DNA from: Microbacterium resistens NBRC 103078
GTDB lineage: Bacteria; Actinomycetota; Actinomycetes; Actinomycetales; Microbacteriaceae
Assembly (NCBI RefSeq): GCF_001552355.1
Contig: NZ_BCRA01000010.1
Location: 1-64,000 of the forward strand
Direction of reading: 5' to 3'
Length of the DNA stretch: 64,000 nt
Shown: piece by piece, positions 1 to 64,000 of the stretch
Layout: each line of letters begins with the position of its first letter
How positions within the stretch are numbered: the stretch's first letter is position 1
Notes under the pieces: generated by a model
What the model was told of the DNA's origin: nothing
Seen by the model: only the letters and a program-made list of their open reading frames with translations
Databases searched by the model: none
Program-made: the position numbers and the translations under genes

Positions 1-2
1 CT

Positions 3-602
3 GCCGTCCCCGCCGAGACGACGGCAGTCTCCGGCTCCGCGGCCGCCGGGACCGGCGAGGCTCCGCGGGCCGCCGCCGTGCTCGACCAGGACGTGTTCAC
101 GACCCTGCGTCAGCCGAAGGCGCCCGGTGCGCTCGCGCTGGACGGCGTGTGGCATCAGATCTCGCCGCGGTACGTGACCTCGCAGCTGCTGCAGAACGTG
201 CTCTTCCTCGCCGTGGTCGTCGTCGCGGCGCTCGTCCTGGTCTTCGTGCTGGACCAGCCCTGGGCCTGGATCCCCGGAGGGATCCTCGCGGTGATCACCG
301 TCGTGACGCTGGCGATCCTGCCCCGGCAGGCCCGGGCGATCGGGTACATGCTGCGCGCGGACGACATCGTCTTCCGGCGGGGCATCCTCTGGCAGCGCAT
401 GATCGCCGTGCCCTACGGCCGCATGCAGCTCGTCGACATCACCCACGGCCCCCTCGATCGTGCGTTCGGCATCGCGAAGCTGAAGATGGTGACCGCCGCG
501 GCGACCACCGGGGTGGAGATCCCCGGCATGAACCAGGCGGCGGCCGAGGCCCTGCGCGACACGCTGATCGAGGTCGCCGAGACCCGCCGGACCGGGCTGT
601 GA
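3..602 (+). CDS. PH domain-containing membrane protein (YdbS-like), 5' partial
   Basis: The reading frame is open to the left edge of the window, so the true start is probably outside; the first in-window start candidate is a GTG at 78. Two adjacent hydrophobic segments (about positions 184-252 and 262-320) form a membrane hairpin. They are followed by a bacterial PH (bPH_2) module containing the family hallmark VPYGRMQLVDITHGPLDR. It is arranged like B. subtilis YdbS and is immediately followed, with overlapping stop and start, by a larger multi-PH membrane protein, the usual YdbS/YdbT pairing. The biochemical role of this pair is not established; a role in the envelope or in stress and antimicrobial-peptide tolerance has been suggested for related proteins. 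Family assignment is good, function is unknown. Confidence 0.85.
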   Translation, partial: AVPAETTAVSGSAAAGTGEAPRAAAVLDQDVFTTLRQPKAPGALALDGVWHQISPRYVTSQLLQNVLFLAVVVVAALVLVFVLDQPWAWIPGGILAVITVVTLAILPRQARAIGYMLRADDIVFRRGILWQRMIAVPYGRMQLVDITHGPLDRAFGIAKLKMVTAAATTGVEIPGMNQAAAEALRDTLIEVAETRRTGL

Positions 603-604
603 GC

Positions 605-2344
605 ATGCTTCCTCCGTCGTCCCCGCCCGCGGGCGGCGAGCCCTCCGCACCCGTGACCACCGCGGACGGGACCCTTCCGTCGGGCGGGTCCTCCGAGCTC
701 GCGGACGGCGAATGGCACCGGATGCATCCGCTGACCCCGCTGTTCAAGGGCGGGCTGGCGCTGATCGTCATCCTGGGTCTCGTCGTCGCGAACCTCCGGG
801 ACAAGGTCGTCCACTGGGTCATCGGGCTCTTCTCGCCCGAGGCGTCGCGCGTGGAGGTGGGCGGGGATCCGGTGGACTGGGTGCTGTCGAACAACCTCGC
901 GCTGGTGGCGCTGCTCGGGGTCTTCGTCGTGCTCGTCGTCCTGATCCTCATCTTCTGGATGGTGTGGCGCTTCCAGCAGTTCCGCATCACGGGTGAGCAC
1001 GTCGAGGTGCGCAAGGGCATCGTCTTCCGCTCGCAGCGGCGCGCTCCGCTCGACCGGGTGCAGGGGGTGAATCTCACGCGGCCCTTCCCCGCCCGCCTGA
1101 TCGGGATGGCGAAGCTGGAGGTGGTCGGCGCCGGAACCGACGCGAACGTCGCTCTGGAGTATCTGTCCACGCCGAAGGCGGAGGCCGTCCGGATGGACAT
1201 CCTCCGCCTGGCCTCCGGCGCACGTCGCGCTCGCGAGATCGCGCGCGGCGGCGTTCCCGCCGTCGCCGGGAACGCGCAGGACGCCCGTTCGGCCAGGGCG
1301 CAGCTCGTCGAAGGCGTGAACCAGGGGGTCACCGGGATCATCGCGGGCGTCGACATGGACGATGTCGCGCCGGAGAGCATCCTTCGGATCCCGACCGGCC
1401 GCCTCGTCGGCTCGCAGCTGCTGTCGGCCGTCATGTGGCTGGTCTTCTTCGCGGTGCTGTTCGCCGTCGTCATGGCGTTCGTGTTCCCCCCGATCGTCGC
1501 GAACGAGGGCCCGGCGGGCGCTGCGATCCTCCTCGGCGTCGCGCTCGTGACCGGCCTGCCGATGCTGTTCGCAGCGGTCGCGATCACGTGGGCGCAGATC
1601 GCGAAGTCGCTGCGGTACTCGATCGCGCCCACGCCGGACGGCGTGCGGATCACCTTCGGCCTGCTCACCACCGTCACCGAGACCATTCCGCCGGGACGCA
1701 TCTTCGCCGTCGAGGTGTCGCAGCCGCTGCTGTGGCGCCCGTTCGGGTGGTGGACCGTCAAGATCAACCGGATGTCCGGCAAGAGCGCCTCGGCCCAGCA
1801 GTCCAGCACGGCGCAGCAGTTCAACGTGGTGCTCCCGGTCGGTGCCCGCGCGGACGTCGAGCGCGTTCTCGGCCTCATCCTCCCGGACGCCCCGCACGAG
1901 GTCGTGCCCCTCATCTGGGAGCACGGCGTGCTCGGCCCCGTGGCGGGCGACCCGTACCGCACCATCCCGGCGCGAGCCTGGTGGCGGCGGCCGTTCTCCT
2001 GGCGGCGGCACGGCATCGCGCTGACCGACTTCGCGCTGCTCATCCGCCGCGGACGCATCTGGCGCAAGCTCGCGCTGTTCCCGCTCGCGCGCCTCCAGGG
2101 CTTTTCGGTCGAGCAGGGGCCGATCGACCGTGCGCAGCGCGTGGCCAGCGGCCGACCGCACTCCGTCACCGGGCCCGTCACGGGCGATGTCTCCGGCATC
2201 GAGCGGGATGTCATGGTCGAGCTGCTCGACGCCGTCAGCCGAGCGGCGGCGCGCGCCGCGGCCGAGGACCGCGGACACCGATGGGCGGAGTCCGGCGCGG
2301 GGACGCCTCTCGTCGCCGACGCCGCCGGACCCGCGACGCCGTGA
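605..2344 (+). CDS. Multi-PH domain membrane protein (YdbT-like)
   Basis: A 579-residue membrane protein. It has a Ser/Pro-rich cytoplasmic N-terminus, a first pair of membrane segments, then a bPH_2 module (RKGIVFRSQRRAPLDRVQGV). A second hydrophobic pair around the middle is followed by a degenerate PH repeat (TETIPPGRIFAVEVSQPLLW), and a third repeat lies near the C-terminus (LIRRGRIWRKLALFPLARLQ). This is the YdbT architecture, and the gene follows its YdbS-like partner. An alternative GTG start at 599 overlaps the upstream stop as GTGA; either choice implies translational coupling. The downstream gene also overlaps by GTGA. Function is unknown beyond family membership. Confidence 0.85.
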   Translation: MLPPSSPPAGGEPSAPVTTADGTLPSGGSSELADGEWHRMHPLTPLFKGGLALIVILGLVVANLRDKVVHWVIGLFSPEASRVEVGGDPVDWVLSNNLALVALLGVFVVLVVLILIFWMVWRFQQFRITGEHVEVRKGIVFRSQRRAPLDRVQGVNLTRPFPARLIGMAKLEVVGAGTDANVALEYLSTPKAEAVRMDILRLASGARRAREIARGGVPAVAGNAQDARSARAQLVEGVNQGVTGIIAGVDMDDVAPESILRIPTGRLVGSQLLSAVMWLVFFAVLFAVVMAFVFPPIVANEGPAGAAILLGVALVTGLPMLFAAVAITWAQIAKSLRYSIAPTPDGVRITFGLLTTVTETIPPGRIFAVEVSQPLLWRPFGWWTVKINRMSGKSASAQQSSTAQQFNVVLPVGARADVERVLGLILPDAPHEVVPLIWEHGVLGPVAGDPYRTIPARAWWRRPFSWRRHGIALTDFALLIRRGRIWRKLALFPLARLQGFSVEQGPIDRAQRVASGRPHSVTGPVTGDVSGIERDVMVELLDAVSRAAARAAAEDRGHRWAESGAGTPLVADAAGPATP

Positions 2345-3042
2345 GCCGTGACGGGCGCCTCGCCGTCGGGATTGTCGGCGCGGGGCGCGTCGGGCCGGTC
2401 CTGGGCGCCGCGCTGGCCGGTGCCGGGCATCGTCTCGTCGGGATCACCGCGGGCTCCGACCCCGACCGGGTGGCGGCGATCCTGCCGGGCTTGGAGGTGC
2501 GTGAGGCCGACGCGCTGGTGCGGGACAGCCAGCTCGTGGTGCTCGCGGTGCCCGGCGAGCAGCTGCCCGGGCTGGTCGCGGGGCTGGCCGAGGTCGGGGC
2601 CTGGCAGCCGGGGCAGCTCGTGCTCCACACCGACCCGGCCTTCGGGACCGATGTGCTCGAGCCGGCGGTGCAGCGCGGGGCGATCCCGCTCGCGGTCCAT
2701 CCCGCGATCACCTTCACGGGGACCACGCTGGATCTTCGCCAGCTTCAGGCGTCCTACGCCGCGGTGACGGCGCCGCCGATGGTCCTGCCCATCGCCCAGG
2801 CCCTCGCGGTGGAGCTCGGATGCGAGCCGGTCGTGATCGAGGAGCAGGACCGGGCCGCGTATGCGGAGGCGATCAGCACCGCGTCGGCCTTCTCGCGCGC
2901 CATCGTGGGTCAGGCCACGGGCATCCTCCGCGGGATCGGCGTGGAGAACCCCGGCGGCTACCTCTCGGCCCTCGTCTCCTCGGCGGTCGAGCAGGCTCTC
3001 CGCGATGCCTCCGATCCGCTGGAGCCGCCGGCCGTGGGCTGA
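2341..3042 (+). CDS. Rossmann-like / DUF2520 domain oxidoreductase-like protein
   Basis: A 233-residue protein that opens with a dinucleotide-binding motif (VGIVGAGRVGPVLGAALAGA). It continues as a KPR/NADP-oxidoreductase-like Rossmann domain (about residues 10-120) and ends in a helical DUF2520 C-terminal domain containing HPAITFTG. The GTG start overlaps the upstream stop as GTGA, so it belongs to the PH-protein operon. Relatives usually stand next to panC and lysS in Actinobacteria. Here lysS follows after 117 bases but no panC is present. No catalytic activity is known for this family, and I do not assign one. Confidence 0.85.
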   Translation: MSRDGRLAVGIVGAGRVGPVLGAALAGAGHRLVGITAGSDPDRVAAILPGLEVREADALVRDSQLVVLAVPGEQLPGLVAGLAEVGAWQPGQLVLHTDPAFGTDVLEPAVQRGAIPLAVHPAITFTGTTLDLRQLQASYAAVTAPPMVLPIAQALAVELGCEPVVIEEQDRAAYAEAISTASAFSRAIVGQATGILRGIGVENPGGYLSALVSSAVEQALRDASDPLEPPAVG

Positions 3043-3125
3043 CGCGGTCGTCCCCGCCGCGAAGAGCAAGACGAGCGCGACGAGGGCGGCGAGGGCACCC
3101 CGCGGAGAGCGGCGGAGGGCGCCGG

Positions 3126-3131
3126 TAGACT
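3126..3131 (+). promoter_or_regulatory. -10 box of the lysS promoter
   Basis: TAGACT sits 28 bases before the lysS ATG in the only intergenic gap on this side. It matches the TANNNT -10 form seen before many genes in this window, giving a short leader that carries the GAGGAG ribosome-binding site. No convincing -35 was identified. Confidence 0.5.
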
Positions 3132-3159
3132 GGACGGCGACTTCCGAGGAGCCCCACCC

Positions 3160-4707
3160 ATGACTGACGCGCCCGCGCAGACCCCCGCCGTCGACCCGTC
3201 GTCCGGCACCGACGCCGCCGAGTCGGCCGAGGACACCTTCGAGCAGCGGGCGGTGCGTCTGGCCAAGCGCGAGCGGCTGATCGCCGAGCGCACGGACGCG
3301 GCGGGCGGCGCCTTCCCTGTGGCCGTCCCGGTGACGCACACGATCCCGCAGCTGCGGGCGGAGTACGGCGAGCTGGAGGCCGGCGCGGAGACCGGCACCG
3401 TCGTGGGCATCGCCGGTCGCGTGGTGTTCAGCCGCAACACCGGCAAGCTCTGCTTCGCGACGCTGCAGGCCGGTGACGGCTCCCGCATCCAAGCGATGAT
3501 CTCGCTGGCCAACGTCGGCGAGGAGTCGCTGCAGCGGTGGAAGGAGCTGGTGGACCTCGGCGACCACGTGTTCGTGCACGGCGAGGTGATCTCCAGCCGC
3601 CGTGGCGAGCTGTCGGTCATGGCCGACGACTGGGTGATCGCCTCCAAGGCCGTGCTGCCGCTGCCGAACGTGTACGGGGAGCTGAGCGAGGAGAGCCGCG
3701 TGCGCAGCCGCTTCCTCGACCTGATCGTCCGCGATCAGGCGCGGACGACGGTTCGCGCGCGGGCCGCGGTGAACGCGAGCCTCCGGCAGACCTTCACGGC
3801 GCACGGCTTCCTCGAGGTCGAGACGCCGATGCTCCAGGTGCAGCACGGCGGCGCCTCGGCGCGTCCGTTCATCACCCACTCGAACGCCTTCGACACCGAG
3901 CTGTACCTCCGGATCGCGCCGGAGCTGTACCTGAAGCGCGCCGTCGTGGGGGGCATCGATCGCGTCTACGAGATCAACCGGAACTTCCGCAACGAGGGCG
4001 CGGACTCCACGCACAGCCCCGAGTTCGCGATGCTGGAGGCCTACCAGGCATACAGCGACTACAACGGCATCGCGGACCTGACGCAGGAACTGGTGCAGAA
4101 CGCCGCGGTCGCGGTGGCGGGGTCCACCACGGTCACGTGGGCGGACGGCACCGAGTACGACCTCGGCGGCGAGTGGGATCGCATCTCGATGTACGACTCG
4201 CTCTCCGCCGCGGCAGGACGCACGTTCTCTCCGGCCGACCCGCTGGACGAGCTCGTCGCCTTCGCGCAGGCCCACGGCGTGGAGGTCCCGCCGCAGGCCA
4301 CGCACGGCAAGCTCATCGAGGAGCTCTGGGAGCACTTCGTCAAGGGCGGTCTGGAACGGCCGACGTTCGTGATGGACTTCCCCGTCGACACGTCGCCCCT
4401 CGTCCGTGAGCACCGGTCGATCCCGGGCGTCGTGGAGAAGTGGGACCTGTACGTGCGAGGCTTCGAGCTGGCCACCGGGTACTCCGAGCTGGTCGACCCG
4501 GTGATCCAGCGCGAGCGCTTCGAGGAGCAGGCGCGGCTGGCGGCGCGGGGCGACGTCGAGGCGATGCGCGTGGACGAGGAGTTCCTGCGCGCGCTCGAGC
4601 ACGGCATGCCGCCGACCGGCGGGATGGGCATGGGGATCGACCGTCTGCTCATGGCCGTGACCGGCCTCGGCATCCGCGAGACGATCCTCTTCCCGCTCGT
4701 CAAGTAG
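3160..4707 (+). CDS. lysS: Lysine--tRNA ligase (class II)
   Basis: A 515-residue cytoplasmic enzyme that charges tRNA-Lys. An N-terminal OB-fold anticodon-binding domain (about residues 65-175, with [18 protein letters not shown]) precedes the class II catalytic core. Motif 1 is [18 protein letters not shown], motif 2 is [14 protein letters not shown], and motif 3 near the C-terminus is [12 protein letters not shown]. Length and order match bacterial LysS. The ATG start is preceded by GAGGAG at a normal distance and by a TAGACT -10 box. The N-terminal extension of about 30 residues rich in A, D and S is common in Actinobacteria. A strong hairpin follows the gene. Confidence 0.97.
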
Positions 4708-4715
4708 CGTCCCGC

Positions 4716-4740
4716 CCGCCGGGCGCTCCGCGCCCGGCGG
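4716..4740. terminator. Bidirectional hairpin between lysS and the DUF4192 gene
   Basis: A perfect 11-bp stem, CCGCCGGGCGC paired with GCGCCCGGCGG around a TCC loop, starts 9 bases after the lysS stop and lies between convergent genes. There is no U-tract, as is usual for high-GC actinobacterial terminators. Confidence 0.7.
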
Positions 4741-4755
4741 ACCGCTTCGCCGTGG

Positions 4756-5949
4756 TCATGCCCGCGCTCCGGCGAACGCCCAGTCCGGCAGCGGCGAAGC
4801 GTGCAGCAGGCGCCGGAGGAGACCCGCGAACGAGTGCTCCGGGTCGATCAGCAGAGCCTGGTCCAGGTGGTGCGCGGCCGGCGTCGAGCGCCCCAGCGCC
4901 CAGGAGAGCCACGCGGCCGCGGCCAGGGCCCCGGGGCGGGCCCGCCGGGGAGCGAGAGCCGCGGCGCTCCGCGCGAGCGAGAGCGCCAGTCCCAGCCGGT
5001 CCGGGTCCGGTCGGGCACCGCGTCCGAGCATCACCTCCCCGATGTCTGCCGGGAACGAGCCCGGATCGATGTCGAACGCGATCTGCGCCTCCAGCGCGCG
5101 CTCGCCGTGCGCCTTCCCGCGGGCCCACTGGATCAGTGCGACATCGCGCAACGCTGGCCGGGCGAGGACGGCGATCAGCGCGGCGACCGTGAAGGGCGGC
5201 AGGTTCTGCGGTGCGTCCAGGAGGTCCTCGAGGAACGCCGGCAGGTCATCGAGCGCGAGCGTCGCCGCGAAGGCGCGAGGGTCCACGCGCGCCGAGGCGC
5301 ATCGCGGGTGCCCGGACGACAACGCCTCCTCCACGTCCTCCCACGCGCGTCCGATCCGCTCCTTCTCCGCGAGGTCGGCGGGCGGCAGTTCGCCACCCGT
5401 CGTCTGGTCGCCGGTGGCCGGCGCGAGACCCGGGACGGCCGGGGCCGCCGGGAGGTCCCCGAGATCGTGGCGGACGCGGTCGGGGTCGAGATAGTCGCCC
5501 CAGGCGTCGGGCCCCACGCAGAGCGCCTCGACGATGCGCAGTCCGCAGGCCGTGGCGCGCAGGAGGAGGTCGTCCATGAGCGCTGCGCCGGGAAAGGGGG
5601 AGGGCGACGCGTCCTCCCCGGCGGTGAGCGGCTCGTCCCGGTACAGCACGACCGCGAGCGCGTCGGTGTCGGGCACCCGGCAGGCCAGCCCCACCGCCGT
5701 GGCGGCGAACCGTTCCCGCGCCTCCGTCGCGACGGGATCCTCGCCTGCGCTCGGGCCCGGGACCGAGCCGGGCTCGGAGCCGCGCTCGGAGCCGGAGTCT
5801 CCCTCGGGCAGGTCGAAGCGGATGGCCCCGGCGGTGCGCCGGCCGGCGAACGGGAGCAGGACGGCGCTGCGGCGCGGGGTGAAGCCGGACAGGACGGGGA
5901 CGAGCGCGAGGAGCTCCGCGGCTCCGGACGCCTTCAGGATCGTGGTCAT
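4756..5949 (-). CDS. DUF4192 domain-containing protein
   Basis: A 397-residue protein of the actinobacterial DUF4192 family, recognised by its N-terminus (ELLALVPVLSGFTPRRSAVL, the family's conserved opening) and by its overall alpha/beta then helical character. The start ATG is chosen because GGAGG lies 9 bases upstream on the minus strand; longer in-frame extensions run into the divergent promoter region. The C-terminal half (about residues 290-390) is Ala-rich and helical, with alternation resembling TPR-like repeats. The gene faces lysS tail to tail. No function is known for the family; no enzyme or binding motif was seen. Confidence 0.8.
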   Translation of the reverse strand: MTTILKASGAAELLALVPVLSGFTPRRSAVLLPFAGRRTAGAIRFDLPEGDSGSERGSEPGSVPGPSAGEDPVATEARERFAATAVGLACRVPDTDALAVVLYRDEPLTAGEDASPSPFPGAALMDDLLLRATACGLRIVEALCVGPDAWGDYLDPDRVRHDLGDLPAAPAVPGLAPATGDQTTGGELPPADLAEKERIGRAWEDVEEALSSGHPRCASARVDPRAFAATLALDDLPAFLEDLLDAPQNLPPFTVAALIAVLARPALRDVALIQWARGKAHGERALEAQIAFDIDPGSFPADIGEVMLGRGARPDPDRLGLALSLARSAAALAPRRARPGALAAAAWLSWALGRSTPAAHHLDQALLIDPEHSFAGLLRRLLHASPLPDWAFAGARA

Positions 5950-5967
5950 GTCAGGATCCTCCGCGAC

Positions 5968-5997
5968 CGCGGGATCACGGAGCGGCCCGATCCCGCG
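5968..5997. repeat. Inverted repeat in the divergent region before the DUF4192 gene
   Basis: CGCGGGATC and GATCCCGCG are perfect 9-bp arms separated by 12 bases. They lie just upstream of the minus-strand DUF4192 gene and about 100 bases before the divergent small gene. It could be an operator or a hairpin; nothing else identifies it. Confidence 0.35.
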
Positions 5998-6087
5998 ATC
6001 GGTGGGCAACCGCGTGCCGTCCCTCGGGTGTGGAGGACGAGGAGTCGGGAGCGCGGTCACTCGCAGCCGGAGCCGAGGCGCGGCGCG

Positions 6088-6093
6088 TACGAT
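6088..6093 (+). promoter_or_regulatory. -10 box of a leaderless promoter
   Basis: TACGAT ends 6 bases before the ATG at 6100. At this spacing transcription would begin on or next to the start codon, and no ribosome-binding site is present. Confidence 0.5.
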
Positions 6094-6099
6094 GGGGTC

Positions 6100-6273
6100 A
6101 TGGACGATTTCTGGGCTGCGGCGGCGTGGTCGATCATTCCGACCCTCGCGGTGCTCGTCGTCTTCTTCGTGGTCCTTCGGGGCATCCTCCGCTTCGACCG
6201 CACCGAGCGCCGCACGCACGCGCGCATCGAGGCCGAGGAGCGAGCCGCCCGCGGTCTTCCCCCGCGTTCCTGA
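6100..6273 (+). CDS. Small single-pass membrane protein, 57 aa, unknown function
   Basis: A short gene supported by its composition: one hydrophobic membrane segment (about residues 9-28, SIIPTLAVLVVFFVVLRGIL) followed by a charged cytoplasmic tail rich in Arg and Glu. The start codon lies 6 bases after a TACGAT -10 box, giving a leaderless mRNA like several other genes here. Similar tiny membrane proteins with a basic/acidic amphipathic tail are common and unannotated in Microbacteriaceae. No partner or function can be read from the sequence. Confidence 0.7.
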   Translation: MDDFWAAAAWSIIPTLAVLVVFFVVLRGILRFDRTERRTHARIEAEERAARGLPPRS

Positions 6274-6408
6274 GCCGCCGGAACCCCTGAGCCTGAGGCG
6301 CGCGGGCCCGGTCCGCCGAGGACACACAGCGCAGCGCCCGAGGCGTGTCCGCGCGGCCCGCTACTGTGAGACGAAGCCGCCGTCGTGCGGCCTGCGTACG
6401 GGAGAGCG

Positions 6409-7869
6409 ATGACCATCGATGCGTGGCCCTGGTGGGTGGTGGCGATCGCGCTGGTGGTGGACATCACCATCCGCGTGACCGCGATCATCGTCGTGCCGCG
6501 GAACCGACGCCCCACAGCGGCGATGGCGTGGCTGCTGGCCATCTACTTCATCCCCATCGTCGGGGTCTTCCTGTTCCTCCTCATCGGGAACCCGCGGCTG
6601 CCCCGGGCGCGGCGCCGCAAGCAGGAGCAGATCAACGAGTACATCGCGGACATGAGCGCGAGCCTGGCCGTCGGCAGCCTCCGCCCGAACGCCCCGGAGT
6701 GGTTCGACGCCCTCGTGCGCATGAACAAGCGCCTCGGCGCGCTGCCGCTCACCGGGGACAACGGCGCGGAGCTGATCTCCGATTACCAGGAGTCCCTGGA
6801 CGCGATGGCCGCCGCCGTCCGCCGGGCGAAGGACTACGTGCACGTCGAGTTCTACATCCTGCAGGCGGATGCGGCGACCGACGACTTCTTCCGCGCCCTG
6901 GAGGAGGTGGCTGCGCGGGGGGTGACCGTGCGCGTGCTGCTGGACCACTGGGCCAACCGCTGGAAGCCGCGCTACCGCCAGACGATCGCCCGGCTGGACG
7001 CGATGGGCGCCCACTGGCAGCTCATGCTCCCCGTGCAGCCGCTGCGGGGGAAGACCCAGCGCCCGGATCTGCGCAATCACCGCAAGCTCCTCGTCGTCGA
7101 CGGCGACGTCGCCTTCCTCGGCTCGCAGAACGTGACCGACTCCAGCTACAACCTCCCGAAGAACATCAAGCGCGGCCTGCACTGGGTCGACCTGATGGTC
7201 CGCCTCGACGGCCCGGTCGTCGCGAGCGTCAACGCGGTGTTCCTGTCGGACTGGTACAGCGAGACCGGGCACGTGCCGGACGACCTGGACTTCCTGCGCG
7301 CCGAGGCGGGCAGCGGCGACCTGGACTGTCAGATCGTGCCGTCCGGTCCCGGGTTCGAGGTCGAGAACAACCTGCGTCTGTTCCTCAGCCTGCTCTATGC
7401 GGCCAAGCACAAGATCATGATCGTCAGCCCGTACTTCGTCCCGGACGAGGCGCTGCTGCTCGCCGTGACCGCGGCGTGCGACCGCGGGATCCAGGTGGAG
7501 CTGTTCGTCTCGGAGGAGGGCGACCAGGCGATCGTCTACCACGCGCAGCGCAGCTACTACGAGGCGCTGCTGCGGGCAGGGGTGCGGATCTGGATGTACC
7601 GCAAGCCGTACATCCTGCACACCAAGAGCCTCACCATCGACGACGACATCGCCGTCATCGGGTCGAGCAACATGGACATGCGCTCGTTCGGCCTCAACCT
7701 GGAGATCTCCATGCTGGTGCGGGGAGAGGAGTTCGTGGAGGACGTGCGCCGCGTCGAGGACCGCTACCGCGAGCTGAGCCGCGAGCTGACGCTGGAGGAG
7801 TGGATGCAGCAGCCGCTGCGCTCGACCGTCCTGGACAACCTCGCCCGGCTGACCTCCGCGCTGCAGTGA
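6409..7869 (+). CDS. cls: Cardiolipin synthase (phospholipase D family)
   Basis: A 486-residue membrane enzyme expected to condense phosphatidylglycerol into cardiolipin. Two N-terminal membrane segments (about residues 5-25 and 38-58) anchor it. Two PLD catalytic HKD motifs follow: NHRKLLVVDG with His near 224, and LHTKSLTIDDDI with His near 404, each followed by the usual GS(Q/S)N. Length and layout match Cls of Gram-positive bacteria. The ATG at 6409 is preferred over the in-frame GTG at 6385 because GGGAGAG lies just upstream. A TACTGT -10-like box is at 6362. Confidence 0.93.
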   Translation: MTIDAWPWWVVAIALVVDITIRVTAIIVVPRNRRPTAAMAWLLAIYFIPIVGVFLFLLIGNPRLPRARRRKQEQINEYIADMSASLAVGSLRPNAPEWFDALVRMNKRLGALPLTGDNGAELISDYQESLDAMAAAVRRAKDYVHVEFYILQADAATDDFFRALEEVAARGVTVRVLLDHWANRWKPRYRQTIARLDAMGAHWQLMLPVQPLRGKTQRPDLRNHRKLLVVDGDVAFLGSQNVTDSSYNLPKNIKRGLHWVDLMVRLDGPVVASVNAVFLSDWYSETGHVPDDLDFLRAEAGSGDLDCQIVPSGPGFEVENNLRLFLSLLYAAKHKIMIVSPYFVPDEALLLAVTAACDRGIQVELFVSEEGDQAIVYHAQRSYYEALLRAGVRIWMYRKPYILHTKSLTIDDDIAVIGSSNMDMRSFGLNLEISMLVRGEEFVEDVRRVEDRYRELSRELTLEEWMQQPLRSTVLDNLARLTSALQ

Positions 7870-7959
7870 CGGCGGCCTCGAGGGCAGCGGTGCGGCGGGG
7901 AGCCCGCCATCCTCAGCACCCTCCCAGTGCGGGCCCGGGTGACGCGGGGGCCGCCCGTC

Positions 7960-7965
7960 TAGCAT
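7960..7965 (+). promoter_or_regulatory. -10 box of a leaderless promoter
   Basis: TAGCAT ends 7 bases before the ATG at 7973, and there is no ribosome-binding site. The element also favours ATG 7973 over the in-frame ATG 7964, which lies inside the box. Confidence 0.55.
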
Positions 7966-7972
7966 GGGCCTC

Positions 7973-8707
7973 ATGAGGATTCGATCGGCTCTTGCAGCAG
8001 TGTCCCTCGCGGCGGCGGCGGTCGTCCTCGCCGCGTGCTCCGGCGGACCCGGGGGAACCCCTGCCCCGACGACGGTCCCCACCGGGTCCTCGACCCCGGA
8101 TCCCGGCCCCGACCTGGAGACCGCGGCGACGTGGCTGGACGGCGGCCGGCTCGTCGGACTCGTCACCTTCGGCTCCTCCAGTTGCGTGCCGCAGGTCGGC
8201 GACGTCAGCGCCGAGGGGCAGCAGCTGACGGTCGAGCTGGTGTCGACGACTCCGGCCGATGCCGTGTGCACCGCGGACTACAGCCCCCGCGCCGTGGCGG
8301 TCGCGGTCCCCGACGGCGTCGATCCGACGAAGGACGTCGTGATCTCGATCACGGGGGACGAGGCCGCCGGACAGGTCGCGCTCGCCGGCGATCCCGCCAT
8401 GGCCGCGGCCGGCACTCCGACGGACTACCGGCCCAGCGCCGGGTGGTATTCGGACGCCGGCGCCGTGCTGCTCACCTGGGGCTCGTCCTCCTGCGTCCCC
8501 GAGATCGAGCGGGCGCAGATCGGCGAGACCGGCGCGACCCTGATGTTCCGGGACCTCGACCGTCCGTGCACGATGGACATGCAGCCGCGGGCGACCGTGG
8601 TGGGCCTGGGCGGCACGGCCCTCACGCAGGAGGGCTACGTCCTGACCCTGACCGGAGGCGGTCTCGACGGCGAGGTCACGGTCGGCGGGGCTCTCCCCGG
8701 ACGCTGA
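7973..8707 (+). CDS. Secreted lipoprotein with an internal repeat, unknown function
   Basis: A 244-residue predicted lipoprotein: basic start, hydrophobic h-region and lipobox VVLAAC at about residues 19-24, then a Pro/Thr/Ser linker. The mature part holds two related halves. Each has a W-x-G/A-D/G stretch followed by the motif FGSSSCVPQVGD or WGSSSCVPEIER and a later Cys, suggesting duplicated domains, each with a disulfide. This duplication is visible directly; I know of no assigned function. The gene is separated from cls by about 100 bases and faces the lipid kinase gene tail to tail. Confidence 0.8.
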   Translation: MRIRSALAAVSLAAAAVVLAACSGGPGGTPAPTTVPTGSSTPDPGPDLETAATWLDGGRLVGLVTFGSSSCVPQVGDVSAEGQQLTVELVSTTPADAVCTADYSPRAVAVAVPDGVDPTKDVVISITGDEAAGQVALAGDPAMAAAGTPTDYRPSAGWYSDAGAVLLTWGSSSCVPEIERAQIGETGATLMFRDLDRPCTMDMQPRATVVGLGGTALTQEGYVLTLTGGGLDGEVTVGGALPGR

Positions 8708-8758
8708 TCCCCGTCCGCGCCCGCCCGGCCCGGCATCGCGCCGGAGAAGGGCTGCGTT

Positions 8759-9757
8759 TCAGAGAGCGCTGACGTCGTGGCCCGCGGGCAGCACCACCAG
8801 GAGCGCTCCGGGATCGATGCGGCATCGGATGCGCACGGCCGCGCCGAACTCGTCGCCGTCCAGCTCGATCGGCGCGGGCTCCTGCGCGGCGGCCTCGGCC
8901 GCCTTGCCGCTCAGGTACCGGATCGACCGGCTCTGCCCGGCCAGCTCGATCATCCGGCGCCCTGCCTGCGTGCGGCGCAGCACCGAGTTCTGCCACCAGA
9001 CCGTGCGCCAGACGGCCAGCCACCCGAAGGGGCCGCTGGGCTGGATGACGGCGACGTCCAGACCCCCGTCGGCGATCGACGCGTCCGGGATCAGCGAGAT
9101 GCCGGCGGGGAGCGTGCCGCAGTTGGCGAACAGCATGCTGTGCACCTTGACCGAGTGCAGCTTGGCGTCGTCCACCGCGTAGACCACCCGGAACGGCTTC
9201 GCCCCGGCGAGCGAGCGCGCCGCACCGTCGACGTAGGCCACCCAGCCGACCGACTTCTTGAGATCGGGGCGCGTGTTGGCGATCATGTCGGCGTCCAGAC
9301 CGATCCCGGCCAGCACGACGAACGCGTGCTCGCTGGTCGTGGCGTCCGGGCGGGTGATCTCGGCCCACCCGATGTCGACCGGGTGGACGTCGCCGCGGAA
9401 CACGGCCCGGATCATGCCGAGCGGATCGTCGAGCGGGAGGGCGAGGTTCCGCGCGAGGAGGTTGCCGGTGCCGCTCGGGATGATCGCCAGGGGCACGCCG
9501 GTCCCCGCCATGGCCTCGGAGACGGCGCGGACCGTCCCGTCGCCGCCCGCGACCAGCACGGCCGACGCCCCGCCGGCGAGCGCCGTGCGGGTGGCCTCCT
9601 GGCCGGGGTCCTCGACGCTCGTCTCGAGGATCGCCGGCGGCGCCCAGCCCATGGACGCGGACATCGACTGGAGCATCGTGCGCAGGCGCGGCGCGTCCGC
9701 TTTGACGGGGTTCACGACGAGCGCGGCGTGGGAGCGCGGGCGGTCGTCGGTGGTCAC
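8759..9757 (-). CDS. Diacylglycerol/lipid kinase family protein (YegS/DgkB-like)
   Basis: A 332-residue cytoplasmic kinase of the DAGK catalytic family, which phosphorylates diacylglycerol or related lipids with ATP. The N-terminal part carries the nucleotide-binding GGDGT motif (VLVAGGDGTVRAV, about residues 65-78) and the following SGTGNLLARNL loop. The C-terminal beta-rich domain includes GGLDVAVIQP. It starts with GTG, 6 bases after a TATGCT -10 box on the minus strand (9764-9769), so it is probably leaderless. Its actual lipid substrate is not determinable from sequence. Confidence 0.88.
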   Translation of the reverse strand: MTTDDRPRSHAALVVNPVKADAPRLRTMLQSMSASMGWAPPAILETSVEDPGQEATRTALAGGASAVLVAGGDGTVRAVSEAMAGTGVPLAIIPSGTGNLLARNLALPLDDPLGMIRAVFRGDVHPVDIGWAEITRPDATTSEHAFVVLAGIGLDADMIANTRPDLKKSVGWVAYVDGAARSLAGAKPFRVVYAVDDAKLHSVKVHSMLFANCGTLPAGISLIPDASIADGGLDVAVIQPSGPFGWLAVWRTVWWQNSVLRRTQAGRRMIELAGQSRSIRYLSGKAAEAAAQEPAPIELDGDEFGAAVRIRCRIDPGALLVVLPAGHDVSAL

Positions 9758-9763
9758 AGCGCC

Positions 9764-9769
9764 AGCATA
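9764..9769 (-). promoter_or_regulatory. -10 box of the lipid kinase promoter (leaderless)
   Basis: On the minus strand TATGCT ends 6 bases before the GTG start at 9757. It is divergent to the serS promoter 54 bases away. Confidence 0.5.
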
Positions 9770-9822
9770 CGTCGCGGGGCGGCGGGGCGGGGCGCGAGGG
9801 CGGGCGGCCCGACCGGGCGTCC

Positions 9823-9828
9823 TAGACT
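9823..9828 (+). promoter_or_regulatory. -10 box of the serS promoter (leaderless)
   Basis: TAGACT ends 6 bases before the GTG start codon of serS. The intervening GAGGGG is too close to the start to be both leader and ribosome-binding site, so a leaderless transcript is likely. Confidence 0.55.
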
Positions 9829-9834
9829 TGAGGG

Positions 9835-11142
9835 GTGATCGATCTCGCGCTTCTCCGCGACGAGCCGGAGCTCGTCCGTCAGTCCCAGGCCGCGCGCGGA
9901 AACGCGCCGGAGACCGTCGATGCGGCGATCGAGGCGGATCGATCCCGCCGCCAGGCGCTGGCGGCGTTCGAGGAGCTGCGCGCCGAGCAGAACGCCTTCG
10001 GCAAGCAGGTGGCCGCCGCGCCCAAGGAGGAGAAGGCTGCGCTGGTCGCGCAGGCGAAGGACCTCGCGGAGCGCGTGAAGCAGGCCCAGCACGCGGCGAA
10101 CGAGGCGGCGGCGACGGCCGCCGAGGCGCTCTCGCACATCGAGAACATCGTCCTGGACGGCGTCCCCGCCGGTGGCGAGGACGACTTCGTGGAGCTGCGC
10201 CGCGTCGGCGACATCCCGACGTTCGACTTCGAGCCGCGGGATCACCTGGAGCTCGGCGAGCTGCTGAACGCGATCGACATGGAGCGCGGCGCAAAGGTCT
10301 CCGGCGCGCGGTTCTACTTCCTCCGCGGGGTCGGCGCCCGGCTCGAGATCGCGCTGATGAACATGGCCCTGGACAAGGCCCTGCAGCACGGTTTCACGCC
10401 CATGATCGTCCCGACCCTGGTGCGTCCGGAGATCATGCAGGGCACCGGCTTCCTCGGGGAGCACGCCGACGAGGTGTACCGCCTCGAAGCGCAGGACATG
10501 TACCTCGTCGGCACGAGCGAGGTCCCCCTCGCCGGCTACCACAAGGACGAGATCGTCGATCTGTCCCGCGGGCCCCTCCGCTACGCCGGCTGGTCGACCT
10601 GTTACCGCAGCGAGGCCGGCTCGTACGGCAAGGACACCCGCGGCATCATCCGCGTCCACCAGTTCAACAAGCTGGAGATGTTCGTCTACACGACGCCGGA
10701 GGAGGCGCAGGCCGAGCACGAGCGCCTGCTGGCGATGCAGGAGGACATGCTGACCGGACTCGGCCTCGCCTATCGGGTGATCGACACCGCGGCGGGCGAC
10801 CTCGGCTCCAGCGCCGCGCGCAAGTACGACGTGGAGGCCTGGGTCCCGACGCAGGGCACGTACCGCGAGCTGACGTCGACGTCGAACTGCACGACCTATC
10901 AGGCGCGCCGGCTCGACGTGCGCCACCGCACCCTGGACGCCGACGGCAAGCCCGGGAAGACGCAGCCCGTCGCGACGCTCAACGGGACGCTGGCGACCAC
11001 GCGCTGGATCGTCGCGATCCTGGAGACGCACCAGCAGGCGGACGGCTCCGTCCTCGTGCCGGAGGTCCTCCGCCCCTATCTCGGAGGCCTCGAGGTCCTT
11101 CGTCCCGAGGGCGCGGACGACGGTGCGGGGGAGACCGCATGA
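9835..11142 (+). CDS. serS: Serine--tRNA ligase
   Basis: A 435-residue class II synthetase. The N-terminal coiled-coil tRNA-binding arm (about residues 25-110, rich in A, E, K and Q) grips the long variable arm of tRNA-Ser. The catalytic core has motif 2 [20 protein letters not shown] and motif 3 with [13 protein letters not shown]. Length is typical. It begins with GTG directly behind a TAGACT box, so the mRNA is probably leaderless. The stop overlaps the next gene as ATGA, coupling it to a HAD phosphatase. Both tRNA-Ser genes of this window, at 12093 and 60974, are substrates by definition. Confidence 0.97.
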
Positions 11143-12017
11143 CCCGGCCCTGGCTCATCGGCCTCGACATCGACGGCACGATCCTCCTCGAGGACGAGAC
11201 CCTCAGCCCGGGCGTCGTCGACGCGGTGGCCCGGGTGCGCGACGCCGGCAACGAGGTCACCCTGGCCACCGGGCGCAGCTGGATGGCGACCCACCGATAC
11301 CTCGACGAGCTGGCGATCACTCCAGAGTTCGTGGTGTGCTCCAACGGGGCGGTCACGATGCGCCGCACGGGGGACGGCTGGGAGCGCTGGCACGTCGAGA
11401 CGTTCGACCCGTCCAAGGTCCTGGCGCTGCTGGGCGAGCGCCTGCCGGACGCGCGGTACATGGTCGAGCTGGGCTCCGGGCAGCGCCTGTTCACCGAGCA
11501 CCTCGACGACTGGACGCTCGACGGCGGTCGCGAGGTCGCGTTCGCCGACCTGTCCGCGGAGCCGGTGTCGCGCGTGGTCGTGGTCTCGCCCGGCCAGGAC
11601 GAGGCGTACTTCCAGCGGATCGTGGAGGAGGCCGGGCTGAACGAGGTCTCCTACGCGATCGGCTGGACCGCGTGGCTCGACATCGCGCCGCAGGGGGTCG
11701 ACAAGGGGACCGCCATGGAGCGCGTACGGGCACGACGCGGCATCGACGGCGACCGGGTGTTCGTGGCCGGGGACGGCCGCAACGACATCGGGATGTTCGG
11801 GTGGGCACGCGACCTCGGCGGACGCGCCGTCGCGATGGGACAGGCGCCCGAGGAGGTCAAGGCCGCCGCCGGCGAGGTCACGGACGACGTCATGCAGGGC
11901 GGTCTGGCCCGCGCGCTGTCCTCGCTGGTCGACGCCGCCGCGCCGACCCGGGGGCTGAGATCACGGTGTGACCCGGGCGGGCGTCCAGGGCTCCCCCAGG
12001 TGGACCCGCCATCATAA
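11139..12017 (+). CDS. HAD-IIB (Cof-type) hydrolase
   Basis: A 292-residue phosphatase of the haloacid dehalogenase superfamily, Cof/IIB subclass. Motif I is [11 protein letters not shown] (Asp10 and Asp12), motif II is in LATGRSW, the conserved Lys lies in the [11 protein letters not shown] segment, and motif IV is [14 protein letters not shown]. The cap region between motifs II and III is of the C2 type. It overlaps serS by ATGA, so it is co-translated with it; this serS-HAD pairing is common in Actinobacteria, with no clear functional link. The last 30 residues or so (from [10 protein letters not shown]) are low-complexity and may be poorly conserved. Substrate is probably a sugar phosphate or nucleotide. 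Confidence 0.88.
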
Positions 12018-12043
12018 GAGGATCGGTCCAGACCGTCTTCCGC

Positions 12044-12063
12044 GCGTCGACTAGACTCGACGC
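12044..12063. promoter_or_regulatory. tRNA-Ser promoter -10 box inside an inverted repeat
   Basis: TAGACT at 12052-12057 is the probable -10 box for the tRNA gene that starts 35 bases later. It is framed by the inverted repeat GCGTCGA/TCGACGC with a 6-base centre. Confidence 0.4.
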
Positions 12064-12092
12064 CGATCGGTTGTGGGGATTCCCGCAGTCGA

Positions 12093-12177
12093 GGAGGGTT
12101 GTCCGAGCGGCCGATGGAGCTGGTCTTGAAAACCAGTGGGCAGAGATGTCTCGTGGGTTCGAATCCCACACCCTCCG
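12093..12177 (+). tRNA. tRNA-Ser(TGA)
   Basis: An 85-nt cloverleaf. The acceptor arms GGAGGGT and ACCCTCC pair perfectly with a G discriminator. The anticodon stem CTGGT/ACCAG encloses the loop CTTGAAA, giving anticodon TGA. A long variable arm (TGGGCAGAGATGTCTC region) is diagnostic for serine, and the T-arm GTGGG-TTCGAAT-CCCAC is perfect. CCA is not encoded. It is followed by a strong hairpin. Confidence 0.97.
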
Positions 12178-12178
12178 C
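12164..12178 (+). repeat. 15-bp direct repeat, copy 1 (tRNA-Ser 3' end)
   Basis: The last 14 bases of the tRNA plus the next base recur exactly at 12271-12285. The arrangement resembles an integrase attachment-site duplication or a tRNA relic; see the second copy. Confidence 0.6.
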
Positions 12179-12181
12179 TGG

Positions 12182-12216
12182 GTCTGAACGGCCGCCCGGA
12201 GGGTGGCTGTTCAGAC
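12182..12216 (+). terminator. Hairpin terminator after tRNA-Ser
   Basis: GTCTGAAC (12182-12189) pairs with GTTCAGAC (12209-12216). The interior GCCGCCC/GGGTGGC continues the stem with one G-U pair around a GGA loop. It begins 5 bases after the tRNA. Confidence 0.7.
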
Positions 12217-12270
12217 ACACCATGGCTGAGCGGGATTCGGGAGGAGAACCGCCGCAGGCGGGTCACCGGC

Positions 12271-12285
12271 TCCCACACCCTCCGC
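12271..12285 (+). repeat. 15-bp direct repeat, copy 2 (tRNA-Ser 3' end copy)
   Basis: Exact copy of TCCCACACCCTCCGC from the tRNA 3' end, 107 bases downstream and just before the LCP gene. The sequence in front (12223 onward, TGGCTGAGCGG) also resembles a tRNA-Ser D-arm, so a decayed tRNA copy is one reading. Confidence 0.5.
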
Positions 12286-12303
12286 AGGATCGAAAGGCAC
12301 TGA

Positions 12304-13602
12304 GTGAGCGCGACCTCCCGATCGCGGCGACCCGTCGCCCGGCACGGCCAGCTTCGCCGACCCACCGCTTTGTCCCAGCTGCTGAAGATCGTCGGCGTGG
12401 CCATGGCGGTCGTGCTCGTCAGCGGCTTCGGCGTCGCCGCGTACGTCCTCTACGACCTGCAGTCCACTCTCTCCTCGAACGCCGTCGCGCTGGACGGGCA
12501 GGAGTCGGTCCCGCCGGACATCGGCGAGCTCAAGGGTGGCATCAACATGCTCGTCGTGGGCACGGACGCCTGTGAGGAGTCCTTCTCCGGTCTCTTCGGC
12601 CTCCGCTGCGAGGAGGACGACGGCGGGGAGCGCAACGACGTCAACATGCTCCTGCACATCTCCGACAACCCGCGGCGCGTCACGGTCATCACGCTCCCGC
12701 GCGACCTCATGGTCCCGGTGCCGGAGTGCACGGATCCCGAGGGCAACACGACGTCGGCGATGTGGAAGCAGCCGCTGAACTCGACCTTCGAGACGGGCGG
12801 GCTCAACTGCGTCGTCAAGACGGTCTCCGAGCTGACCGGCCTGGACATCCCGTTCGCCGCCAAGGTCACGTGGGGCGGCGTGATCGAGATCACCAACGCC
12901 ATCGGCGGCGTGGACGTCTGCATCGCGAACGGGCTGACCGACGAGTACACGAATCTGAACCTGCCTCCGGGGATCAACACCCTGCAGGGGTACGAGGCGC
13001 TGCAGTTCCTGCGCACCCGCTACGGCGTGGGCGACGGGAGCGACCTGGGCCGCATCTCGAACCAGCAGGTGTACATGTCGTCGCTGGCCCGCAAGCTCGT
13101 CAGCGACGAGGTGCTGTCGAACCCGGCGACGCTGCTGAAGCTCGCCCACACCGCCCTCGCCAACGTGACGCCGAGCGAGTCGCTGACGAACCCGATGCTG
13201 CTCGTGCAGATCGCTCTCGCCGTGAAGAACGTGCCCTTCGAGGACATCAACTTCGTGCAGTACCCGGTGTTCACGGATCCGGACGACCCGAACAAGGTCG
13301 TGCCGGACGAGGAGACGGCGGACACGCTCATGGCGGCCCTAGAGGCGAACGAGCAGATCGTCGTGACCGGGACCAACGACGGCGTCGTCAACGCCGACGG
13401 GACCACGGGCGAGGCGCCGCCGACCGAGGGGACCGGTGAGATCCCGCCCACGGACGGCGACACCACCCCGGGTGACGGCGAGGAGATCGGCGAGACCGCC
13501 CCTCCGACCACGCCCGGCGTCGTCACCCTGCCGCAGGGGGTCGTGGGCCAGTCCGCGGCCGACCAGACCTGCTCCAACGGCGTCGGCTACGCGGGGGAGT
13601 GA
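12304..13602 (+). CDS. LytR-CpsA-Psr (LCP) family cell-wall transferase
   Basis: A 432-residue type II membrane protein. It has a short basic cytoplasmic tail, one membrane segment (about residues 27-48), then an extracellular LCP domain from about residue 75. Family features visible are GGINMLVVGTDA, the conserved RNDVNMLLHI and the VTVITLPRDLMVPV strand, and FLRTRYGVGDGSDLGRISNQQ later on. LCP proteins ligate wall polymers (teichoic acids, arabinogalactan or capsule) from polyprenyl carriers to peptidoglycan. After about residue 350 there is a Gly/Thr/Pro-rich acidic tail ending with a Cys-containing segment. The GTG start has GAAAGG upstream. The exact polymer is unknown. Confidence 0.9.
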   Translation: MSATSRSRRPVARHGQLRRPTALSQLLKIVGVAMAVVLVSGFGVAAYVLYDLQSTLSSNAVALDGQESVPPDIGELKGGINMLVVGTDACEESFSGLFGLRCEEDDGGERNDVNMLLHISDNPRRVTVITLPRDLMVPVPECTDPEGNTTSAMWKQPLNSTFETGGLNCVVKTVSELTGLDIPFAAKVTWGGVIEITNAIGGVDVCIANGLTDEYTNLNLPPGINTLQGYEALQFLRTRYGVGDGSDLGRISNQQVYMSSLARKLVSDEVLSNPATLLKLAHTALANVTPSESLTNPMLLVQIALAVKNVPFEDINFVQYPVFTDPDDPNKVVPDEETADTLMAALEANEQIVVTGTNDGVVNADGTTGEAPPTEGTGEIPPTDGDTTPGDGEEIGETAPPTTPGVVTLPQGVVGQSAADQTCSNGVGYAGE

Positions 13603-13612
13603 CCCGCGCCGA

Positions 13613-15022
13613 TCAGCGCGGCAGGTAACGGACCGGCCTCGCGGCGGCGGCCACGCGCGCGCGCAGCTCCTCCAGCGAGGAGGCGGACCCGTCGAGCGCA
13701 CGCGCCTGCACGAGGACGTTCCCGAGCGCCGTCGCCTCGACCGGACCCGCGAGCACCGTCGTCCTCGAGCGGTCCGCCGTCGCCTGGCACAGCAGCGCGT
13801 TGAGGGCGCCGCCGCCGACGAGGTTCACCGTGTCGATCCGGCGGCCGGTGAGCTCGGCGACGACCCGGAGGGTCCGCGCGAACGCCTCGGCGATGCTCTC
13901 GACGATGCTGCGCACGAAGGCGCCGCGCTCGGCGGGCGGCTCCGCACCGCAGCTCCGCAGCAGGGCCGTGATCCGCGCCGGCATGTCGCCGGGCGCGCTG
14001 AGCGACGGGTCGTTCGCGTCGAAGAGGGGGACGGGCGCGGTGACCGCCGCCGCCTCGCTCAGCAGCGACGACAGGTCGAGCGCGGCGTCGTCCTCCTGCT
14101 CCCACGCGCGGACCGTCTCGCTCAGCAGCCAGAGCCCGGTGACGTTGTGCAGGAAGCGGATCCGTCCGTCCACACCCAGCTCGTGCGTCATGTTCTCCGT
14201 GCGCGCGGCCTCGGTGAGGATCGGCGCCTCGATCTCCACGCCGACCAGGCCCCACGTGCCGCAGGAGATGTATGCGGAAGCCGGCGATGCGAGCGGGGCG
14301 GCCACGACGGCCGAGGCGGTGTCGTGGGATCCGACGGCGATCACGGGGAGCTCGGCGGCCCCGATTCGCGCCGCGACCTCCGGGCGGAGCCGGCCGAGCA
14401 CCGTTCCCGCGTCCACGAGCGGCGGGAGCACGCGACAGGGGATCCCGAGCCGCTCGGCGAGGTCGTGGTCCCACTCCCTCGTCCGCACGTCGAGCAGGCC
14501 GGTCGTGGAGGCGTTGGTGCGCTCCGCGACGCTCGCCCCGGTGAGCCGGTGGGCGAGCAGATCGGGGATGAGCAGGGCGGTGTCGGCCTCGGGGAGGCGC
14601 TCGTCGGCACGGTACTGGTAGAGCGTCGTGAACGGCAGGAACTGCAGGCCGTTGCGTGCGTACAGGTCCGGGAACGGCACCCGGGCGTGCACCGCCTCGA
14701 CGCCGCGCGCGGTGCGGGCGTCCCGATAGTGGAACGGCTCGGCGAGCAGCTCGTCGTCGCGGAGCAGTCCGTAATCGACCGCCCAGGAGTCGATGCCGAT
14801 GCTCTCGATCTCCGGCGCGCGTCGCACGGCCTCGGCGAGCCCGTCCAGCACATGGGCGAAGAGCGCCTCGATGTCCCAGTGCAGGCCGTCCTCGCGTGCG
14901 ACGGCCCCGTTGGGGAAGCGGGCGACCGGCTCCAGCTCGAGGACGCCCGGCCCGACGCGGCCGATCATCACCCGCCCGCTCGTGGCGCCCAGGTCGACCG
15001 CCGCCACCGTCCGCATCGTCAT
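13613..15022 (-). CDS. rhaB: Rhamnulokinase (FGGY family)
   Basis: A 469-residue ATP-dependent kinase for L-rhamnulose, forming L-rhamnulose-1-phosphate in the cytoplasm. The FGGY N-terminal ATPase fold opens with VAAVDLGATSGRVMIG. The substrate segment SIGIDSWAVDYGLL is followed by VGSHDTASAVVAAP, with the catalytic Asp of HDT. The C-terminal half has ISCGTWGLVGVE and NLVGGGALNALLCQATADR. These are closer to RhaB than to xylulo- or glycerol kinases. The start overlaps the stop of the aldolase fusion by ATGA, so the two are co-translated, consistent with the kinase-aldolase order of the rhamnose pathway. Confidence 0.9.
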   Translation of the reverse strand: MTMRTVAAVDLGATSGRVMIGRVGPGVLELEPVARFPNGAVAREDGLHWDIEALFAHVLDGLAEAVRRAPEIESIGIDSWAVDYGLLRDDELLAEPFHYRDARTARGVEAVHARVPFPDLYARNGLQFLPFTTLYQYRADERLPEADTALLIPDLLAHRLTGASVAERTNASTTGLLDVRTREWDHDLAERLGIPCRVLPPLVDAGTVLGRLRPEVAARIGAAELPVIAVGSHDTASAVVAAPLASPASAYISCGTWGLVGVEIEAPILTEAARTENMTHELGVDGRIRFLHNVTGLWLLSETVRAWEQEDDAALDLSSLLSEAAAVTAPVPLFDANDPSLSAPGDMPARITALLRSCGAEPPAERGAFVRSIVESIAEAFARTLRVVAELTGRRIDTVNLVGGGALNALLCQATADRSRTTVLAGPVEATALGNVLVQARALDGSASSLEELRARVAAAARPVRYLPR

Positions 15023-17055
15023 CGCAGGAAGGCCGCGGCGACGCCCGAGTCGACCGGGATGTGCAGACCCGTGGTGCGGCTCAGCTCCGGCCCCGTGAGG
15101 ACGTACACGGCGTCCGCGACGTTCTCGGGGACGACCTCGCGCTTGAGGATCGTGCGGTTGGCGTAGAACTGGCCCAGGTCCTCCTCCTTGACGCCGTAGG
15201 TGGCGGCGCGGTTGGCGCCCCAGCCGGAGGCGAAGATGCCGGAGCCGCGCACCACGCCGTCCGGGTTGATGCCGTTCACGCGGATGCCGTGCTCGCCCAG
15301 CTCGACCGCCAGCAGCCGCACCTGGTGTGCCTGGTCGGCCTTCGTGGCCGAGTACGCGATGTTGTTCGGGCCGGCGAAGACGGAGTTCTTGGACGAGATG
15401 TAGATGATGTCCCCGCCCAGCCTCTGGTCGATGAGGATGCGTGCGGCCGCCTGGGATACGAGGAAGGAGCCCTTCGCCATCACGTCGTGCTGCAGGTCCC
15501 AGTCCTTCTCGGTCGTCTCGAGCAGCGGCTTGGAGAGCGAGAGGCCGGCGTTGTTGACCACGAGGTCCACGCCGCCGAACGCGAGCACCGCCTCGTCCAG
15601 TGCGGCCTGGACGGCCTCTGCGTCGGCGACGTTCGCGGCGACGCCGATCGCGACGTCCGCGTTCCCGAGCTCGGCGGCGGCTGCGCGCGCCTTGTCGAGG
15701 TCCAGGTCGGCGACGATCACGCAGGCGCCCTCGGCGGCCAGCCGTGTGGCGATGGCCTTGCCGATCCCCGAGGCCGCGCCCGTCACGAACGCGACGCGCC
15801 CCTGGTGCGTCTTCGGCTTCGGCATCCGCTGGAGCTTGGCCTCCTCGAGCGCCCAGTACTCGATGCGGAACTTCTCGGCGTCCGAGATCGGAGCGTACGT
15901 CGACAGCGCCTCGGCGCCGCGCATCACGTTGATCGCGTTGACGTAGAACTCACCGGCCACCCTCGCGGTCTGCTTGTTGGCGCCGTAGGAGAACATCCCG
16001 ACCCCGGGCACGAGGACGATGAGCGGGTCGGCCCCGCGGATCGCCGGGGACTCGGCGGTCGCGTGCGCGTCGTAGTACGCCTGGTAGTCGGCACGGTACT
16101 CGGCGTGCAGCTCGTGCAGGCGCGCGATCTGCTCGTCGGCGGACGCCGTGGCCGGGAGATCGAGGATGAGCGGCTTGACCTTGGTGCGCAGGAAGTGGTC
16201 GGGGCAGGACGTGCCGAGCGCGGCGAGCGCGGGGGCCTTCTCGGAGGCGAGGAAGTCGAGGACGACATCGGCGTCGGTGAAGTGCCCGAGCATCGGGCGG
16301 TCGGTGGACGCGATGCCGCGGATGGTCGGTGCGAGCGCGGCGGCCCGGGCACGGCGCTCGGCGGGGGCGAGGGCCTCGAAGCCGGGGCGCACGGCGCCGA
16401 ACGGCTGAGGTGCGCCGTGCTCGGCGATGTAGGCGGTCGCCGTCTCGATGATCCGCAGCGAGTTCGCCTCGGCCTCCTCGGAGGACGCTCCCCAGGCGGT
16501 GATGCCGTGTCCGCCGAGGATGCACCCGATCGCCCCCGGGTTCTGCTCCTTGATCGCCGCGATGTCCAGGCCCAGCTGGAAGCCCGGGCGGCGCCACGGG
16601 ACCCACACGACCTCGTCCCCGAAGATCTTCGCAGTCAGCTCCTCGCCGTCGGCGGCCGTGGCGATCGCGATCCCGGAGTCGGGGTGCAGGTGGTCGACGT
16701 GGGCGGCGTCCACGAGCGCGTGCATCGCGGTGTCGATGGACGGCGCTGCGCCGCCTTTGCCGTGCAGGCAGTAGTCGAACGCGGCGACCATCTCGTCCTC
16801 GCGATCCACGCCCGGGTAGACGTCGACGAGCGCCCGCAGGCGATCCATGCGCAGGACGGCGAGACCCTGCTCGGTCAGCGTGCCGAGGTCGCCGCCCGAG
16901 CCCTTGACCCACAGCAGCTCGACGGGCGCGCCCGTCACGGGATCGGTGTCGGAGCCCTTGGCGGAGGTGTTCCCGCCGGCGTAGTTGGTGTTCCTCGGGT
17001 CCGCGCCCAGGCGGTGGGACCGGGCGAGAAGGGCGGCGGCGGTGGGGTTGGTCAT
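15019..17055 (-). CDS. rhaD: Bifunctional rhamnulose-1-phosphate aldolase / short-chain dehydrogenase
   Basis: A 678-residue fusion. Residues about 1-400 are a class II aldolase (AraD/FucA fold) that cleaves L-rhamnulose-1-phosphate to DHAP and L-lactaldehyde. Visible parts include NYAGGNTSAKG, VDHLHPDSGIAI with metal-binding His, and LGGHGITAWG. Residues about 415-678 are a classical SDR with Rossmann motif VAFVTGAASGIGKAIA, NNAG, and the YSATKADQ catalytic Tyr/Lys; it likely processes the lactaldehyde. This fused form (also called RhaEW) is known in rhamnose operons. The ATG at 17055 is preferred over an in-frame GTG at 17070 because CGGAG sits just upstream. A DeoR-type inverted repeat lies in its promoter. 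Confidence 0.92.
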   Translation of the reverse strand: MTNPTAAALLARSHRLGADPRNTNYAGGNTSAKGSDTDPVTGAPVELLWVKGSGGDLGTLTEQGLAVLRMDRLRALVDVYPGVDREDEMVAAFDYCLHGKGGAAPSIDTAMHALVDAAHVDHLHPDSGIAIATAADGEELTAKIFGDEVVWVPWRRPGFQLGLDIAAIKEQNPGAIGCILGGHGITAWGASSEEAEANSLRIIETATAYIAEHGAPQPFGAVRPGFEALAPAERRARAAALAPTIRGIASTDRPMLGHFTDADVVLDFLASEKAPALAALGTSCPDHFLRTKVKPLILDLPATASADEQIARLHELHAEYRADYQAYYDAHATAESPAIRGADPLIVLVPGVGMFSYGANKQTARVAGEFYVNAINVMRGAEALSTYAPISDAEKFRIEYWALEEAKLQRMPKPKTHQGRVAFVTGAASGIGKAIATRLAAEGACVIVADLDLDKARAAAAELGNADVAIGVAANVADAEAVQAALDEAVLAFGGVDLVVNNAGLSLSKPLLETTEKDWDLQHDVMAKGSFLVSQAAARILIDQRLGGDIIYISSKNSVFAGPNNIAYSATKADQAHQVRLLAVELGEHGIRVNGINPDGVVRGSGIFASGWGANRAATYGVKEEDLGQFYANRTILKREVVPENVADAVYVLTGPELSRTTGLHIPVDSGVAAAFLR

Positions 17056-17073
17056 GAGGGCTCCGAACACGTG

Positions 17074-17099
17074 ATGTTAAGTTACGTGAAAACTAACAT
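17074..17099. promoter_or_regulatory. Candidate DeoR operator before the rhamnulose aldolase gene
   Basis: ATGTTA and TAACAT form an inverted repeat with a 14-base centre, itself imperfectly symmetric (AGTT/AAAC). The AT-rich block stands out from its GC-rich surroundings and is 19 bases before the aldolase start codon, next to the DeoR gene. Assignment to DeoR is by position. Confidence 0.55.
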
Positions 17100-17144
17100 A
17101 AACCGACGTTGCGCGGAAGGGGGACGGCAGGCGGCGCGCTCGCG

Positions 17145-17909
17145 TCAGAGGATCTCTCGATCCGCCGTGCGGAAGGGGTCCAGGCGCGGGTCCGAGGGAT
17201 CCAGCTCCGTGACGAGGGCCGTGTACTCCGCAGCTCCCAAAGCGCGAGCCACCGATCTCCTCCCGAGCTTGCTGGAGTCGATGCAGAGCACGATCGTCCG
17301 CGACTGGGCGGCCATGACCCGCTTCGGCTCCGCCTCCTCCGGGGACACCTCCGAGGTGCCGTCCGCGGGATCGGCGGCATCTGCGGACGCGAAGAACGCG
17401 TCGTAGTACACCGAGCCGAGGCTCTGTCGCGCGAGTGGTCCGATGAAGCTGCCCGTGGTGGGCTCTGCCGTGCCGCCGGAGAGCACCGCCGTGATCCCGT
17501 CGAGCGGGAGGAGCGTCTGGAAGGTCTCCAGCCCGTTGGTGTAGACGGCGAGGTCGGCGCGCGGGCCGAGCGCCGATGCGAGGGTGCTGATCGTCGTCGA
17601 GGCGTCGAACGCGATGGTCCCGGTCTCCGGGACGAGCGCGCGCGCCTTCTCCGCGATCACCCGCTTGGCCGTGGCCCGGATGGCGCGCCGGGCGTCGAAC
17701 GGCCGGGCGCGGGGGGCGGCGGTCGCGCCGCCGCGCACGCGCCTGACCAGTCCCTCGGCCTCCAGCTCGAGGAGGTCCCGACGGATCGTCATCGAGGACA
17801 CGGCGAACATCTCCGCGGCGGCGTCGATCATGACTCCGTGCGGCCCGGCGGCCATTTCGACGAGTTCGTCCCTGCGCCGTTGCGCGTCGAGGTTTCCGGA
17901 AAGGGCCAT
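17145..17909 (-). CDS. DeoR/GlpR-type transcriptional regulator
   Basis: A 254-residue regulator. The N-terminal DeoR helix-turn-helix is AAAEMFAVSSMTIRRDLLEL (about residues 30-50), followed by the family link VRRVRGGATA. The C-terminal DeoR sensor domain (about 75-235) has FDASTTISTLASAL and the conserved CIDSSKLGRRSVA, which binds a phosphosugar effector in relatives. It precedes the aldolase-kinase genes on the same strand and lies next to the ATGTTA/TAACAT repeat, so it is the likely local regulator of rhaD-rhaB. The start ATG is 7 bases after TAGATT, so the gene is probably leaderless. Confidence 0.9.
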   Translation of the reverse strand: MALSGNLDAQRRRDELVEMAAGPHGVMIDAAAEMFAVSSMTIRRDLLELEAEGLVRRVRGGATAAPRARPFDARRAIRATAKRVIAEKARALVPETGTIAFDASTTISTLASALGPRADLAVYTNGLETFQTLLPLDGITAVLSGGTAEPTTGSFIGPLARQSLGSVYYDAFFASADAADPADGTSEVSPEEAEPKRVMAAQSRTIVLCIDSSKLGRRSVARALGAAEYTALVTELDPSDPRLDPFRTADREIL

Positions 17910-17916
17910 GTCAGGA

Positions 17917-17922
17917 AATCTA
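17917..17922 (-). promoter_or_regulatory. -10 box of the DeoR gene (leaderless)
   Basis: On the minus strand TAGATT ends 7 bases before the ATG at 17909; no ribosome-binding site intervenes. Confidence 0.5.
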
Positions 17923-17954
17923 GCCGCTGCGACGGCGGCGCGACGCTGAGCGCC

Positions 17955-19109
17955 TTACCGCGCTGGCGAGACGGCGCCACCCGAGACGTGCGAGGCGATC
18001 GCGGCCGCGAAGATCCGGTGCGTGAGAGCCGCCTCCTCCGGTCGCACCGTGCCGAACCCCCCTTCCAGATCGCCGTGGCGCTCGGCGAGGAACGCCGCCC
18101 ACATCTGCAGGATCGCGTCGGAGAACCCGGACTCGAAGTGGGGGCCGGTGACCGTCGGCCAGACCGACTGGCTGCCGGCGTCGATGCGCTGCCAGCTCTG
18201 CTCCCTGCCGACGCCGGGGACGTCGACCTGGGCGAACACCTGCACCTCCTTCGGGTTCTTGGTGCTGAACCGTACGCCTCCCTGCATGCCGACGGCCTCG
18301 AACTCCCAGGTGTTCTTCTCACCGGGGGCGATGCGCTTGGTCGCGGTCGTGAGGGGGAACCGATGGCCGTCGTGGGTCGCCCAGGAGTGGATCACGGCAT
18401 TGTCCCAGGTGTCGCAGGGGCGGGGCGCGCCGTCAGGTCCGGGGCGCTCGGTCACGATGTCCTGGAGTGCGCCGAACACGCTCTCCGGCGCCCAGCCGAG
18501 TCGCAGGGGGACGTGCCAGGTGTGCATGCCGAGGTCGTTGAGCACGCCCGCCTCCCCGCAAAACCGCTGCTGGCGCTTCCAGTTCAGGGGTTTCGCGGTG
18601 TCGAGATCGCTCGCATGCAGGAACGAGCAGGACGCCTCGACGATCCGGCCCAGCGCCCCCGAGCGTACGTACTGGATCGCCCATTGGGCGCCGGGGAAGT
18701 ACGGCATCTCGCTGGACACCCGCACGAACGATCCAGGCGTCTCATCGATCGCCCGCACGATCGCGTCCGCCGCGTCGGCGTCGATCCCGAAGGGCTTCTC
18801 GGCGAGGAGCGCCTTCCCCGCCCGGATGGCATCGATGTAGAGCCGCTCGTGGAGGTCGTGGCGCACGGCGATGTACACGACGTCGATCTCGGGATCCGCC
18901 AGGAGCTCGTGGTGGTCCGTGGTCGTCATCCGCACGGTGTCGATGTCGTCGAACCAGTCCAGTGCCGCCGGATTGATGTCGCACACGGCGACGAGTCGCG
19001 GGTCCGCCGGGTGGTCGACGAGCGCCGGCCACCGCCGCAAGGCTGCCGCGACCTCGCGTCCCATGAGACCGCCGCCGATGATCCCCACGTTCACCCGTCG
19101 CCCGCTCAT
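17955..19109 (-). CDS. Gfo/Idh/MocA family NAD(P)-dependent sugar oxidoreductase
   Basis: A 384-residue oxidoreductase. The N-terminal Rossmann domain begins VNVGIIGGGLMGREVAAAL. The family's catalytic Lys is in ALLAEKPFGID (EKP motif, about residue 98), and the C-terminal alpha/beta substrate domain includes GVLNDLGMHTWHVPLRLG with conserved Asp and His. Relatives oxidise inositols, sugar acids or 3-keto sugars. The start overlaps the stop of the upstream aldolase by ATGA, so the two are one transcription unit divergent from LacI-1 and probably under its operators. The specific substrate cannot be told from sequence. Confidence 0.88.
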   Translation of the reverse strand: MSGRRVNVGIIGGGLMGREVAAALRRWPALVDHPADPRLVAVCDINPAALDWFDDIDTVRMTTTDHHELLADPEIDVVYIAVRHDLHERLYIDAIRAGKALLAEKPFGIDADAADAIVRAIDETPGSFVRVSSEMPYFPGAQWAIQYVRSGALGRIVEASCSFLHASDLDTAKPLNWKRQQRFCGEAGVLNDLGMHTWHVPLRLGWAPESVFGALQDIVTERPGPDGAPRPCDTWDNAVIHSWATHDGHRFPLTTATKRIAPGEKNTWEFEAVGMQGGVRFSTKNPKEVQVFAQVDVPGVGREQSWQRIDAGSQSVWPTVTGPHFESGFSDAILQMWAAFLAERHGDLEGGFGTVRPEEAALTHRIFAAAIASHVSGGAVSPAR

Positions 19110-19945
19110 CGGGTGCCTCCGATCAGGCCGAGTGCGTCGTCGACCGAGGCATCGTCGTGGACGACGGCCATGAGCGCCGCGGTGATGCCGGCCGGGTCCC
19201 GGTGCTGGATGACGTTGCGCCCGTACACGATGCCGCGTGCGCCCTGCGCGAGCACGGAGACCGTGCGCTCCAGGAGCGTCCTGTCGTCCACGCGGCCTCC
19301 CCCGCGCACGAGGACCGGGGTGTCGCCGGCCGCCTGCACGACGCGGTGGTAGTCGGCGATATCGTCGGTCGGGTCGGCCTTGATGAGGTCGGCGCCGAGC
19401 TCGCGGGCCTGGCGCACGAGCGTGACGATCCTCGCCGTGTCGCCGTCGACCGCGTACCCGCCCGAGCCCGGTCGGGTACGCATCACGAGCGGTTCGATCA
19501 TGAGCGGCATCCCATAGCGCTCCGCGTCGGTGCGCAGGGCGAGGATCGAGCGGATGCACTGCGCGCGCACCTCGGGGTGCCCGGGCAGGTCGAGCAGGTT
19601 CACGCAGACGGCGACGGCATCGAGGCGCACGGCCACCTCGATCGCGTCGGGCACGTGGATGGAGTGCAGGGGCGACTCCAGTGGGTCGTTGTAGACGTTC
19701 GCGATGTCCGTGCGCAGGACCAGACCGGGCTTCTGCTTGCCCGGAACCGACTGCAGCAACGGCGCCTGCCCGAGGCTGAGCTGGACGGCGTCCGGGCCGG
19801 CCTCGATGAGCGTCCGGATTGTCGCCGCCATGTCCTCGATCCCGGCGAGGAAGGAGTGCTCGTGGAAGGCGCCGTGGTCGACGGCGACGTCGAGAGCGCG
19901 GCCCGATCTCGCGTGGAAGAGGCGGTGGAGGCGAGGCTTCGTCAT
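19106..19945 (-). CDS. DeoC/LacD-type class I aldolase (DhnA-like)
   Basis: A 279-residue TIM-barrel aldolase of the FbaB/DeoC/LsrF group. The opening GRALDVAVDHGAF matches the AxDHG signature of this group. The Schiff-base Lys is expected in GADLIKADPTDDI, and the phosphate-binding end has PVLVRGGGRV and GARGIVYGRNVIQ. It heads a two-gene minus-strand operon with the Gfo/Idh/MocA dehydrogenase. CAGGAG lies about 10 bases before the ATG. The promoter overlaps a GACAACGTTGTC operator. It probably cleaves a ketose phosphate or keto-sugar-acid phosphate; which one is unknown. Confidence 0.82.
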   Translation of the reverse strand: MTKPRLHRLFHARSGRALDVAVDHGAFHEHSFLAGIEDMAATIRTLIEAGPDAVQLSLGQAPLLQSVPGKQKPGLVLRTDIANVYNDPLESPLHSIHVPDAIEVAVRLDAVAVCVNLLDLPGHPEVRAQCIRSILALRTDAERYGMPLMIEPLVMRTRPGSGGYAVDGDTARIVTLVRQARELGADLIKADPTDDIADYHRVVQAAGDTPVLVRGGGRVDDRTLLERTVSVLAQGARGIVYGRNVIQHRDPAGITAALMAVVHDDASVDDALGLIGGTR

Positions 19946-19992
19946 CGAGATCTGCTCCTGCGTGCGGGGGTGCGCGGCGGTGCGCAGGATCA

Positions 19993-20020
19993 GTATGCAG
20001 ATCCGCGACAACGTTGTCAA
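19993..20020 (-). promoter_or_regulatory. Promoter of the aldolase/Gfo-Idh-MocA operon with LacI operator 1
   Basis: On the minus strand TTGACA (20020-20015) and CATACT (19998-19993) are separated by 16 bases. The perfect palindrome GACAACGTTGTC at 20007-20018 covers the -35 box, so a bound repressor would block it. Confidence 0.7.
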
Positions 20021-20073
20021 CGAGAGGGCGGGAACGTCGGTGTGGGGATCACGGGTGAATCTGCGAGATTTGC

Positions 20074-20102
20074 TTGACAACGTTGTCGAGCCCGCGCATG
20101 AT
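20074..20102 (+). promoter_or_regulatory. Promoter of LacI-1 and the downstream operon with LacI operator 2
   Basis: TTGACA (20074-20079) and CATGAT (20097-20102) are spaced by 17 bases. A second perfect GACAACGTTGTC at 20076-20087 overlaps the -35 box, mirroring the divergent promoter. Confidence 0.7.
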
Positions 20103-20141
20103 GTTTGCAATCCGGACCACGATGGGCGTGGACACGGGGAT

Positions 20142-20153
20142 GACAACGATGTC
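20142..20153. promoter_or_regulatory. LacI operator 3 (one mismatch)
   Basis: GACAACGATGTC differs from the two perfect GACAACGTTGTC sites by one base and lies 10 bases before the LacI-1 start codon. Confidence 0.55.
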
Positions 20154-20162
20154 GAGGTGGCA

Positions 20163-21239
20163 ATGAGGCACGCAAGCGACCCGTCTGAGGCGCCGACCGG
20201 CAGCGGTCGTGATGGTCGGCACCGCGCCCGCATCACCGACGTCGCCGCGTTGGCGGGCGTCAGCATCAAGACGGTCTCCCGCGTCGTCAACGGCGAGAGC
20301 GGCGTCCTGCCCGACACCCGCGAGCGCGTGGCCGCAGCCGTGCTCGAGCTCGGCTTCGTCCCCGATCGGCGGGCGCGCTCGTTGAAGCGCGGGGACACCG
20401 ACACCATCGGGATCCTCATCGACGCCATCTCCGACCCGTTCTTCGCCGCGTTCGTGAGCGCCGTCGAGGAGCTCGCCGTGGCCGAGGGGCTCAACGTGAT
20501 CTTCGCGAGCACGGTCCACGACGCGGCCCAGGAACGCGAGCAGCTGGAGCGCCTGACCGGCGACCGCCTGCGGGGTCTCGTCATCGCCCCGTTCGCGATC
20601 GAGGCCGCAGAGCTCGCGACGCTGCGCCGCCGGTTCCCGGTGATCTGCGTCGACCGCGCGCGGGAGGGAATCGACTCGATCGTCGTCGACGACTACGGGG
20701 CGACCCTCGAAGCCGTGCGCGGGTTCCTCGCGCGGGGGCACCGGCGCATCGGGTTCATCGGCGAGGAGACGCCGTACCCCACGGTGTACGAGCGGCTGCG
20801 GGCCTTCCGCGACGCGCACGCGGAGGCCGGAGTCGAGATCGACGAGTCGCTGATCATCGCGCAGGGCCGCCACCGCGAGGAGCGGGCGATCAGTGAGCTG
20901 CTCACTCGCGAGGACGCTCCCACTGCCGCGTTCTGCGCGACCAGCCCCGCCGCGATCGCGACGATCCACGCCCTCAGCGCAGACCGCATCCCGATGCCCG
21001 CGCTGATCTCGTTCGGCGACTTCCAGTTCGCCGACGTGTTCACACCGGGCATCACCTGCGTCGACCAGGATCCTCGGCTGATCGGGGAGGCGACGTTCCG
21101 TCGACTGATGGAGCTCGGTGCAGATCCACAGGCCGAGCCGGCGCACATCGTGGTGCCCACGCGCCTCATCGCCCGCGGGTCCGGGGAGATGACGCCCGAC
21201 GGCGAGACCCCGTCGCGACCGATCGGCGATCTGCGATGA
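20163..21239 (+). CDS. LacI family transcriptional regulator (LacI-1)
   Basis: A 358-residue repressor-type protein. After about 20 flexible residues, the LacI helix-turn-helix and hinge are clear (ITDVAALAGVSIKTVSRVVN, then FVPDRRARSLKRG). A periplasmic-binding-protein-like effector domain follows (DTIGILIDAISDPFFAAFVS, about residues 80-345). Its ATG is preceded by GAGGTGG. Three copies of GACAACG(T/A)TGTC lie upstream, making it the likely regulator of both divergent operons and of itself. Its stop overlaps the ManA-like gene by ATGA, an unusual arrangement where the regulator is the first gene of its own operon. The effector is presumably the transported sugar or polyol. Confidence 0.92.
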   Translation: MRHASDPSEAPTGSGRDGRHRARITDVAALAGVSIKTVSRVVNGESGVLPDTRERVAAAVLELGFVPDRRARSLKRGDTDTIGILIDAISDPFFAAFVSAVEELAVAEGLNVIFASTVHDAAQEREQLERLTGDRLRGLVIAPFAIEAAELATLRRRFPVICVDRAREGIDSIVVDDYGATLEAVRGFLARGHRRIGFIGEETPYPTVYERLRAFRDAHAEAGVEIDESLIIAQGRHREERAISELLTREDAPTAAFCATSPAAIATIHALSADRIPMPALISFGDFQFADVFTPGITCVDQDPRLIGEATFRRLMELGADPQAEPAHIVVPTRLIARGSGEMTPDGETPSRPIGDLR

Positions 21240-22282
21240 TTCCCGTGCTGCTCCCGCCGAACCCCGTCCAGCACTTCTACCGGGGAGGCGATCGCATCGC
21301 CGCCCTGCGCGGGATCGTCCCTGAGACGGACCGCCAGCCGGAGGAGTGGCTGGGTGCCACGGTCTCGCGCTTCGGCGATCCAGACACGGGTCCGGCGATC
21401 ACGGAGGCGGGCGCGCTGTTGCGCGACCTCGTGATCGCCGATCCCGCGGCGTGGACGGGGCCGGCGAGAGGCGCGGACGCGGGCGACGTGGGCATCCTGG
21501 TGAAGCTGCTCGACGCGCGGCAGCGGCTCCCCGTCCATGTCCACCCCGACCGGGGGTTCGCGACGAGGCATCTGGATTGCCCCTACGGCAAGACGGAGGC
21601 CTGGTTCGTGCTGGACACCGAGCAGGACCGTGCTGTGCACGTGGGGTGGAGCACGGACATCGACCCTCTCGAACTCGACCGCCGGCGCGACGCGCAGGAC
21701 AGCGAGTGGATGCTCGCGCACATGAACCGCGTCGTCGTGCGCGAAGGCATGGGGATCCTCGTCCCGGCCGGGACCGTGCACGCCATCGATGAAGGCGTCT
21801 TCGTGGCCGAGGTCCAGGAGCCCACCGACTTCTCGATCCTCCTGGAGTGGTCGGTGACGACCTCGACCCGGGAGGAGTCGCACCTCGACCTCGGTTTCGA
21901 CCTCGTCATGCCCGCGGTGTCGACGGACCGTCTCGCCCCGGAACAGCTCGCGGGGCTGATCAGCCAGGCCGGGACCGCGCCGGCGAGACCGCGCTTCCGC
22001 TCGCTGCTTCCCTCCGCGGCCGACCCGTACTTCCGGCTCTGGGACGCGACCGTGCACGGCGAACGCGCCGATGCACGGCCCGCAGGGTTCGCCGTCGTCC
22101 TGGTGACGGACGGGGAGGGGGAGATCGTCGGAGAGTCGGGGGGCGTCCCCGCGGCACGCGGACAGGCGTTCGCCGTCCCGCACGCCTTCGGCCAGTGGAG
22201 CGTCCGGGGGGATGTCTCGGTGCTCGTCGCCGAGCCCGGGGCCGGGTGGCCCGCCACGCTCCACGGAACGGGACCTCGATGA
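21236..22282 (+). CDS. Class I mannose-6-phosphate isomerase-like protein
   Basis: A 348-residue cupin-type metalloenzyme of the type I phosphomannose isomerase family. The zinc-binding motif LPVHVHPDRGFATRHL (about residues 98-113) and the later GMGILVPAGTVHAI with a metal-ligand His are present. ManA normally interconverts mannose-6-P and fructose-6-P. Here the gene sits between a LacI regulator and a sugar kinase in a transporter operon and is ATGA-coupled to both, so it more likely isomerises an operon-specific sugar or sugar phosphate. The family call is firm, the substrate is inference. Confidence 0.85.
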   Translation: MIPVLLPPNPVQHFYRGGDRIAALRGIVPETDRQPEEWLGATVSRFGDPDTGPAITEAGALLRDLVIADPAAWTGPARGADAGDVGILVKLLDARQRLPVHVHPDRGFATRHLDCPYGKTEAWFVLDTEQDRAVHVGWSTDIDPLELDRRRDAQDSEWMLAHMNRVVVREGMGILVPAGTVHAIDEGVFVAEVQEPTDFSILLEWSVTTSTREESHLDLGFDLVMPAVSTDRLAPEQLAGLISQAGTAPARPRFRSLLPSAADPYFRLWDATVHGERADARPAGFAVVLVTDGEGEIVGESGGVPAARGQAFAVPHAFGQWSVRGDVSVLVAEPGAGWPATLHGTGPR

Positions 22283-23688
22283 ACGAGTACATGGTCGGGG
22301 TCGACATGGGCTCGACCAGCATCAAGCTGCTCGTCGCCGACCCGGACGGGCGGCAGGTGCTCGTCGCGAGCAGGCGCTCGCCGTGGACGAACAGGGAGCA
22401 CGGCCGCACCGAGATGCCGGCGACCGTCGCGGTCGACACGGTCCGGGAGCTCGCGCGCGAGGCGGACGCGCTCCTGTCCGCGGACGGCCCGTACCGCGTG
22501 CGTGCGCTGGGCGTGTCCGGCATGGCCGAGGCGGGCGTGCTGCTCGACGGCACCGGCCGCGCCGTCGCCCCGATCATGGCGTGGTTCGATCCGCGTGGCG
22601 CCGAGGAGATCGCCGCGACGCCCGAGACCTTCCGCGCGGAGTTCCTCGGCCGCACCGGACTCCCGGTCGGCCCGCTCGCCTCGATCGCCAAGATCCTCCA
22701 CCTGCGGGAGAATGGGGCGGAGCTGCGCGGCCGCACGTTCCTGAACGTCCCGGAGTACGTCGTCCATGCTCTCGGCGGACCGCGCGTGGCAGAGTACTCC
22801 CTGGTCTCCCGTACGGGGCTGCTCGACCAGGACGACAGCACCCCGTGGGAGGCGGCGTTCGACGTGCTCGGTGTCGGCCCCGACCTGCTGTCCGAGCGCG
22901 TGGGCGCGGGAACGGCGGTGGGGACGATCTCCGACGACGCGATGCCGGCCGGGTTCCAGGGTGCCGTCCTCACCGTCGCCGGCCACGACCATCTGGTGTC
23001 CGCCGTCGCGGTCGGCGCTGTGCACAGCGGCCAGCTCTACGACTCGATGGGCACGGCCGAGGCGCTGGTCCGCGTGCTCGACGCTCCGCTGCCGTTCGAC
23101 GCGCGCGAGCGGCTGGCGCTGGCGGGCATCAACACCGTTCGGCACGTCCTGCCCGGCAAGTACGTCCTCCTCGCCGGGACCAAGTCGGGTCTGCTCATGA
23201 GGCGTGTGCTGCAGCTGCTCGGCATCGCCGATGCGGCAGGTCGGGCGCGGATCGACGAGGAGGTGATGGCGCTGCCCCTCGCGGGGACCGTCGCCGCCGG
23301 CGGCCTCCTCGTCAGCGGTGCCCGCAACGACGACGGTGTGTTGAAGATCGTCGCCAACAGCGACGGCCTGGACCCGGCCGAGCTCTTCGCCGCGACGCTG
23401 CTGCACGGCAACGACATGTGCGCCGAGCTGATGGACGTCATGGACCGGGAGGTCGTCGCGCCCACCTCCACGGTGCTGACCGGCGGCTGGTCGAGCATGG
23501 CCAGCGTCGTCCGCGCCAGGAGGCAGGTGCTGCCGGACGTGGCCGTCGCCACGCACGACGAGGCGACGGCGTTCGGCGCCGCCCTCTTCGCGGCATACGC
23601 GGTCCGCGTCGGAGCCGACTTCGAGAGCGTCGCCGCGGCGTTCCGCTCGGGGCATTCCGATCACGAACACAGCAAGGGAAGGAGCTGA
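22279..23688 (+). CDS. FGGY family carbohydrate kinase
   Basis: A 469-residue kinase. The N-terminal domain starts YMVGVDMGSTSIKLLVADP with the phosphate-loop Gly/Ser/Thr. The catalytic region VAGHDHLVSAVAVGAV carries the Asp of the GHD motif, and the C-terminal ATPase half has VLTGGWSSMASVVRARRQ and ATAFGAALFAAYA. It is not close to the rhamnulokinase-like kinases in this window: GHDH replaces SHDT and the SCGTW motif is absent. It is coupled by ATGA to the ManA-like gene and is 3 bases from the ABC ATPase gene. It presumably phosphorylates the sugar imported by that transporter; which hydroxyl is unknown. Confidence 0.87.
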   Translation: MNEYMVGVDMGSTSIKLLVADPDGRQVLVASRRSPWTNREHGRTEMPATVAVDTVRELAREADALLSADGPYRVRALGVSGMAEAGVLLDGTGRAVAPIMAWFDPRGAEEIAATPETFRAEFLGRTGLPVGPLASIAKILHLRENGAELRGRTFLNVPEYVVHALGGPRVAEYSLVSRTGLLDQDDSTPWEAAFDVLGVGPDLLSERVGAGTAVGTISDDAMPAGFQGAVLTVAGHDHLVSAVAVGAVHSGQLYDSMGTAEALVRVLDAPLPFDARERLALAGINTVRHVLPGKYVLLAGTKSGLLMRRVLQLLGIADAAGRARIDEEVMALPLAGTVAAGGLLVSGARNDDGVLKIVANSDGLDPAELFAATLLHGNDMCAELMDVMDREVVAPTSTVLTGGWSSMASVVRARRQVLPDVAVATHDEATAFGAALFAAYAVRVGADFESVAAAFRSGHSDHEHSKGRS

Positions 23689-23691
23689 CCC

Positions 23692-24537
23692 ATGTCGGAC
23701 CGTTCGAGGGTTCCGGTTCTCCAGGCGCGAGGACTGTCGCGTCAGTTCGGCCACGTGCGCGCACTGAACGACGTCGACTTCGAGGTCTTCCCCGGGGAGG
23801 TGACGGCGCTCATCGGGGACAACGGCGCGGGCAAGTCCACGCTCGTCAAGGCGTTGTCCGGCAATCTCGCCGTCGACTCGGGGACGATCCTGTTCGACGG
23901 GGCCGAGGTCGACATGTCGTCCCCCTCGGCGGTGAGCGCTCTGGGCGTGGAGACCGTGTACCAGGACCTCGCCCTCGCCCCTCATCTCGACCCCGTGCAG
24001 AACATGTACCTCGGTCGGGAGCTGCGGCAGTCGGGCCTCGCCGGGGCTTTGGGTTTCATGAAGAAGAAGGAGATGCGCAGCCAGTCGCGCGCCGCCTTCG
24101 ACGAGCTGGGCGCGACGGTGCGGTCGCTCACTTCTCCCGTCGGCGAGATGTCGGGCGGCCAGCGGCAGGCGATCGCCATCGCGCGCGCGGTGCACTGGGC
24201 CTCGCGCGTCGTCTTCCTCGACGAGCCGACCGCGGCTCTCGGCGTGCGGCAGACCCAGAACGTGCTCGAGACGATCCGCCGGGTGCGCGACAAGGGCATC
24301 GCCGTGGTGTTCATTTCCCACTCGATGCCCCACGTGATGGAGGTGTCGGACCGCATCCAGGTGCTGCGCCTGGGCACCCGGGTCGCGAACATCCCGGCGA
24401 ACGACACGTCGATGGAGGAACTCGTCGGCCTGATGACCGGCGCGGTGACCCGCGACGCCGCACCGCCCGTGGCGGACGTCGCCCCCGAGGGGGACCTCGC
24501 CGAGACCCCCGCCACGGACGAGGAGACGGACCGATGA
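23692..24537 (+). CDS. Sugar ABC transporter ATP-binding protein (single domain)
   Basis: A 281-residue single ABC domain: Walker A GDNGAGKST (about residues 42-50), Q-loop VYQDLALAP, signature MSGGQRQAIAIARA, Walker B VVFLDEPTAAL and H-loop ISHSM. Single-domain ATPases of this type (FrcA-like) serve CUT2 transporters as homodimers, unlike the two-domain protein encoded at 42270. An acidic low-complexity tail of about 30 residues follows the domain. The gene is flanked by kinase and permease genes with 3-base spacing and ATGA overlap, so stoichiometric translation with the permease is likely. Confidence 0.93.
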   Translation: MSDRSRVPVLQARGLSRQFGHVRALNDVDFEVFPGEVTALIGDNGAGKSTLVKALSGNLAVDSGTILFDGAEVDMSSPSAVSALGVETVYQDLALAPHLDPVQNMYLGRELRQSGLAGALGFMKKKEMRSQSRAAFDELGATVRSLTSPVGEMSGGQRQAIAIARAVHWASRVVFLDEPTAALGVRQTQNVLETIRRVRDKGIAVVFISHSMPHVMEVSDRIQVLRLGTRVANIPANDTSMEELVGLMTGAVTRDAAPPVADVAPEGDLAETPATDEETDR

Positions 24538-25616
24538 CCATGACCACGCCGCCGACGGAGACCGTCGCCATCGGAACCCTCCAGGAGCCGAAGGGCGGCT
24601 TCCTCCGGAACCTGCTCAAGGCCCAGGCATTCCAGATCCTGCTCGTGCTCGTCGCGATCGTGCTGGTGTTCAGCGTCCTGGCGCCGGACACCTTCGCGCA
24701 GTGGTCGAACTTCCGGCTCATCATCCAGAACGCATCGATCCTCGCGGTCCTCGCGGTGGGCATGACCTACGTCATCATCACGGCGGGCATCGACCTGTCG
24801 ATCGGATCGGTGCTGGTCTTCTCCGGCGTCGTTTCGGCGATGGTGATGCGCGCGATCGGCGGGGCCGGGTGGGGAACCGCCGTGGTCGGCATCCTCGTCG
24901 CGATCGCCTGCGGGATCGGCTGGGGGCTGCTGAACGGCTTCCTCATCGCGAAGGCCAAGATCCCGCCGCTGATCGTCACCCTCGGAACGCTCGGCATGGC
25001 CCTCGGCCTCGCACAGATCCTCACCGGCGGCGTCGACATCCGCGAGGTCCCGTCGGTGCTGACCACGACGATCGGGTACGGCAACGTCTTCGGCACGATC
25101 CCCACCATCTCGGTGATCGCGCTGGTCATCGTCGTCATCGGCGGAATCGTGCTGCATTTCACCCGGTTCGGGTTGCACACCTACGCCGTCGGGTCGAGCG
25201 AGCTCGCGGCGCGCCGCGTCGGCGTGAAGGTCGACCGGCACCTCATCGCCGTCTACACGCTGTCCGGGGGTCTCGCCGGCATCGCGGGCATCCTGTCGCT
25301 GTCGCAGTTCTCCACCACCGCGATCGCCGGGCAGTCGCAGACGAACCTCAACGTCATCGCCGCGGTCGTGATCGGAGGCACGAGCCTCTTCGGCGGTGTC
25401 GGAACGATCGTCGGCACCGTCGTCGGCCTCTTCATCCCGGCCGTGCTGCAGAACGGGTTCGTCATCACGGGCGTCCCGCCGTTCTGGCAGCAGGTCGCCG
25501 TCGGCGCCGTCCTCATCACGGCGGTCTACGTCGATCAGGTCCGTCGGTCCGCGGCCATGCGCGGCGGTTCGCAAAGCCTCTGGCGCAAGTTCGTCAGCGG
25601 GAGCCGGCGCACCTGA
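24534..25616 (+). CDS. Sugar ABC transporter permease (CUT2/RbsC type)
   Basis: A 360-residue integral membrane permease of the BPD_transp_2 family with about 8-10 membrane segments. The conserved stretch is VGMTYVIITAGIDLSIGSVL, and the late VIGGTSLFGGVGTIVGTVVG resembles the ATPase-coupling region. The start ATG overlaps the stop of the ATPase gene; a second in-frame ATG lies two codons on. It forms a CUT2 importer with the ATPase before it and the binding protein after it. Substrates of CUT2 systems are monosaccharides and polyols. Confidence 0.93.
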   Translation: MTMTTPPTETVAIGTLQEPKGGFLRNLLKAQAFQILLVLVAIVLVFSVLAPDTFAQWSNFRLIIQNASILAVLAVGMTYVIITAGIDLSIGSVLVFSGVVSAMVMRAIGGAGWGTAVVGILVAIACGIGWGLLNGFLIAKAKIPPLIVTLGTLGMALGLAQILTGGVDIREVPSVLTTTIGYGNVFGTIPTISVIALVIVVIGGIVLHFTRFGLHTYAVGSSELAARRVGVKVDRHLIAVYTLSGGLAGIAGILSLSQFSTTAIAGQSQTNLNVIAAVVIGGTSLFGGVGTIVGTVVGLFIPAVLQNGFVITGVPPFWQQVAVGAVLITAVYVDQVRRSAAMRGGSQSLWRKFVSGSRRT

Positions 25617-25663
25617 CGCCGGCCCACCACCCCCACACAGTCAAGAGAAGAACGGTGATCACA

Positions 25664-26647
25664 ATGAAGTGGAACGGGAAAGCGGTCAGCATCGTCGCCA
25701 TCGGCGCATCGGCGACGCTCGTCCTGGCCGGGTGCGCCGGCGGCGGGGACGCCGGGGACGCCGGCGGTGACGGCGGGTACGACATCGCCTTCGTGCAGGG
25801 CGTCGCGGGAGACGAGTTCTACATCTCCATGCAGTGCGGCATCGAAGAGGCGGCGAAGGCGGCAGGGGCCACGGTCCAGGTGCAGGGGCCGGAGAAGTTC
25901 GACCCCACGCTGCAGAAGCCGATCGTCGACGCGCTCGTTGCCTCCAAGCCGGACGCTCTGCTCATCGCCCCGACCGACGTGACCGCGATGCAGGCCCCCA
26001 TCCAGGCTGCGGCTGACGCCGGCATCAAGGTTGTGCTCGTCGACACGACGCTGGAGGATCCCTCGATGGCGGTCTCCCAGATCGCGTCCGACAACGAGGG
26101 CGGTGGCGCCGCGGCCTTCGAGGCCATCCAGGCGGCCCACCCCGAGGGCGGCAAGGTGCTGGTCGTCTCCATCGACCCCGGCATCTCCACCTCGGACGCC
26201 CGAGGAGAGGGCTTCGAGAAGGCTGTCGCGGAGGACCCGAAGTTCGAGTCGCTGGGCATCGAGTACTCGCACAACGAGCCCGCGGAGGCCGCCCGCATCG
26301 TGACCGCGGCGCTGCAGGCCAACCCGGACATCGTCGGCATCTTCGCCGCCAACCTGTTCGCCGCCGAGGGAACCGCGACCGGCATCCAGCAGGCGGGCAA
26401 GCAGGGAGCGGTCACGGTCGTCGGCTTCGACGCCGGCCCCGCGCAGGTCGAGGCGCTGCGCAACGACGTCGTGCAGGCGCTCGTCGCGCAGGAGCCCGCC
26501 ACGATCGGCAAGGACGGCGTCGCACAGGCGCTGGACGCTCTCGAGGGCAAGTCCACCGAGAAGAAGATCCAGACCGGCTTCACGGTCATCACCAAGGAGA
26601 ACATCGACTCCGACGGCGCTGCCGCCGTCTACAAGTCGAGCTGCTGA
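25664..26647 (+). CDS. Sugar ABC transporter substrate-binding lipoprotein
   Basis: A 327-residue lipoprotein: basic N-terminus, hydrophobic core and lipobox LVLAGC (about residues 19-24), then a Gly/Asp linker. A type I periplasmic binding protein fold (Peripla_BP_4) follows, with YDIAFVQGVAGDEFYISMQCG at its start and GAVTVVGFDAGPAQVEALR near the hinge. It binds the sugar or polyol outside the membrane for the upstream permease. An in-frame GTG at 25655 is an alternative start. A strong hairpin directly follows, a common way to raise binding-protein expression relative to the rest of the operon. Confidence 0.93.
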   Translation: MKWNGKAVSIVAIGASATLVLAGCAGGGDAGDAGGDGGYDIAFVQGVAGDEFYISMQCGIEEAAKAAGATVQVQGPEKFDPTLQKPIVDALVASKPDALLIAPTDVTAMQAPIQAAADAGIKVVLVDTTLEDPSMAVSQIASDNEGGGAAAFEAIQAAHPEGGKVLVVSIDPGISTSDARGEGFEKAVAEDPKFESLGIEYSHNEPAEAARIVTAALQANPDIVGIFAANLFAAEGTATGIQQAGKQGAVTVVGFDAGPAQVEALRNDVVQALVAQEPATIGKDGVAQALDALEGKSTEKKIQTGFTVITKENIDSDGAAAVYKSSC

Positions 26648-26655
26648 CACCGCCC

Positions 26656-26688
26656 TTCCGGTGGCCGGGTCGAGCCCGGCCACCGGAA
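26656..26688 (+). terminator. Intercistronic hairpin after the binding-protein gene
   Basis: A perfect 14-bp stem (TTCCGGTGGCCGGG with CCCGGCCACCGGAA, loop TCGAG) begins 8 bases after the stop. As genes continue on the same strand 18 bases later, it may be a partial terminator or a 3'-end stabiliser. Confidence 0.65.
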
Positions 26689-26706
26689 GACCGACTGGAG
26701 GAAACC

Positions 26707-27474
26707 ATGAGCTTTCCCGATCTGGCAGGACGCGTCGCCGTCGTCACGGGCGGTGCGCGGGGGATCGGCTACTCGCTGGCATCCGCGCTCGCGCGTGAGG
26801 GCGTGAGCGTCGCCCTCCTGGACCAGCTGCCCGAGGTCGAGGAGTCGGCCGCACGCCTGGCAGCCGCGACCGGAGCGCCGACCGCCTCGGCCGTCGTCGA
26901 CGTGACGGACCCCTCGTCCGTCGATGCCGCCTTCTCCGCCGTCCGCGAGCGTCTCGGGGTGGCCGATCTGCTCGTGACCGCGGCCGGCATCACCATCTGG
27001 GGCGACTCCGCCGAGGTCGACCCCCGCACCTGGTCGAAGGTCGTCGACGTGAATCTCAGCGGCACGTTCTACGCGACGCAGGCGTTCGCCCGCCCGCTGC
27101 TCGCCGAGGGGCGCGAGGGCTCCGCCGTCCTCATCTCGTCGATGTCGGGCCGCGTGGTCAACGTGCCGCAGCACCAGGCGTCGTACAACGCATCGAAGGC
27201 CGCCGTCGATCAGCTGGCGAAGTCGCTCGCGGTCGAATGGGCGCCGCGCATCCGGGTCAACGCGATCGCCCCGGGGTACATCCTCTCCGACATGACCCGG
27301 CAGTTCACCGAGGAGAACCCCGAGCTCGCGGCCGACTGGGTGTCGATGATCCCCGCCGGACGCATGGGCGAGCCGGCTGACCTCGACGGGATCCTCCTGC
27401 TGCTCGCCTCATCGGCCTCGTCGTACCTCACCGGTCAGACGCTGGTGATCGACGGCGGCTATACCGCGATCTGA
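26707..27474 (+). CDS. Short-chain dehydrogenase/reductase (polyol or sugar type)
   Basis: A 255-residue classical SDR. The cofactor motif is VAVVTGGARGIGYSLASAL, the active-site Ser is in VLISSMSGRV, the Tyr-Lys pair in ASYNASKAAVDQL, and RVNAIAPGYILSDMTRQF and IPAGRMGEP follow. It is clearly paralogous to the SDR at 37869, and both are followed by a rhamnulokinase-like kinase. Such SDRs oxidise polyols to ketoses or reduce keto-sugars (gluconate 5-dehydrogenase/sorbitol dehydrogenase group). The start is preceded by GGAGG. It follows the transporter genes, so it probably performs the first oxidation of the imported compound. Confidence 0.9.
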   Translation: MSFPDLAGRVAVVTGGARGIGYSLASALAREGVSVALLDQLPEVEESAARLAAATGAPTASAVVDVTDPSSVDAAFSAVRERLGVADLLVTAAGITIWGDSAEVDPRTWSKVVDVNLSGTFYATQAFARPLLAEGREGSAVLISSMSGRVVNVPQHQASYNASKAAVDQLAKSLAVEWAPRIRVNAIAPGYILSDMTRQFTEENPELAADWVSMIPAGRMGEPADLDGILLLLASSASSYLTGQTLVIDGGYTAI

Positions 27475-27475
27475 C

Positions 27476-28951
27476 ATGCCGGCCGCCTACCTCGCCGTGG
27501 ACCTCGGATCGTCGAGCCTGCGGGTCATGATCGGCCTCCTGCGAACGGATCGCCCCGGTGAGCCGATCCTCGAGATCCGAGAGGCGGGTCGCTTCCCGAA
27601 CGTCCCCGTCCGCCGGCCGGAGGGGCTCGGCTGGGACGTGCCCTCGCTCCGCGACGGCGTGCTCGCCGGGCTCCGCGCGGGTGTGACCGCAGCGGCGGAC
27701 GCGCAGGCGCCGTTGCGCGGGATCGGCATCGCGGCGTGGGGTGTCGACTACGCCCGGCTCACCCGCGCCGGGGCTCTGCGTCCGTTCATGCGGCACCATC
27801 GCGACGCCGACGTCGTCCTCGCCGCGACCACGGCGTCCGGACGTGACGCCGCCGCCGACTACGCCGTGACGGGGGTCCTCGACCAGGCCATCAACACCGT
27901 CCATCAGCTGCGGCAGGACCTCGCGGCCGGGATCGGCGCGCCCGACGACACGATCCTGCTCACCGCAGATGTCTTCGTGCACCTGCTCACCGGGCGGATC
28001 GGCGCCGAGGCGTCGCTCGCGTCGACGACGGGCCTGCTCGACCGAGCGACCGGCGACTGGTCCGCCGCGCTCGCCGCAGGGCTCCCCGCCGTGCTCCCGC
28101 CGATCGTGCCCGACGGATCGCCCGCCGGCGAGACCACGGACGAGGTGACCGCCGCGATCGGCGCGCACCGCCCCGTCCCCGTGTACGCGGTGACCGCGCA
28201 CGACACCGCCGCGGCCTTCATGGCCGTCACGGACGCCGCGGACGCCGGGACGGGCGTCGTGTCGAGCGGAAGCTGGGGCGTCGCGGGGGTAGCCATCGCC
28301 GCCCCTCTCCTGGAGGAGCGTGCGCGACTCGCGGGGTTCACGCAGGAGATCGGCGCGGCGGGCGACACCCTTCTGGTGAAGAACCTCAGCGGCATGTGGC
28401 TGCTGCAGCAGACACTGCGCGAGTGGGCCGAGGCCGACGGCCGCCCCGGACCCACGATCGAGTTCCTCACTCGGCTGCTGGCGGAGGCCGAGGCATCGGA
28501 CTACCGCGGGCGCTTCGACCCCGCGGACCCGGCGCTGCAGGCGCCGGGCGGACTGGTGGGGCGACTGGAGGAGGCATGCGTCGCGCACGGCGCCGCCCGG
28601 CCTCGCACCCGCGCCGACCTCGTGCGGGCGATCGTCGACAGCCTCGCCTCCGCCTACGCCGAGACCCTCGAGCTCGCGGCGGGGTTGAGCGGACAAGACC
28701 TGCGGCGCATCCGGATCGTGGGCGGTGGCGCGCGCAATGCGCTGCTGTGCGCGCTCACCGCGGAGCGCAGCGGACGCACGGTGGTCGCAGGGCCGGTCGA
28801 GGCCTCGGTGCGCGGCGTGCTCCTGCAGGTCGCGATCGCGGCGGGCGACCTCGACCCCGCGGCTGCCCGAGGGCTCGCCGTCGACGACGGCGACGGCCCC
28901 GAGCGCATCATCCACCCGGCATCCGCCCCAGCGAACGGAGAGCACGCATGA
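27476..28951 (+). CDS. Rhamnulokinase-like FGGY kinase
   Basis: A 491-residue FGGY kinase closest in motif pattern to rhamnulokinase: AVDLGSSSLRVMIG at the N-terminus, GIGIAAWGVDYARL in the substrate region, TAHDTAAAFMAVTD with the catalytic Asp, and RIVGGGARNALLCALTAERS at the C-terminus. Differences from RhaB are GSWGVAGV in place of the usual CGTW segment and the altered substrate loop (AAWGVDYA instead of DSWAVDYG). This suggests a different ketose. It stands one base after the SDR gene and is ATGA-coupled to a class II aldolase, giving an oxidise-phosphorylate-cleave order. The substrate is not known. Confidence 0.87.
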   Translation: MPAAYLAVDLGSSSLRVMIGLLRTDRPGEPILEIREAGRFPNVPVRRPEGLGWDVPSLRDGVLAGLRAGVTAAADAQAPLRGIGIAAWGVDYARLTRAGALRPFMRHHRDADVVLAATTASGRDAAADYAVTGVLDQAINTVHQLRQDLAAGIGAPDDTILLTADVFVHLLTGRIGAEASLASTTGLLDRATGDWSAALAAGLPAVLPPIVPDGSPAGETTDEVTAAIGAHRPVPVYAVTAHDTAAAFMAVTDAADAGTGVVSSGSWGVAGVAIAAPLLEERARLAGFTQEIGAAGDTLLVKNLSGMWLLQQTLREWAEADGRPGPTIEFLTRLLAEAEASDYRGRFDPADPALQAPGGLVGRLEEACVAHGAARPRTRADLVRAIVDSLASAYAETLELAAGLSGQDLRRIRIVGGGARNALLCALTAERSGRTVVAGPVEASVRGVLLQVAIAAGDLDPAAARGLAVDDGDGPERIIHPASAPANGEHA

Positions 28952-29703
28952 CTCGGCGCGAAGAGCTGACCGAACTGAGCAGGAGACTCGGGGACCCGGG
29001 CATGGACGCAGCCGTGCTCGGCGAGGGAAACACGTCGATGCGCGACGGTGACGCGATGCTCGTCAAGGCGTCGGGTGCCGTCCTCGGCCAGGCGACGCCC
29101 GCGGACTTCGTCCGGATAGATTTGGGAGAGGCGCTGGAGCTCGTCGACGACGACCGGGCGACCGGCTCCGATGTCGATCGGTACTTCGATCGTCTGGCGA
29201 CGACGGAGGGGCGGCGTCCCTCCGTCGAGGCACTGCTGCACGTCGTGCTGTACGACCAGACCCCCGCGCGGGTCATCGCGCACTCTCACCCCGCCCACGT
29301 CAACGCGCTGCTGTGCTCCGCGCACCCGGAACTGCTGGTGGAGGGAGCGCTGTTCCCCGACCAGATCGTGGTGCTGGGGGCCAAGCCGCTGCTGGTGCCC
29401 TATGTCGACCCGGGGCTGACGCTGGCGCGCGAAGTGCGGGCGCGACTCGTCGCCCATCAGCGCGCGCACGAGGCGCCCCCGTCGACGGTCTACCTGCAGA
29501 ACCACGGGATGTTCGCCACCGGTGCGAACGCGGCACAGGTGCTCGGCATGACCGCGATGGCCCAGAAGTGCGCGCGGACGATCATCGGTGCCGCCGCCGT
29601 GGGCGGTGTGCGCTTCATGCCGGAACACGAGGTGCGGCGCATCGACACCCGGCCGGACGAGAACTACCGGCGCGCGCTGCTCGCCGAGGGGGGAGAGGAA
29701 TGA
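28948..29703 (+). CDS. Class II aldolase/adducin family protein
   Basis: A 251-residue protein of the AraD/FucA class II aldolase family: GEGNTSMR near residues 24-31 (the GNxS phosphate motif), VIAHSHPAHVNAL with the zinc-binding His pair, the partly conserved acidic segment LVEGALFPDQ, and YLQNHGMFATG with the third His. Such enzymes cleave ketose-1-phosphates to DHAP plus an aldehyde. Coupling by ATGA to the kinase before and the SDR after parallels the fused aldolase-SDR of the rhamnose pathway, here as separate genes. It is probably the carbon-carbon cleaving step of this operon. Confidence 0.87.
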   Translation: MTRREELTELSRRLGDPGMDAAVLGEGNTSMRDGDAMLVKASGAVLGQATPADFVRIDLGEALELVDDDRATGSDVDRYFDRLATTEGRRPSVEALLHVVLYDQTPARVIAHSHPAHVNALLCSAHPELLVEGALFPDQIVVLGAKPLLVPYVDPGLTLAREVRARLVAHQRAHEAPPSTVYLQNHGMFATGANAAQVLGMTAMAQKCARTIIGAAAVGGVRFMPEHEVRRIDTRPDENYRRALLAEGGEE

Positions 29704-30434
29704 CCGTGACGAGCATCGAGGGGCGCACCGCACTGATCACCGGAGCGAGCTCGGGCATCGGCCTGGCGACCGCGCAGGCGCTCGCCGCCGCCGGGTGCCG
29801 TGTGGTCGCCGTGGCCCGCGACGAGGAGCGGCTCACCACCCTGGCCGAGCGGCATCCGGATCTCGTGTCGACGCTCAGAGCCGACGTCGCCGATCCCGCC
29901 AGTGCGCAGCGGATCGTGGACGAGACGCTCCGGCGGCACGGCCGGCTCGACATCGTGCTGCCCAACGCCGGGATCTACGTGGGCGGGGACCTCGTCGACG
30001 CGACGGTGGAGCAGATATCCCGCCTGGTCGCGACCAACATCACCGGGGTCATGACCCTCGTCCGGGCCGCGCTTCCCCCGTTGCTGGCACAAGGGAGCGG
30101 AGACATCCTCGTGACGAGCTCGGTGTCCGGCCACCAGGACATCGAGTGGGAGCCGGTCTACTCGGCCAGCAAGCACGCCGTGCAGTCCTTCGTGCACACG
30201 GTGAGACGGCAATACGCGAACAGCGGTGTGAGGATCGGGGCGATCGCGCCGGGCGTCGTGCTGAACCCGCTATGGGGGTTCGCGCACGGTTCTCCCGAGG
30301 AGGCGGAGCGGATCGCCGACGCCACCGGGATCCGCTCCTCGGACGTAGCGGATGCCATGCTGTTCATGCTGACGAGGCCCGCGCACGTCGTCGTGCGCGA
30401 CCTCGTGCTGCTGCCGTCCGGACAGCCGATCTGA
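29700..30434 (+). CDS. Short-chain dehydrogenase/reductase
   Basis: A 244-residue SDR: ALITGASSGIGLATAQAL cofactor motif, NAG (LPNAGIYVGG), active-site Ser in VTSSVSGHQD, Tyr/Lys in YSASKHAVQSF, and IAPGVVLNPLWG. It differs from the other SDRs here in the late region, which resembles ribitol-dehydrogenase-type SDRs. It overlaps the aldolase stop by ATGA. By analogy with the aldolase-SDR fusion at 15019, it may process the aldehyde released by the aldolase, or oxidise a second polyol. Both are inference. Confidence 0.87.
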   Translation: MTVTSIEGRTALITGASSGIGLATAQALAAAGCRVVAVARDEERLTTLAERHPDLVSTLRADVADPASAQRIVDETLRRHGRLDIVLPNAGIYVGGDLVDATVEQISRLVATNITGVMTLVRAALPPLLAQGSGDILVTSSVSGHQDIEWEPVYSASKHAVQSFVHTVRRQYANSGVRIGAIAPGVVLNPLWGFAHGSPEEAERIADATGIRSSDVADAMLFMLTRPAHVVVRDLVLLPSGQPI

Positions 30435-30483
30435 GGAGGCGCGACATGCGGCAGGGACCGAAGGCGCCGGCAGGAGGCGGGAC

Positions 30484-31461
30484 ATGATCGCCCCGATCGT
30501 GACCCTGACCGCAGCCGGCGCGATCGACGCGACCTACCGGGTGCCAGGAGCCCTCGAGCGCGGCGCCTTCGTCAGGGCGTCAGGGTGCGAGCGGGAGCTC
30601 AGCGGAAAGGGTGTGAACGTGTCAGGCGCGCTGAGCGCGGCCGGCGTGCCGACCTCGGCGGTGGTCGTCCTGGGCGAGGACGACCTGCCGTTCGCGCGGG
30701 CGTCGCCGCTGGCCGGGCTGCTGCGGATCGTCCCGGTGCCGGGCGCGACGCGGGTCAACATCTCGGTCATCGACTCCGAGGGTGCGACGACCAAGGTGAA
30801 CGCGCCGACGCCCGGGATCGCGACCGCAGCCTGGGCGGAGGCGTGCAGCGCGGTCGCCGACGCGTCGGCCGGGGCAGGGTGGGTCGTCGTATCGGGCACG
30901 CTCCCGGCGGTCGGCGGCGCGACGGCGCGGATCGCCGACGTGGTGCGTGCGGTGGGGATCGCGGGACCCCGCATCGCGGTCGACACCAGCGGTGCCGCGC
31001 TGGCCGACGCGGCAGCCGAACCCGCGGGGATCGCCGTGATGAAGCCCAACACGCACGAGCTCGCCGAACTGGTGGGGCGCTCGCTGCGATCGGTCGGCGA
31101 CGTCGTCTCCGCGGCGCGGGAGCTTCGCGCGCGGGGTGTCGGCATCGTCTTCACGAGCATGGGTGCGGACGGCGTGCTCGTGGTCGGCGATGCCGCCGTG
31201 GTCCACGCCACGGCGCCTGCCCCCGCGGTGGTGAACACCGCGGGCGCAGGCGACGCGTCGCTGGCCGGATTCCTGGTCGGGCTCGAAGACGACCCTGGGC
31301 GTGCTGACGCGCTCGCCCGGGCGGCCGCGACGGCTGCCGCGTGGGGCGCGCTCTCCGTGGCGCAGCCGACGACGATCCTGTCCTCGCTCGCCGGTGCGCC
31401 GCGTGCGGAGGTGACGCGCGACCCCGATCCCGCCCTCCGTCTGACCGAGCCGGCGGGCTGA
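30484..31461 (+). CDS. PfkB-family hexose/ketose phosphate kinase (1-phosphofructokinase-like)
   Basis: A 325-residue ribokinase-fold kinase. The N-terminal substrate motif is ERELSGKGVNVSGALSAAG (the GGKGxNVA signature, first Gly replaced by Ser), and the C-terminal anion hole/catalytic motif NTAGAGDASLAGFLVGL carries the catalytic Asp. It belongs to the FruK/LacC/PfkB subgroup that phosphorylates fructose-1-P or tagatose-6-P. Sited after the aldolase-SDR genes and before a LacD-like aldolase region, it could make a ketose bisphosphate. It is the last gene of the plus-strand run and faces the kinase-HAD fusion tail to tail. Confidence 0.85.
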   Translation: MIAPIVTLTAAGAIDATYRVPGALERGAFVRASGCERELSGKGVNVSGALSAAGVPTSAVVVLGEDDLPFARASPLAGLLRIVPVPGATRVNISVIDSEGATTKVNAPTPGIATAAWAEACSAVADASAGAGWVVVSGTLPAVGGATARIADVVRAVGIAGPRIAVDTSGAALADAAAEPAGIAVMKPNTHELAELVGRSLRSVGDVVSAARELRARGVGIVFTSMGADGVLVVGDAAVVHATAPAPAVVNTAGAGDASLAGFLVGLEDDPGRADALARAAATAAAWGALSVAQPTTILSSLAGAPRAEVTRDPDPALRLTEPAG

Positions 31462-31471
31462 CCCGCGGCGG

Positions 31472-31523
31472 GACGGCCTCCGGACACGGCACCTCAGCCG
31501 ACGGCCTGTACCCGGAGGCCGTC
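31472..31523. terminator. Possible hairpin between convergent genes
   Basis: GACGGCCTCCGG (31472-31483) and CCGGAGGCCGTC (31512-31523) are perfectly complementary 12-mers with a 28-base loop. They span the end of the minus-strand gene. It may act as a terminator, or may be chance in GC-rich sequence. Confidence 0.35.
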
Positions 31524-32711
31524 CGCCGCGAGCGTCGTCGTGATCCGGTCGAGCCCGTCGAGCAGCAGGTCGGCGGGAAGCTCCGAGTCGGCGACCGTCC
31601 CGGTCAGTCCGATCACCGTGCACCCCGCCGCGCGGGCGGCGAGGATCCCCGCTGGGGCATCTTCCACGACCAGGCACCGCGCGGGATCGATGCCCAGCCG
31701 ATCCGCGGCGGTGAGGAACGGCTCTGGATCCGGCTTGCCGTTGCTGACGTCGTCCGCCGTCACGAACACGTCGGGGGCGTCGAAGCCGGCGGCGCGCAGG
31801 CGGGCTGTGGCCAGACGCCTGGTCCCCGAGGTCACCACAGCCCTGCGCTCGGGCGGGATGCCGTCGTAGAGCTCCCGTGCACCGAGTACACCGGGCAGCT
31901 CCACGGTGTCGGCGAGCTCGAGATCGAGCACTCGTGCGACCCCCTCGGCGCGAAGCTCGGGCGGGAGCAGACGGGTGACGAGCGTGTGCGCCGGTTGCCC
32001 GTGAGTCGCGTGCAGCGCCTCCATCGAGACCCCGTAGTGCTCCGCGAAGCGACGCCACGCGCGGATGACCGAGGCGGTGGAGTCGACGAGCGTGCCGTCG
32101 AGGTCGAAGAGCACGGCGTCGAAGGAGCGCGAGAAGACCGCGGAGGCGCGATCGATCGGGGTCCTCATCCCGACGGCGCAGCGCGCCCGCACGAGCTGCT
32201 GCGCGGGGGAGAGATCCGCGTCTACGGACACCACGGGGATCGACGGCGAGCGGAGGCGCTCCTCGATGCGGTGATCGTCCCGCGGCGAGCCGCGCATGGC
32301 GCGACGGGACGCGAGCAGTCCCGGGTCGCCGTGCAGGTGCAGCACGCGCGGGACGACGGGCGCCACGGCCGCTTGCAGCAGCTCCCACTCTGCGCCGCCC
32401 TCGAGCTCCCGGGTGAAGGGGGCCACGAGCACGGCTCCGCCCGTGGTCGCCACGACGTCGGCGGCCACGGCGCGCAATGCGGCGTACCTGCCTTCGCGGA
32501 TCGCGGAGGCGTGCGCTCCGCGGAGCCAGTGTCCGCCGCCCCACGTCTCGGAGTCGAGCGCATCGAGCAACGGCGTCGTCACGGCGTCGAGGTCGATCAG
32601 GGGGAGACGAAGGTCGGCGGCCAGCGCGCGACCGAGCGTGCTCTTGCCGCTGCCGGCGACGCCCGCCACGACGACCACGCGGTGTTCGAACGGTTGACAG
32701 GGCTGGCTCAT
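31494..32711 (-). CDS. P-loop sugar kinase (gluconokinase-like) fused to HAD-IA phosphatase
   Basis: A 405-residue fusion. Residues about 10-180 form a P-loop kinase of the gluconokinase/shikimate kinase type, with Walker A GVAGSGKST at 17-25, acidic LIDLDAV, and a lid with Arg residues (RRAMRGSPRDDHRIEERL). Residues about 197-405 form a HAD subfamily IA hydrolase (beta-phosphoglucomutase-like): motif I FDAVLFDLDGTLVDS (203-207), motif II VVTSGTRRL, motif III Lys in GKPDPEPFLTAA, motif IV VVEDAPAGI. So one polypeptide may both add and remove phosphate. The start follows a TATGGT box by 6 bases and a perfect LacI-type palindrome lies upstream. The substrate is unknown. Confidence 0.85.
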   Translation of the reverse strand: MSQPCQPFEHRVVVVAGVAGSGKSTLGRALAADLRLPLIDLDAVTTPLLDALDSETWGGGHWLRGAHASAIREGRYAALRAVAADVVATTGGAVLVAPFTRELEGGAEWELLQAAVAPVVPRVLHLHGDPGLLASRRAMRGSPRDDHRIEERLRSPSIPVVSVDADLSPAQQLVRARCAVGMRTPIDRASAVFSRSFDAVLFDLDGTLVDSTASVIRAWRRFAEHYGVSMEALHATHGQPAHTLVTRLLPPELRAEGVARVLDLELADTVELPGVLGARELYDGIPPERRAVVTSGTRRLATARLRAAGFDAPDVFVTADDVSNGKPDPEPFLTAADRLGIDPARCLVVEDAPAGILAARAAGCTVIGLTGTVADSELPADLLLDGLDRITTTLAADGLRVQAVG

Positions 32712-32717
32712 GCCTCC

Positions 32718-32744
32718 ACCATAGGAGATAAAGACACCGGTGTC
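32718..32744 (-). promoter_or_regulatory. Promoter of the kinase-HAD gene with operator GACACCGGTGTC
   Basis: On the minus strand TATGGT (32723-32718) ends 6 bases before the ATG. The perfect 12-bp palindrome GACACCGGTGTC at 32733-32744 covers the spacer and -35 region. The CACCGGTG core recurs at 36997-37004. Confidence 0.65.
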
Positions 32745-32793
32745 ATGGTTGATTTTCCGCGGAACATCGGTGGCCAGGAAACGAGGAGCCCCC

Positions 32794-33702
32794 ATGATCG
32801 CCACCGCCGCAGCGAACCCGCTCACCACGCTCGAGAGACGGGCGCTGCAGACCCTCACCACACCGGGTGGGGGACTGCTCATCGTCGCCGCCGACCAGCG
32901 CAACGGGATGAAGGCGGCCATCCCGGACGCTCCCGCCGGTGCCGACGCGATCACGAGGGAGGAGCTCGCGGCGGTCAAGGCCGATCTCGTCCGTCACCTC
33001 GCGAACCACGCCCCGGCGATCCTCCTCGATCCGGAGGTGGCGCTGCCCGGGGTCGTGGACGACGGCGTCATTGGGCGCGGCACGGCCCTGGTCGTGGGTC
33101 TCGACGCCTCCGGTTTCGAGACCGACGACGGCCTGCGCTACACCCGCTTCGTCCCCGGGGTGACCCCGCGCACGGTGCGGGAGCTCGGCGGCGGGGTCGC
33201 GAAGATGCTCTATTACACGCGACCGGATCGGCAGGACCGGGACTCCCGCGTCTTCGCCGAGATGCAGGCGCTGATCGAGGAATGCGAGGCGGAGGGCCTG
33301 TTGCTCATCGTCGAGCTGCTCACCTACCGGCTCGACGACGAGAGCGAAGAGGACTACACGAGCGCCTTCCCGGCGCTCGTGGCCGAGGGTGCGGCGCTCG
33401 CCGTCGCTGCGGGGGCGAAGATCCTGAAGCTGCAGTACCCGGGGTCGGCGGAGGCCTGTGCCGCCGTGACCGCGGCCGCACAGGGCGTGCCGTGGGCAGT
33501 GCTCTCCGCGGGAGTCGACCACGAGACCTTCGTGTCCCAAGTGTCCGTCGCGGTCGCCCATGGGGCCGCCGGGGCGATGGCGGGCCGCTCCCTGTGGAAG
33601 GACAGCCTCTCGTACGACCCCGCGCGCCGGAAGGAGCTGCTCACGGCGCGCGCCCTGCCGCGGCTGCAGGAGCTCGCGGGCGCGGTCGACGGGCGCGTCT
33701 GA
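32794..33702 (+). CDS. LacD-like class I aldolase (tagatose-bisphosphate aldolase family)
   Basis: A 302-residue TIM-barrel aldolase of the DeoC/LacD family. Recognisable segments are LIVAADQRNGMK near residue 36, AILLDPEVALP, VAKMLYYTRPD, LLIVELLTYRLDDES, and the Schiff-base Lys in AKILKLQYPGS (about residue 212). LacD cleaves tagatose-1,6-bisphosphate; close relatives cleave sulfo- or deoxy-sugar phosphates. The ATG has GAGGAG upstream, and the divergent promoter carries the GACACCGGTGTC operator. With the PfkB kinase at 30484 it could form a bisphosphate route, but no sequence feature fixes the substrate. Confidence 0.87.
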   Translation: MIATAAANPLTTLERRALQTLTTPGGGLLIVAADQRNGMKAAIPDAPAGADAITREELAAVKADLVRHLANHAPAILLDPEVALPGVVDDGVIGRGTALVVGLDASGFETDDGLRYTRFVPGVTPRTVRELGGGVAKMLYYTRPDRQDRDSRVFAEMQALIEECEAEGLLLIVELLTYRLDDESEEDYTSAFPALVAEGAALAVAAGAKILKLQYPGSAEACAAVTAAAQGVPWAVLSAGVDHETFVSQVSVAVAHGAAGAMAGRSLWKDSLSYDPARRKELLTARALPRLQELAGAVDGRV

Positions 33703-33762
33703 CCGGGCTCGGGCGGGTAGGGTGGCCGAAGGCTGCCCCGCCCGAGGGGCGAGGAGGTGCCT

Positions 33763-34761
33763 GTGACGACGATGCGTGACGTCGCGGCGCGCGCGGGCGT
33801 GAGCACGAAGACCGTGTCGCGCGTATTCAACGACGACCCGCACGTGCTGCCCGCGACCCGGGCCCTGGTCGAGCGGGCGATGCACGAGCTCAACTACGTG
33901 CCGAACGTGCTCGCCACGACCTTCCGTGCCGGCCGCACGTCCGTGATCGGTGTGGCCGTTCCGGACATCGTGGACCCGTTCTTCGCCTCGATCGCCCGTG
34001 CGATCGAGGACGTCGCACGGGGGCGGGGCCTGTCAACGCTCGTGACGAGCCTGGGAGCGGACCCGGCGCGCGAGCGCGCGGCGATCGAGTCGATGCTCGG
34101 TCGACAGCTGTCCGGACTCGTGGTCGCTCCGGTCGGGATCGATCACTCCTGGCTGGAGCGCTGGCGCGAGCACACCCCGCTCGTGTTCGTCGACCGTGCG
34201 CCCGTGGGACTCGACGTCGACACGTTCGTCGAGGCGGACGAGCGGGGCGCCGCGCTCGCCGTCCAGCACCTCGTCGCGCACGGTCACCGACGCATCGCGT
34301 ATGTGGGGGACGCGGTGCACCTCTCGACCGAGGCGAACCGGCTGGAAGGGTGGCGGCGTGCGCTCGTCGAGGCCGGGGTCGAGGCGGACGAGGACCTCGT
34401 CCGGACCGGGGTCTCGGACCGGGACGCGGCGCGGGACGCGATCGCCGCGCTGCGGGCACTGCCGGACCCGCCGACCGCGGTCTTCTCGGCGAACGCGCGT
34501 TGCTCGATGGCGCTGGCGGCGGCGCTGCGCGATGACCCGCTCGCGATCGTCGGCTTCGGCGACTTCCCGATGGCCGATGTCCTGACGCCGGCCCTCACGG
34601 TGATCGATCAGGACCCCTATCGGCTGGGCACTCTCGCGGCGGAGCGCATCTTCACTCTGCTCGACAGCGGCGGCGCCGCGCGCGCGGCGCCGGTGCTCTC
34701 CGTCATCGATGTGGCCCTGGTCGAGCGTGAATCGTGCGGCGGACGAGGCCCTGCCGGCTGA
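33763..34761 (+). CDS. LacI family transcriptional regulator (LacI-2)
   Basis: A 332-residue regulator: N-terminal LacI DNA-binding domain (MRDVAARAGVSTKTVSRVFN, hinge YVPNVLATTFRAG) and a sugar-binding-protein-like core (SVIGVAVPDIVDPFFASIAR onward) ending with DVALVERES. GTG 33763 is chosen because GAGGAGG lies 5 bases upstream; the GTG at 33757 overlaps that site. TAGGGT at 33718 is a plausible -10. It lies between the only two sites in the window with the CACCGGTG core, so it probably controls the kinase-HAD, LacD-like, kinase-MDH and DCXR-like genes. No operator copy was found at its own promoter. Confidence 0.92.
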   Translation: MTTMRDVAARAGVSTKTVSRVFNDDPHVLPATRALVERAMHELNYVPNVLATTFRAGRTSVIGVAVPDIVDPFFASIARAIEDVARGRGLSTLVTSLGADPARERAAIESMLGRQLSGLVVAPVGIDHSWLERWREHTPLVFVDRAPVGLDVDTFVEADERGAALAVQHLVAHGHRRIAYVGDAVHLSTEANRLEGWRRALVEAGVEADEDLVRTGVSDRDAARDAIAALRALPDPPTAVFSANARCSMALAAALRDDPLAIVGFGDFPMADVLTPALTVIDQDPYRLGTLAAERIFTLLDSGGAARAAPVLSVIDVALVERESCGGRGPAG

Positions 34762-34776
34762 CCCCGCACCCGCGCG

Positions 34777-36951
34777 TCATCCCAGCGCGGCCATGGCGGC
34801 GCGGGCGCCGTCCGCCGCGATGCGGCCGCGTGCCTCGACGAACGCCGTGCGCAGGCGTTGATCCTGCCCCAGGCCTCCGAACACGGGCGCGCAGTCGAGG
34901 AACGCCCCGGGTTCGGCGTGCTCAGCGGCCAGGGCGGCGTGCAGCAGGTCGATCCGGCGATCCACGACCGGCGTCGGGGTCCCGTCGTCCGCGCGCCCCT
35001 CGAGGAACACGCTCCACGCGGCGATCACCAGGGCGGCGTGCGCGATCGATCCCCCGGAGGACAGCTGGGCGCGCACCACGGGAAGCAGGAAGGTGGCGAT
35101 GCGGTCGGCCCCGTCGACCACCTGCCGTGCGAGCGTGTCGCGCACGGCCTCGCTGGCGAAGCGGGCCACGAGCTGGTCCGTGTACTCGTCGAGATCGATG
35201 CCCGGCACCGGGCGGAGCGTCGGGATCGCCTCCCGGTGCATGTACCCGTGCAGGAAGGAGCGGAACAGTGGGTCCGAGCACGTCTCGTGCACCGTCGTCA
35301 TCCCGGAGAGGATTCCGAGGTAGCCCATGGCCTGGTGGGAGGCGTTGAGCAGTCGGAGCTTCATCAGCTCATACGGCTCGACGTCGTTCACGATCTGCAC
35401 GCCCACCGTCTCGAAAGCCGGCCGCCCCTGGGGGAAGTCGTCCTCGAGCACCCACTGCGCGAAGGACTCCGAGCGCACGGGCCACCGGTCGTCCACGCCG
35501 AAGCGGTCGCGCACCAGCGCGCGCGTCTCTTCGGACGTCACGGGGGTGATCCGGTCCACCATCGAGCTCGGGAACGACACGGTGGTCCGGATCCAGGACG
35601 CCAGATCCGGGTCGACGAGGTCAGCCAGCCCCGCCACCGCGGTCCGTGCCACCGTGCCGTTTCCCGGGATGTTGTCACAGGACATCACGGTGAACGGGGG
35701 GATGCCGCGGGCCCGTCGGCGGGCGAGGGCGGCCACGAGGTAGCCGAGGGCACTGCGGGGGTGCGACGTTCCGTCGCCCTCCGCGTCCGAGCGGGTCGCG
35801 TCGTCCTGCGGGGCGAACCGCCCCGTGGCCTCGTCGATGCCGTAGCCGCCCTCGGTGATCGTCAGCGAGACGATGCGGGTCTCGGTCGCGGACAGCGCGG
35901 CAAGCACGGCCTCTGGGTCGTCCGGTGCGTAGAGATACTCGGTCATCGAGCCGACGACGCGCGCCGACTCGGTTCCGTCCGGGGTCACGGTGACCAGAGT
36001 GTAGAGACCGTCCTGAACCGACATCGCGTCCCGCATCGCGGCATCCTCCGGCCGCAGCCCGACGCCGCGGATCGACCAGTCGGCGGCGCCCTCGGCGAGC
36101 AGGCGGTCGACGAAGAACGCCTGGTGAGCCCGATGGAAGTTGCCCACGCCGATGTGCACGATGCCGGGGCGCACGACGTCGCGGTCGTATGCCGGTCGTG
36201 CGACCTGAGGGGGCAGTGCAGCCAGCGTCCTCGCGCTGAGCGGGACCGCACCGCCCGCGTCGGTGAGTCGGAGGACGCGGTCGGCGCGGCCCCGTGAGGA
36301 CCGCACGAGCTGCGCGTTCGCCTCGTCGACGCCGTGGACCCAGGCTGCCGCCGCGTCACGGGCGTGGCCGTGACCCTGCCGACGAGCGATCAGGCGGCTC
36401 CGTCGCGTGTCGTCGTCGAGATCGAGGTACCAGACCTCGTCGAGCAGCGGGCGCACCGCCTCCCATCCGTGGCCGTCGTGCAGCAGGTAGTTCCCCTCCG
36501 TGATGACCAGCGGCGTCTCGGCATGCACCGCGACCGCGGCGCCGATCGGCTCCTCCCGGTCGCGGTCGAACACGGGCGCATACACGGTTCCCGTGGTCTG
36601 CGCGGCGAGTCGTCGGAGCAGTGCGACGTAGCCGTCGACATCGAAGGTGTCCGGCGCGCCCTTGCGCTCCCGCCGGCCCAGCCTCCCCAGCTCCGCGTCG
36701 GCGAGGTGGAAGCCGTCCATGCCGACGACGACGGCCGCGTCTCCGAGGGCGTCGACGAGGGCCGCCGTCACGGTGGACTTCCCCGCTCCCGGAGGGCCCG
36801 TGATCCCGAGGATGCGTCGGCGTCCGTCCTGCGTCCATCGGCGCGCATTCCGGACGAGCTCGTCGAGGGACGTGTCGGGGCCGGTCATCGGGTCGGGCGT
36901 GGTGCGGGACACGGCGTCGAGTTCTTCCTGGTCGAACGGCTCGGGAGTCAT
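34777..36951 (-). CDS. P-loop kinase fused to mannitol dehydrogenase family polyol dehydrogenase
   Basis: A 724-residue fusion. Residues about 25-245 are a uridine-kinase/YggC-FrcK-like P-loop kinase, with Walker A GPPGAGKST at 52-60, DGFHLAD at 79-85, and an Arg-rich lid (RRSRLIARRQ). Residues about 255-724 are a long-chain mannitol/fructuronate dehydrogenase, with Rossmann motif VHIGVGNFHRAHQAFF at 265-280, SLTITEGGYGID, and the catalytic KLRLLNASHQAMGYLG with Lys, Asn and His intact. MDHs oxidise polyols to ketoses with NAD. I have no known single-protein precedent in mind for this domain pair. It suggests oxidation coupled to phosphorylation of the same ketose. Length equals both parts combined, with no frameshift. 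Confidence 0.88.
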   Translation of the reverse strand: MTPEPFDQEELDAVSRTTPDPMTGPDTSLDELVRNARRWTQDGRRRILGITGPPGAGKSTVTAALVDALGDAAVVVGMDGFHLADAELGRLGRRERKGAPDTFDVDGYVALLRRLAAQTTGTVYAPVFDRDREEPIGAAVAVHAETPLVITEGNYLLHDGHGWEAVRPLLDEVWYLDLDDDTRRSRLIARRQGHGHARDAAAAWVHGVDEANAQLVRSSRGRADRVLRLTDAGGAVPLSARTLAALPPQVARPAYDRDVVRPGIVHIGVGNFHRAHQAFFVDRLLAEGAADWSIRGVGLRPEDAAMRDAMSVQDGLYTLVTVTPDGTESARVVGSMTEYLYAPDDPEAVLAALSATETRIVSLTITEGGYGIDEATGRFAPQDDATRSDAEGDGTSHPRSALGYLVAALARRRARGIPPFTVMSCDNIPGNGTVARTAVAGLADLVDPDLASWIRTTVSFPSSMVDRITPVTSEETRALVRDRFGVDDRWPVRSESFAQWVLEDDFPQGRPAFETVGVQIVNDVEPYELMKLRLLNASHQAMGYLGILSGMTTVHETCSDPLFRSFLHGYMHREAIPTLRPVPGIDLDEYTDQLVARFASEAVRDTLARQVVDGADRIATFLLPVVRAQLSSGGSIAHAALVIAAWSVFLEGRADDGTPTPVVDRRIDLLHAALAAEHAEPGAFLDCAPVFGGLGQDQRLRTAFVEARGRIAADGARAAMAALG

Positions 36952-36982
36952 CCGCGGCGGTGCGGGCGCCCTGTGGGCACGC

Positions 36983-37006
36983 TACGCTGACCATGTCACC
37001 GGTGTC
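36983..37006 (+). promoter_or_regulatory. Promoter of the DCXR-like gene with LacI-2 operator
   Basis: TACGCT at 36983-36988 predicts a transcript start near 36995, where GTCACCGGTGTC (36995-37006) begins. The core CACCGGTG matches the site at 32733. A further overlapping inverted repeat CCGGTGT-n5-ACACCGG spans 36999-37017. Confidence 0.6.
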
Positions 37007-37066
37007 AAGAACACCGGAACGCCGATCCGGCACCCGCACGCACGTCTCGCGATGGAGAGAGATCAC

Positions 37067-37795
37067 ATGACTGGATTCCAGGGCCGAACCGTCCTCGTCA
37101 CCGGCGCCGGAGGCGGCATCGGTGGTGCTACCGTCCGCCACCTCGTCGCGGCCGGCGCCGACGTCCTCGCCGCCGGGCGTACCGCGGACAGTCTTCAGGC
37201 GATCGTCGAGGAGACCGGTGCTGCGCCGGTGGTCTTCGACCTCGAGGACGAGGGGGCGATCCGTGCCGCCATCGAGGGCCGCGACCTGTACGGCGTCGTG
37301 AACTGCGGAGGCTGGGGCGGCGAGATCGCGACCCCCATGGACACCGATATCGCCGTGTTCGACCGGGTCATGAGCATCAACGCCCGGGGCGCGCTGCTCG
37401 TGACGAAGTACGCGTCGCGGGAGATGATCCGCGTCGGTCGCGGCGGCGCCATCGTGAACGTCTCCAGCCAGGCCAGTCTCGTGGGCCTCGCAGGGCACAT
37501 CTCCTACGGTTCGTCGAAGGCGGCGCTCGACAACATCACGCGCGTGTCCGCGCTGGAGCTCGGGGGGTACGGGATCCGGGTGAACGGCGTCAACCCGACC
37601 GTCGTGATGACCCCGATGTCGGCCTGGTACTGGGGGCGGCCGGAGATCGAGGGGCCCTTCCTCGACGCGATGCCCCTGCACCGCTGGGCGACCGAGGACG
37701 ACATCGCGGCTCCCATCGTGTTCCTGCTCGGCGACGGCGCCGCGATGATCTCCGGGGTGTCGCTGCCGATCGACGGCGGATACACGAGCCGCTGA
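37067..37795 (+). CDS. SDR resembling L-xylulose (dicarbonyl) reductase
   Basis: A 242-residue SDR. It has VLVTGAGGGIGGATVRHL, active-site Ser in NVSSQASLVG, and Tyr/Lys in ISYGSSKAALDN. The DCXR-like signature RVNGVNPTVVMTPMSAW is followed by PLHRWATEDDIAAPIVFLL. The NPTVVMT block and the length of 242 match L-xylulose reductases, which interconvert L-xylulose and xylitol and reduce dicarbonyls. GGAGAGA precedes the ATG by 7 bases. It is divergent from the kinase-MDH fusion across a shared LacI-2-type operator, so the two are probably induced together by a polyol or pentulose. Confidence 0.85.
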   Translation: MTGFQGRTVLVTGAGGGIGGATVRHLVAAGADVLAAGRTADSLQAIVEETGAAPVVFDLEDEGAIRAAIEGRDLYGVVNCGGWGGEIATPMDTDIAVFDRVMSINARGALLVTKYASREMIRVGRGGAIVNVSSQASLVGLAGHISYGSSKAALDNITRVSALELGGYGIRVNGVNPTVVMTPMSAWYWGRPEIEGPFLDAMPLHRWATEDDIAAPIVFLLGDGAAMISGVSLPIDGGYTSR

Positions 37796-37814
37796 CCACT
37801 GATGCTCCCCGGCG

Positions 37815-37862
37815 CGCTCATATGAGCGGGCGCGTGTCTAGTTCGAGCATTCGCGTTAGGCT
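37815..37862 (+). promoter_or_regulatory. SorC-type operator and promoter before the SDR-kinase genes
   Basis: A perfect palindrome CGCTCATATGAGCG (37815-37828) is followed after 5 bases by -35 GTGTCT (37834-37839), a 17-base spacer, and -10 TAGGCT (37857-37862). The ATG at 37869 falls at the predicted start point. The same layout recurs at 41143. Confidence 0.75.
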
Positions 37863-37868
37863 CTGCCC

Positions 37869-38654
37869 ATGCCAGCTTTCACATCGGAACCTCTGCTCGG
37901 CCGGGTGGCCGTGGTCACGGGCGGCGCCCGGGGTCTCGGGCATGCGATGGCGCAGGCCCTCGCCGAGGCCGGCGCCGACGTCGCCCTTCTGGACCGCCTG
38001 GACACCGTCGCCGAAGCGGCCGAGGCGCTGCAGGCCGCGTCGGGGCGCCGGTGCATCGGTCTGCCGGTGGACGTGACCGACGATCAGTCGGTCGCCGAGG
38101 CCTTCGAGGACGTCTCCCGTCGGCTCGGCGAGGCGGACGTCCTCGTCAACAGCGCGGGCATCACGCTCGGGGCGCCCCTGCTCGAGACGACGGCGGAGGC
38201 GTGGAGACGGGTGCTGGACGTCAACGTCACCGGCACGTTCGTCACCAGTCGCGTGTTCGCCCGCCGGCACATCGACGCCGCGACGGGTGCGCCGGCGAGC
38301 ATCGTCAACGTGTCGTCGATGTCGGCGTTCGTCGTGAACGTCCCGCAGACCCAGGCCGCCTACAACACGTCGAAGGCCGCCGTGTCGATGTTCACCAAGA
38401 GCGCGGGGATCGAATGGCAGCCGTACGGCATCCGGGTCAACGCGATCGCCCCCGGGTACTTCGCCAGCGACATGACGAGGGACTTCGTGGCGGAGAATCC
38501 GGAGATGGCGCAGGAGTGGGTCCGGCGCATCCCGGCCGGACGCATGGGCGAACCGGAGGAGCTGGGCGAACTCCTCGTCTACCTCGCGAGCGAGCGGTCC
38601 CGCTACGTCGTCGGTCAGAGCATCCTGATCGACGGCGGTTACACCAGCGTCTGA
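37869..38654 (+). CDS. Short-chain dehydrogenase/reductase (polyol type)
   Basis: A 261-residue SDR: VAVVTGGARGLGHAMAQAL, active-site Ser in VNVSSMSAFVVNV, Tyr/Lys in AAYNTSKAAVSMF, then GIRVNAIAPGYFASDMTRDF and RIPAGRMGEP. It is a clear paralogue of the SDR at 26707. The ATG lies 6 bases after TAGGCT, giving a leaderless mRNA. A CGCTCATATGAGCG operator precedes the promoter, linking it to the SorC regulon along with the kinase 28 bases downstream. It probably oxidises a polyol to a ketose for that kinase; the sugar is unknown. Confidence 0.9.
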   Translation: MPAFTSEPLLGRVAVVTGGARGLGHAMAQALAEAGADVALLDRLDTVAEAAEALQAASGRRCIGLPVDVTDDQSVAEAFEDVSRRLGEADVLVNSAGITLGAPLLETTAEAWRRVLDVNVTGTFVTSRVFARRHIDAATGAPASIVNVSSMSAFVVNVPQTQAAYNTSKAAVSMFTKSAGIEWQPYGIRVNAIAPGYFASDMTRDFVAENPEMAQEWVRRIPAGRMGEPEELGELLVYLASERSRYVVGQSILIDGGYTSV

Positions 38655-38669
38655 CCGCTCTGCGGACCC

Positions 38670-38675
38670 TAGGCT
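38670..38675 (+). promoter_or_regulatory. -10-like box before the kinase gene
   Basis: TAGGCT ends 7 bases before the ATG at 38683, so the kinase could also be made from its own leaderless transcript within the 28-base gap. Confidence 0.4.
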
Positions 38676-38682
38676 GAGAGGC

Positions 38683-40131
38683 ATGCCGGACCTGTCCCCC
38701 GACTCGGCGCCCTTCCGGGCCGCCGCCGTCGACCTCGGCGGGTCAAGCGGACGCGTGGTGAGCGCGTGGGTCGGTGCCGATCGGCTGCGCATCGACGGCG
38801 TCCGCCGGTTCCGCAATCGGGCGTTCACCGACGAGCTCGGACTCCGCTGGGACGCGCAACGCCTCTTCCGCGATGCCGTGACCGGCTTGCGCTCGTTGCG
38901 GGCGGACGGCCCGCCGTTCGCGAGCGTCGGTGTCGACGCGTGGTCGGGCGACTACGGACTGCTCGCGTACGACGGCCTCCTCGACGCGCCGTTCCACCAG
39001 CGCGACGCGCGCACCGAGCGCAGCTTCCCCATCGTCGAGGCCATCCTGCCCGCCGCCGAGTCGTTCCGGGAGACGGGCGTGACCGCTCTGCCGATCATGA
39101 CGATCTACCAGCTCATGGCGGACAGGGAGGCGGGGCGCCTCGACGCCGTGCGGCGGATGCTGCTCATGCCCGACCTCCTCGCGCACTGGCTCGGCGCTGC
39201 GGAGCTGGCCGAGCTGACCAACGTCTCGAGCACCGGGCTCGCGCTGGCGTCCGGCCGAGGGTGGGATCGACGCCGGATCGACGCCCTGGGACTGGCGCCG
39301 ACCCTGTTCCCGGAGACGGTCCGCCCGGGAACCGTCACCGGTCGTGTGAAGGAGGGGATCCTCGCACCGGGCGACGGCACGGACATCACCGCGGTGGCGT
39401 CGCACGACACCGCCAGTGCGGTCGTCGCCGTCCCGGCGCAGGACGAGAACTTCGCGTTCGTCTCGTGCGGCACCTGGATGCTCACCGGCGTCGAGATCGA
39501 CCACATCGTCACGAGTGAGCGCGCGCGTGCGGCCGGCTTCACCAACGAGCTGGGGATCGACGGCACCGTCCGATTCCTGCGGATCGCCGCCGGGCTGTGG
39601 CTTCTGAACGAGTGCTTCCGCGAGTGGGGCATGGACGGGTGGGGCGCGCGTGGCACGAGCGCGCGCCGCGCGGTGTTCGCCCGCGCGGCGGCGGTCCCGG
39701 TCCCGCCGGTGCTCGTGGACACCGGTGATCCGCGCCTGCTTCGCCCGGGGCAGATGTCCGCGCGCATCGCAGAGCTCGTCGAGGAGAGGGGGGGAGTCCT
39801 GCCGCCGGATCGCGCTGCCGTCGTGCGGCTCATCCTGGAGAGCCTCGGGGCCTTCGTCGCCCGTCAGCTGGACGAGGCGGCAGCGCTCGCCGGCGTGGAC
39901 GTCCGCGTGGTCCACCTCGTCGGGGGAGGCTCGGAGTCGCCGATCCTGGCCCAGGCGGTCGCCGACCGCAGCGGGAGGCCCGTCGTGGCGGGGCCGTCGG
40001 AGGCCACGTCTCTGGGGAACCTCCTCGTGCAGGCGCGGGCGCACGGGGTGACCGGTGCGGACCTCGGCGATCTCCGGCGCATCGTCCGCGCCTCCGTGAG
40101 GCTCCGGCGCTACGAGCCCGCCCGGGGCTGA
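38683..40131 (+). CDS. Rhamnulokinase-like FGGY kinase
   Basis: A 482-residue FGGY kinase of the RhaB-like branch: AAAVDLGGSSGRVVSAWVG, VGVDAWSGDYGLL in the substrate loop, VASHDTASAVVAVP with the catalytic Asp, VSCGTWMLTGVEID, and HLVGGGSESPILAQAVADR. The central loop WSGDYG differs from both WAVDYG of the true rhamnulokinase at 13613 and WGVDYA of the kinase at 27476, so the three probably act on different ketoses. It pairs with the SDR before it. The SorC-type regulator gene faces it tail to tail. Confidence 0.87.
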   Translation: MPDLSPDSAPFRAAAVDLGGSSGRVVSAWVGADRLRIDGVRRFRNRAFTDELGLRWDAQRLFRDAVTGLRSLRADGPPFASVGVDAWSGDYGLLAYDGLLDAPFHQRDARTERSFPIVEAILPAAESFRETGVTALPIMTIYQLMADREAGRLDAVRRMLLMPDLLAHWLGAAELAELTNVSSTGLALASGRGWDRRRIDALGLAPTLFPETVRPGTVTGRVKEGILAPGDGTDITAVASHDTASAVVAVPAQDENFAFVSCGTWMLTGVEIDHIVTSERARAAGFTNELGIDGTVRFLRIAAGLWLLNECFREWGMDGWGARGTSARRAVFARAAAVPVPPVLVDTGDPRLLRPGQMSARIAELVEERGGVLPPDRAAVVRLILESLGAFVARQLDEAAALAGVDVRVVHLVGGGSESPILAQAVADRSGRPVVAGPSEATSLGNLLVQARAHGVTGADLGDLRRIVRASVRLRRYEPARG

Positions 40132-40150
40132 GCCGCCTTCGCCCCGGCGC

Positions 40151-41083
40151 TCACGCGGGGGCGTCGAGCAGTCGCCGGGCGAGCGCCGCGTCGGTCACGA
40201 GGGAGTCCACGATCCCCGAGCGAAGGGCCGCCGCGACGGCGCCGGTCTTGGACGGGCCGCCCGCGACGGCGATGACCTCGGGGACGCGGCGAAGCTGCTC
40301 AGTCGAGACGGCGAGGGACCGCTCGGCGATCGAACCGACGACGGCGCCGTTCTCGTCGATGAGGGTGGCGCAGATCTCCGCCTTGACGCCGGCGGCCAGG
40401 AGCTCGTCGAGCGCCCCGGCGCGCCCGGCGTTGTCGTAGAGCTGGGAGTCGGGCGGATTCCACGAGCCGATGGCGACGACCGCCTTGGTGACCGAGTCGA
40501 AGCGGCGGAACGTCTCCATGATCCCGGGCTCCCGCCGCAGGGCCGACGCCGTCGCGGCCGTCTCGACGAGCAGGGGCGCGAAGATCGCGTGGGCGCGTCC
40601 GTGCGAGATCCTGCTCACCTGCCGGATCACCTCGACGCCGTTCTCGGGAGTGGGGGCCGCCACTCCCGCGAGCTGCACCACCTCGCACGTCGCCAGCGAA
40701 CGCAGATGGCCGGCCATCGCCGTGAGGGTCCTGCCCGCGGTCAGGCCGAGGACGTCGCCCTCCGTCACGATCTCGGTGAGCAGATCGGCGGCGGCACGCC
40801 CGAGCCTGTCCTGGATGAGCTCCGGGCTCGTGCCGGGCGTGAGGACGGCGAGCGCCCGCGTGAGCCCGAACCGCGCGCGCAGCTGCATCGACAGGTCGAG
40901 ATCCAGCGAGTCCGGCGCCTCGATGGTGATCTTCACCAGTCCCTGGGCAAGGGCGTCCTCCAGCATCCGGGCGATCTTGAACCGCGAGACGCCGAGCTCC
41001 TCGGCGATCTCGATCTTCGTCAACCCGTCCAGGTAATGCCGGCGTGCCACGTGCGAGATCCGCACCAGCTCATCGGGGCCCAT
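40151..41083 (-). CDS. SorC/DeoR-type sugar-binding transcriptional regulator
   Basis: A 310-residue regulator. The N-terminal helix-turn-helix (LTKIEIAEELGVSRFKIARM, about residues 20-40) precedes a SorC-type phosphosugar-binding domain (about 55-310) with VLGLTAGRTLTAMAGHL, VVAIGSWNPPDSQLYD and VIAVAGGPSKTGAVAAAL. ATG 41083 is chosen because AAGAGG lies just upstream; a TTG at 41110 extends the frame without such support. It is divergent from the polyol dehydrogenase/ABC operon, and CGCTCATATGAGCG lies in the gap and again at 37815. The operator sits upstream of -35 at both promoters, a position more typical of activation. Confidence 0.9.
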   Translation of the reverse strand: MGPDELVRISHVARRHYLDGLTKIEIAEELGVSRFKIARMLEDALAQGLVKITIEAPDSLDLDLSMQLRARFGLTRALAVLTPGTSPELIQDRLGRAAADLLTEIVTEGDVLGLTAGRTLTAMAGHLRSLATCEVVQLAGVAAPTPENGVEVIRQVSRISHGRAHAIFAPLLVETAATASALRREPGIMETFRRFDSVTKAVVAIGSWNPPDSQLYDNAGRAGALDELLAAGVKAEICATLIDENGAVVGSIAERSLAVSTEQLRRVPEVIAVAGGPSKTGAVAAALRSGIVDSLVTDAALARRLLDAPA

Positions 41084-41142
41084 GTCGCCTCTTCGTGTCG
41101 CATCGGTCAAGTCGGATCAGCATATCCCGAATTCGTCGCCCA

Positions 41143-41190
41143 CGCTCATATGAGCGCATGGTTGTCTCATTCGTCACCCATGGCTAATGT
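41143..41190 (+). promoter_or_regulatory. SorC-type operator and promoter of the Zn-ADH/ABC operon
   Basis: CGCTCATATGAGCG (41143-41156), then 5 bases, -35 TTGTCT (41162-41167), 17 bases, -10 TAATGT (41185-41190). Operator sequence and all spacings equal those at 37815-37862. Confidence 0.78.
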
Positions 41191-41226
41191 CGGTCGAGCA
41201 ATCACGACAGCACCACGAGGAGCCCG

Positions 41227-42273
41227 ATGAAGCGCACTGACGTGCCGACCACCATGCGCGCGAGCGTTCTGATGCGAGCCGGCGAACTCACGACCCAGAC
41301 CCGTCCGGTCCCCGTACCGCTGGCCGACGAGGTGATCGTCCGCGTGACGGCCGTCGGGGTCTGCGGATCCGACGTCCACTACTTCCGCGAGGGTCGGATC
41401 GGCGACTTCGTGGTGACGGCGCCGCTGGTCCTCGGACATGAGGCCGCCGGAGTGGTCGTCGCGACCGGGGCCGACGTCGACGCGTCCCGGGTCGGCGAGC
41501 GCGTCTCGATCGAGCCCCAGCGACCGTGCCGTGTCTGCGAGTTCTGCCGGAGCGGGCGTTACAACCTGTGCCCGCGGATCGAGTTCTACGCCACGCCCCC
41601 GATCGACGGGGCGTTCGCGGAGTACGTCGCGATCCCGCACGACTTCGCCTACACGGTCCCGGACGGCGTCAGCGACGAGGCGGCCGCGTTGATCGAGCCG
41701 CTCTCGGTCGCGGTTGCCGCCGTCGAGAAGGCCGGCATACGGCCCGGGAGCCGCGTGCTCGTGACGGGTGCCGGCCCCATCGGCATCGTCACCCTCCAGG
41801 TCGCGCGGGCGTTCGGTGCCACCGACGTCACCGTCAGTGATCCGATGGCCGAACGCCGCGAGGTGGCCCTGCGCTTCGGGGCCGCGGGGGTCGTCGACCC
41901 GGCAGCGGGACCTCTCGGCTCGGGATACGACGCGTTCGTCGACGCGTCGGGTTCGCCCGTGGCGGTGCGGCAGGGGATCTCCGCGCTCAAGGCCGGCGGC
42001 GTCGCGGTGCTCGTCGGCATGGGCGCCGACGAGATCGCCATGCCCGTCTCCACGATCCAGAACCGCGAGTTGCACGTCACGGGCGTGTTCCGCTATGCCA
42101 ACACCTGGCCGACCGCGATCGCGTTGGCCGCCTCCGGCGCGGTCGACCTGGACGCCCTCGTCACCGGGGACTTCGGTCTCCATGAGGTGGCCGAGGCCCT
42201 CGAGTCCGCCTCGACGCCGACCACGCTGAAGAGCATCGTGCGTCCGGACCGCGAGTACGCGAGGCAGCCGTGA
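41227..42273 (+). CDS. Zinc-dependent polyol (sorbitol/xylitol) dehydrogenase, MDR family
   Basis: A 348-residue medium-chain dehydrogenase. The catalytic Zn site is VGVCGSDVHYFREGRIGDF with APLVLGHEAAGVV (Cys, His, Glu). The structural Zn Cys cluster is RPCRVCEFCRSGRYNLC, and the Rossmann motif is VTGAGPIGIVTLQVARAFGA. The VHYxxxGxIGDF segment is typical of sorbitol/xylitol/L-arabinitol dehydrogenases, which oxidise the C2 hydroxyl with NAD. GAGGAG precedes the ATG. It leads the ABC-xylulokinase run and is GTGA-coupled to the ATPase. The most economical reading is xylitol or D-arabitol oxidation to xylulose. Confidence 0.9.
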   Translation: MKRTDVPTTMRASVLMRAGELTTQTRPVPVPLADEVIVRVTAVGVCGSDVHYFREGRIGDFVVTAPLVLGHEAAGVVVATGADVDASRVGERVSIEPQRPCRVCEFCRSGRYNLCPRIEFYATPPIDGAFAEYVAIPHDFAYTVPDGVSDEAAALIEPLSVAVAAVEKAGIRPGSRVLVTGAGPIGIVTLQVARAFGATDVTVSDPMAERREVALRFGAAGVVDPAAGPLGSGYDAFVDASGSPVAVRQGISALKAGGVAVLVGMGADEIAMPVSTIQNRELHVTGVFRYANTWPTAIALAASGAVDLDALVTGDFGLHEVAEALESASTPTTLKSIVRPDREYARQP

Positions 42274-43856
42274 CGGTCGCCGCGGCGACGGACGTCGCCC
42301 TGCAGGACCAGCCGCCCATGCTGTCCTGCGTCGACATCCGGAAGTCCTTCGGCGGGGTGCCCGTGCTGAAGGGGGTCGGTCTGAGCCTGGTGCCCGGCAC
42401 CGTGACCGCTCTCGCCGGGGAGAACGGCGCAGGCAAGTCGACGTTGATGAAGATCGCGTCGGGCCAGATGAAGGCGGACGCCGGACGCGTCCTCGTCCGC
42501 GGCGAGGAGCTCGCGTCGGGATCGGCCAGGGACGCGCACCAGCGGGGCATCGCCATCGTCCCTCAGGAGCTCGCGTCGATTCTGGACACGACCGTATACG
42601 AGAACATCTTCGTCGGGCGCGAGCTGCGCAACCGCGCGGGGCTCGTCGACCGCCGCCGGATGGCGAAGGAGGCGCGGCGGATGCTGGGCGAGTTCGGCGT
42701 CGACATCGACCCGGGCGCGCGGATGGGGTCCTTGCCGGTGGGCCTCAGGCAGATCGTCGAGATCGTCAAGGCGACCAGCACCGGAGCACGCGTGCTGCTG
42801 CTGGACGAGCCGACGAGCGCGATCGCCGAGCGCGAGGTCGCGCGTCTCATCGAGAGCATGCGGATGCTGCGCGACCGCGGTGTCGCGATCCTGTTCACCA
42901 CGCACAAGATGGAGGAGATCCGGGCGGTCGCGGACCGGGTCGTCGTGCTCCGCGACGGCGGCCTCGTTGCCGACCAGCCGTTGTCCTCGCTCAGCGACGA
43001 CGACATCGTCACGGCGATGATCGGCCGTGAGCTGGAGGATCTCTTCCCCGACCTCCCGCCGCCGTCCGACGAGGTGGCGTTGACGGTGCGGGGGCTCGCC
43101 TACCCGGCCGCGCCGCAGCCGGTCGACCTTCAGATCCGCCGGGGCGAGATCGTCGGCCTCGCCGGTCTGGTCGGCGCGGGGCGCACCGAGCTCATCGAGG
43201 CCCTGTTCGGAGTCCGTGCGTCGACCGCCGGGGAGATCCGCGTCGGTGGGACCCGGATCCGTCGCGGCCGTCCCGCGGACGCGATCACCGCGGGCATGGC
43301 GCTCGTCCCCGAGGACCGCAAGGGCGCCGGCGCCGTGCTGAGCATGGACATCCTCGCGAACGCGACCCTCCCCCGGATGGGTGCCTTCTCCCTGGGCGGG
43401 TGGCTCCGGGGGCGAAGCCGTGCGGACGCGGTGTCGCGCGTGATGGACTCCGTCCGTCTGCGCAGCCGAGGGCTCGGGCAGCTCATGGAGACCCTGTCGG
43501 GCGGCAATCAGCAGAAGGTCGTCCTGGCCCGATGGCTCACCGGCGAGGTCAGGGTCCTCCTGCTCGACGAGCCCACCCGCGGGGTCGACGTCGGCGCCCG
43601 CAGCGAGATCTACCGGATCATCACCGACCTGGCGGGCTCGGGCATGGCGGTCGTCATGGCCTCCAGCGACATGCCGGAGATCCTCTCCCTCTCGCACCGC
43701 GCGCTCGTGATGAAGGACGGCGCCGTCGTCGCGGAGCTCGATCGCGCCGCCCTCCAGCACCCTGACGTGCAGGATCGCATCTTCCGACTCGCCAGCGGTC
43801 TCGACGCCTCCGGCGCGCCCACCGGCATCGCCCCCTCTCCCAAGGACGACCAATGA
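42270..43856 (+). CDS. Sugar ABC transporter ATP-binding protein (two ABC domains)
   Basis: A 528-residue CUT2 ATPase with tandem ABC domains. Domain 1 has Walker A GENGAGKST (about residue 50), a degenerate signature LPVGLRQIVEIVKA, and Walker B VLLLDEPTSAI. Domain 2 has the altered Walker A GLVGAGRTE usual for this family, signature LSGGNQQKVVLARW, and Walker B VLLLDEPTRGV. This is the RbsA/XylG/AraG layout. The GTG start overlaps the polyol dehydrogenase stop, and the ATG of the permease overlaps its own stop. Confidence 0.94.
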   Translation: MTVAAATDVALQDQPPMLSCVDIRKSFGGVPVLKGVGLSLVPGTVTALAGENGAGKSTLMKIASGQMKADAGRVLVRGEELASGSARDAHQRGIAIVPQELASILDTTVYENIFVGRELRNRAGLVDRRRMAKEARRMLGEFGVDIDPGARMGSLPVGLRQIVEIVKATSTGARVLLLDEPTSAIAEREVARLIESMRMLRDRGVAILFTTHKMEEIRAVADRVVVLRDGGLVADQPLSSLSDDDIVTAMIGRELEDLFPDLPPPSDEVALTVRGLAYPAAPQPVDLQIRRGEIVGLAGLVGAGRTELIEALFGVRASTAGEIRVGGTRIRRGRPADAITAGMALVPEDRKGAGAVLSMDILANATLPRMGAFSLGGWLRGRSRADAVSRVMDSVRLRSRGLGQLMETLSGGNQQKVVLARWLTGEVRVLLLDEPTRGVDVGARSEIYRIITDLAGSGMAVVMASSDMPEILSLSHRALVMKDGAVVAELDRAALQHPDVQDRIFRLASGLDASGAPTGIAPSPKDDQ

Positions 43857-44860
43857 ACGACATCCGCACCTCCTCGCCGGCCTTCTCGACCGACACCGGC
43901 GTGAAGCGCTTCAGCCCCACCTGGTTCGGCGACATCGCGATCCGCTACGCGATGGTGATCGTGATGGTGCTCATCATCGCGTTCTTCCTCTACCGCAGCG
44001 CGCGCTTCGGCACGGTGGAGAACCTGCAGACGATCCTCGTGGCCGCCGCGCCTTTCGCCCTCATCGCGCTCGGCCAGACCCTGGTCATCCTCACGGGCGG
44101 CATCGACCTCTCCGTGGGGAGCGTGATCGCCGCATCCGCGGTGTTCGGCAGCCTGACCGCCAAGGCCTTCCCGGACCAGGTCTGGCTCGCGCTCGTCGCC
44201 GGTGTGCTCGTCGGCTTCGTCGCGGGGGCGGTCAACGGGTTCGTCGTGTCGGTGATGAAGGTGCCGCCGTTCATCGCGACGCTGGGCATGCTGACCCTCG
44301 CGTCAGGGGTCGCGTACGTCGCCGGCAACGGCGCACCCATCACGGGGCTGCCCGCGGACTTCTCGGCCATTGCGAACGCGCAGTTCGCCGGTCTGACGCT
44401 GCCGGTGATCCTGATGATCGTCGGCATCCTGGGGCTGGCGCTGATCATGCGCCGCACCACGTGGGGCATGCGGGTCTACGCCATCGGCGGCAACCCCGTC
44501 GCCGCACGGATCGCGGGGATCAACGTCGGTCGCACGGTCTTCAGCGTCTACGCGATCTCCGGTGTGCTCGCGGGGATCTCCGGTGTCATGCTCGCCAGTC
44601 GCGTGACCCTCGGCGCACCCAACCTGGGCGTCGGCTACGAGCTCGACGCGATCGCTGCGGTCGTCATCGGCGGGGCGAGCCTCCTCGGCGGCCGGGGCTC
44701 GATCTGGGGCACGGCGCTGGGCCTGCTCCTCATCCAGACGCTGAACAACGGTCTCGACATCCTGACCGTCCCCGCCTACTGGCAGAAGGTCATCAAGGGT
44801 CTGCTCATCGTCGCGGCGGTCGCCGTCGACGTGTGGGCGACCCGGCGGCGAAGCCGATAG
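43853..44860 (+). CDS. Sugar ABC transporter permease (CUT2/RbsC type)
   Basis: A 335-residue BPD_transp_2 permease with multiple hydrophobic segments. The conserved [39 protein letters not shown] and [21 protein letters not shown] blocks are clear. It works with the two-domain ATPase before it and the lipoprotein after it as a CUT2 importer for a sugar or polyol. The ATGA overlap with the ATPase indicates co-translation. Confidence 0.94.
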
Positions 44861-44918
44861 CCGCCTCCCGGCACCCGCCGACTCCGGCAGCACACGAACC
44901 ACCAACGAGAGGAATCAC

Positions 44919-45992
44919 ATGTTCACCAAGAAGAGCCGCACCGTCGCGACCTTCGTCCTCGCATCCGTCGCCGGGCTGGCGCTCGCCGGGTGCGGTGCCG
45001 GAGACCCGTCCGCCAACGCCGGCGGCGACGGGGGCGGCGAGGAGCGCATCACCATCGGGGTCAGCGTCTACGACATGTCCTCCTTCGTCACGGAGGGGAA
45101 GGAAGGCATCGAGCGCTACGCGGACGAGAACAACATCGAGATCCTGTGGAACTCGGCGGGCCTCGACGTCAACACCCAGGCGAGCCAGGTCGACCAGTAC
45201 ATCACCGCGGGCGTCGACGCGATCGTGGTCATCCCGGTTCAGGCGGACTCGCTGCAGCCGCAGATCGCCGCGGCGAAGGCCGCCGACATCCCCTTCTTCG
45301 ACGTGAACGCCGCGCTGGACAGCCCCGACCTCACCGGCTCGGTGCAGCCGGACGACGTGGCGGCCGGTGAGCAGGAGGCGCAGATGATGGTGGACGCGCT
45401 CGAGGGCAAGGGCAACGTCATCATCCTGCAAGGGCCGCTCGGCGGCTCGGGGGAGATCAACCGGGGCAAGGGGATCGACAACGTCCTCGCGCAGCACCCG
45501 GAGATGAAAGTCCTCGCCAAGGACACCGCGAACTGGAAGCGGGACGAGGCCGTGAACAAGGTCAGCAACTGGATCTCCGCGTTCGGGGACGACATCGACG
45601 GCGTCATCGCGCAGAACGACGACATGGGCCTGGGCGCGCTGCAGGCCCTCAAGGAGGCGGGGATGACCGGCGTTCCGATCGTCGGCATCGACGGCATCGC
45701 CGACGGCCTCGAAGCGGTCAAGAACGGTGACTTCGTGGGGACCTCGCTGCAGAACGGCACCGTCGAGCTCTCGGCGGGTGTCGCCTACGCGGCCGCCGTG
45801 GTCCGCGGAGAGGACGTCGAGGAGAACCCGATCTACCTGATGCCGGCGATCACGAAGGACAATGTCGACGAGGCGATTGCCCACGTGGTCACCGAGCGCG
45901 CGGCGTTCCTCGACCAGCTCACCGAGATGACGAACAAGAACCTGAAGACGGGCAACATCGCCTACGAGGGCCTCACCGGTCAGACGGAATGA
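44919..45992 (+). CDS. Sugar ABC transporter substrate-binding lipoprotein
   Basis: A 357-residue lipoprotein with lipobox LALAGC (about residues 20-25) and a Gly-rich linker. The type I binding-protein fold (RbsB/XylF-like) shows [40 protein letters not shown], and [20 protein letters not shown]. It starts after AGAGGAA. It supplies the permease/ATPase pair upstream. A hairpin lies between it and the xylulokinase gene, as after the other CUT2 binding protein in this window. Confidence 0.93.
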
Positions 45993-45999
45993 CGGAGGG

Positions 46000-46032
46000 C
46001 GGGACACGGGCACGGCGGTGACCCGTGTCCCG
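46000..46032 (+). terminator. Intercistronic hairpin after the second binding-protein gene
   Basis: CGGGACACGGG pairs with CCCGTGTCCCG (11 bp, 11-base loop), starting 7 bases after the stop and ending 20 bases before the xylulokinase ATG. It probably protects or enriches the binding-protein mRNA end. Confidence 0.6.
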
Positions 46033-46052
46033 CGGCGGGACAGGAGAAGCGG

Positions 46053-47453
46053 ATGCCGAGGACGTATGTCGCCGGGGTGGACTCGTCCACGCAGAGCTGC
46101 AAGGTGAGCGTGTACGATCTCGCCACGGGACGCACGGTCCGGGCCGGCCGAGCCCCGCATCCGCCGGGGACCGAGGTCGATCCCGAAGCCTGGTGGACGG
46201 CCTTGCGGGCGGCGATCGCTGACGCCGGCGGGCTGGACGGGGTCGCCGCGGTCTCCGTCGCCGCGCAGCAGCACGGCCTGGTCGCGCTCGACGCCGAGGG
46301 GAACGTCGTCCGCGACGCGCTGCTGTGGAACGACGTCCGGAGCGCGGACGCCGCCTCCGCGTTGGTCGCCGAGATCGGCGCGGATGAGTACGCGCGTCGG
46401 GTCGGGCTCGTCCCGGTCGCCTCGTTCACGGCGGCGAAGCTGCGATGGCTCCGTGACCATGAGCCGGACCGTGCCGCCCGGGTCGCCGCGGTCGCCCTGC
46501 CGCACGACTGGCTCTCCTGGCGGCTGCGCGGCTTCGGCCCCGCGGGGTCAGGCGGGCGGGGTCCCGTGCTCGAGGAGCTCGCCACTGACCGCTCCGACGC
46601 CAGCGGCACCGCATACTGGAGCGCCGCCACCGGCGCGTACGACGCCGATCTGCTGCGCCAGGCGTTCGGTCGCGTGCCGGTCCTTCCCCGCGTGCTCGGC
46701 CCGGCGGAGCGGATGGGGACCACGCCGGACGGGGTCGTGATCGGCGCAGGACTGGGCGACAATGCCGGCGGCGCGCTCGGACTGGGGGTCGGGCCGGGGG
46801 ACGCCGTGATCTCGATCGGCACGAGCGGCACGGTCTTCGCGGTCTCGGAACGCGCACTCTCCGATCCGACGGGGGTGGTCGCCGGCTTCGCCGACGGGAG
46901 CGGTCATCATCTGCCGCTCGTGGCGACCCTCAATGCTGCCCGTGTGCTCGACGCGGTGGCAGGGCTGCTCGGTGTCGACCATGCCGGGCTCGCCCGCCTC
47001 GCTCTCGATGCGGAGCCCGGATCCGGCGGTCTGGTGCTGCAGCCGTACTTCGAGGGCGAGCGCACCCCGAACCGACCGGACGCGACGGCGACGCTGTTCG
47101 GCATGACGCTGACGTCCACTCGGCGCGAGAGTCTGGCGCGCGCCGCGGTGGAAGGACTGCTGTGCGGCCTCGCCGACGGGCTCGACGCGATCCGGCGGTG
47201 CGGGGTCCCGGCGCGGCGGGTGCTTCTCATCGGCGGTGCCGCGCGCAACGCCGCGGTGTCCGCGATCTCGGCACAGGTGCTCGATCTGCCCGTCGTGGTG
47301 CCGGGGATCGAGGAGGCCGTGGCCCGAGGTGCGGCGGTGCAGGCGGGCTGGGCCCTGACCGGGGAGCGGCCGTCCTGGGAGGACGCCTCTGCACGCTCCG
47401 TCCCGGCGGATCACCACCCGGTCATCCGCGAGCAATACCTCGCCCGCGCCTGA
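46053..47453 (+). CDS. xylB: Xylulokinase
   Basis: A 466-residue FGGY kinase with XylB features: [19 protein letters not shown] at the N-terminus, [14 protein letters not shown] (the QQHG substrate block), LLWNDVRS, and [38 protein letters not shown] carries the catalytic Asp, [12 protein letters not shown] the phosphate loop, and [17 protein letters not shown] follows, conserved in xylulokinases. It makes D-xylulose-5-phosphate for the pentose phosphate pathway. As last gene of the Zn-polyol dehydrogenase/ABC operon it fits xylitol or D-arabitol use. No xylose isomerase is near, supporting a polyol rather than xylose as the source. Confidence 0.9.
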
Positions 47454-47480
47454 CCGCCGGCCCCGGATCGGCCCCCGGGC

Positions 47481-48647
47481 TCAGGCGCCCCAGCCGGCCT
47501 GGGCGCCGCCGACGCGCTCGGCGGCGATCCGCTCGGCGTACCCGGAGGCGGCATAGGCGGCCATGGGGTCGGCGGGGAGGCCGCGGGACTGGCGCCATTC
47601 GGCGAGAGCGGGGCGCACGTCCGTGGCGAAGGCGTCCATGAAGACGGCGTTCGCGCCGAGGACGTCGCCCGCCCGCTGCGCGGCCGCGAGCGCCTCGCGG
47701 TCCAGCAGCAGCGCGCGCGCCGTCATCTCCTGGACGTTGAGCACCGAGCGGATCTGCCCGGGGATCTTGTCCTCGATGTTGTGGCACTGGTCGAGCATGA
47801 AGGCCACGTCGGCGTTGTTGAGCGCGCCGCCGCGGATCACCTCGACCAGGATGCGGAACAGCTGGAACGGATCCGCCGCGCCGACGATCAGATCGTCGTC
47901 CGCGTAGAAGCGGCTGTTGAAGTCGAACGATCCGAGCCGGCCGAGGCGCAGCAGCTGCATGACGATGAACTCGATGTTCGTCCCGGGGGCGTGGTGGCCG
48001 GTGTCCAGGCACACCATCGCCTTCTCGCCGAGCGCGACGACCTGGGCGTAGCTCGTCCCCCAGTCCGGCACGTCCGTGTGATAGAACGCCGGCTCGAAGA
48101 ACTTGTACTCGAGCACGAGTCGCTGGTCGTCCCCGAGGCGGTCGTAGATCTCCTGAAGAGAGTCGTGCAGGCGGTCCTGCCGGCTGCGCATGTCGGCCTG
48201 CCCGGGGTAGTTGGATCCCTCCGCGAGCCAGATCTTGAGGTCCCGGCCGCCGGTCTGGTCCATCACGTCGATGCAGGCCAGGTGGTGGTCGATCGCCTTG
48301 CGGCGGATCCGCTCGTCCTCGTGGGTGAGGGCGCCGAGCCGGTAGTCGTCGTCCTGGAACGTGTTGGAGTTGACCGTCCCGAGGGCGACGCCGTGATCCT
48401 CCGCATGCCGGCGGAGGTCGGCGAACGAGTCCACCGTGTCCCACGGGATGTGCAGCGCGACGGTCGGGGCGAGGCCGGTGTGCGCGTGCACCTGGGCGGC
48501 GTCGGCGATCTTCTCGTACGGGTCCCGCGGCGTGCCGGGGCTGCCGAAGACCTTGAAACGGGTCCCGGAGTTCCCGAACGCCCACGAGGGGAGCTCGATC
48601 GCCTGCTTCTCCAGGGCGCTGAGGACGTCGGAAGGGAGTGCGGTCAT
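47481..48647 (-). CDS. rhaI: L-rhamnose isomerase (RhaI type)
   Basis: A 388-residue TIM-barrel metal-dependent isomerase converting L-rhamnose to L-rhamnulose, of the Pseudomonas/Actinobacteria RhaI type rather than E. coli RhaA. Visible family blocks are WAFGNSGTRFKVFGSPGTPR, VALHIPWDT, GTVNSNTFQDDDYRLG, KIWLAEGSNYPGQ, LEYKFFEPAFYHTDVPDWGT, CLDTGHHAPGTNIEF and DFNSRFYADDDLIVG, which hold the metal-ligand Glu, Asp and His. The start overlaps the stop of the rhamnosidase by 4 bases, coupling release of rhamnose to its isomerisation. It faces xylB tail to tail. Confidence 0.95.
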   Translation of the reverse strand: MTALPSDVLSALEKQAIELPSWAFGNSGTRFKVFGSPGTPRDPYEKIADAAQVHAHTGLAPTVALHIPWDTVDSFADLRRHAEDHGVALGTVNSNTFQDDDYRLGALTHEDERIRRKAIDHHLACIDVMDQTGGRDLKIWLAEGSNYPGQADMRSRQDRLHDSLQEIYDRLGDDQRLVLEYKFFEPAFYHTDVPDWGTSYAQVVALGEKAMVCLDTGHHAPGTNIEFIVMQLLRLGRLGSFDFNSRFYADDDLIVGAADPFQLFRILVEVIRGGALNNADVAFMLDQCHNIEDKIPGQIRSVLNVQEMTARALLLDREALAAAQRAGDVLGANAVFMDAFATDVRPALAEWRQSRGLPADPMAAYAASGYAERIAAERVGGAQAGWGA

Positions 48648-51424
48648 GATGCGGTGCTTTCTTCGCTACGGAGGAGGCGGACGGTGTGGGTTCCGGGGCC
48701 GAGGTCGTCGTCGGCGTCGACCCGCCAGCCCGGGCCGGCGTCCAGGCGGGCGCGCACGCCGATCGGGATCTCGACGGTCAGATCCGCGTCGGCGTCGCGG
48801 CGGCGCCAGTCCACCGCGATGCGCCCGGCCGGCGCGTCCACGTGGGCGCGGCAGTGGTCGAGGGGGCCGTCGAGGTCGGGCGAGATCCGCGTGACCCGGT
48901 AGCCGGGCTCGATCGCCTCGATCCCGGCCTGTCTCCGCATGATCCAGTCGACGACGCAGCCGAAGGCGTAGTGGTTCATCGACATGCGCTCGACGGTGCC
49001 GTCCTCGTGCACGGCGTGCCAGGACTCCCAGATGGTGGTCGCGCCGTGGTCGACCTCGTACAGCCAGGACGGCGCGGTGTCCTGTGTGAGGAGCGTCCGG
49101 GCGAGGTCGCGGTGGCCGTTGTCCCACAGCACGTCCAGCAGGAAGGGCACGGAGACGAACCCCGTGTCGAGGTGGTCGCCGGCGGCGTGGACGAGCTCGA
49201 CCAGGCGCTCCACGACGCGCGGGCGGATCTCGGCCGGGACGGCGTCGAAGGCCAGCGCGAGGACCGCGATCCCCTGCATGTCCGGTCCGATGCGCCCGTC
49301 CTCGCCCACGTACTCGGCGGCGAAGGCGGCGCGGACCGCGGCCGCCTGCTCCCGGGCCCGCGCGGCGGTGTCGTGCTCGCCCAGCGCGGCGGCGCTGGCC
49401 GCGTACAGGTCGAGCGAGCGGATCTGGAACAGCGGGCCGGTCAGCTCCGCGGTGAGCTGCGGAGCGAGCATGATGGCAGAGAACTCGTCGAGCCCCGCCG
49501 CCTCGGGGCGCGAGCCGTCCAGCGTCGACGGCGCGAGCCAGTCCCCGAAGTTCGGCTGGCCGTTCCACAGCAGGCGGTGGCGGGCGAGCACCTCCTCTGA
49601 CGCGGTGTCGGGATCGATCCGGGAGGGATGGGTCGCCGCCGCGTCCGCGGTCTGGTACTCGACCCACGCCCGCATCGCGTCCAGGTTGTCGCGCAGGAAC
49701 CGCGGGTCGCCGTAGTGGCGGTACAGCTCCCAGGGCGCGATGGTGATCGCGTCCGCCCACCCGGCGGCGGCATGGATGCCGCCGAGCCCCGCGTTCGGGC
49801 GCGTCGGGTCGTCCATCGCCGGCGGCATCGGGACGATGATCGGCACCACGCCGTCGTGGGCGGCCTGGTCCACCCGGACGTTGCGCAGCCAGCGCTCCAG
49901 GAACGCCGCGACGCCCATCAGCGTGGCGGCCGTCGGCACGAAGATCTGCAGGTCGCCCGTCCAGCCGGCGCGCTCGCGCTGCGGGCAGTCGGTCGGGACG
50001 GCGAGGAAGTTGGACCGCTGCGACCACACCGTGTTCTCCACGAGGCGGTCGAGCCGCGGATGGGAGGACGTGAAGGACGCGGTGGCCTCCAGGTCGTTGG
50101 CGATCACGACCGCCGTGAAGTCCGCGGGATCCGGGGTCCCCGGGTAGCCGATGAGCTTGACGTATCGGAAGCCGTGGAAGGTGAACAGCGGCTCCCACTC
50201 CTCGCCCTCCGAGCGCCCGGCCAGCACGTACTCGTCCGCCTGGTCCTTGTTGACGCCGAGGATGTTGTCCAGGAAGTTCCCCTCCGCGTCCACGACCTCC
50301 GCGTGCTCCAGACGGACGACGGTGCCGCGCTCGCCGCGGACCCTCATGCGCACGCGCCCGGCCAGCACCTGGCCGAAGTCGACGACGGTCTCGCCGGAGG
50401 GGGTCGTGAGCACGGCCTGTGCGGGAAGCTCGCGGACGCGGCGGATCGGCTCTCCGACGAACGGGACGAGGGGGACCTCGACGGGAACGAGCGCGCACGG
50501 CGCCCCGTCGGCGAACGCGTCGTCGCCGTCCGGCGTGTCCCACCCGTCGATCTCCGCGCGGGCGTCGTGGCGTTCGCCGATGAAGATGTCGGACCAGTCG
50601 ATGGGGCCGCGGACACTGCGCACACCCTCGTCCGGGCGGATCACATGCTGCGATCCGTCGGCGAGGTCGACCTCCAGCCGCCAGGTCGCGCGCAGGACGT
50701 CGCCGTACTGCGCGCTGCGCCCGAGGATCGAGATCCGCCCGGCGTACCATCCGTCGCCCAGGATCACCCCGAGCACGTTTCGGCCGGGACGCAGGAGCGC
50801 GGTGACGTCGTGGGTCATCACGGAGATCTCGTGCTGGTAGCTCTCGTAGCCGGGGGCCAGCAGACCGTCGCCGGCGGGGCGGCCGTTCACGGACGGATGG
50901 TGCACGCCCTGGCTCGTGATGCGCAGTCGAGCGGACACCGGCGCGGACGGCAGGTCGAAGCTCTGCCGGAGGTACCGGGGCGGGTGCAGGCGGTCCCCGG
51001 GCGGCGTGGCCGTGTCGGCGGCGGCGAAGACCTCCGGCCCCAGCTCCAGCGGGCCTTCGACGAGGACCGGCTGCTGCGGGGGCTCGACCCACGCGGCGTC
51101 CCAGTCGGCGAGACCGATCCCGAAGGTGCTCGAGGCGGTGGCGACCGTGCCGTCGTCGCCGCGCACGGAGAGGTCCCAGCGGTACTCGGCGCCGGGCTCA
51201 CCGCTGAACCCGGCCAGCTCCGCGGCGGACTCGGCGGAGTCGAGCCAGTCGGTGTCGTGGACGGGCTCTCCGTCCCGGGCGCGGGTGACGCGGATCCGAT
51301 GCGCGCGCGGCAGGATCCGGGTCCCCTCGGCCGAGAGGCGCCAGGTGAGCCGCGGGCTCGTACGGCGCAGGGCCAGCGGGCGCACGAGGTGATCGGCCCG
51401 CAGGTCGGTGAGGAGGAGAGGCAT
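48644..51424 (-). CDS. Alpha-L-rhamnosidase (GH78)
   Basis: A 926-residue GH78 glycosidase. It has an N-terminal beta domain (LRADHLVRPLALRRTSPRLT), then the carbohydrate-binding N region (PRYLRQSFDLP, LGDGWYAGRISILG), then the (alpha/alpha)6 barrel. The catalytic acid region is DCPQRERAGWTGDLQIF and the late catalytic Glu lies in GATTIWESWHAVHEDG. No signal peptide is seen, so it is probably cytoplasmic and acts on imported rhamnosides. ATG 51424 has AAAGGAG upstream. A TTGACC-18-TACATT promoter precedes it with a TGAATCGATTCA operator just downstream. It is ATGA-coupled to rhaI. Confidence 0.93.
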   Translation of the reverse strand: MPLLLTDLRADHLVRPLALRRTSPRLTWRLSAEGTRILPRAHRIRVTRARDGEPVHDTDWLDSAESAAELAGFSGEPGAEYRWDLSVRGDDGTVATASSTFGIGLADWDAAWVEPPQQPVLVEGPLELGPEVFAAADTATPPGDRLHPPRYLRQSFDLPSAPVSARLRITSQGVHHPSVNGRPAGDGLLAPGYESYQHEISVMTHDVTALLRPGRNVLGVILGDGWYAGRISILGRSAQYGDVLRATWRLEVDLADGSQHVIRPDEGVRSVRGPIDWSDIFIGERHDARAEIDGWDTPDGDDAFADGAPCALVPVEVPLVPFVGEPIRRVRELPAQAVLTTPSGETVVDFGQVLAGRVRMRVRGERGTVVRLEHAEVVDAEGNFLDNILGVNKDQADEYVLAGRSEGEEWEPLFTFHGFRYVKLIGYPGTPDPADFTAVVIANDLEATASFTSSHPRLDRLVENTVWSQRSNFLAVPTDCPQRERAGWTGDLQIFVPTAATLMGVAAFLERWLRNVRVDQAAHDGVVPIIVPMPPAMDDPTRPNAGLGGIHAAAGWADAITIAPWELYRHYGDPRFLRDNLDAMRAWVEYQTADAAATHPSRIDPDTASEEVLARHRLLWNGQPNFGDWLAPSTLDGSRPEAAGLDEFSAIMLAPQLTAELTGPLFQIRSLDLYAASAAALGEHDTAARAREQAAAVRAAFAAEYVGEDGRIGPDMQGIAVLALAFDAVPAEIRPRVVERLVELVHAAGDHLDTGFVSVPFLLDVLWDNGHRDLARTLLTQDTAPSWLYEVDHGATTIWESWHAVHEDGTVERMSMNHYAFGCVVDWIMRRQAGIEAIEPGYRVTRISPDLDGPLDHCRAHVDAPAGRIAVDWRRRDADADLTVEIPIGVRARLDAGPGWRVDADDDLGPGTHTVRLLRSEESTAS

Positions 51425-51441
51425 CGACGGCTCCTTTGCTC

Positions 51442-51494
51442 TGAATCGATTCAAGTCTGAGATGAATGTAATGCGGAAGACCGAAGGGGGTCAA
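51442..51494 (-). promoter_or_regulatory. Promoter of the rhamnosidase-rhaI operon with LacI operator
   Basis: On the minus strand -35 TTGACC (51494-51489), an 18-base spacer and -10 TACATT (51470-51465). The palindrome TGAATCGATTCA at 51442-51453 falls just after the predicted start point. Confidence 0.7.
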
Positions 51495-51546
51495 GTCGGT
51501 CAGAATGACGTGAGCGCCTGGCGTCAAGCCTCTTCCTCGAGACTGG

Positions 51547-51575
51547 TTGTGAATCGATTCATTCCCTGCTAGCGT
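51547..51575 (+). promoter_or_regulatory. Promoter of the MFS-rhamnosidase operon with LacI operator
   Basis: -35 TTGTGA (51547-51552), a 17-base spacer and -10 TAGCGT (51570-51575). An identical TGAATCGATTCA at 51550-51561 overlaps the -35 box. Confidence 0.7.
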
Positions 51576-51641
51576 GCAGTCACCCTCCCGATTCGCCCGG
51601 CGCCGGAACCCCATCCGGCGTCACCGACCGGGCCGCTCGCG

Positions 51642-51677
51642 TTCACACGCTCACGTTCATTCACACGCTCACGTTCA
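51642..51677 (+). repeat. Tandem 18-bp duplication in the MFS leader
   Basis: TTCACACGCTCACGTTCA occurs twice back to back (51642-51659 and 51660-51677), in the leader between promoter and ribosome-binding site. The copies are identical, suggesting recent slippage or a leader element. Confidence 0.8.
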
Positions 51678-51687
51678 AAGGAGAACC

Positions 51688-52989
51688 ATGGCCGTCGAAG
51701 CTCCCGCCGTCCGCCGCCCCAACCCGTGGTGGGTCGGCATCGTCTGCGGCATGGCGTCGTACATCGACGCCGCGACGATCGTCGCGACCGGCATCGCCCT
51801 CGTCATCTACCAGCACACGATCGGGATCACGCCCGAGCAGATCGGCATCCTGTCCGGAGTCCTGACCCTCGGCATCGCCGCCGGAGCGGTGTTCGGCGGC
51901 CGCCTCGGCGACCTGCTGGGCCGGCGCCGGGTGTTCCTCGCCACGATGGTCCTCGTCATCATCGGCATCGCCCTGCTCGTCTTCGGCGACAGCTTCCCGC
52001 TGCTGCTGGCCGGCGTCATCCTCGCCGGGGTCGGGACCGGGGCGGACCTGCCGGTGTCCCTGTCCACCATCGCCGAGGCGGCGACGGAGAAGAACCGCGG
52101 CGCCATCATCGGGCTCTCCAACATCCTGTGGGTCGTCGGCATCCTCGGAACCGTGATCATCTCGACGATCGCCGGCGGATGGGGGCGTCTGGGTGGTCAG
52201 CTGCTGTTCGCGCAGGTCGGCGTCATCGCCGTCCTCATCTTCCTCGCGCGCCTGACCATCCCCGAGTCCCCGTCGTGGCTCGCGGCGCGGGACGAGCGCC
52301 GCCGGGGCGTCGCGACGATCCGCGCGGACCGCGCCTCGGTGCGGGATCTGCTGCGCCCGCCGTACCTGGCCCCGTTCGTCGCCCTGCTGGTCTTCTACAC
52401 GCTCACCAACGTCGGCGCGAACACGGGCGGCCAGTTCGGCACCTACCTCGCGGTGAACGTCGCCGGGATCTCCGTCGAGACCAACTCCGCGCTGGGCCTC
52501 CTGACGTTCCCGATCGGCCTGCTCTGCGGCCTCTGGTTCATGCGCATCGTCGACGGCGCACACCGCATGACCTACTTCACGATCGGAGCCGTGATCCTCC
52601 TGCTGGGCTACCTCACCCCGGCCCTCCTCGGGTTCTCGCTGCCCACGATCGTCGCGATGAACGTCTTCATGGGAATCGGCGGGGCGTTCGCCTTCGAGGG
52701 GATGATGAAGGTGTGGACGCAGGAGTCGTTCCCGACGCTGCTGCGCACCACCGCGCAGGGGAGCATCATCGCCGTGGCGCGCGTGGTCGCCGCCCTGCTC
52801 GCGTTCGTGACGCCCTCGCTGGTCGCGGTCAGCCCGCAGGGGCTCTACGGCGTCCTGAGCGCGGTGGTCGCGATCGGGCTCGTCGTCGCCCTGCTGGCCT
52901 TCCGCGGCCAGCGCCGCAACCAGTTCGAGGAGGAGGCGCGGCGCGATCCGGAAGCGGCGACCGCCGCCGTGCCGACCCCTCAGCCGTGA
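51688..52989 (+). CDS. MFS transporter (sugar-porter-like), probable rhamnose/rhamnoside uptake
   Basis: A 433-residue major facilitator with about 12 membrane segments. The loop 2-3 motif GGRLGDLLGRRRVFLATMV is canonical. VGTGADLPVSLSTIAEAATEK (segment 4) and ARLTIPESPSWLAARDERR are typical of sugar or organic-acid porters. A cytoplasmic tail rich in R, E and Q follows the last segment. ATG 51688 is preceded by AAAGGAG. It is the first gene of a rhamnosidase operon divergent from rhaI, with LacI operators, so its cargo is most likely L-rhamnose or a rhamnoside; this is context-based. Confidence 0.88.
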   Translation: MAVEAPAVRRPNPWWVGIVCGMASYIDAATIVATGIALVIYQHTIGITPEQIGILSGVLTLGIAAGAVFGGRLGDLLGRRRVFLATMVLVIIGIALLVFGDSFPLLLAGVILAGVGTGADLPVSLSTIAEAATEKNRGAIIGLSNILWVVGILGTVIISTIAGGWGRLGGQLLFAQVGVIAVLIFLARLTIPESPSWLAARDERRRGVATIRADRASVRDLLRPPYLAPFVALLVFYTLTNVGANTGGQFGTYLAVNVAGISVETNSALGLLTFPIGLLCGLWFMRIVDGAHRMTYFTIGAVILLLGYLTPALLGFSLPTIVAMNVFMGIGGAFAFEGMMKVWTQESFPTLLRTTAQGSIIAVARVVAALLAFVTPSLVAVSPQGLYGVLSAVVAIGLVVALLAFRGQRRNQFEEEARRDPEAATAAVPTPQP

Positions 52990-53027
52990 CCGCGCCCGCC
53001 CGCCGCCCCGAACAAGGAGATCCCCGT

Positions 53028-55301
53028 ATGACGACCCCCCTCGACGCCGCCGCGTTCCTCACCGCGCCCGCCCCGCGCGACCGGGCCATCCGGTTCACGC
53101 GGGACGTCGAACCGGCTCGCCCTCGGGCCGAGGTCCGCAAGGCCGAGCTCGTCGCCACCGCACTGGGCGTGTACGAGGCGAGCATCGATGGCCGTGCCGT
53201 CTCGTCGTCGGTCCTCGATCCGGGGTGGAGCGCGTACGAGTGGCGGCTGCCGTACCAGACCTGGGATGTCACCGACCTCGTGCGCGACGGCAGCGGGCCG
53301 ATCCGGCTCGGCCTGCACCTCGGCAACGGCTGGTACCGCGGGAAGCTGGGCTTCGAGGGCGCGGACATCGACTACGGCGACCGGATCGCCGTCTGCGCGG
53401 CCCTCCGCCTCACGTTCGCGGACGGCTCCGTGCAGAGCGTCGAGACCTCGGAGGGCGGCTGGGCGGCCCAGGGGTCCGAGACGACCCGCAACTCCCTCTA
53501 CAACGGGCAGACCATCGACGCCCGGCTCCGGGGCGGCGGAGGCGGCGAGGCCGGGGAGACCCTCCCCGGGGAGGCGCTGCCCGTGGAGGCGCTGGCGGTG
53601 GACCGCGCGCGACTGGTCCCGCAGAGCGGTCCGCCCGTGGTCCGGCACGAGGCGATCCGCCCGGTGAGCATCGACCGGTCGCCGTCGGGACGCCTTCTCG
53701 TCGACTTCGGGCAGAACCTCGTCGGATGGATTCGGGCGCGCGTGCGCGGCCCGCGGGGCACGGAGGTCACGATCCGGCACGCGGAGGTCCTCGAGCACGG
53801 CGAGCTCGGCACGCGACCGCTCCGCGCCGCCGAGGCCACGGACGTGTTCGTGCTGTCGGGCGGGGACGACGTCTTCGAGCCGACCTTCACGTTCCACGGC
53901 TTCCGCTATGCCGAGGTCGAGGGCTGGCCGGGCGAGCTGACGGCGGACGACCTCGAGGCCGTCGTGGTGCACTCGGAGATGCGCCGCACCGGCTCCTTCT
54001 CCTGCTCCGACCCGCTCGTCGACCGCCTGGTCGAGAACGTCGTGCAGGGGCAGCGGGGCAACTTCCTGAGCGTGCCGACGGACTGCCCTCAGCGCGACGA
54101 GCGCCTGGGGTGGACGGGCGACATCGCGGCGTTCGCGGCGTCGGCGGCCTTCGTCTACGACGTCGCGGACTTCCTGGACGACTGGTTGCGCGATCTGCGG
54201 GCGGAGACCGAGAACGCTCCCGATCGGTTCGTCCCGATCGTCGTCCCCGACGCGTTGAAGTACGCGTACTTCGGCGAGGACTTCGCGTTCCCCGAGATGG
54301 GGCCGACGGCCGTCTGGGGCGACGCGGCGGTGTGGGTGCCGCAGGCGCTGTGGCACGCGTACGGGGATCGGGACCGGCTCGCCGCGCACTATCCGGCGAT
54401 GGTCCTGCATCTCGAGTCGGTGCAGCGGATGCTGTCGCCCGACGGGCTCTGGGACCGGGGGTTCCAGTTCGGCGACTGGCTCGACCCCGATGCGCCGCCG
54501 GAGAACCCCGCGGCGGCGAAGGCCGATCCCCACGTCGTGGCGACCGCGTGCCTGTACCGCTCGGCGTCGTTCGCGGCGGAGGCGGCGGCGGTCCTCGGGC
54601 GGAAGGAGGACGCCGAGCGATGGGCGGACCTCGCCGAGCGGACGCGGACCGCCTTCCGCGAGAACTACGTCGACGGCGGGCGGATCCGCTCGGACTGCAC
54701 CACCGTCTACGCGCTCGCCATCTGCTTCGGGCTCCTGGAGGAGGAGGACCGGGTGCGGGCGGGGGACCGGCTCGCGGAGCTGGTCCGACAGGGCGGCTAC
54801 CGGGTGACCACCGGGTTCGCGGGCACGCCGTTCGTGACCTGGGCGCTGTCCGAGACCGGGCACGTCGCGGACGCCTATCGGCTGCTGCTGGAGCGGGAGT
54901 GCCCGTCGTGGCTGTACCCGGTGACGATGGGGGCGACGACGATCTGGGAGCGGTGGGACTCGATGCTCCCGGACGGGTCGATCAACCCGGGGGAGATGAC
55001 GAGCTTCAACCACTACGCGCTCGGGGCCGTCGCCGACTGGATCTTCCAGGTCGTGGGAGGCATCCGTCCGGCCGAGCCGGGATACGCCCGGATCCGGATC
55101 GAGCCGGTGCCGGGTCCGGGGCTGACCTGGGCGCGGACGCGGTACGCCTCGCGGGTCGGCGACATCGAGGTGTCCTGGCGGACGGACGGGGATCGGTTCG
55201 TGCTCGACGCCGTGATCCCGGACGGCGTCCCCGCGGACATCGTGCTGCCCGACGGCACGACGCACGAGGTGGTCGGCGGGGAACACCGTTTCGCGGCCTG
55301 A
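53028..55301 (+). CDS. Alpha-L-rhamnosidase (GH78), second copy
   Basis: A 757-residue GH78 enzyme, shorter than the 926-residue one at 48644 because it lacks the extra N-terminal beta domain. The N region has LGNGWYRGKLGFEGADIDYG. The barrel has the acid site DCPQRDERLGWTGDIAAF (with the extra Asp common in this branch) and the base-region Glu in GATTIWERWDSM. The two enzymes are too different to be a recent duplication, implying different linkages or aglycones. There is no signal peptide. AAGGAG lies before the ATG, 38 bases after the MFS stop, so uptake and hydrolysis are co-transcribed. Confidence 0.92.
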   Translation: MTTPLDAAAFLTAPAPRDRAIRFTRDVEPARPRAEVRKAELVATALGVYEASIDGRAVSSSVLDPGWSAYEWRLPYQTWDVTDLVRDGSGPIRLGLHLGNGWYRGKLGFEGADIDYGDRIAVCAALRLTFADGSVQSVETSEGGWAAQGSETTRNSLYNGQTIDARLRGGGGGEAGETLPGEALPVEALAVDRARLVPQSGPPVVRHEAIRPVSIDRSPSGRLLVDFGQNLVGWIRARVRGPRGTEVTIRHAEVLEHGELGTRPLRAAEATDVFVLSGGDDVFEPTFTFHGFRYAEVEGWPGELTADDLEAVVVHSEMRRTGSFSCSDPLVDRLVENVVQGQRGNFLSVPTDCPQRDERLGWTGDIAAFAASAAFVYDVADFLDDWLRDLRAETENAPDRFVPIVVPDALKYAYFGEDFAFPEMGPTAVWGDAAVWVPQALWHAYGDRDRLAAHYPAMVLHLESVQRMLSPDGLWDRGFQFGDWLDPDAPPENPAAAKADPHVVATACLYRSASFAAEAAAVLGRKEDAERWADLAERTRTAFRENYVDGGRIRSDCTTVYALAICFGLLEEEDRVRAGDRLAELVRQGGYRVTTGFAGTPFVTWALSETGHVADAYRLLLERECPSWLYPVTMGATTIWERWDSMLPDGSINPGEMTSFNHYALGAVADWIFQVVGGIRPAEPGYARIRIEPVPGPGLTWARTRYASRVGDIEVSWRTDGDRFVLDAVIPDGVPADIVLPDGTTHEVVGGEHRFAA

Positions 55302-55325
55302 CCTGCGTCGCGCTGCGAGTCCGGC

Positions 55326-55357
55326 GGGCGCCGGGCGGACCGTGCGGTCCGGCGCCC
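55326..55357 (+). terminator. Hairpin after the second rhamnosidase gene
   Basis: GGGCGCC pairs with GGCGCCC, and inside them GGACC with GGTCC around a GTGC loop. The structure begins 25 bases after the stop and ends just before the TAGGCT box of the LacI gene. Confidence 0.5.
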
Positions 55358-55363
55358 ATGCCC

Positions 55364-55369
55364 TAGGCT
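55364..55369 (+). promoter_or_regulatory. -10 box of the LacI-3 promoter
   Basis: TAGGCT ends 22 bases before the ATG at 55392 and follows the upstream hairpin, indicating that the regulator has its own promoter. Confidence 0.45.
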
Positions 55370-55391
55370 CGCTGTGCGAGAAGGGGGCGCG

Positions 55392-56387
55392 ATGGCGGTG
55401 AGCGTGCGTGAGGTCGCCGAGGACGCCGGGGTGTCGGTCGGGACGGTGTCGAACGTGCTCAACCGCCCTGAGCGGGTCTCGGCGGACACGGTCGCGCGTG
55501 TCCACGCGGCGATCGAGCGGCTCGGCTACGTCCGCAACGACGCCGCGCGGCAGCTGCGCGCCGGCCGCAGCCGCACGATCGGACTCGTCGTGCTCGACAT
55601 CCGCAACCCGTTCTTCGCCGAGGTCGTCCGCGGCGCGGAGGGGCGCGCCGAGGAGCACGGGCGCAGCGTGCTGGTCGCCAACAGCGACGAGAAGGCGGAG
55701 CGCGAGGCGACCCACCTCGCGCTGTTCGAGGAGCAGCGGGTGTCGGGCGTGCTCATCACGCCGGTGGGAGACGCGACGCCGCTGCTCGGCCGGATGCACC
55801 AGCGCGGCATTCCGTCGGTCCTGGTGGACCGGCGCTCGAGCGACCCGCGCTTCGCCTCGGTGTCGGTGGACGACGGAGAGGGCGGGCGCATCGCGGCCGC
55901 GCACCTGCTGTCCCTCGGTCGCCGACGACTGGCCTTCGTGGGCGGACCGCTGACGCTGCCGCAGGTCTCGGACCGTCTCAGCGGTGCGCAGTCCGCCGCG
56001 GCCGAGGCGGGGGCGGCGATCGAGTTCCTCGCCACCCGTGCGCTGACCGTGGAGGAGGGGCGTCGTGCGGGGGAGCTCCTGCTGCAGCGCGCGCCCGCGG
56101 AGCGGCCGGACGGCGTCTTCGCGGCGAACGACCTCGTCGCGCTGGGGATCCTGCAGAGCATGGTGATGACCGGGGGCGCTCGCGTTCCGGAGGATCTCGC
56201 CCTCGTCGGCTACGACGACATCGACTTCGCGGCGGCCGCCGTGATCCCGCTCTCCTCGGTGCGCCAGCCCGCGTCGCTCATCGGCGCGACGGCCGTCGAT
56301 CTCCTGCTCGGCGAGGGGGAGGGGCTGGCGGAGCCGGTCCGGTACCGGCCGGAGCTGGTCGTCCGCGCCTCCACCACCGGGCGCTGA
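55392..56387 (+). CDS. LacI family transcriptional regulator (LacI-3), probable rhamnose regulator
   Basis: A 331-residue regulator: LacI helix-turn-helix (VREVAEDAGVSVGTVSNVLN) and hinge (YVRNDAARQLRAGRSRT), then the effector-binding core (TIGLVVLDIRNPFFAEVVRG to ELVVRASTT). ATG 55392 has AAGGGGG upstream; an in-frame GTG at 55374 lies too close to the -10 box. It closes the rhamnoside operon. The only repeated palindrome in the adjacent divergent promoters is TGAATCGATTCA (two copies), which has the central CG expected for LacI proteins, so it is the likely repressor of rhaI and the rhamnosidases. No copy occurs before rhaD/rhaB at 13.6-17 kb. Confidence 0.92.
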   Translation: MAVSVREVAEDAGVSVGTVSNVLNRPERVSADTVARVHAAIERLGYVRNDAARQLRAGRSRTIGLVVLDIRNPFFAEVVRGAEGRAEEHGRSVLVANSDEKAEREATHLALFEEQRVSGVLITPVGDATPLLGRMHQRGIPSVLVDRRSSDPRFASVSVDDGEGGRIAAAHLLSLGRRRLAFVGGPLTLPQVSDRLSGAQSAAAEAGAAIEFLATRALTVEEGRRAGELLLQRAPAERPDGVFAANDLVALGILQSMVMTGGARVPEDLALVGYDDIDFAAAAVIPLSSVRQPASLIGATAVDLLLGEGEGLAEPVRYRPELVVRASTTGR

Positions 56388-56414
56388 GCCCGGCGATCCG
56401 GGCGCGGATGTCGC

Positions 56415-57080
56415 TCAGCGCGCGTCGTCCGACGGTTCCTCGGCCTCGAGGAGCCGTGCGTCCGGGGCATGCGACGCCGCGTAGGACATCAGCTTCTCGA
56501 GGATCTGCATGAGCTGCGCGTACTCCTTCGCCGTGAGGGCGTGGAGCAGCTCCGACTCCTTGGCGTTGCGCGCGAGGAACGCCTCCCGATAGACCTCCTC
56601 GCCGTGCGGCGTGACGGCGTGGAGCACCGCCCGGCCGTCCTTCGGGGAGGGCGTGCGCGAGATCATCCCGTCGACGATCAGGGTGCGCACCGCCGACGAG
56701 ACCGCGGCCCTGCTCATCCCCGAGTAGTCGGCGATCTGCGCCTGTGTGAGAGGGCCGGCGAGCATCAGCGTCAGCAGGATGCGCTGACCCGCCGTGGAGG
56801 GGGCGCGATGGTCGGCGAGGCCGGATCTCGCGAGCTCGCTGAGGGTGCCTGTGGCCCGCCGCAGCCGCATCACGAGGCGGGACGCGTCGGCGTCGACGCC
56901 GGGGAAGTGCTCGCCGAGGACGCGGTAGGCGTAGTGGGTGAACCACCAGTCCGCGAGGACCGGATCGTGTCGCGGCTCGCCGTTCTCATCTGTCCAATGG
57001 ACGCCGCTCGTGGCTTCGCCGTCTTCCAACGGACCTCCCTGTCTCGGTGCCCATGCTGACACAGCCTCGGTATCGAGCAT
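56415..57080 (-). CDS. MarR-type winged-helix transcriptional regulator
   Basis: A regulator of about 221 residues with an acidic N-terminal region followed by a MarR winged helix: GPLTQAQIADYSGMSRAAVSS recognition helices, then MISRTPSPKDGRAVLHAVTP as the wing with the DxR motif, and a C-terminal dimer helix. The start is uncertain. A longer frame to 57143 would translate the AT-rich divergent promoter and is rejected; ATG 57080 and GTG 57062 remain. ACTAAA repeats two helical turns apart lie between it and the divergent ABC operon, so it probably controls that operon and itself. The ligand is unknown. Confidence 0.8.
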   Translation of the reverse strand: MLDTEAVSAWAPRQGGPLEDGEATSGVHWTDENGEPRHDPVLADWWFTHYAYRVLGEHFPGVDADASRLVMRLRRATGTLSELARSGLADHRAPSTAGQRILLTLMLAGPLTQAQIADYSGMSRAAVSSAVRTLIVDGMISRTPSPKDGRAVLHAVTPHGEEVYREAFLARNAKESELLHALTAKEYAQLMQILEKLMSYAASHAPDARLLEAEEPSDDAR

Positions 57081-57081
57081 A

Positions 57082-57129
57082 ACTAAACAAAACAAAGTCT
57101 TGACTAAATTGCGGACCCGTGTCGATACT
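57082..57129 (+). promoter_or_regulatory. Promoter of the amino-acid-type ABC operon with MarR-site repeats
   Basis: -35 TTGACT (57100-57105), an 18-base spacer and -10 GATACT (57124-57129). ACTAAA occurs at 57082-57087 and 57103-57108, 21 bases apart, the second overlapping the -35. The block is strikingly AT-rich. Confidence 0.6.
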
Positions 57130-57169
57130 GAGGGCGAAGCCACTCATGGGCTGCGAAGGAGGAGAACCC

Positions 57170-58108
57170 ATGCAATTCCCCCGTACGACGAGAACCCTGG
57201 CCGTCCTGTCCCTGGTCGCGCTGGCGCTTACCGGCTGTGCCGCGGGCGGCGCGGGCGGAGCCGACGCCGACGACGCCGGCGAGGAGATGGCGCCCGCGTT
57301 CGCGCTGCCGACGGACATCCGGACCCCGACCGGCGAGAAGGGACAGTTCGCCGATCTCGTCCCCGCCGACGAGGACGGCGTCTGGATCGCCGCCGGCTCC
57401 GGGCAGGTCGCACCGCTGCAGTACGTCCCCGAGGGCGGGGACTCGATCATCGGCATCGTCGCCGACCTCACCGCCGAGTACGCGCACCGCCTCGACCTGG
57501 AGCTGAAGATCGAGCAGGTCTCCGGCGGCGGCACGATGCCGGGCGTCGAGTCCGGGCGGTACGACGCCGCGCTCGCCGCGGGCGACTTCGCGGAGCGGCG
57601 GACGACCGTCAGCTTCGTCGACATCCTCAAGGGCGGCACCGCGCTGCTCGGCAGCGCGCTCGCGCCGGCCGACATCAGCGGCGTCGAGGACCTCTGCGGC
57701 CACTCGCTCGCCGTCACCATCAGCTCGATCCAGCAGACGCGTGCCGACGAGGAGAACAAGGCCTGCACGGACGCCGGCAAGGATCCGATCGACATCCAGG
57801 CGTACGACTCCGTGCAGGCCGCGGTCCTCGCCGTGCAGTCGCAGCAGGCGGAGGTGGCGTGGTCCGACATCTCGCCGATCAACGTGATCCTCGCCGAGAC
57901 GCCCGGGCAGTTCGAGCTCGTGGGCGACCTGATGTGGTACGCCCCGTACGGGGTCGCGATCGCCGCCGACCGCGCCGACATGGCGGAGGCCGTCCGCGCC
58001 GCCCTGCAGAGCATGCTCGAGGACGGCACCTACGCCGAGATCCTCGCGCGCTGGGGCAGCGAGAGCCTGGCGATGGACGAGATCGAGATCAACGGATCCG
58101 AGTTCTGA
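57170..58108 (+). CDS. ABC transporter substrate-binding lipoprotein (polar amino acid type)
   Basis: A 312-residue lipoprotein with lipobox LALTGC (about residues 18-23) and a Gly/Ala/Asp linker. The type II binding fold of family 3 (SBP_bac_3) follows, with IVADLTAEYAHRLDLEL, GTMPGVESGRYDAALAAGDF, LCGHSLAVTISSIQQ and YAPYGVAIAADRADMAEAVR. ATG 57170 follows AAGGAGGAG. It leads a fully coupled operon of permease, ATPase and aldo/keto reductase. Fold and partners suggest an amino acid, opine or small cationic ligand rather than a sugar; the exact ligand is not visible. Confidence 0.9.
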   Translation: MQFPRTTRTLAVLSLVALALTGCAAGGAGGADADDAGEEMAPAFALPTDIRTPTGEKGQFADLVPADEDGVWIAAGSGQVAPLQYVPEGGDSIIGIVADLTAEYAHRLDLELKIEQVSGGGTMPGVESGRYDAALAAGDFAERRTTVSFVDILKGGTALLGSALAPADISGVEDLCGHSLAVTISSIQQTRADEENKACTDAGKDPIDIQAYDSVQAAVLAVQSQQAEVAWSDISPINVILAETPGQFELVGDLMWYAPYGVAIAADRADMAEAVRAALQSMLEDGTYAEILARWGSESLAMDEIEINGSEF

Positions 58109-59016
58109 TGACCACCGTCGCGGAGAAGACGCGGACGGGCCCTCCGGAGCCGGTGCTGGCCACGCCGCACATCGGCCGCCGGCGTCTGTCCTGGTGGATC
58201 TGGGGCCTGGTCGGCGCGTTCGTCCTGGTCGGTGTCGTGCACTTCATGGTGACCACGCCCGGGTGGCAGTGGAACCTCGTCGGGGAGTACCTCTTCAAGG
58301 AGGAGATCCTCCGCGGGGTCATGAACACGATCTGGCTGACCCTGCTGTCCGCGGTGACCGGACTTCTCGCCGGAGGCGTCGTCGCCTACCTGCGGATGTC
58401 GGAGAACCCGGCGCTGAAGGCCGCAGGGACCGTGTTCATCTGGCTGATGCGGGCGATCCCGGCCCTCGTCGTCCTGCTGTTCATCTTCTTCCTGGGCGCG
58501 CTCGTCCCGCAGCTGACCATCGGCATCCCCTTCACGGACATCGTGTTCTTCTCGGTCAAGACGAACGACGTGATCAACAAGTTCACCGCCGCGCTGATCG
58601 GGCTGACCCTGATCCAGGCCGCCTACGTGGGGGAGATCTACCGGGCCGGGATCCTCTCCGTGCCGAAGGCGCAGTACGAGGCGGCCGGGGCGATCGGGAT
58701 GACGAAGGCGCGCGCCATGCGGCGGATCATCATGCCGCAGGCGATCCGGGTCATCATCCCGCCGCTGAGCAACGAGCTGATCACGCTGTTCAAGAGCACG
58801 TCGCTGGTGTCGGTGATCGGCTTCACCGAGCTGCTGACCTCGGTCCAGCTCGTCTACGGGCGGACCTACCAGACGATCCCCATGCTGCTCGTCGCCTGCC
58901 TCTGGTATCTCGTGCTCACGAGCATCGCGATGGTCGGCCAGAGCGCGCTCGAACGCCACTACTCGCGGGGATTCGTCCGTCGATCCAAGCTCAAGGCCCC
59001 GGAGGTGCCGGCATGA
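58108..59016 (+). CDS. Amino-acid-type ABC transporter permease (HisM/GlnP family)
   Basis: A 302-residue permease. Its N-terminal cytoplasmic tail is followed by about six membrane segments: RRLSWWIWGLVGAFVLVGVV, then GVMNTIWLTLLSAVTGLLAGG which opens the BPD_transp_1 domain. The EAA loop is YEAAGAIGMTKARAMRRIIM with the conserved Gly. The segment LFKSTSLVSVIGFTELL is typical of the polar amino acid family. The start overlaps the previous stop by one base (TGATG). It may function as a homodimer, as there is no second permease gene. Confidence 0.93.
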   Translation: MTTVAEKTRTGPPEPVLATPHIGRRRLSWWIWGLVGAFVLVGVVHFMVTTPGWQWNLVGEYLFKEEILRGVMNTIWLTLLSAVTGLLAGGVVAYLRMSENPALKAAGTVFIWLMRAIPALVVLLFIFFLGALVPQLTIGIPFTDIVFFSVKTNDVINKFTAALIGLTLIQAAYVGEIYRAGILSVPKAQYEAAGAIGMTKARAMRRIIMPQAIRVIIPPLSNELITLFKSTSLVSVIGFTELLTSVQLVYGRTYQTIPMLLVACLWYLVLTSIAMVGQSALERHYSRGFVRRSKLKAPEVPA

Positions 59017-59810
59017 CCGAGACGATCCTCACCGTGCGCGGCCTCGTCAAGGAGTTCCACGGCACGGCGGTGCTCCGCGGCGTGGACCTGGACCTCGCGC
59101 GGGGACAGGTGGTCAGCATCATCGGGCCTTCGGGGTCCGGGAAGTCCACCCTGCTGCGGTGCCTCAACCAGTTGGAGGAGACGGACGGCGGAGAGATCCG
59201 TCTGCGCGGCGAGCGGCTCGGCATCGAGACCGTCCGGGGGCGCCTCATGCGGGTCCGGGAGCGGGACGTGGTGCGCCAGCGCCGCCCGTTCGGGATGGTG
59301 TTCCAGCACTTCAACCTCTTCCCACACATGACCGCTCTCGCGAACGTCTCGGAGGGACCGGTGCAGGTGCTCAAGGTGCCCCGTGCCCAGGCCGAGTCCG
59401 CCGCGAGGGAGGAGCTCGCCCGAGTGGGGCTGTCGGGGCACGCCGGGCATTACCCGACGGAGCTCTCCGGCGGCCAGCAGCAGCGGGTCGCGATCGCCCG
59501 GGCGCTGGCGATGCGCCCGGAGATCATGCTCTTCGACGAGCCGACCAGCGCCCTCGACCCCGAGCTCGTCGGCGAGGTCCTCGACGTCATCCGAGGCCTC
59601 GCCGCGGAGGGCATGACCATGGTGGTCGTCACGCACGAGATGGAGCTCGCCCGCGAGATCTCCGACGTCGTCGTGGTGATGGACGCCGGACAGATCGTGG
59701 AGACCGGTCCACCCGACCAGGTCTTCGCCGCACCGCGCTCGGACCGCACCCGGCGGTTCGTCGCGAAGCTCATCGCCGCACAGCAGGCAACCGACAAGGA
59801 GAACGCATGA
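59013..59810 (+). CDS. Amino-acid-type ABC transporter ATP-binding protein
   Basis: A 265-residue ABC ATPase of the GlnQ/HisP type: Walker A GPSGSGKST (about residues 38-46), Q-loop MVFQHFNLFPHMTAL (the FNLFPH stretch is diagnostic for polar amino acid systems), signature LSGGQQQRVAIARALA, Walker B IMLFDEPTSALDPE, and H-loop VVTHEME. It overlaps the permease stop by ATGA and the aldo/keto reductase start by ATGA. Confidence 0.95.
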   Translation: MTETILTVRGLVKEFHGTAVLRGVDLDLARGQVVSIIGPSGSGKSTLLRCLNQLEETDGGEIRLRGERLGIETVRGRLMRVRERDVVRQRRPFGMVFQHFNLFPHMTALANVSEGPVQVLKVPRAQAESAAREELARVGLSGHAGHYPTELSGGQQQRVAIARALAMRPEIMLFDEPTSALDPELVGEVLDVIRGLAAEGMTMVVVTHEMELAREISDVVVVMDAGQIVETGPPDQVFAAPRSDRTRRFVAKLIAAQQATDKENA

Positions 59811-60769
59811 ACACGGCAACCATTGGCACGACGGACATCGAGGTCTCCCGGCTCTCGCTGGGATCCTGGTACACCTACTCGCGGCTGAGCTTCGAGGCCG
59901 GGGTGGACCTGGTCCGCAGCGCCCTGGATCTCGGGATCACGTTCTTCGACGTGGCGTACTACCGCAACTCCCCGCACACCGAGATGATCTTCAGCCGGCT
60001 GATCCGCGAGGCGGGTGCGCGCCGTGAGGACTACCAGCTCGCCGAGAAGCTCTGGTACTTCAACTATCCGTCGGAGTCCCTCAGCGACCAGACCGACCGC
60101 ATGCTGCGCCGGGTGGACGAGGAGTATGCGGACGTCCTCATCATCGAGCACCCCCGTCCCGGGATGAGCGTGGAGAAGCTCGTCGACGAGGTCACCGAGG
60201 TCGTCGACAGCGGACGCGCCCGGTGCTGGGGCGCGCTGAACTGGGTGCCGGAGGACCTGCTCGCCGCGCACGAGCACGCCGCCTCGATCGGCAAGCCCGG
60301 GCCGCAGCTCGCCCAGCTGAAGTACTCGATCGTCCGTCGCAACGTGGTGGAGGACCAGTACCGCGAGGTGGTCGCGCGCACGGGGATGAGCATCCACGCG
60401 TCCGACACCATGGAGGGCGGCATCCTCGCGGGGATCCTGGAGCCGGAGCGCCACATCGGGATCGACGTGGGCGACATCCGGGCCCAGATCAAGGCGACCG
60501 TGCCGGCCATCGTCGAGGCGGCGGAGGGCCTCGGGATCACGCCCGCCCAGTTCTCGCTCGCCTGGTGCCTGACGAACCCGCAGGTGGCGTCGCTGCTGTT
60601 CGGCGCGACGCGTCCCGAGCGGCTGCGGGAGAACGCGGAGGCGGTGCGCATCGCCGCCGAGCTCGGCGACCGCATCCGCGAGGCGGCGGAGGGGCTGGGG
60701 ATCGACGCGCACGCGCTCGACGCCCCGTACACCCACGACCGCGCGCTGATCGGCGACTACGTCGCCTGA
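59807..60769 (+). CDS. Aldo/keto reductase
   Basis: A 320-residue (alpha/beta)8 NADPH-dependent reductase. The catalytic tetrad is visible: Asp and Tyr in TFFDVAYYRN, Lys in QLAEKLWYF, His in VLIIEHPRPG. The C-terminal cofactor region has QFSLAWCLTNPQVASLLFGA. It is most like the voltage-gated-K-channel beta/YghZ-type AKRs in the later part. ATGA coupling to the transporter ATPase makes it an integral part of this operon, so it probably modifies the imported compound, for example a keto or aldehyde group. Hairpins follow the gene. Confidence 0.9.
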   Translation: MNTATIGTTDIEVSRLSLGSWYTYSRLSFEAGVDLVRSALDLGITFFDVAYYRNSPHTEMIFSRLIREAGARREDYQLAEKLWYFNYPSESLSDQTDRMLRRVDEEYADVLIIEHPRPGMSVEKLVDEVTEVVDSGRARCWGALNWVPEDLLAAHEHAASIGKPGPQLAQLKYSIVRRNVVEDQYREVVARTGMSIHASDTMEGGILAGILEPERHIGIDVGDIRAQIKATVPAIVEAAEGLGITPAQFSLAWCLTNPQVASLLFGATRPERLRENAEAVRIAAELGDRIREAAEGLGIDAHALDAPYTHDRALIGDYVA

Positions 60770-60875
60770 CCGCCCGGGCGGTCCCCCGTCCGGACGGGCG
60801 GGTCATCCGATCGCACGGGTGGGGATCGCACGGGTGAGGAGAGGGTCCGTGACGCCGAGCGTCGCGGACCCTCTC
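60769..60875 (+). terminator. Hairpin cluster ending the ABC-AKR operon
   Basis: Two perfect 14-bp palindromes, ACCGCCCGGGCGGT (60769-60782) and CCCGTCCGGACGGG (60785-60798), are followed by a long hairpin at 60839-60875: GAGAGGGTCCG with CGGACCCTCTC, plus inner GACGC/GCGTC. No U-tract is present. The last structure is the best terminator. Confidence 0.7.
60809..60836 (+). repeat. Short direct repeat GATCGCACGGGTG (two copies)
   Basis: Thirteen identical bases at 60809-60821 and 60824-60836, separated by GG, lie between the palindromes and the terminator hairpin. No function was seen. Confidence 0.6.
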
Positions 60876-60933
60876 GCGCGTCGGTCGGGCCGTGCGCGTC
60901 CGCGGACGGTTCGCGACCTCGCCTCGGAGCCGT

Positions 60934-60939
60934 TAGGAT
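60934..60939 (+). promoter_or_regulatory. -10 box of the tRNA-Ser(GCT) promoter
   Basis: TAGGAT lies 34 bases before the mature tRNA 5' end, the same distance as TAGACT before tRNA-Ser(TGA). Confidence 0.45.
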
Positions 60940-60973
60940 GGTCAGGCGTGTCCGTTCCTCGGAGCGGGCGCAC

Positions 60974-61065
60974 GGAGACGTCGCATAGTCAGGCCTAGTG
61001 CACCACCCTGCTAAGGTGGAGTCCCCTCACGGGGACCGAGGGTTCAAATCCCTCCGTCTCCGCCA
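60974..61065 (+). tRNA. tRNA-Ser(GCT)
   Basis: Acceptor arms GGAGACG/CGTCTCC pair fully, with G discriminator at 61062 and an encoded CCA (61063-61065). The anticodon stem CCACC/GGTGG holds the loop CTGCTAA, giving anticodon GCT. A long variable arm (GTCCCCTCACGGGGAC) and T-arm GAGGG-TTCAAAT-CCCTC confirm the serine type. Confidence 0.97.
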
Positions 61066-61121
61066 CACTTCTTCAGGTTCGGCGCGGTCCGTTCAACCTC
61101 CGATCCGGCCGAGCCGCAGCG

Positions 61122-61934
61122 TCACGCGGACCGGCCCTCGGGCTCGGCGAGGTGGATGCCGAGGTCGGTCCGGCCGGGGTGGATGTCGTCTCGCAGTGCT
61201 CGCGTCCCCCGGTACTCGCCGTCGCGGAGCCGCCGGAAGGGGCGTCCGGGCTCGTCGTCGAGGTGCTGCAACCGGTCGGTGAGGCGGCGGATCTCCCGCT
61301 CGAATCCGTCGGTGCCGAGTCCGTCGGCGTCATGCACGACGTGCAGCGCGAGCGACTCGATCCCCACGTACCAGAGCGCGCCGTGCGTCAGCGGGAACAG
61401 CAGAGAGTCCAGGTCGCCGCTGATGCCGCGCGGCCCGATCGAGCGCTCGTCCTCGCCCGCGGTCACGATGACGAGGGCGCGTCGCCCGGCCAGGCCGCCG
61501 TCACCGTAGCGGCGGGGGATGCCGAGCTCCGGATCGGCGTCGCCGTACGCGAAGCCGTTGGCGAGGACGCGGTCGAGCCAGCCCTTCATGATCGCCGGAA
61601 CCCCGTACCACCAGAGAGGGAACTGCAGCACGAGCAGCTCGGCGGCGGCGAGCTTGGCCTGCTCGGCCTGCACGTCTGCCGGCAGCAGCCCCTGTTCGTA
61701 CGCCACGCCCTGCAGCTCCACGACGTTGCCCGGGCGCCCGTCCTCGACGGCGAGGTCGCGATCGGAGAGGACGGGGTCGAATCCCTGCGTGTACAGGTCG
61801 GAGGTCGCGACCTCATAGCGGCGGGACAGAGCCTCCGTGCCGGCGTCGAACAGACGGCGATTGAAGGACGTGCCCCGGGGGTGCGCGAGAACCCAGAGCG
61901 CGTGTCCCGGGCGCGGAGGGTGGTGGATCGTCAT
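61122..61934 (-). CDS. NAD(P)H-dependent flavodoxin-fold oxidoreductase (quinone reductase family)
   Basis: A 270-residue flavodoxin_2-type (NQO1/MdaB-like) protein: ALWVLAHPRGTSFNRRLFDA binds the FMN/FAD phosphate, LLVLQFPLWWYGVPAIMKGW is the conserved flavin/quinone-site stretch, and RRALVIVTAGEDERSIGPRG follows. Members reduce quinones or azo and nitro compounds with NAD(P)H. ATG 61934 has AGAGGA upstream. It sits 97 bases downstream of a TetR gene on the same strand, a common pairing in which the regulator senses electrophiles or quinones. Confidence 0.9.
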   Translation of the reverse strand: MTIHHPPRPGHALWVLAHPRGTSFNRRLFDAGTEALSRRYEVATSDLYTQGFDPVLSDRDLAVEDGRPGNVVELQGVAYEQGLLPADVQAEQAKLAAAELLVLQFPLWWYGVPAIMKGWLDRVLANGFAYGDADPELGIPRRYGDGGLAGRRALVIVTAGEDERSIGPRGISGDLDSLLFPLTHGALWYVGIESLALHVVHDADGLGTDGFEREIRRLTDRLQHLDDEPGRPFRRLRDGEYRGTRALRDDIHPGRTDLGIHLAEPEGRSA

Positions 61935-62031
61935 GGGAGTCCTCTCGATCGGTGTTCCGTCTGTGGGGTTCTGTCTGTCGGGTTCTGTGGGCCGCGAGTG
62001 GTCTGTTGCGGGCCGGGTCCGCGCCCTGCGT

Positions 62032-62622
62032 TCAGCCGCCGGCGACGGTGACGATGATGCGCGCCAGGGCTCGTCGAGCGCGACCCTCATCCAGCTCGCC
62101 GGCGAGCGAGGCGCGGGAGAGCGCGTCCGCGGCCCCGGCCACGGCGTGAAGCCCCGCGGTGTCGACGGGCGTCCGGGCGACCGGCGTCAGCGCCGAGCGG
62201 CACTTGGCGAGATACGCGTCGGTGGCGTCCCAGCGGAGCCGCTCAAGGGTGGGCGAGCCGGTGAGGGCGGAGAGGACGTCGGCCAGTTCGCGCCCCTCGG
62301 CTCGCGCGCAGTCCAGGTACGCGCCGGCCATGAGATCCGCGACGGCGTCCAGGTCCGGCTCGACCTGTGCGAGCGCCGCATCGAGGGCGGCATGCTGACG
62401 GGCGTCGAACTCTCGGTACAGCTCGGCCAGCACCCCCGAGCGGTCCCCGAAGTGGTCGTAGACGAGGGGCTTGGCGACCCCCGCCCGCTCGGCGAGACGG
62501 CCGAGCGTGAGCCGGTCCGTCCCCTCCTCGCGGATCAGATCGCGCGCCGCGGCGAGCAGCTGGGCGCGACGCTGCGCCTTCGGCAGCCGCCGCGGGAGAG
62601 GCGGCGTCTCGTGTGGGGGCAC
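62032..62622 (-). CDS. TetR family transcriptional regulator
   Basis: A 196-residue regulator. The N-terminal TetR helix-turn-helix is RRAQLLAAARDLIREEG with LTLGRLAERAGVAKPLVYDH (about residues 20-65). The C-terminal helical ligand domain includes a TetR_C-like region ending in RRALARIIVTVAG. GTG 62622 with GGAGG upstream is preferred over ATG 62670, which lies inside the TTACCA/TGGTAA operator and would add a non-conserved stretch. It is divergent from the phosphotransferase gene and upstream of the flavodoxin-fold reductase. Confidence 0.88.
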   Translation of the reverse strand: MPPHETPPLPRRLPKAQRRAQLLAAARDLIREEGTDRLTLGRLAERAGVAKPLVYDHFGDRSGVLAELYREFDARQHAALDAALAQVEPDLDAVADLMAGAYLDCARAEGRELADVLSALTGSPTLERLRWDATDAYLAKCRSALTPVARTPVDTAGLHAVAGAADALSRASLAGELDEGRARRALARIIVTVAGG

Positions 62623-62663
62623 TGCTCCTCCGTTCAGGGCGAGACGTGACGGTCGCACGTAAC

Positions 62664-62690
62664 TTACCATTCGTAGCTTACTCTTGGTAA
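62664..62690. promoter_or_regulatory. Candidate TetR operator
   Basis: TTACCA and TGGTAA form a perfect inverted repeat with a 15-base centre, which itself contains the near-palindrome GTAGCTTAC. It lies between the divergent TetR and phosphotransferase genes in an AT-richer block. Confidence 0.6.
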
Positions 62691-62735
62691 CCTCGGGCTG
62701 AGTGGCAAGGGCCGCGTTCAGGAGGGAGGCCCGTC

Positions 62736-63584
62736 GTGTCCGAGTCGATCCGTGCGCTCGACGCCGCCAAGGCCGTCTGCGCGGGCCTGGGTCTGCCGGT
62801 CGCGCAGGTGTCGATCCTGCAGGAGGCGAACCGGCTCACGCTGCGGCTGCGCCCGGCCGACATCGTCGCCCGGGTCGGACGGGGCGAGCATGCCGCCGCC
62901 CGTCTCGAAGTCGAGCTCGCGCAGGCGCTCGCCGACGCCGGGTGCCCGGTGGGGCGCGTGGACCCCCGCGCGGACCCGCGCGTCTACGTGCAGGACGGGT
63001 TCGCCGTGACGTTGTGGGAGCCTCTGGACCGGGTGGCATCGGCGGCGACGGCACGCGAGTACGCGGACGCCCTCGTGCGGCTCCACGCGGGCATGCGGAC
63101 CGTCGCGACATCGGTCCCGCGGTTCACCGCGCGGGTCGCCGCCGCCCTCGACGTCGTCGGGAGCCCGGCCCTGTCGCCGGAGCTCGGCGACGGGGATCGG
63201 GAGTTCCTGCGCGGTCGCCTGATCCACCTCGGACGAGCGATCCACGATCGCGGCACCGAGCAGCTGCTTCACGGCGAGCCGCACCCGGGGAACGTGATCG
63301 CCACCGCCGCGGGAGCCCGGTTCATCGATCTCGAGACCGTCTGCCGGGGTCCGGTCGAGTTCGATGTCGCGCACGTCCCGGCGGAGGTCGCCGAGCTCTA
63401 CCCCGGCCTCGACCGCAGCCTGCGTGATGACTGCCGGGAGCTCGTCCTGGCGATGGTGGCGGCGTGGCGCTGGGAGAGGGGCGACCGGTTCCCGAACGGT
63501 CCGCAGGTCAGGCAGGAACTCATGGACGTGCTTCGGTCGGGGGCCCCCTGGCCGACGCTCGACGCGTTGCGCAGCGCGGAGTGA
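62736..63584 (+). CDS. Aminoglycoside phosphotransferase-like kinase (APH fold)
   Basis: A 282-residue protein of the APH/choline kinase fold. The N lobe has a nucleotide region (ILQEANRLTLRLRPADIVAR). The catalytic loop is LLHGEPHPGNVI at about residues 177-188, followed by the metal-binding RFIDLETVCRGPVEFDVAH. The catalytic loop reads HGE where canonical APHs have HGD, so the catalytic Asp is replaced by Glu at about residue 181. An actinobacterial subgroup shares this form. Substrate is unknown; antibiotic resistance should not be assumed. The GTG start follows a GGAGGGAGG tract. It is divergent from the TetR gene. Confidence 0.85.
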   Translation: MSESIRALDAAKAVCAGLGLPVAQVSILQEANRLTLRLRPADIVARVGRGEHAAARLEVELAQALADAGCPVGRVDPRADPRVYVQDGFAVTLWEPLDRVASAATAREYADALVRLHAGMRTVATSVPRFTARVAAALDVVGSPALSPELGDGDREFLRGRLIHLGRAIHDRGTEQLLHGEPHPGNVIATAAGARFIDLETVCRGPVEFDVAHVPAEVAELYPGLDRSLRDDCRELVLAMVAAWRWERGDRFPNGPQVRQELMDVLRSGAPWPTLDALRSAE

Positions 63585-63605
63585 AGGCCCCGTCATCCGC
63601 GGCGG

Positions 63606-64000
63606 TCAGACGAACTGGACGCGGGGTGTGGGGTGGTCGGTGTGGGTTCGTCCGGTGGGGTCGGTCCAGATGAGGGTGCCGTCGGGGCTCTGTGTCGCGG
63701 ACCATCTCCACCGGTCGTCGTGGTGGGGGTGTTTGAGGGCGTGGTGCCCGGCGCAGAGGCAGGCGAGGTTGGTGATGTCGGTGGGCCCGCCGCGGGCGTG
63801 GTCCTGGGTGTGGTCGGTCTGTGTGCGGCGGGCGGGCATGCGGCATCCGGGGAATCGGCAGTGTTGGTCGCGGGCGCGGAGGTGGCGTCGCATGCGTTCG
63901 GTGGGGGTGTAGGAGTCGGTGCGGGTGAGCATTCCGGTCGGGTCGAGGAAGAGGCGGTCCCATCGCTCGGCGTCGGCGGCCAGCGTGCGGACGAGGGCGG
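63606..64000 (-). CDS. HNH endonuclease domain protein (DUF222-type), 5' partial
   Basis: The C-terminal part of a larger gene that runs off the right edge. The visible 131 residues include RWDRLFLDPTGMLTRTDSYT and RHLRARDQHCRFPGC. The HNH nuclease motif follows: CRFPGCRMPARRTQTDHTQD, then THE LACLCAGHHALKH block with paired Cys (zinc) and catalytic His. This arrangement is typical of the abundant actinobacterial DUF222-HNH proteins found in many copies in Microbacteriaceae genomes. Their role is not established. The gene is convergent with the phosphotransferase gene, 21 bases apart. Confidence 0.88.
   Translation of the reverse strand, partial: ALVRTLAADAERWDRLFLDPTGMLTRTDSYTPTERMRRHLRARDQHCRFPGCRMPARRTQTDHTQDHARGGPTDITNLACLCAGHHALKHPHHDDRWRWSATQSPDGTLIWTDPTGRTHTDHPTPRVQFV

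Follow-up and report, generated by a model that had tools for sequence, protein, structure and literature searches.

A single-chain fusion of an FrcK-type kinase and a mannitol-type polyol dehydrogenase, a putative bifunctional enzyme of Microbacterium resistens

A single uninterrupted gene of Microbacterium resistens NBRC 103078 joins an FrcK-type kinase to a complete mannitol-type polyol dehydrogenase. It lies in a 64,000-nucleotide stretch of contig NZ_BCRA01000010.1, the whole of which is here called the window, and its product is best read, with a probability of about 0.62, as a natural bifunctional enzyme that carries a polyol 2-dehydrogenase and a ketose kinase on one chain. The C-terminal domain would use NAD+ to oxidise C2 of a polyol, giving a 2-ketose; the polyol is probably a hexitol, yielding a ketohexose, for example fructose or tagatose. 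The N-terminal FrcK-type domain would phosphorylate the same ketose at the expense of ATP, and the neighbouring PfkB kinase and LacD-type aldolase could take the ketose phosphate on to triose phosphates. The fusion may have arisen within an existing kinase–dehydrogenase cluster of the genus, through a deletion of transporter genes that joined the two halves in frame. Both enzyme families are known; the dehydrogenase and the kinase are normally encoded by separate neighbouring genes, and here they are fused.

The earlier note on this DNA had described a single chain with two intact domains, an FrcK-like kinase and a complete mannitol-type dehydrogenase, and each of these points is borne out. 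The frame of 724 residues is present on the minus strand (Table 1), and the FrcK-like NCBIfam model NF006743 and three Pfam models exceed their cut-offs, the latter being PRK at residues 47–224 (34.1 bits, cut-off 22), Mannitol_dh at 263–514 (166.6 bits, cut-off 27) and Mannitol_dh_C at 523–707 (134.1 bits, cut-off 30.7). The motifs are in place, with Walker A at residues 52–60, the Rossmann motif VHIGVGNFHRAHQAFF at 265–280 and KLRLLNASH at 531–539. In the PDB, 25 distinct sequences match at E ≤ 0.01, and not one of them spans both halves; the best are mannitol and sorbitol dehydrogenases (1lj8, residues 238–711) and a ‘fructokinase’, 3c8u (residues 41–224). ATG, GTG and TTG start codons were looked for at residues 217–259 and none was found. 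Close to the point where it would normally begin, the dehydrogenase half thus lacks a start codon, and its separate translation from an internal start was rejected.

Table 1. Features of the fusion gene and its neighbours, in window coordinates.
Feature	Position	Strand	Basis
PfkB hexose-phosphate kinase-like protein; 1-PFK family TIGR03168, 208.7 bits vs cut-off 216.4	30484..31461	+	Pfam, NCBIfam
P-loop kinase-like + HAD sugar-phosphatase-like protein; longest frame, start provisional	31494..32978	-	Pfam, NCBIfam
DeoC/LacD-type (tagatose-1,6-bisphosphate-type) aldolase	32740..33702	+	Pfam, NCBIfam, relatives
LacI-family regulator	33757..34761	+	Pfam, NCBIfam, relatives
Fusion gene, 724 codons (FrcK-type kinase + mannitol-type polyol dehydrogenase)	34777..36951	-	ORF, Pfam, NCBIfam, genome comparison
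Dehydrogenase C-terminal domain, Pfam Mannitol_dh_C, residues 523-707	34831..35385	-	Pfam
Catalytic motif ExxKxxxxNxxH (ELMKLRLLNASH), residues 528-539	35335..35370	-	mapping onto 1lj8 + alignment
Dehydrogenase Rossmann domain, Pfam Mannitol_dh, residues 263-514	35410..36165	-	Pfam
Linker, residues 229-239, without usable internal start codon	36235..36267	-	comparison + structure model
Kinase domain, Pfam PRK, residues 47-224	36280..36813	-	Pfam; fold match 3c8u
Walker A GPPGAGKST, residues 52-60	36772..36798	-	translated protein + alignment
SDR, divergent, adjoins fusion; most strongly conserved of the neighbours (72-93% identity where copies are unbroken)	37067..37795	+	Pfam, relatives

The dehydrogenase half has the hallmarks of the polyol-specific long-chain (mannitol 2-) dehydrogenases, with Mannitol_dh and Mannitol_dh_C above cut-off and the motif ExxKxxxxNxxH, which the available text of PMC4022671 gives as the catalytic motif of these enzymes. 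Two structure models of the fusion were used, and in the second this half superimposes on 7rk5 (Z 48.9, rmsd 1.9, 489 residues aligned) and on 1lj8 (Z 45.8, rmsd 3.4, 486 aligned). Residues N191, D230, E292, K295, N300, H303 and R373 of 1lj8, which beyond the motif itself we take in part to be catalytic or cofactor residues, align with N427, D466, E528, K531, N536, H539 and R609 of the fusion. E68/D69 of 1lj8, presumably linked to NAD preference, are kept as well. K381 is replaced by R617, a point against the bifunctional reading; this arginine is invariant over the 36 rows of the alignment, as are E528, K531, N536 and H539. The top-scoring NCBIfam model is that of fructuronate reductase (NF011611, 353.3 bits), which would favour a hexuronate reductase of the fructuronate or tagaturonate type. 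This score is nevertheless far below the cut-off of 603, sequence and fold are nearest to mannitol and sorbitol dehydrogenases, and no uronate isomerase was found among 20 window proteins scanned, mostly from ~26.7–53 kb; a hexuronate reductase is thus improbable, and uronate reductase was rejected as the family name. The D-arabinitol 4-dehydrogenase model NF043014 also scores below its cut-off (339 bits vs 600). Assignment of this half as a polyol dehydrogenase is secure by family, and family, fold and motifs indicate that it should convert a polyol to a 2-ketose.

The kinase half had been called uridine-kinase/FrcK-like, and the second part of that name holds. It passes NF006743 (PRK09270.1-2; nucleoside/nucleotide kinase family, FrcK-like) with 278.5 bits against a cut-off of 227, and it fails the uridine kinase models TIGR00235 (28.9 vs 220.3) and PRK05480 (36.3 vs 180), such that uridine kinase was rejected as a family name and stands as a superfamily label only. 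Residues G52, P54, G57, K58, D79, E152, R186 and R190 are invariant across 32 aligned rows. The structure 3c8u aligns with residues 26–228 of the second model (Z 17.1, rmsd 3.2, 190 aligned) and with the first model at a Foldseek TM-score of 0.87 by target length; ‘fructokinase’, where applied to this half, is the label of 3c8u, its nearest solved structure. The second model has a mean pLDDT of 85.0 and a pTM of 0.71, with lower values in the kinase half (blocks of ~50–88) because few alignment rows cover the kinase. The first has a mean pLDDT of 61.8, with the kinase mostly above 90 and the dehydrogenase poor because the underlying alignment consists of kinases and three fused rows. The linker of ~11 residues runs, in the second model, from the last strand of the kinase (225–228) to the first dehydrogenase helix, which begins at 240. 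Joint kinase and dehydrogenase alignments misplaced kinases and were left out of the analysis.

Comparisons with other genomes provide evidence that the fusion is genuine. First, among the matches listed for 366 genomes of the genus, an unbroken single-frame fusion is present in the M. resistens genome itself and in two others, G629 and G630. The latter two proteins, of 740 aa each, share 73% identity with the window protein over its residues 8–724; their mutual identity of 98.5% marks them as coming from close relatives. Second, in another genome, G521, frames are broken throughout the stretch, yet the junction reads through in one frame. Third, comparison of the window with G630 yields a dN/dS (NG86) of 0.34 in the kinase, 0.23 in the dehydrogenase and 0.64 in the linker stretch, at a dS of ~0.7; both halves, with values below 1, are constrained. 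For the pair G629 and G630, dN/dS is 0.11 in the dehydrogenase, and the values for the kinase (0.76) and linker (2.0) arise from very few changes. These observations rule out, for practical purposes, an assembly error or pseudogene that fused two genes, an explanation left with hardly any probability even though, of the relatives where both halves could be located, nearly all carry two genes. The concern raised in the earlier note, that the halves might be separate genes in all relatives and joined here by faulty assembly, holds in part: they are separate in nearly all such relatives, not in all, and no sign of an assembly error was seen. In the G521 stretch (L145, C1:820000-838000), which comes from a one-contig assembly, many genes are split into neighbouring frames in a manner resembling indel errors.

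Beyond the window, G629, G630 and G521, no fusion was found among the matches listed for 299 family and 366 genus genomes, nor among those listed for 396 phylum genomes (E ≤ 1e-100), 396 order genomes (E ≤ 1e-160), 38 relatives of G630 or 80 loci. These genome sets overlap and include the M. resistens genome; the family, genus, phylum and order scans considered the best 2–3 candidates per genome, and the listings hold one genome a species, such that rarer or more distant fusions can have escaped. Matches of some kind occur in 362 of the 366 genus genomes (own included), many of them weak or paralogous. Among the matches listed, 24 genus genomes (L116–L139) match from residue 213 or later only, at E 1.3e-198 or better, and their kinase, where listed, is in a separate place, sometimes on another contig. 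Of 493 matching plasmid records, four among the matches listed hold 80% or more of the query at a single site, each annotated as two genes. Confinement to a few genomes of one genus, in the scans made and among the matches listed, together with a linker that varies in length and sequence, would suit a neutral fusion, in which both activities are present and the single chain is a by-product of deletion that brings no gain. Against this, the fusion has persisted while the genes diverged by ~0.7 synonymous changes per site, with constraint on both halves. A neutral origin is compatible with a bifunctional enzyme, so that the odds of the two overlap, and we consider it a realistic prospect, if the less probable one.

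Unfused loci suggest how the gene may have formed. In five loci of the genus (L147, L148, L150, L164 and L165), the kinase match ends 3.1–3.3 kb upstream of the dehydrogenase match. The gap in L147 contains a single-domain ABC ATPase, a sugar-transporter-family permease and a frame resembling a binding lipoprotein, for which an NCBIfam match at E ≤ 1e-35 was sought and none found. The unfused kinase closest by identity to that of the window (70–71%) is in genome G586, where it is followed by the start of an ABC ATPase that, compared by eye, is like that of L147, and there the contig ends. The simplest explanation would be that the sugar ABC transporter genes lying between kinase and dehydrogenase were deleted and the two joined in frame. 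In a quick dehydrogenase tree built from the 75 best-scoring rows and a 213-aa piece of L145, the four fused sequences fall on one side of a branch with SH-aLRT 91. Kinase trees were built from 44 rows (duplicates removed) and from 31 rows (also without three long-branch and ten Halomonadaceae rows); the unfused G586 kinase falls among the fused ones, and a fused-only clade has an AU p of 0.0615. A single fusion event is therefore not established.

Close pairing of the two genes recurs in unfused relatives. The 165 dehydrogenase hits in the loci include 5 fused rows, representing three genomes (G629 and G630 each counted twice). In 36 rows a kinase lies on the same strand no more than 400 bases upstream; at least 7 of these rows are repeats of the same place. 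It lies further off on the same strand in 12 rows, among them the broken G521 copy and the second dehydrogenases of L101 and L161, and on the other strand in one. The other 111 rows have no kinase in the stretch examined, many with only ~1.5 kb of flank, and in L093 kinase pieces lie upstream in two frames and are too short for the pairing count. Two Deinococcus plasmids and one Arthrobacter plasmid encode kinase and dehydrogenase as two annotated genes within polyol-type operons, adjoining sugar ABC transporter genes, further dehydrogenases and, on the Arthrobacter plasmid, a xylulokinase. Ten Halomonadaceae loci carry a more distant kinase (33–40% identity), and the pairing is seen in actinobacteria, Deinococcus and Halomonadaceae. 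Among the matches listed, the best ones bearing a name belong mostly to Microbacteriaceae, and the kinase of G120, a genome from the same family as the window, is identical to the one in Plantibacter sp. VKM Ac-2880. The dehydrogenases of three loci on contigs labelled Thermomicrobiales or Chloroflexi (L036, L039 and L044) group inside actinobacterial ones, as does the L036 kinase; this may reflect transfer or misbinned contigs. From the fusion and the recurrent pairing we infer that the kinase half phosphorylates a ketose.

A different role for the kinase deserves consideration. According to the available text of PMC10433430, the S. meliloti fructokinase is Frk, not FrcK; frcK mutants grow more poorly on fructose, sorbitol and mannitol, their fructose uptake is about half of normal, and the substrate of FrcK is ‘not readily apparent’. 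The frcK mutant is restored by plasmid-borne frk, and plasmid-borne frcK restores neither the frk nor the frcK mutant; the test of frcK in the frk mutant is weak because the frcK plasmid fails in the frcK mutant too (PMC10433430). The uptake defect and the obscure substrate, together with the adjacency of the kinase to sugar ABC transporter genes in members of the genus that lack the fusion, would suit a protein in which the dehydrogenase acts as proposed and the kinase takes a different substrate or plays a regulatory part, for instance in sugar uptake, with fusion preserving co-expression only. The fused lineage, however, has no transporter gene between the halves and yet keeps the kinase and its motifs, joined to the dehydrogenase, and the 36 closely paired rows leave no space for a transporter gene between the two. 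Such a role is unlikely, though it deserves more weight than a hexuronate reductase. Polyol oxidation followed by phosphorylation of the resulting ketose, as proposed in the earlier note, stands as the best reading: the family supports it for the dehydrogenase half, and the kinase substrate, left open in the available FrcK literature (PMC10433430), is one that we infer, along with the identity of the polyol, the position phosphorylated and any coupling of the active sites.

The neighbouring genes fit a bifunctional enzyme of this kind. The SDR, the LacI-family regulator, the tagatose-bisphosphate-type aldolase and PfkB match a route from polyol through ketose and ketose phosphate to triose phosphates, and conversion of a ketohexose phosphate to triose phosphates is the best fit to the nearby aldolase and PfkB. 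Gene order from SDR0 to SDR1, the SDR adjoining the fusion (window 26,707–37,795), is kept in G629 and G630. In 26 unfused loci picked for holding both genes, and counting only the stretches examined, homologues are present for SDR1 in 20, LacI in 22, the aldolase in 10 and PfkB in 1. LacI and SDR1 flank the fusion on the plus strand, which places them outside its operon. The aldolase and PfkB are likewise encoded on the strand opposite the fusion, and PfkB is found in 1/26 loci, so that the downstream route is neither general nor part of one operon with the fusion. The minus-strand protein at 31,494–32,978 matches AAA_33 at 101–236, with a shikimate-kinase-like N-terminal half and a C-terminal half that scores 141.2 bits against PRK11587 (cut-off 282); its homologues (46–65%) are present in 8 of the 26 loci. 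The region from 26,707 to 48,647 has the character of a rare-sugar/polyol island, containing four SDRs, a Zn-alcohol dehydrogenase, a sugar ABC transporter, an L-rhamnose isomerase above cut-off, two rhamnulokinase-like proteins below their cut-offs and one xylulokinase-like FGGY kinase (377.2 vs cut-off 380.25). A perfect 19-bp palindrome, CCGGTGTCAAGAACACCGG, is present at 36,999–37,017 between the divergent fusion and SDR starts and has no second exact copy in the window. When a slightly shortened form was sought in 24 relative loci with one mismatch allowed, 3 loci contained it, none at a comparable place judging by coordinates. The palindrome is a possible, weak candidate for a LacI-type operator and plays no part in the argument for the enzyme.

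The earlier note knew of no characterised fusion of this type, and open-licence PMC text likewise yielded no description of a kinase–dehydrogenase fusion. Tentatively, and at slightly less than even odds, the protein may represent a one-chain polyol-to-ketose-phosphate enzyme with an architecture unmet in the searches made, in which case FrcK-type PRK-fold kinases would be ketose kinases acting directly on polyol dehydrogenase products, and the open-chain ketose may be handed over before ring closure. Fusion and recurrent pairing lead to a testable prediction, namely that the kinase takes the ketose made by the dehydrogenase. The fusion is in this respect a gene-fusion clue to the substrate of FrcK-type kinases and, if true, would answer an open question for the family. 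If the activities are confirmed, the protein would also offer a ready one-chain catalyst from polyols to ketose phosphates.

Several known systems resemble parts of the fusion. FrcK-type kinases (NF006743, Silicibacter 3c8u, S. meliloti FrcK) have the family score and 3c8u fold in common with the kinase half, although S. meliloti FrcK is likened by name, the NF006743 score having been measured for the fusion kinase half only; in unfused relatives these kinases adjoin sugar transporter genes, whereas the fusion kinase is joined to a polyol dehydrogenase. The mannitol 2-dehydrogenases of Pseudomonas fluorescens (1lj8) and Aspergillus fumigatus (7rk4/7rk5) share fold, domains and ExxKxxxxNxxH with the fusion and, unlike it, are single-enzyme chains; the available text of PMC4022671 reported in 2014 that polyol-specific long-chain dehydrogenases are ~360–550 aa in length, with the exception of the algal enzyme of 668 aa that it describes. 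The Deinococcus and Arthrobacter clusters have both families, arranged as in the fusion and adjoining polyol/sugar transporter genes, but as separate genes. The nearest one-chain precedent is the Acinetobacter dehydrogenase/phosphatase MtlD (PMC6291793, available text). Like the fusion, MtlD places a related dehydrogenase fold behind a phosphoryl-handling N-terminal domain and unites two polyol-metabolic steps in a single polypeptide, and its structure, 7ocs, matches the second model with Z 25.6 over chain residues 235–694. The N-terminal domain of MtlD is a HAD-type phosphatase (NF046057 positions 112–189 match a HAD domain) and that of the fusion is a PRK-type kinase, with neither a HAD family nor NF046057 among the matches listed for it. 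MtlD acts on mannitol 1-phosphate in mannitol synthesis, according to the available text of PMC6291793, whereas the fusion is proposed to serve polyol use.
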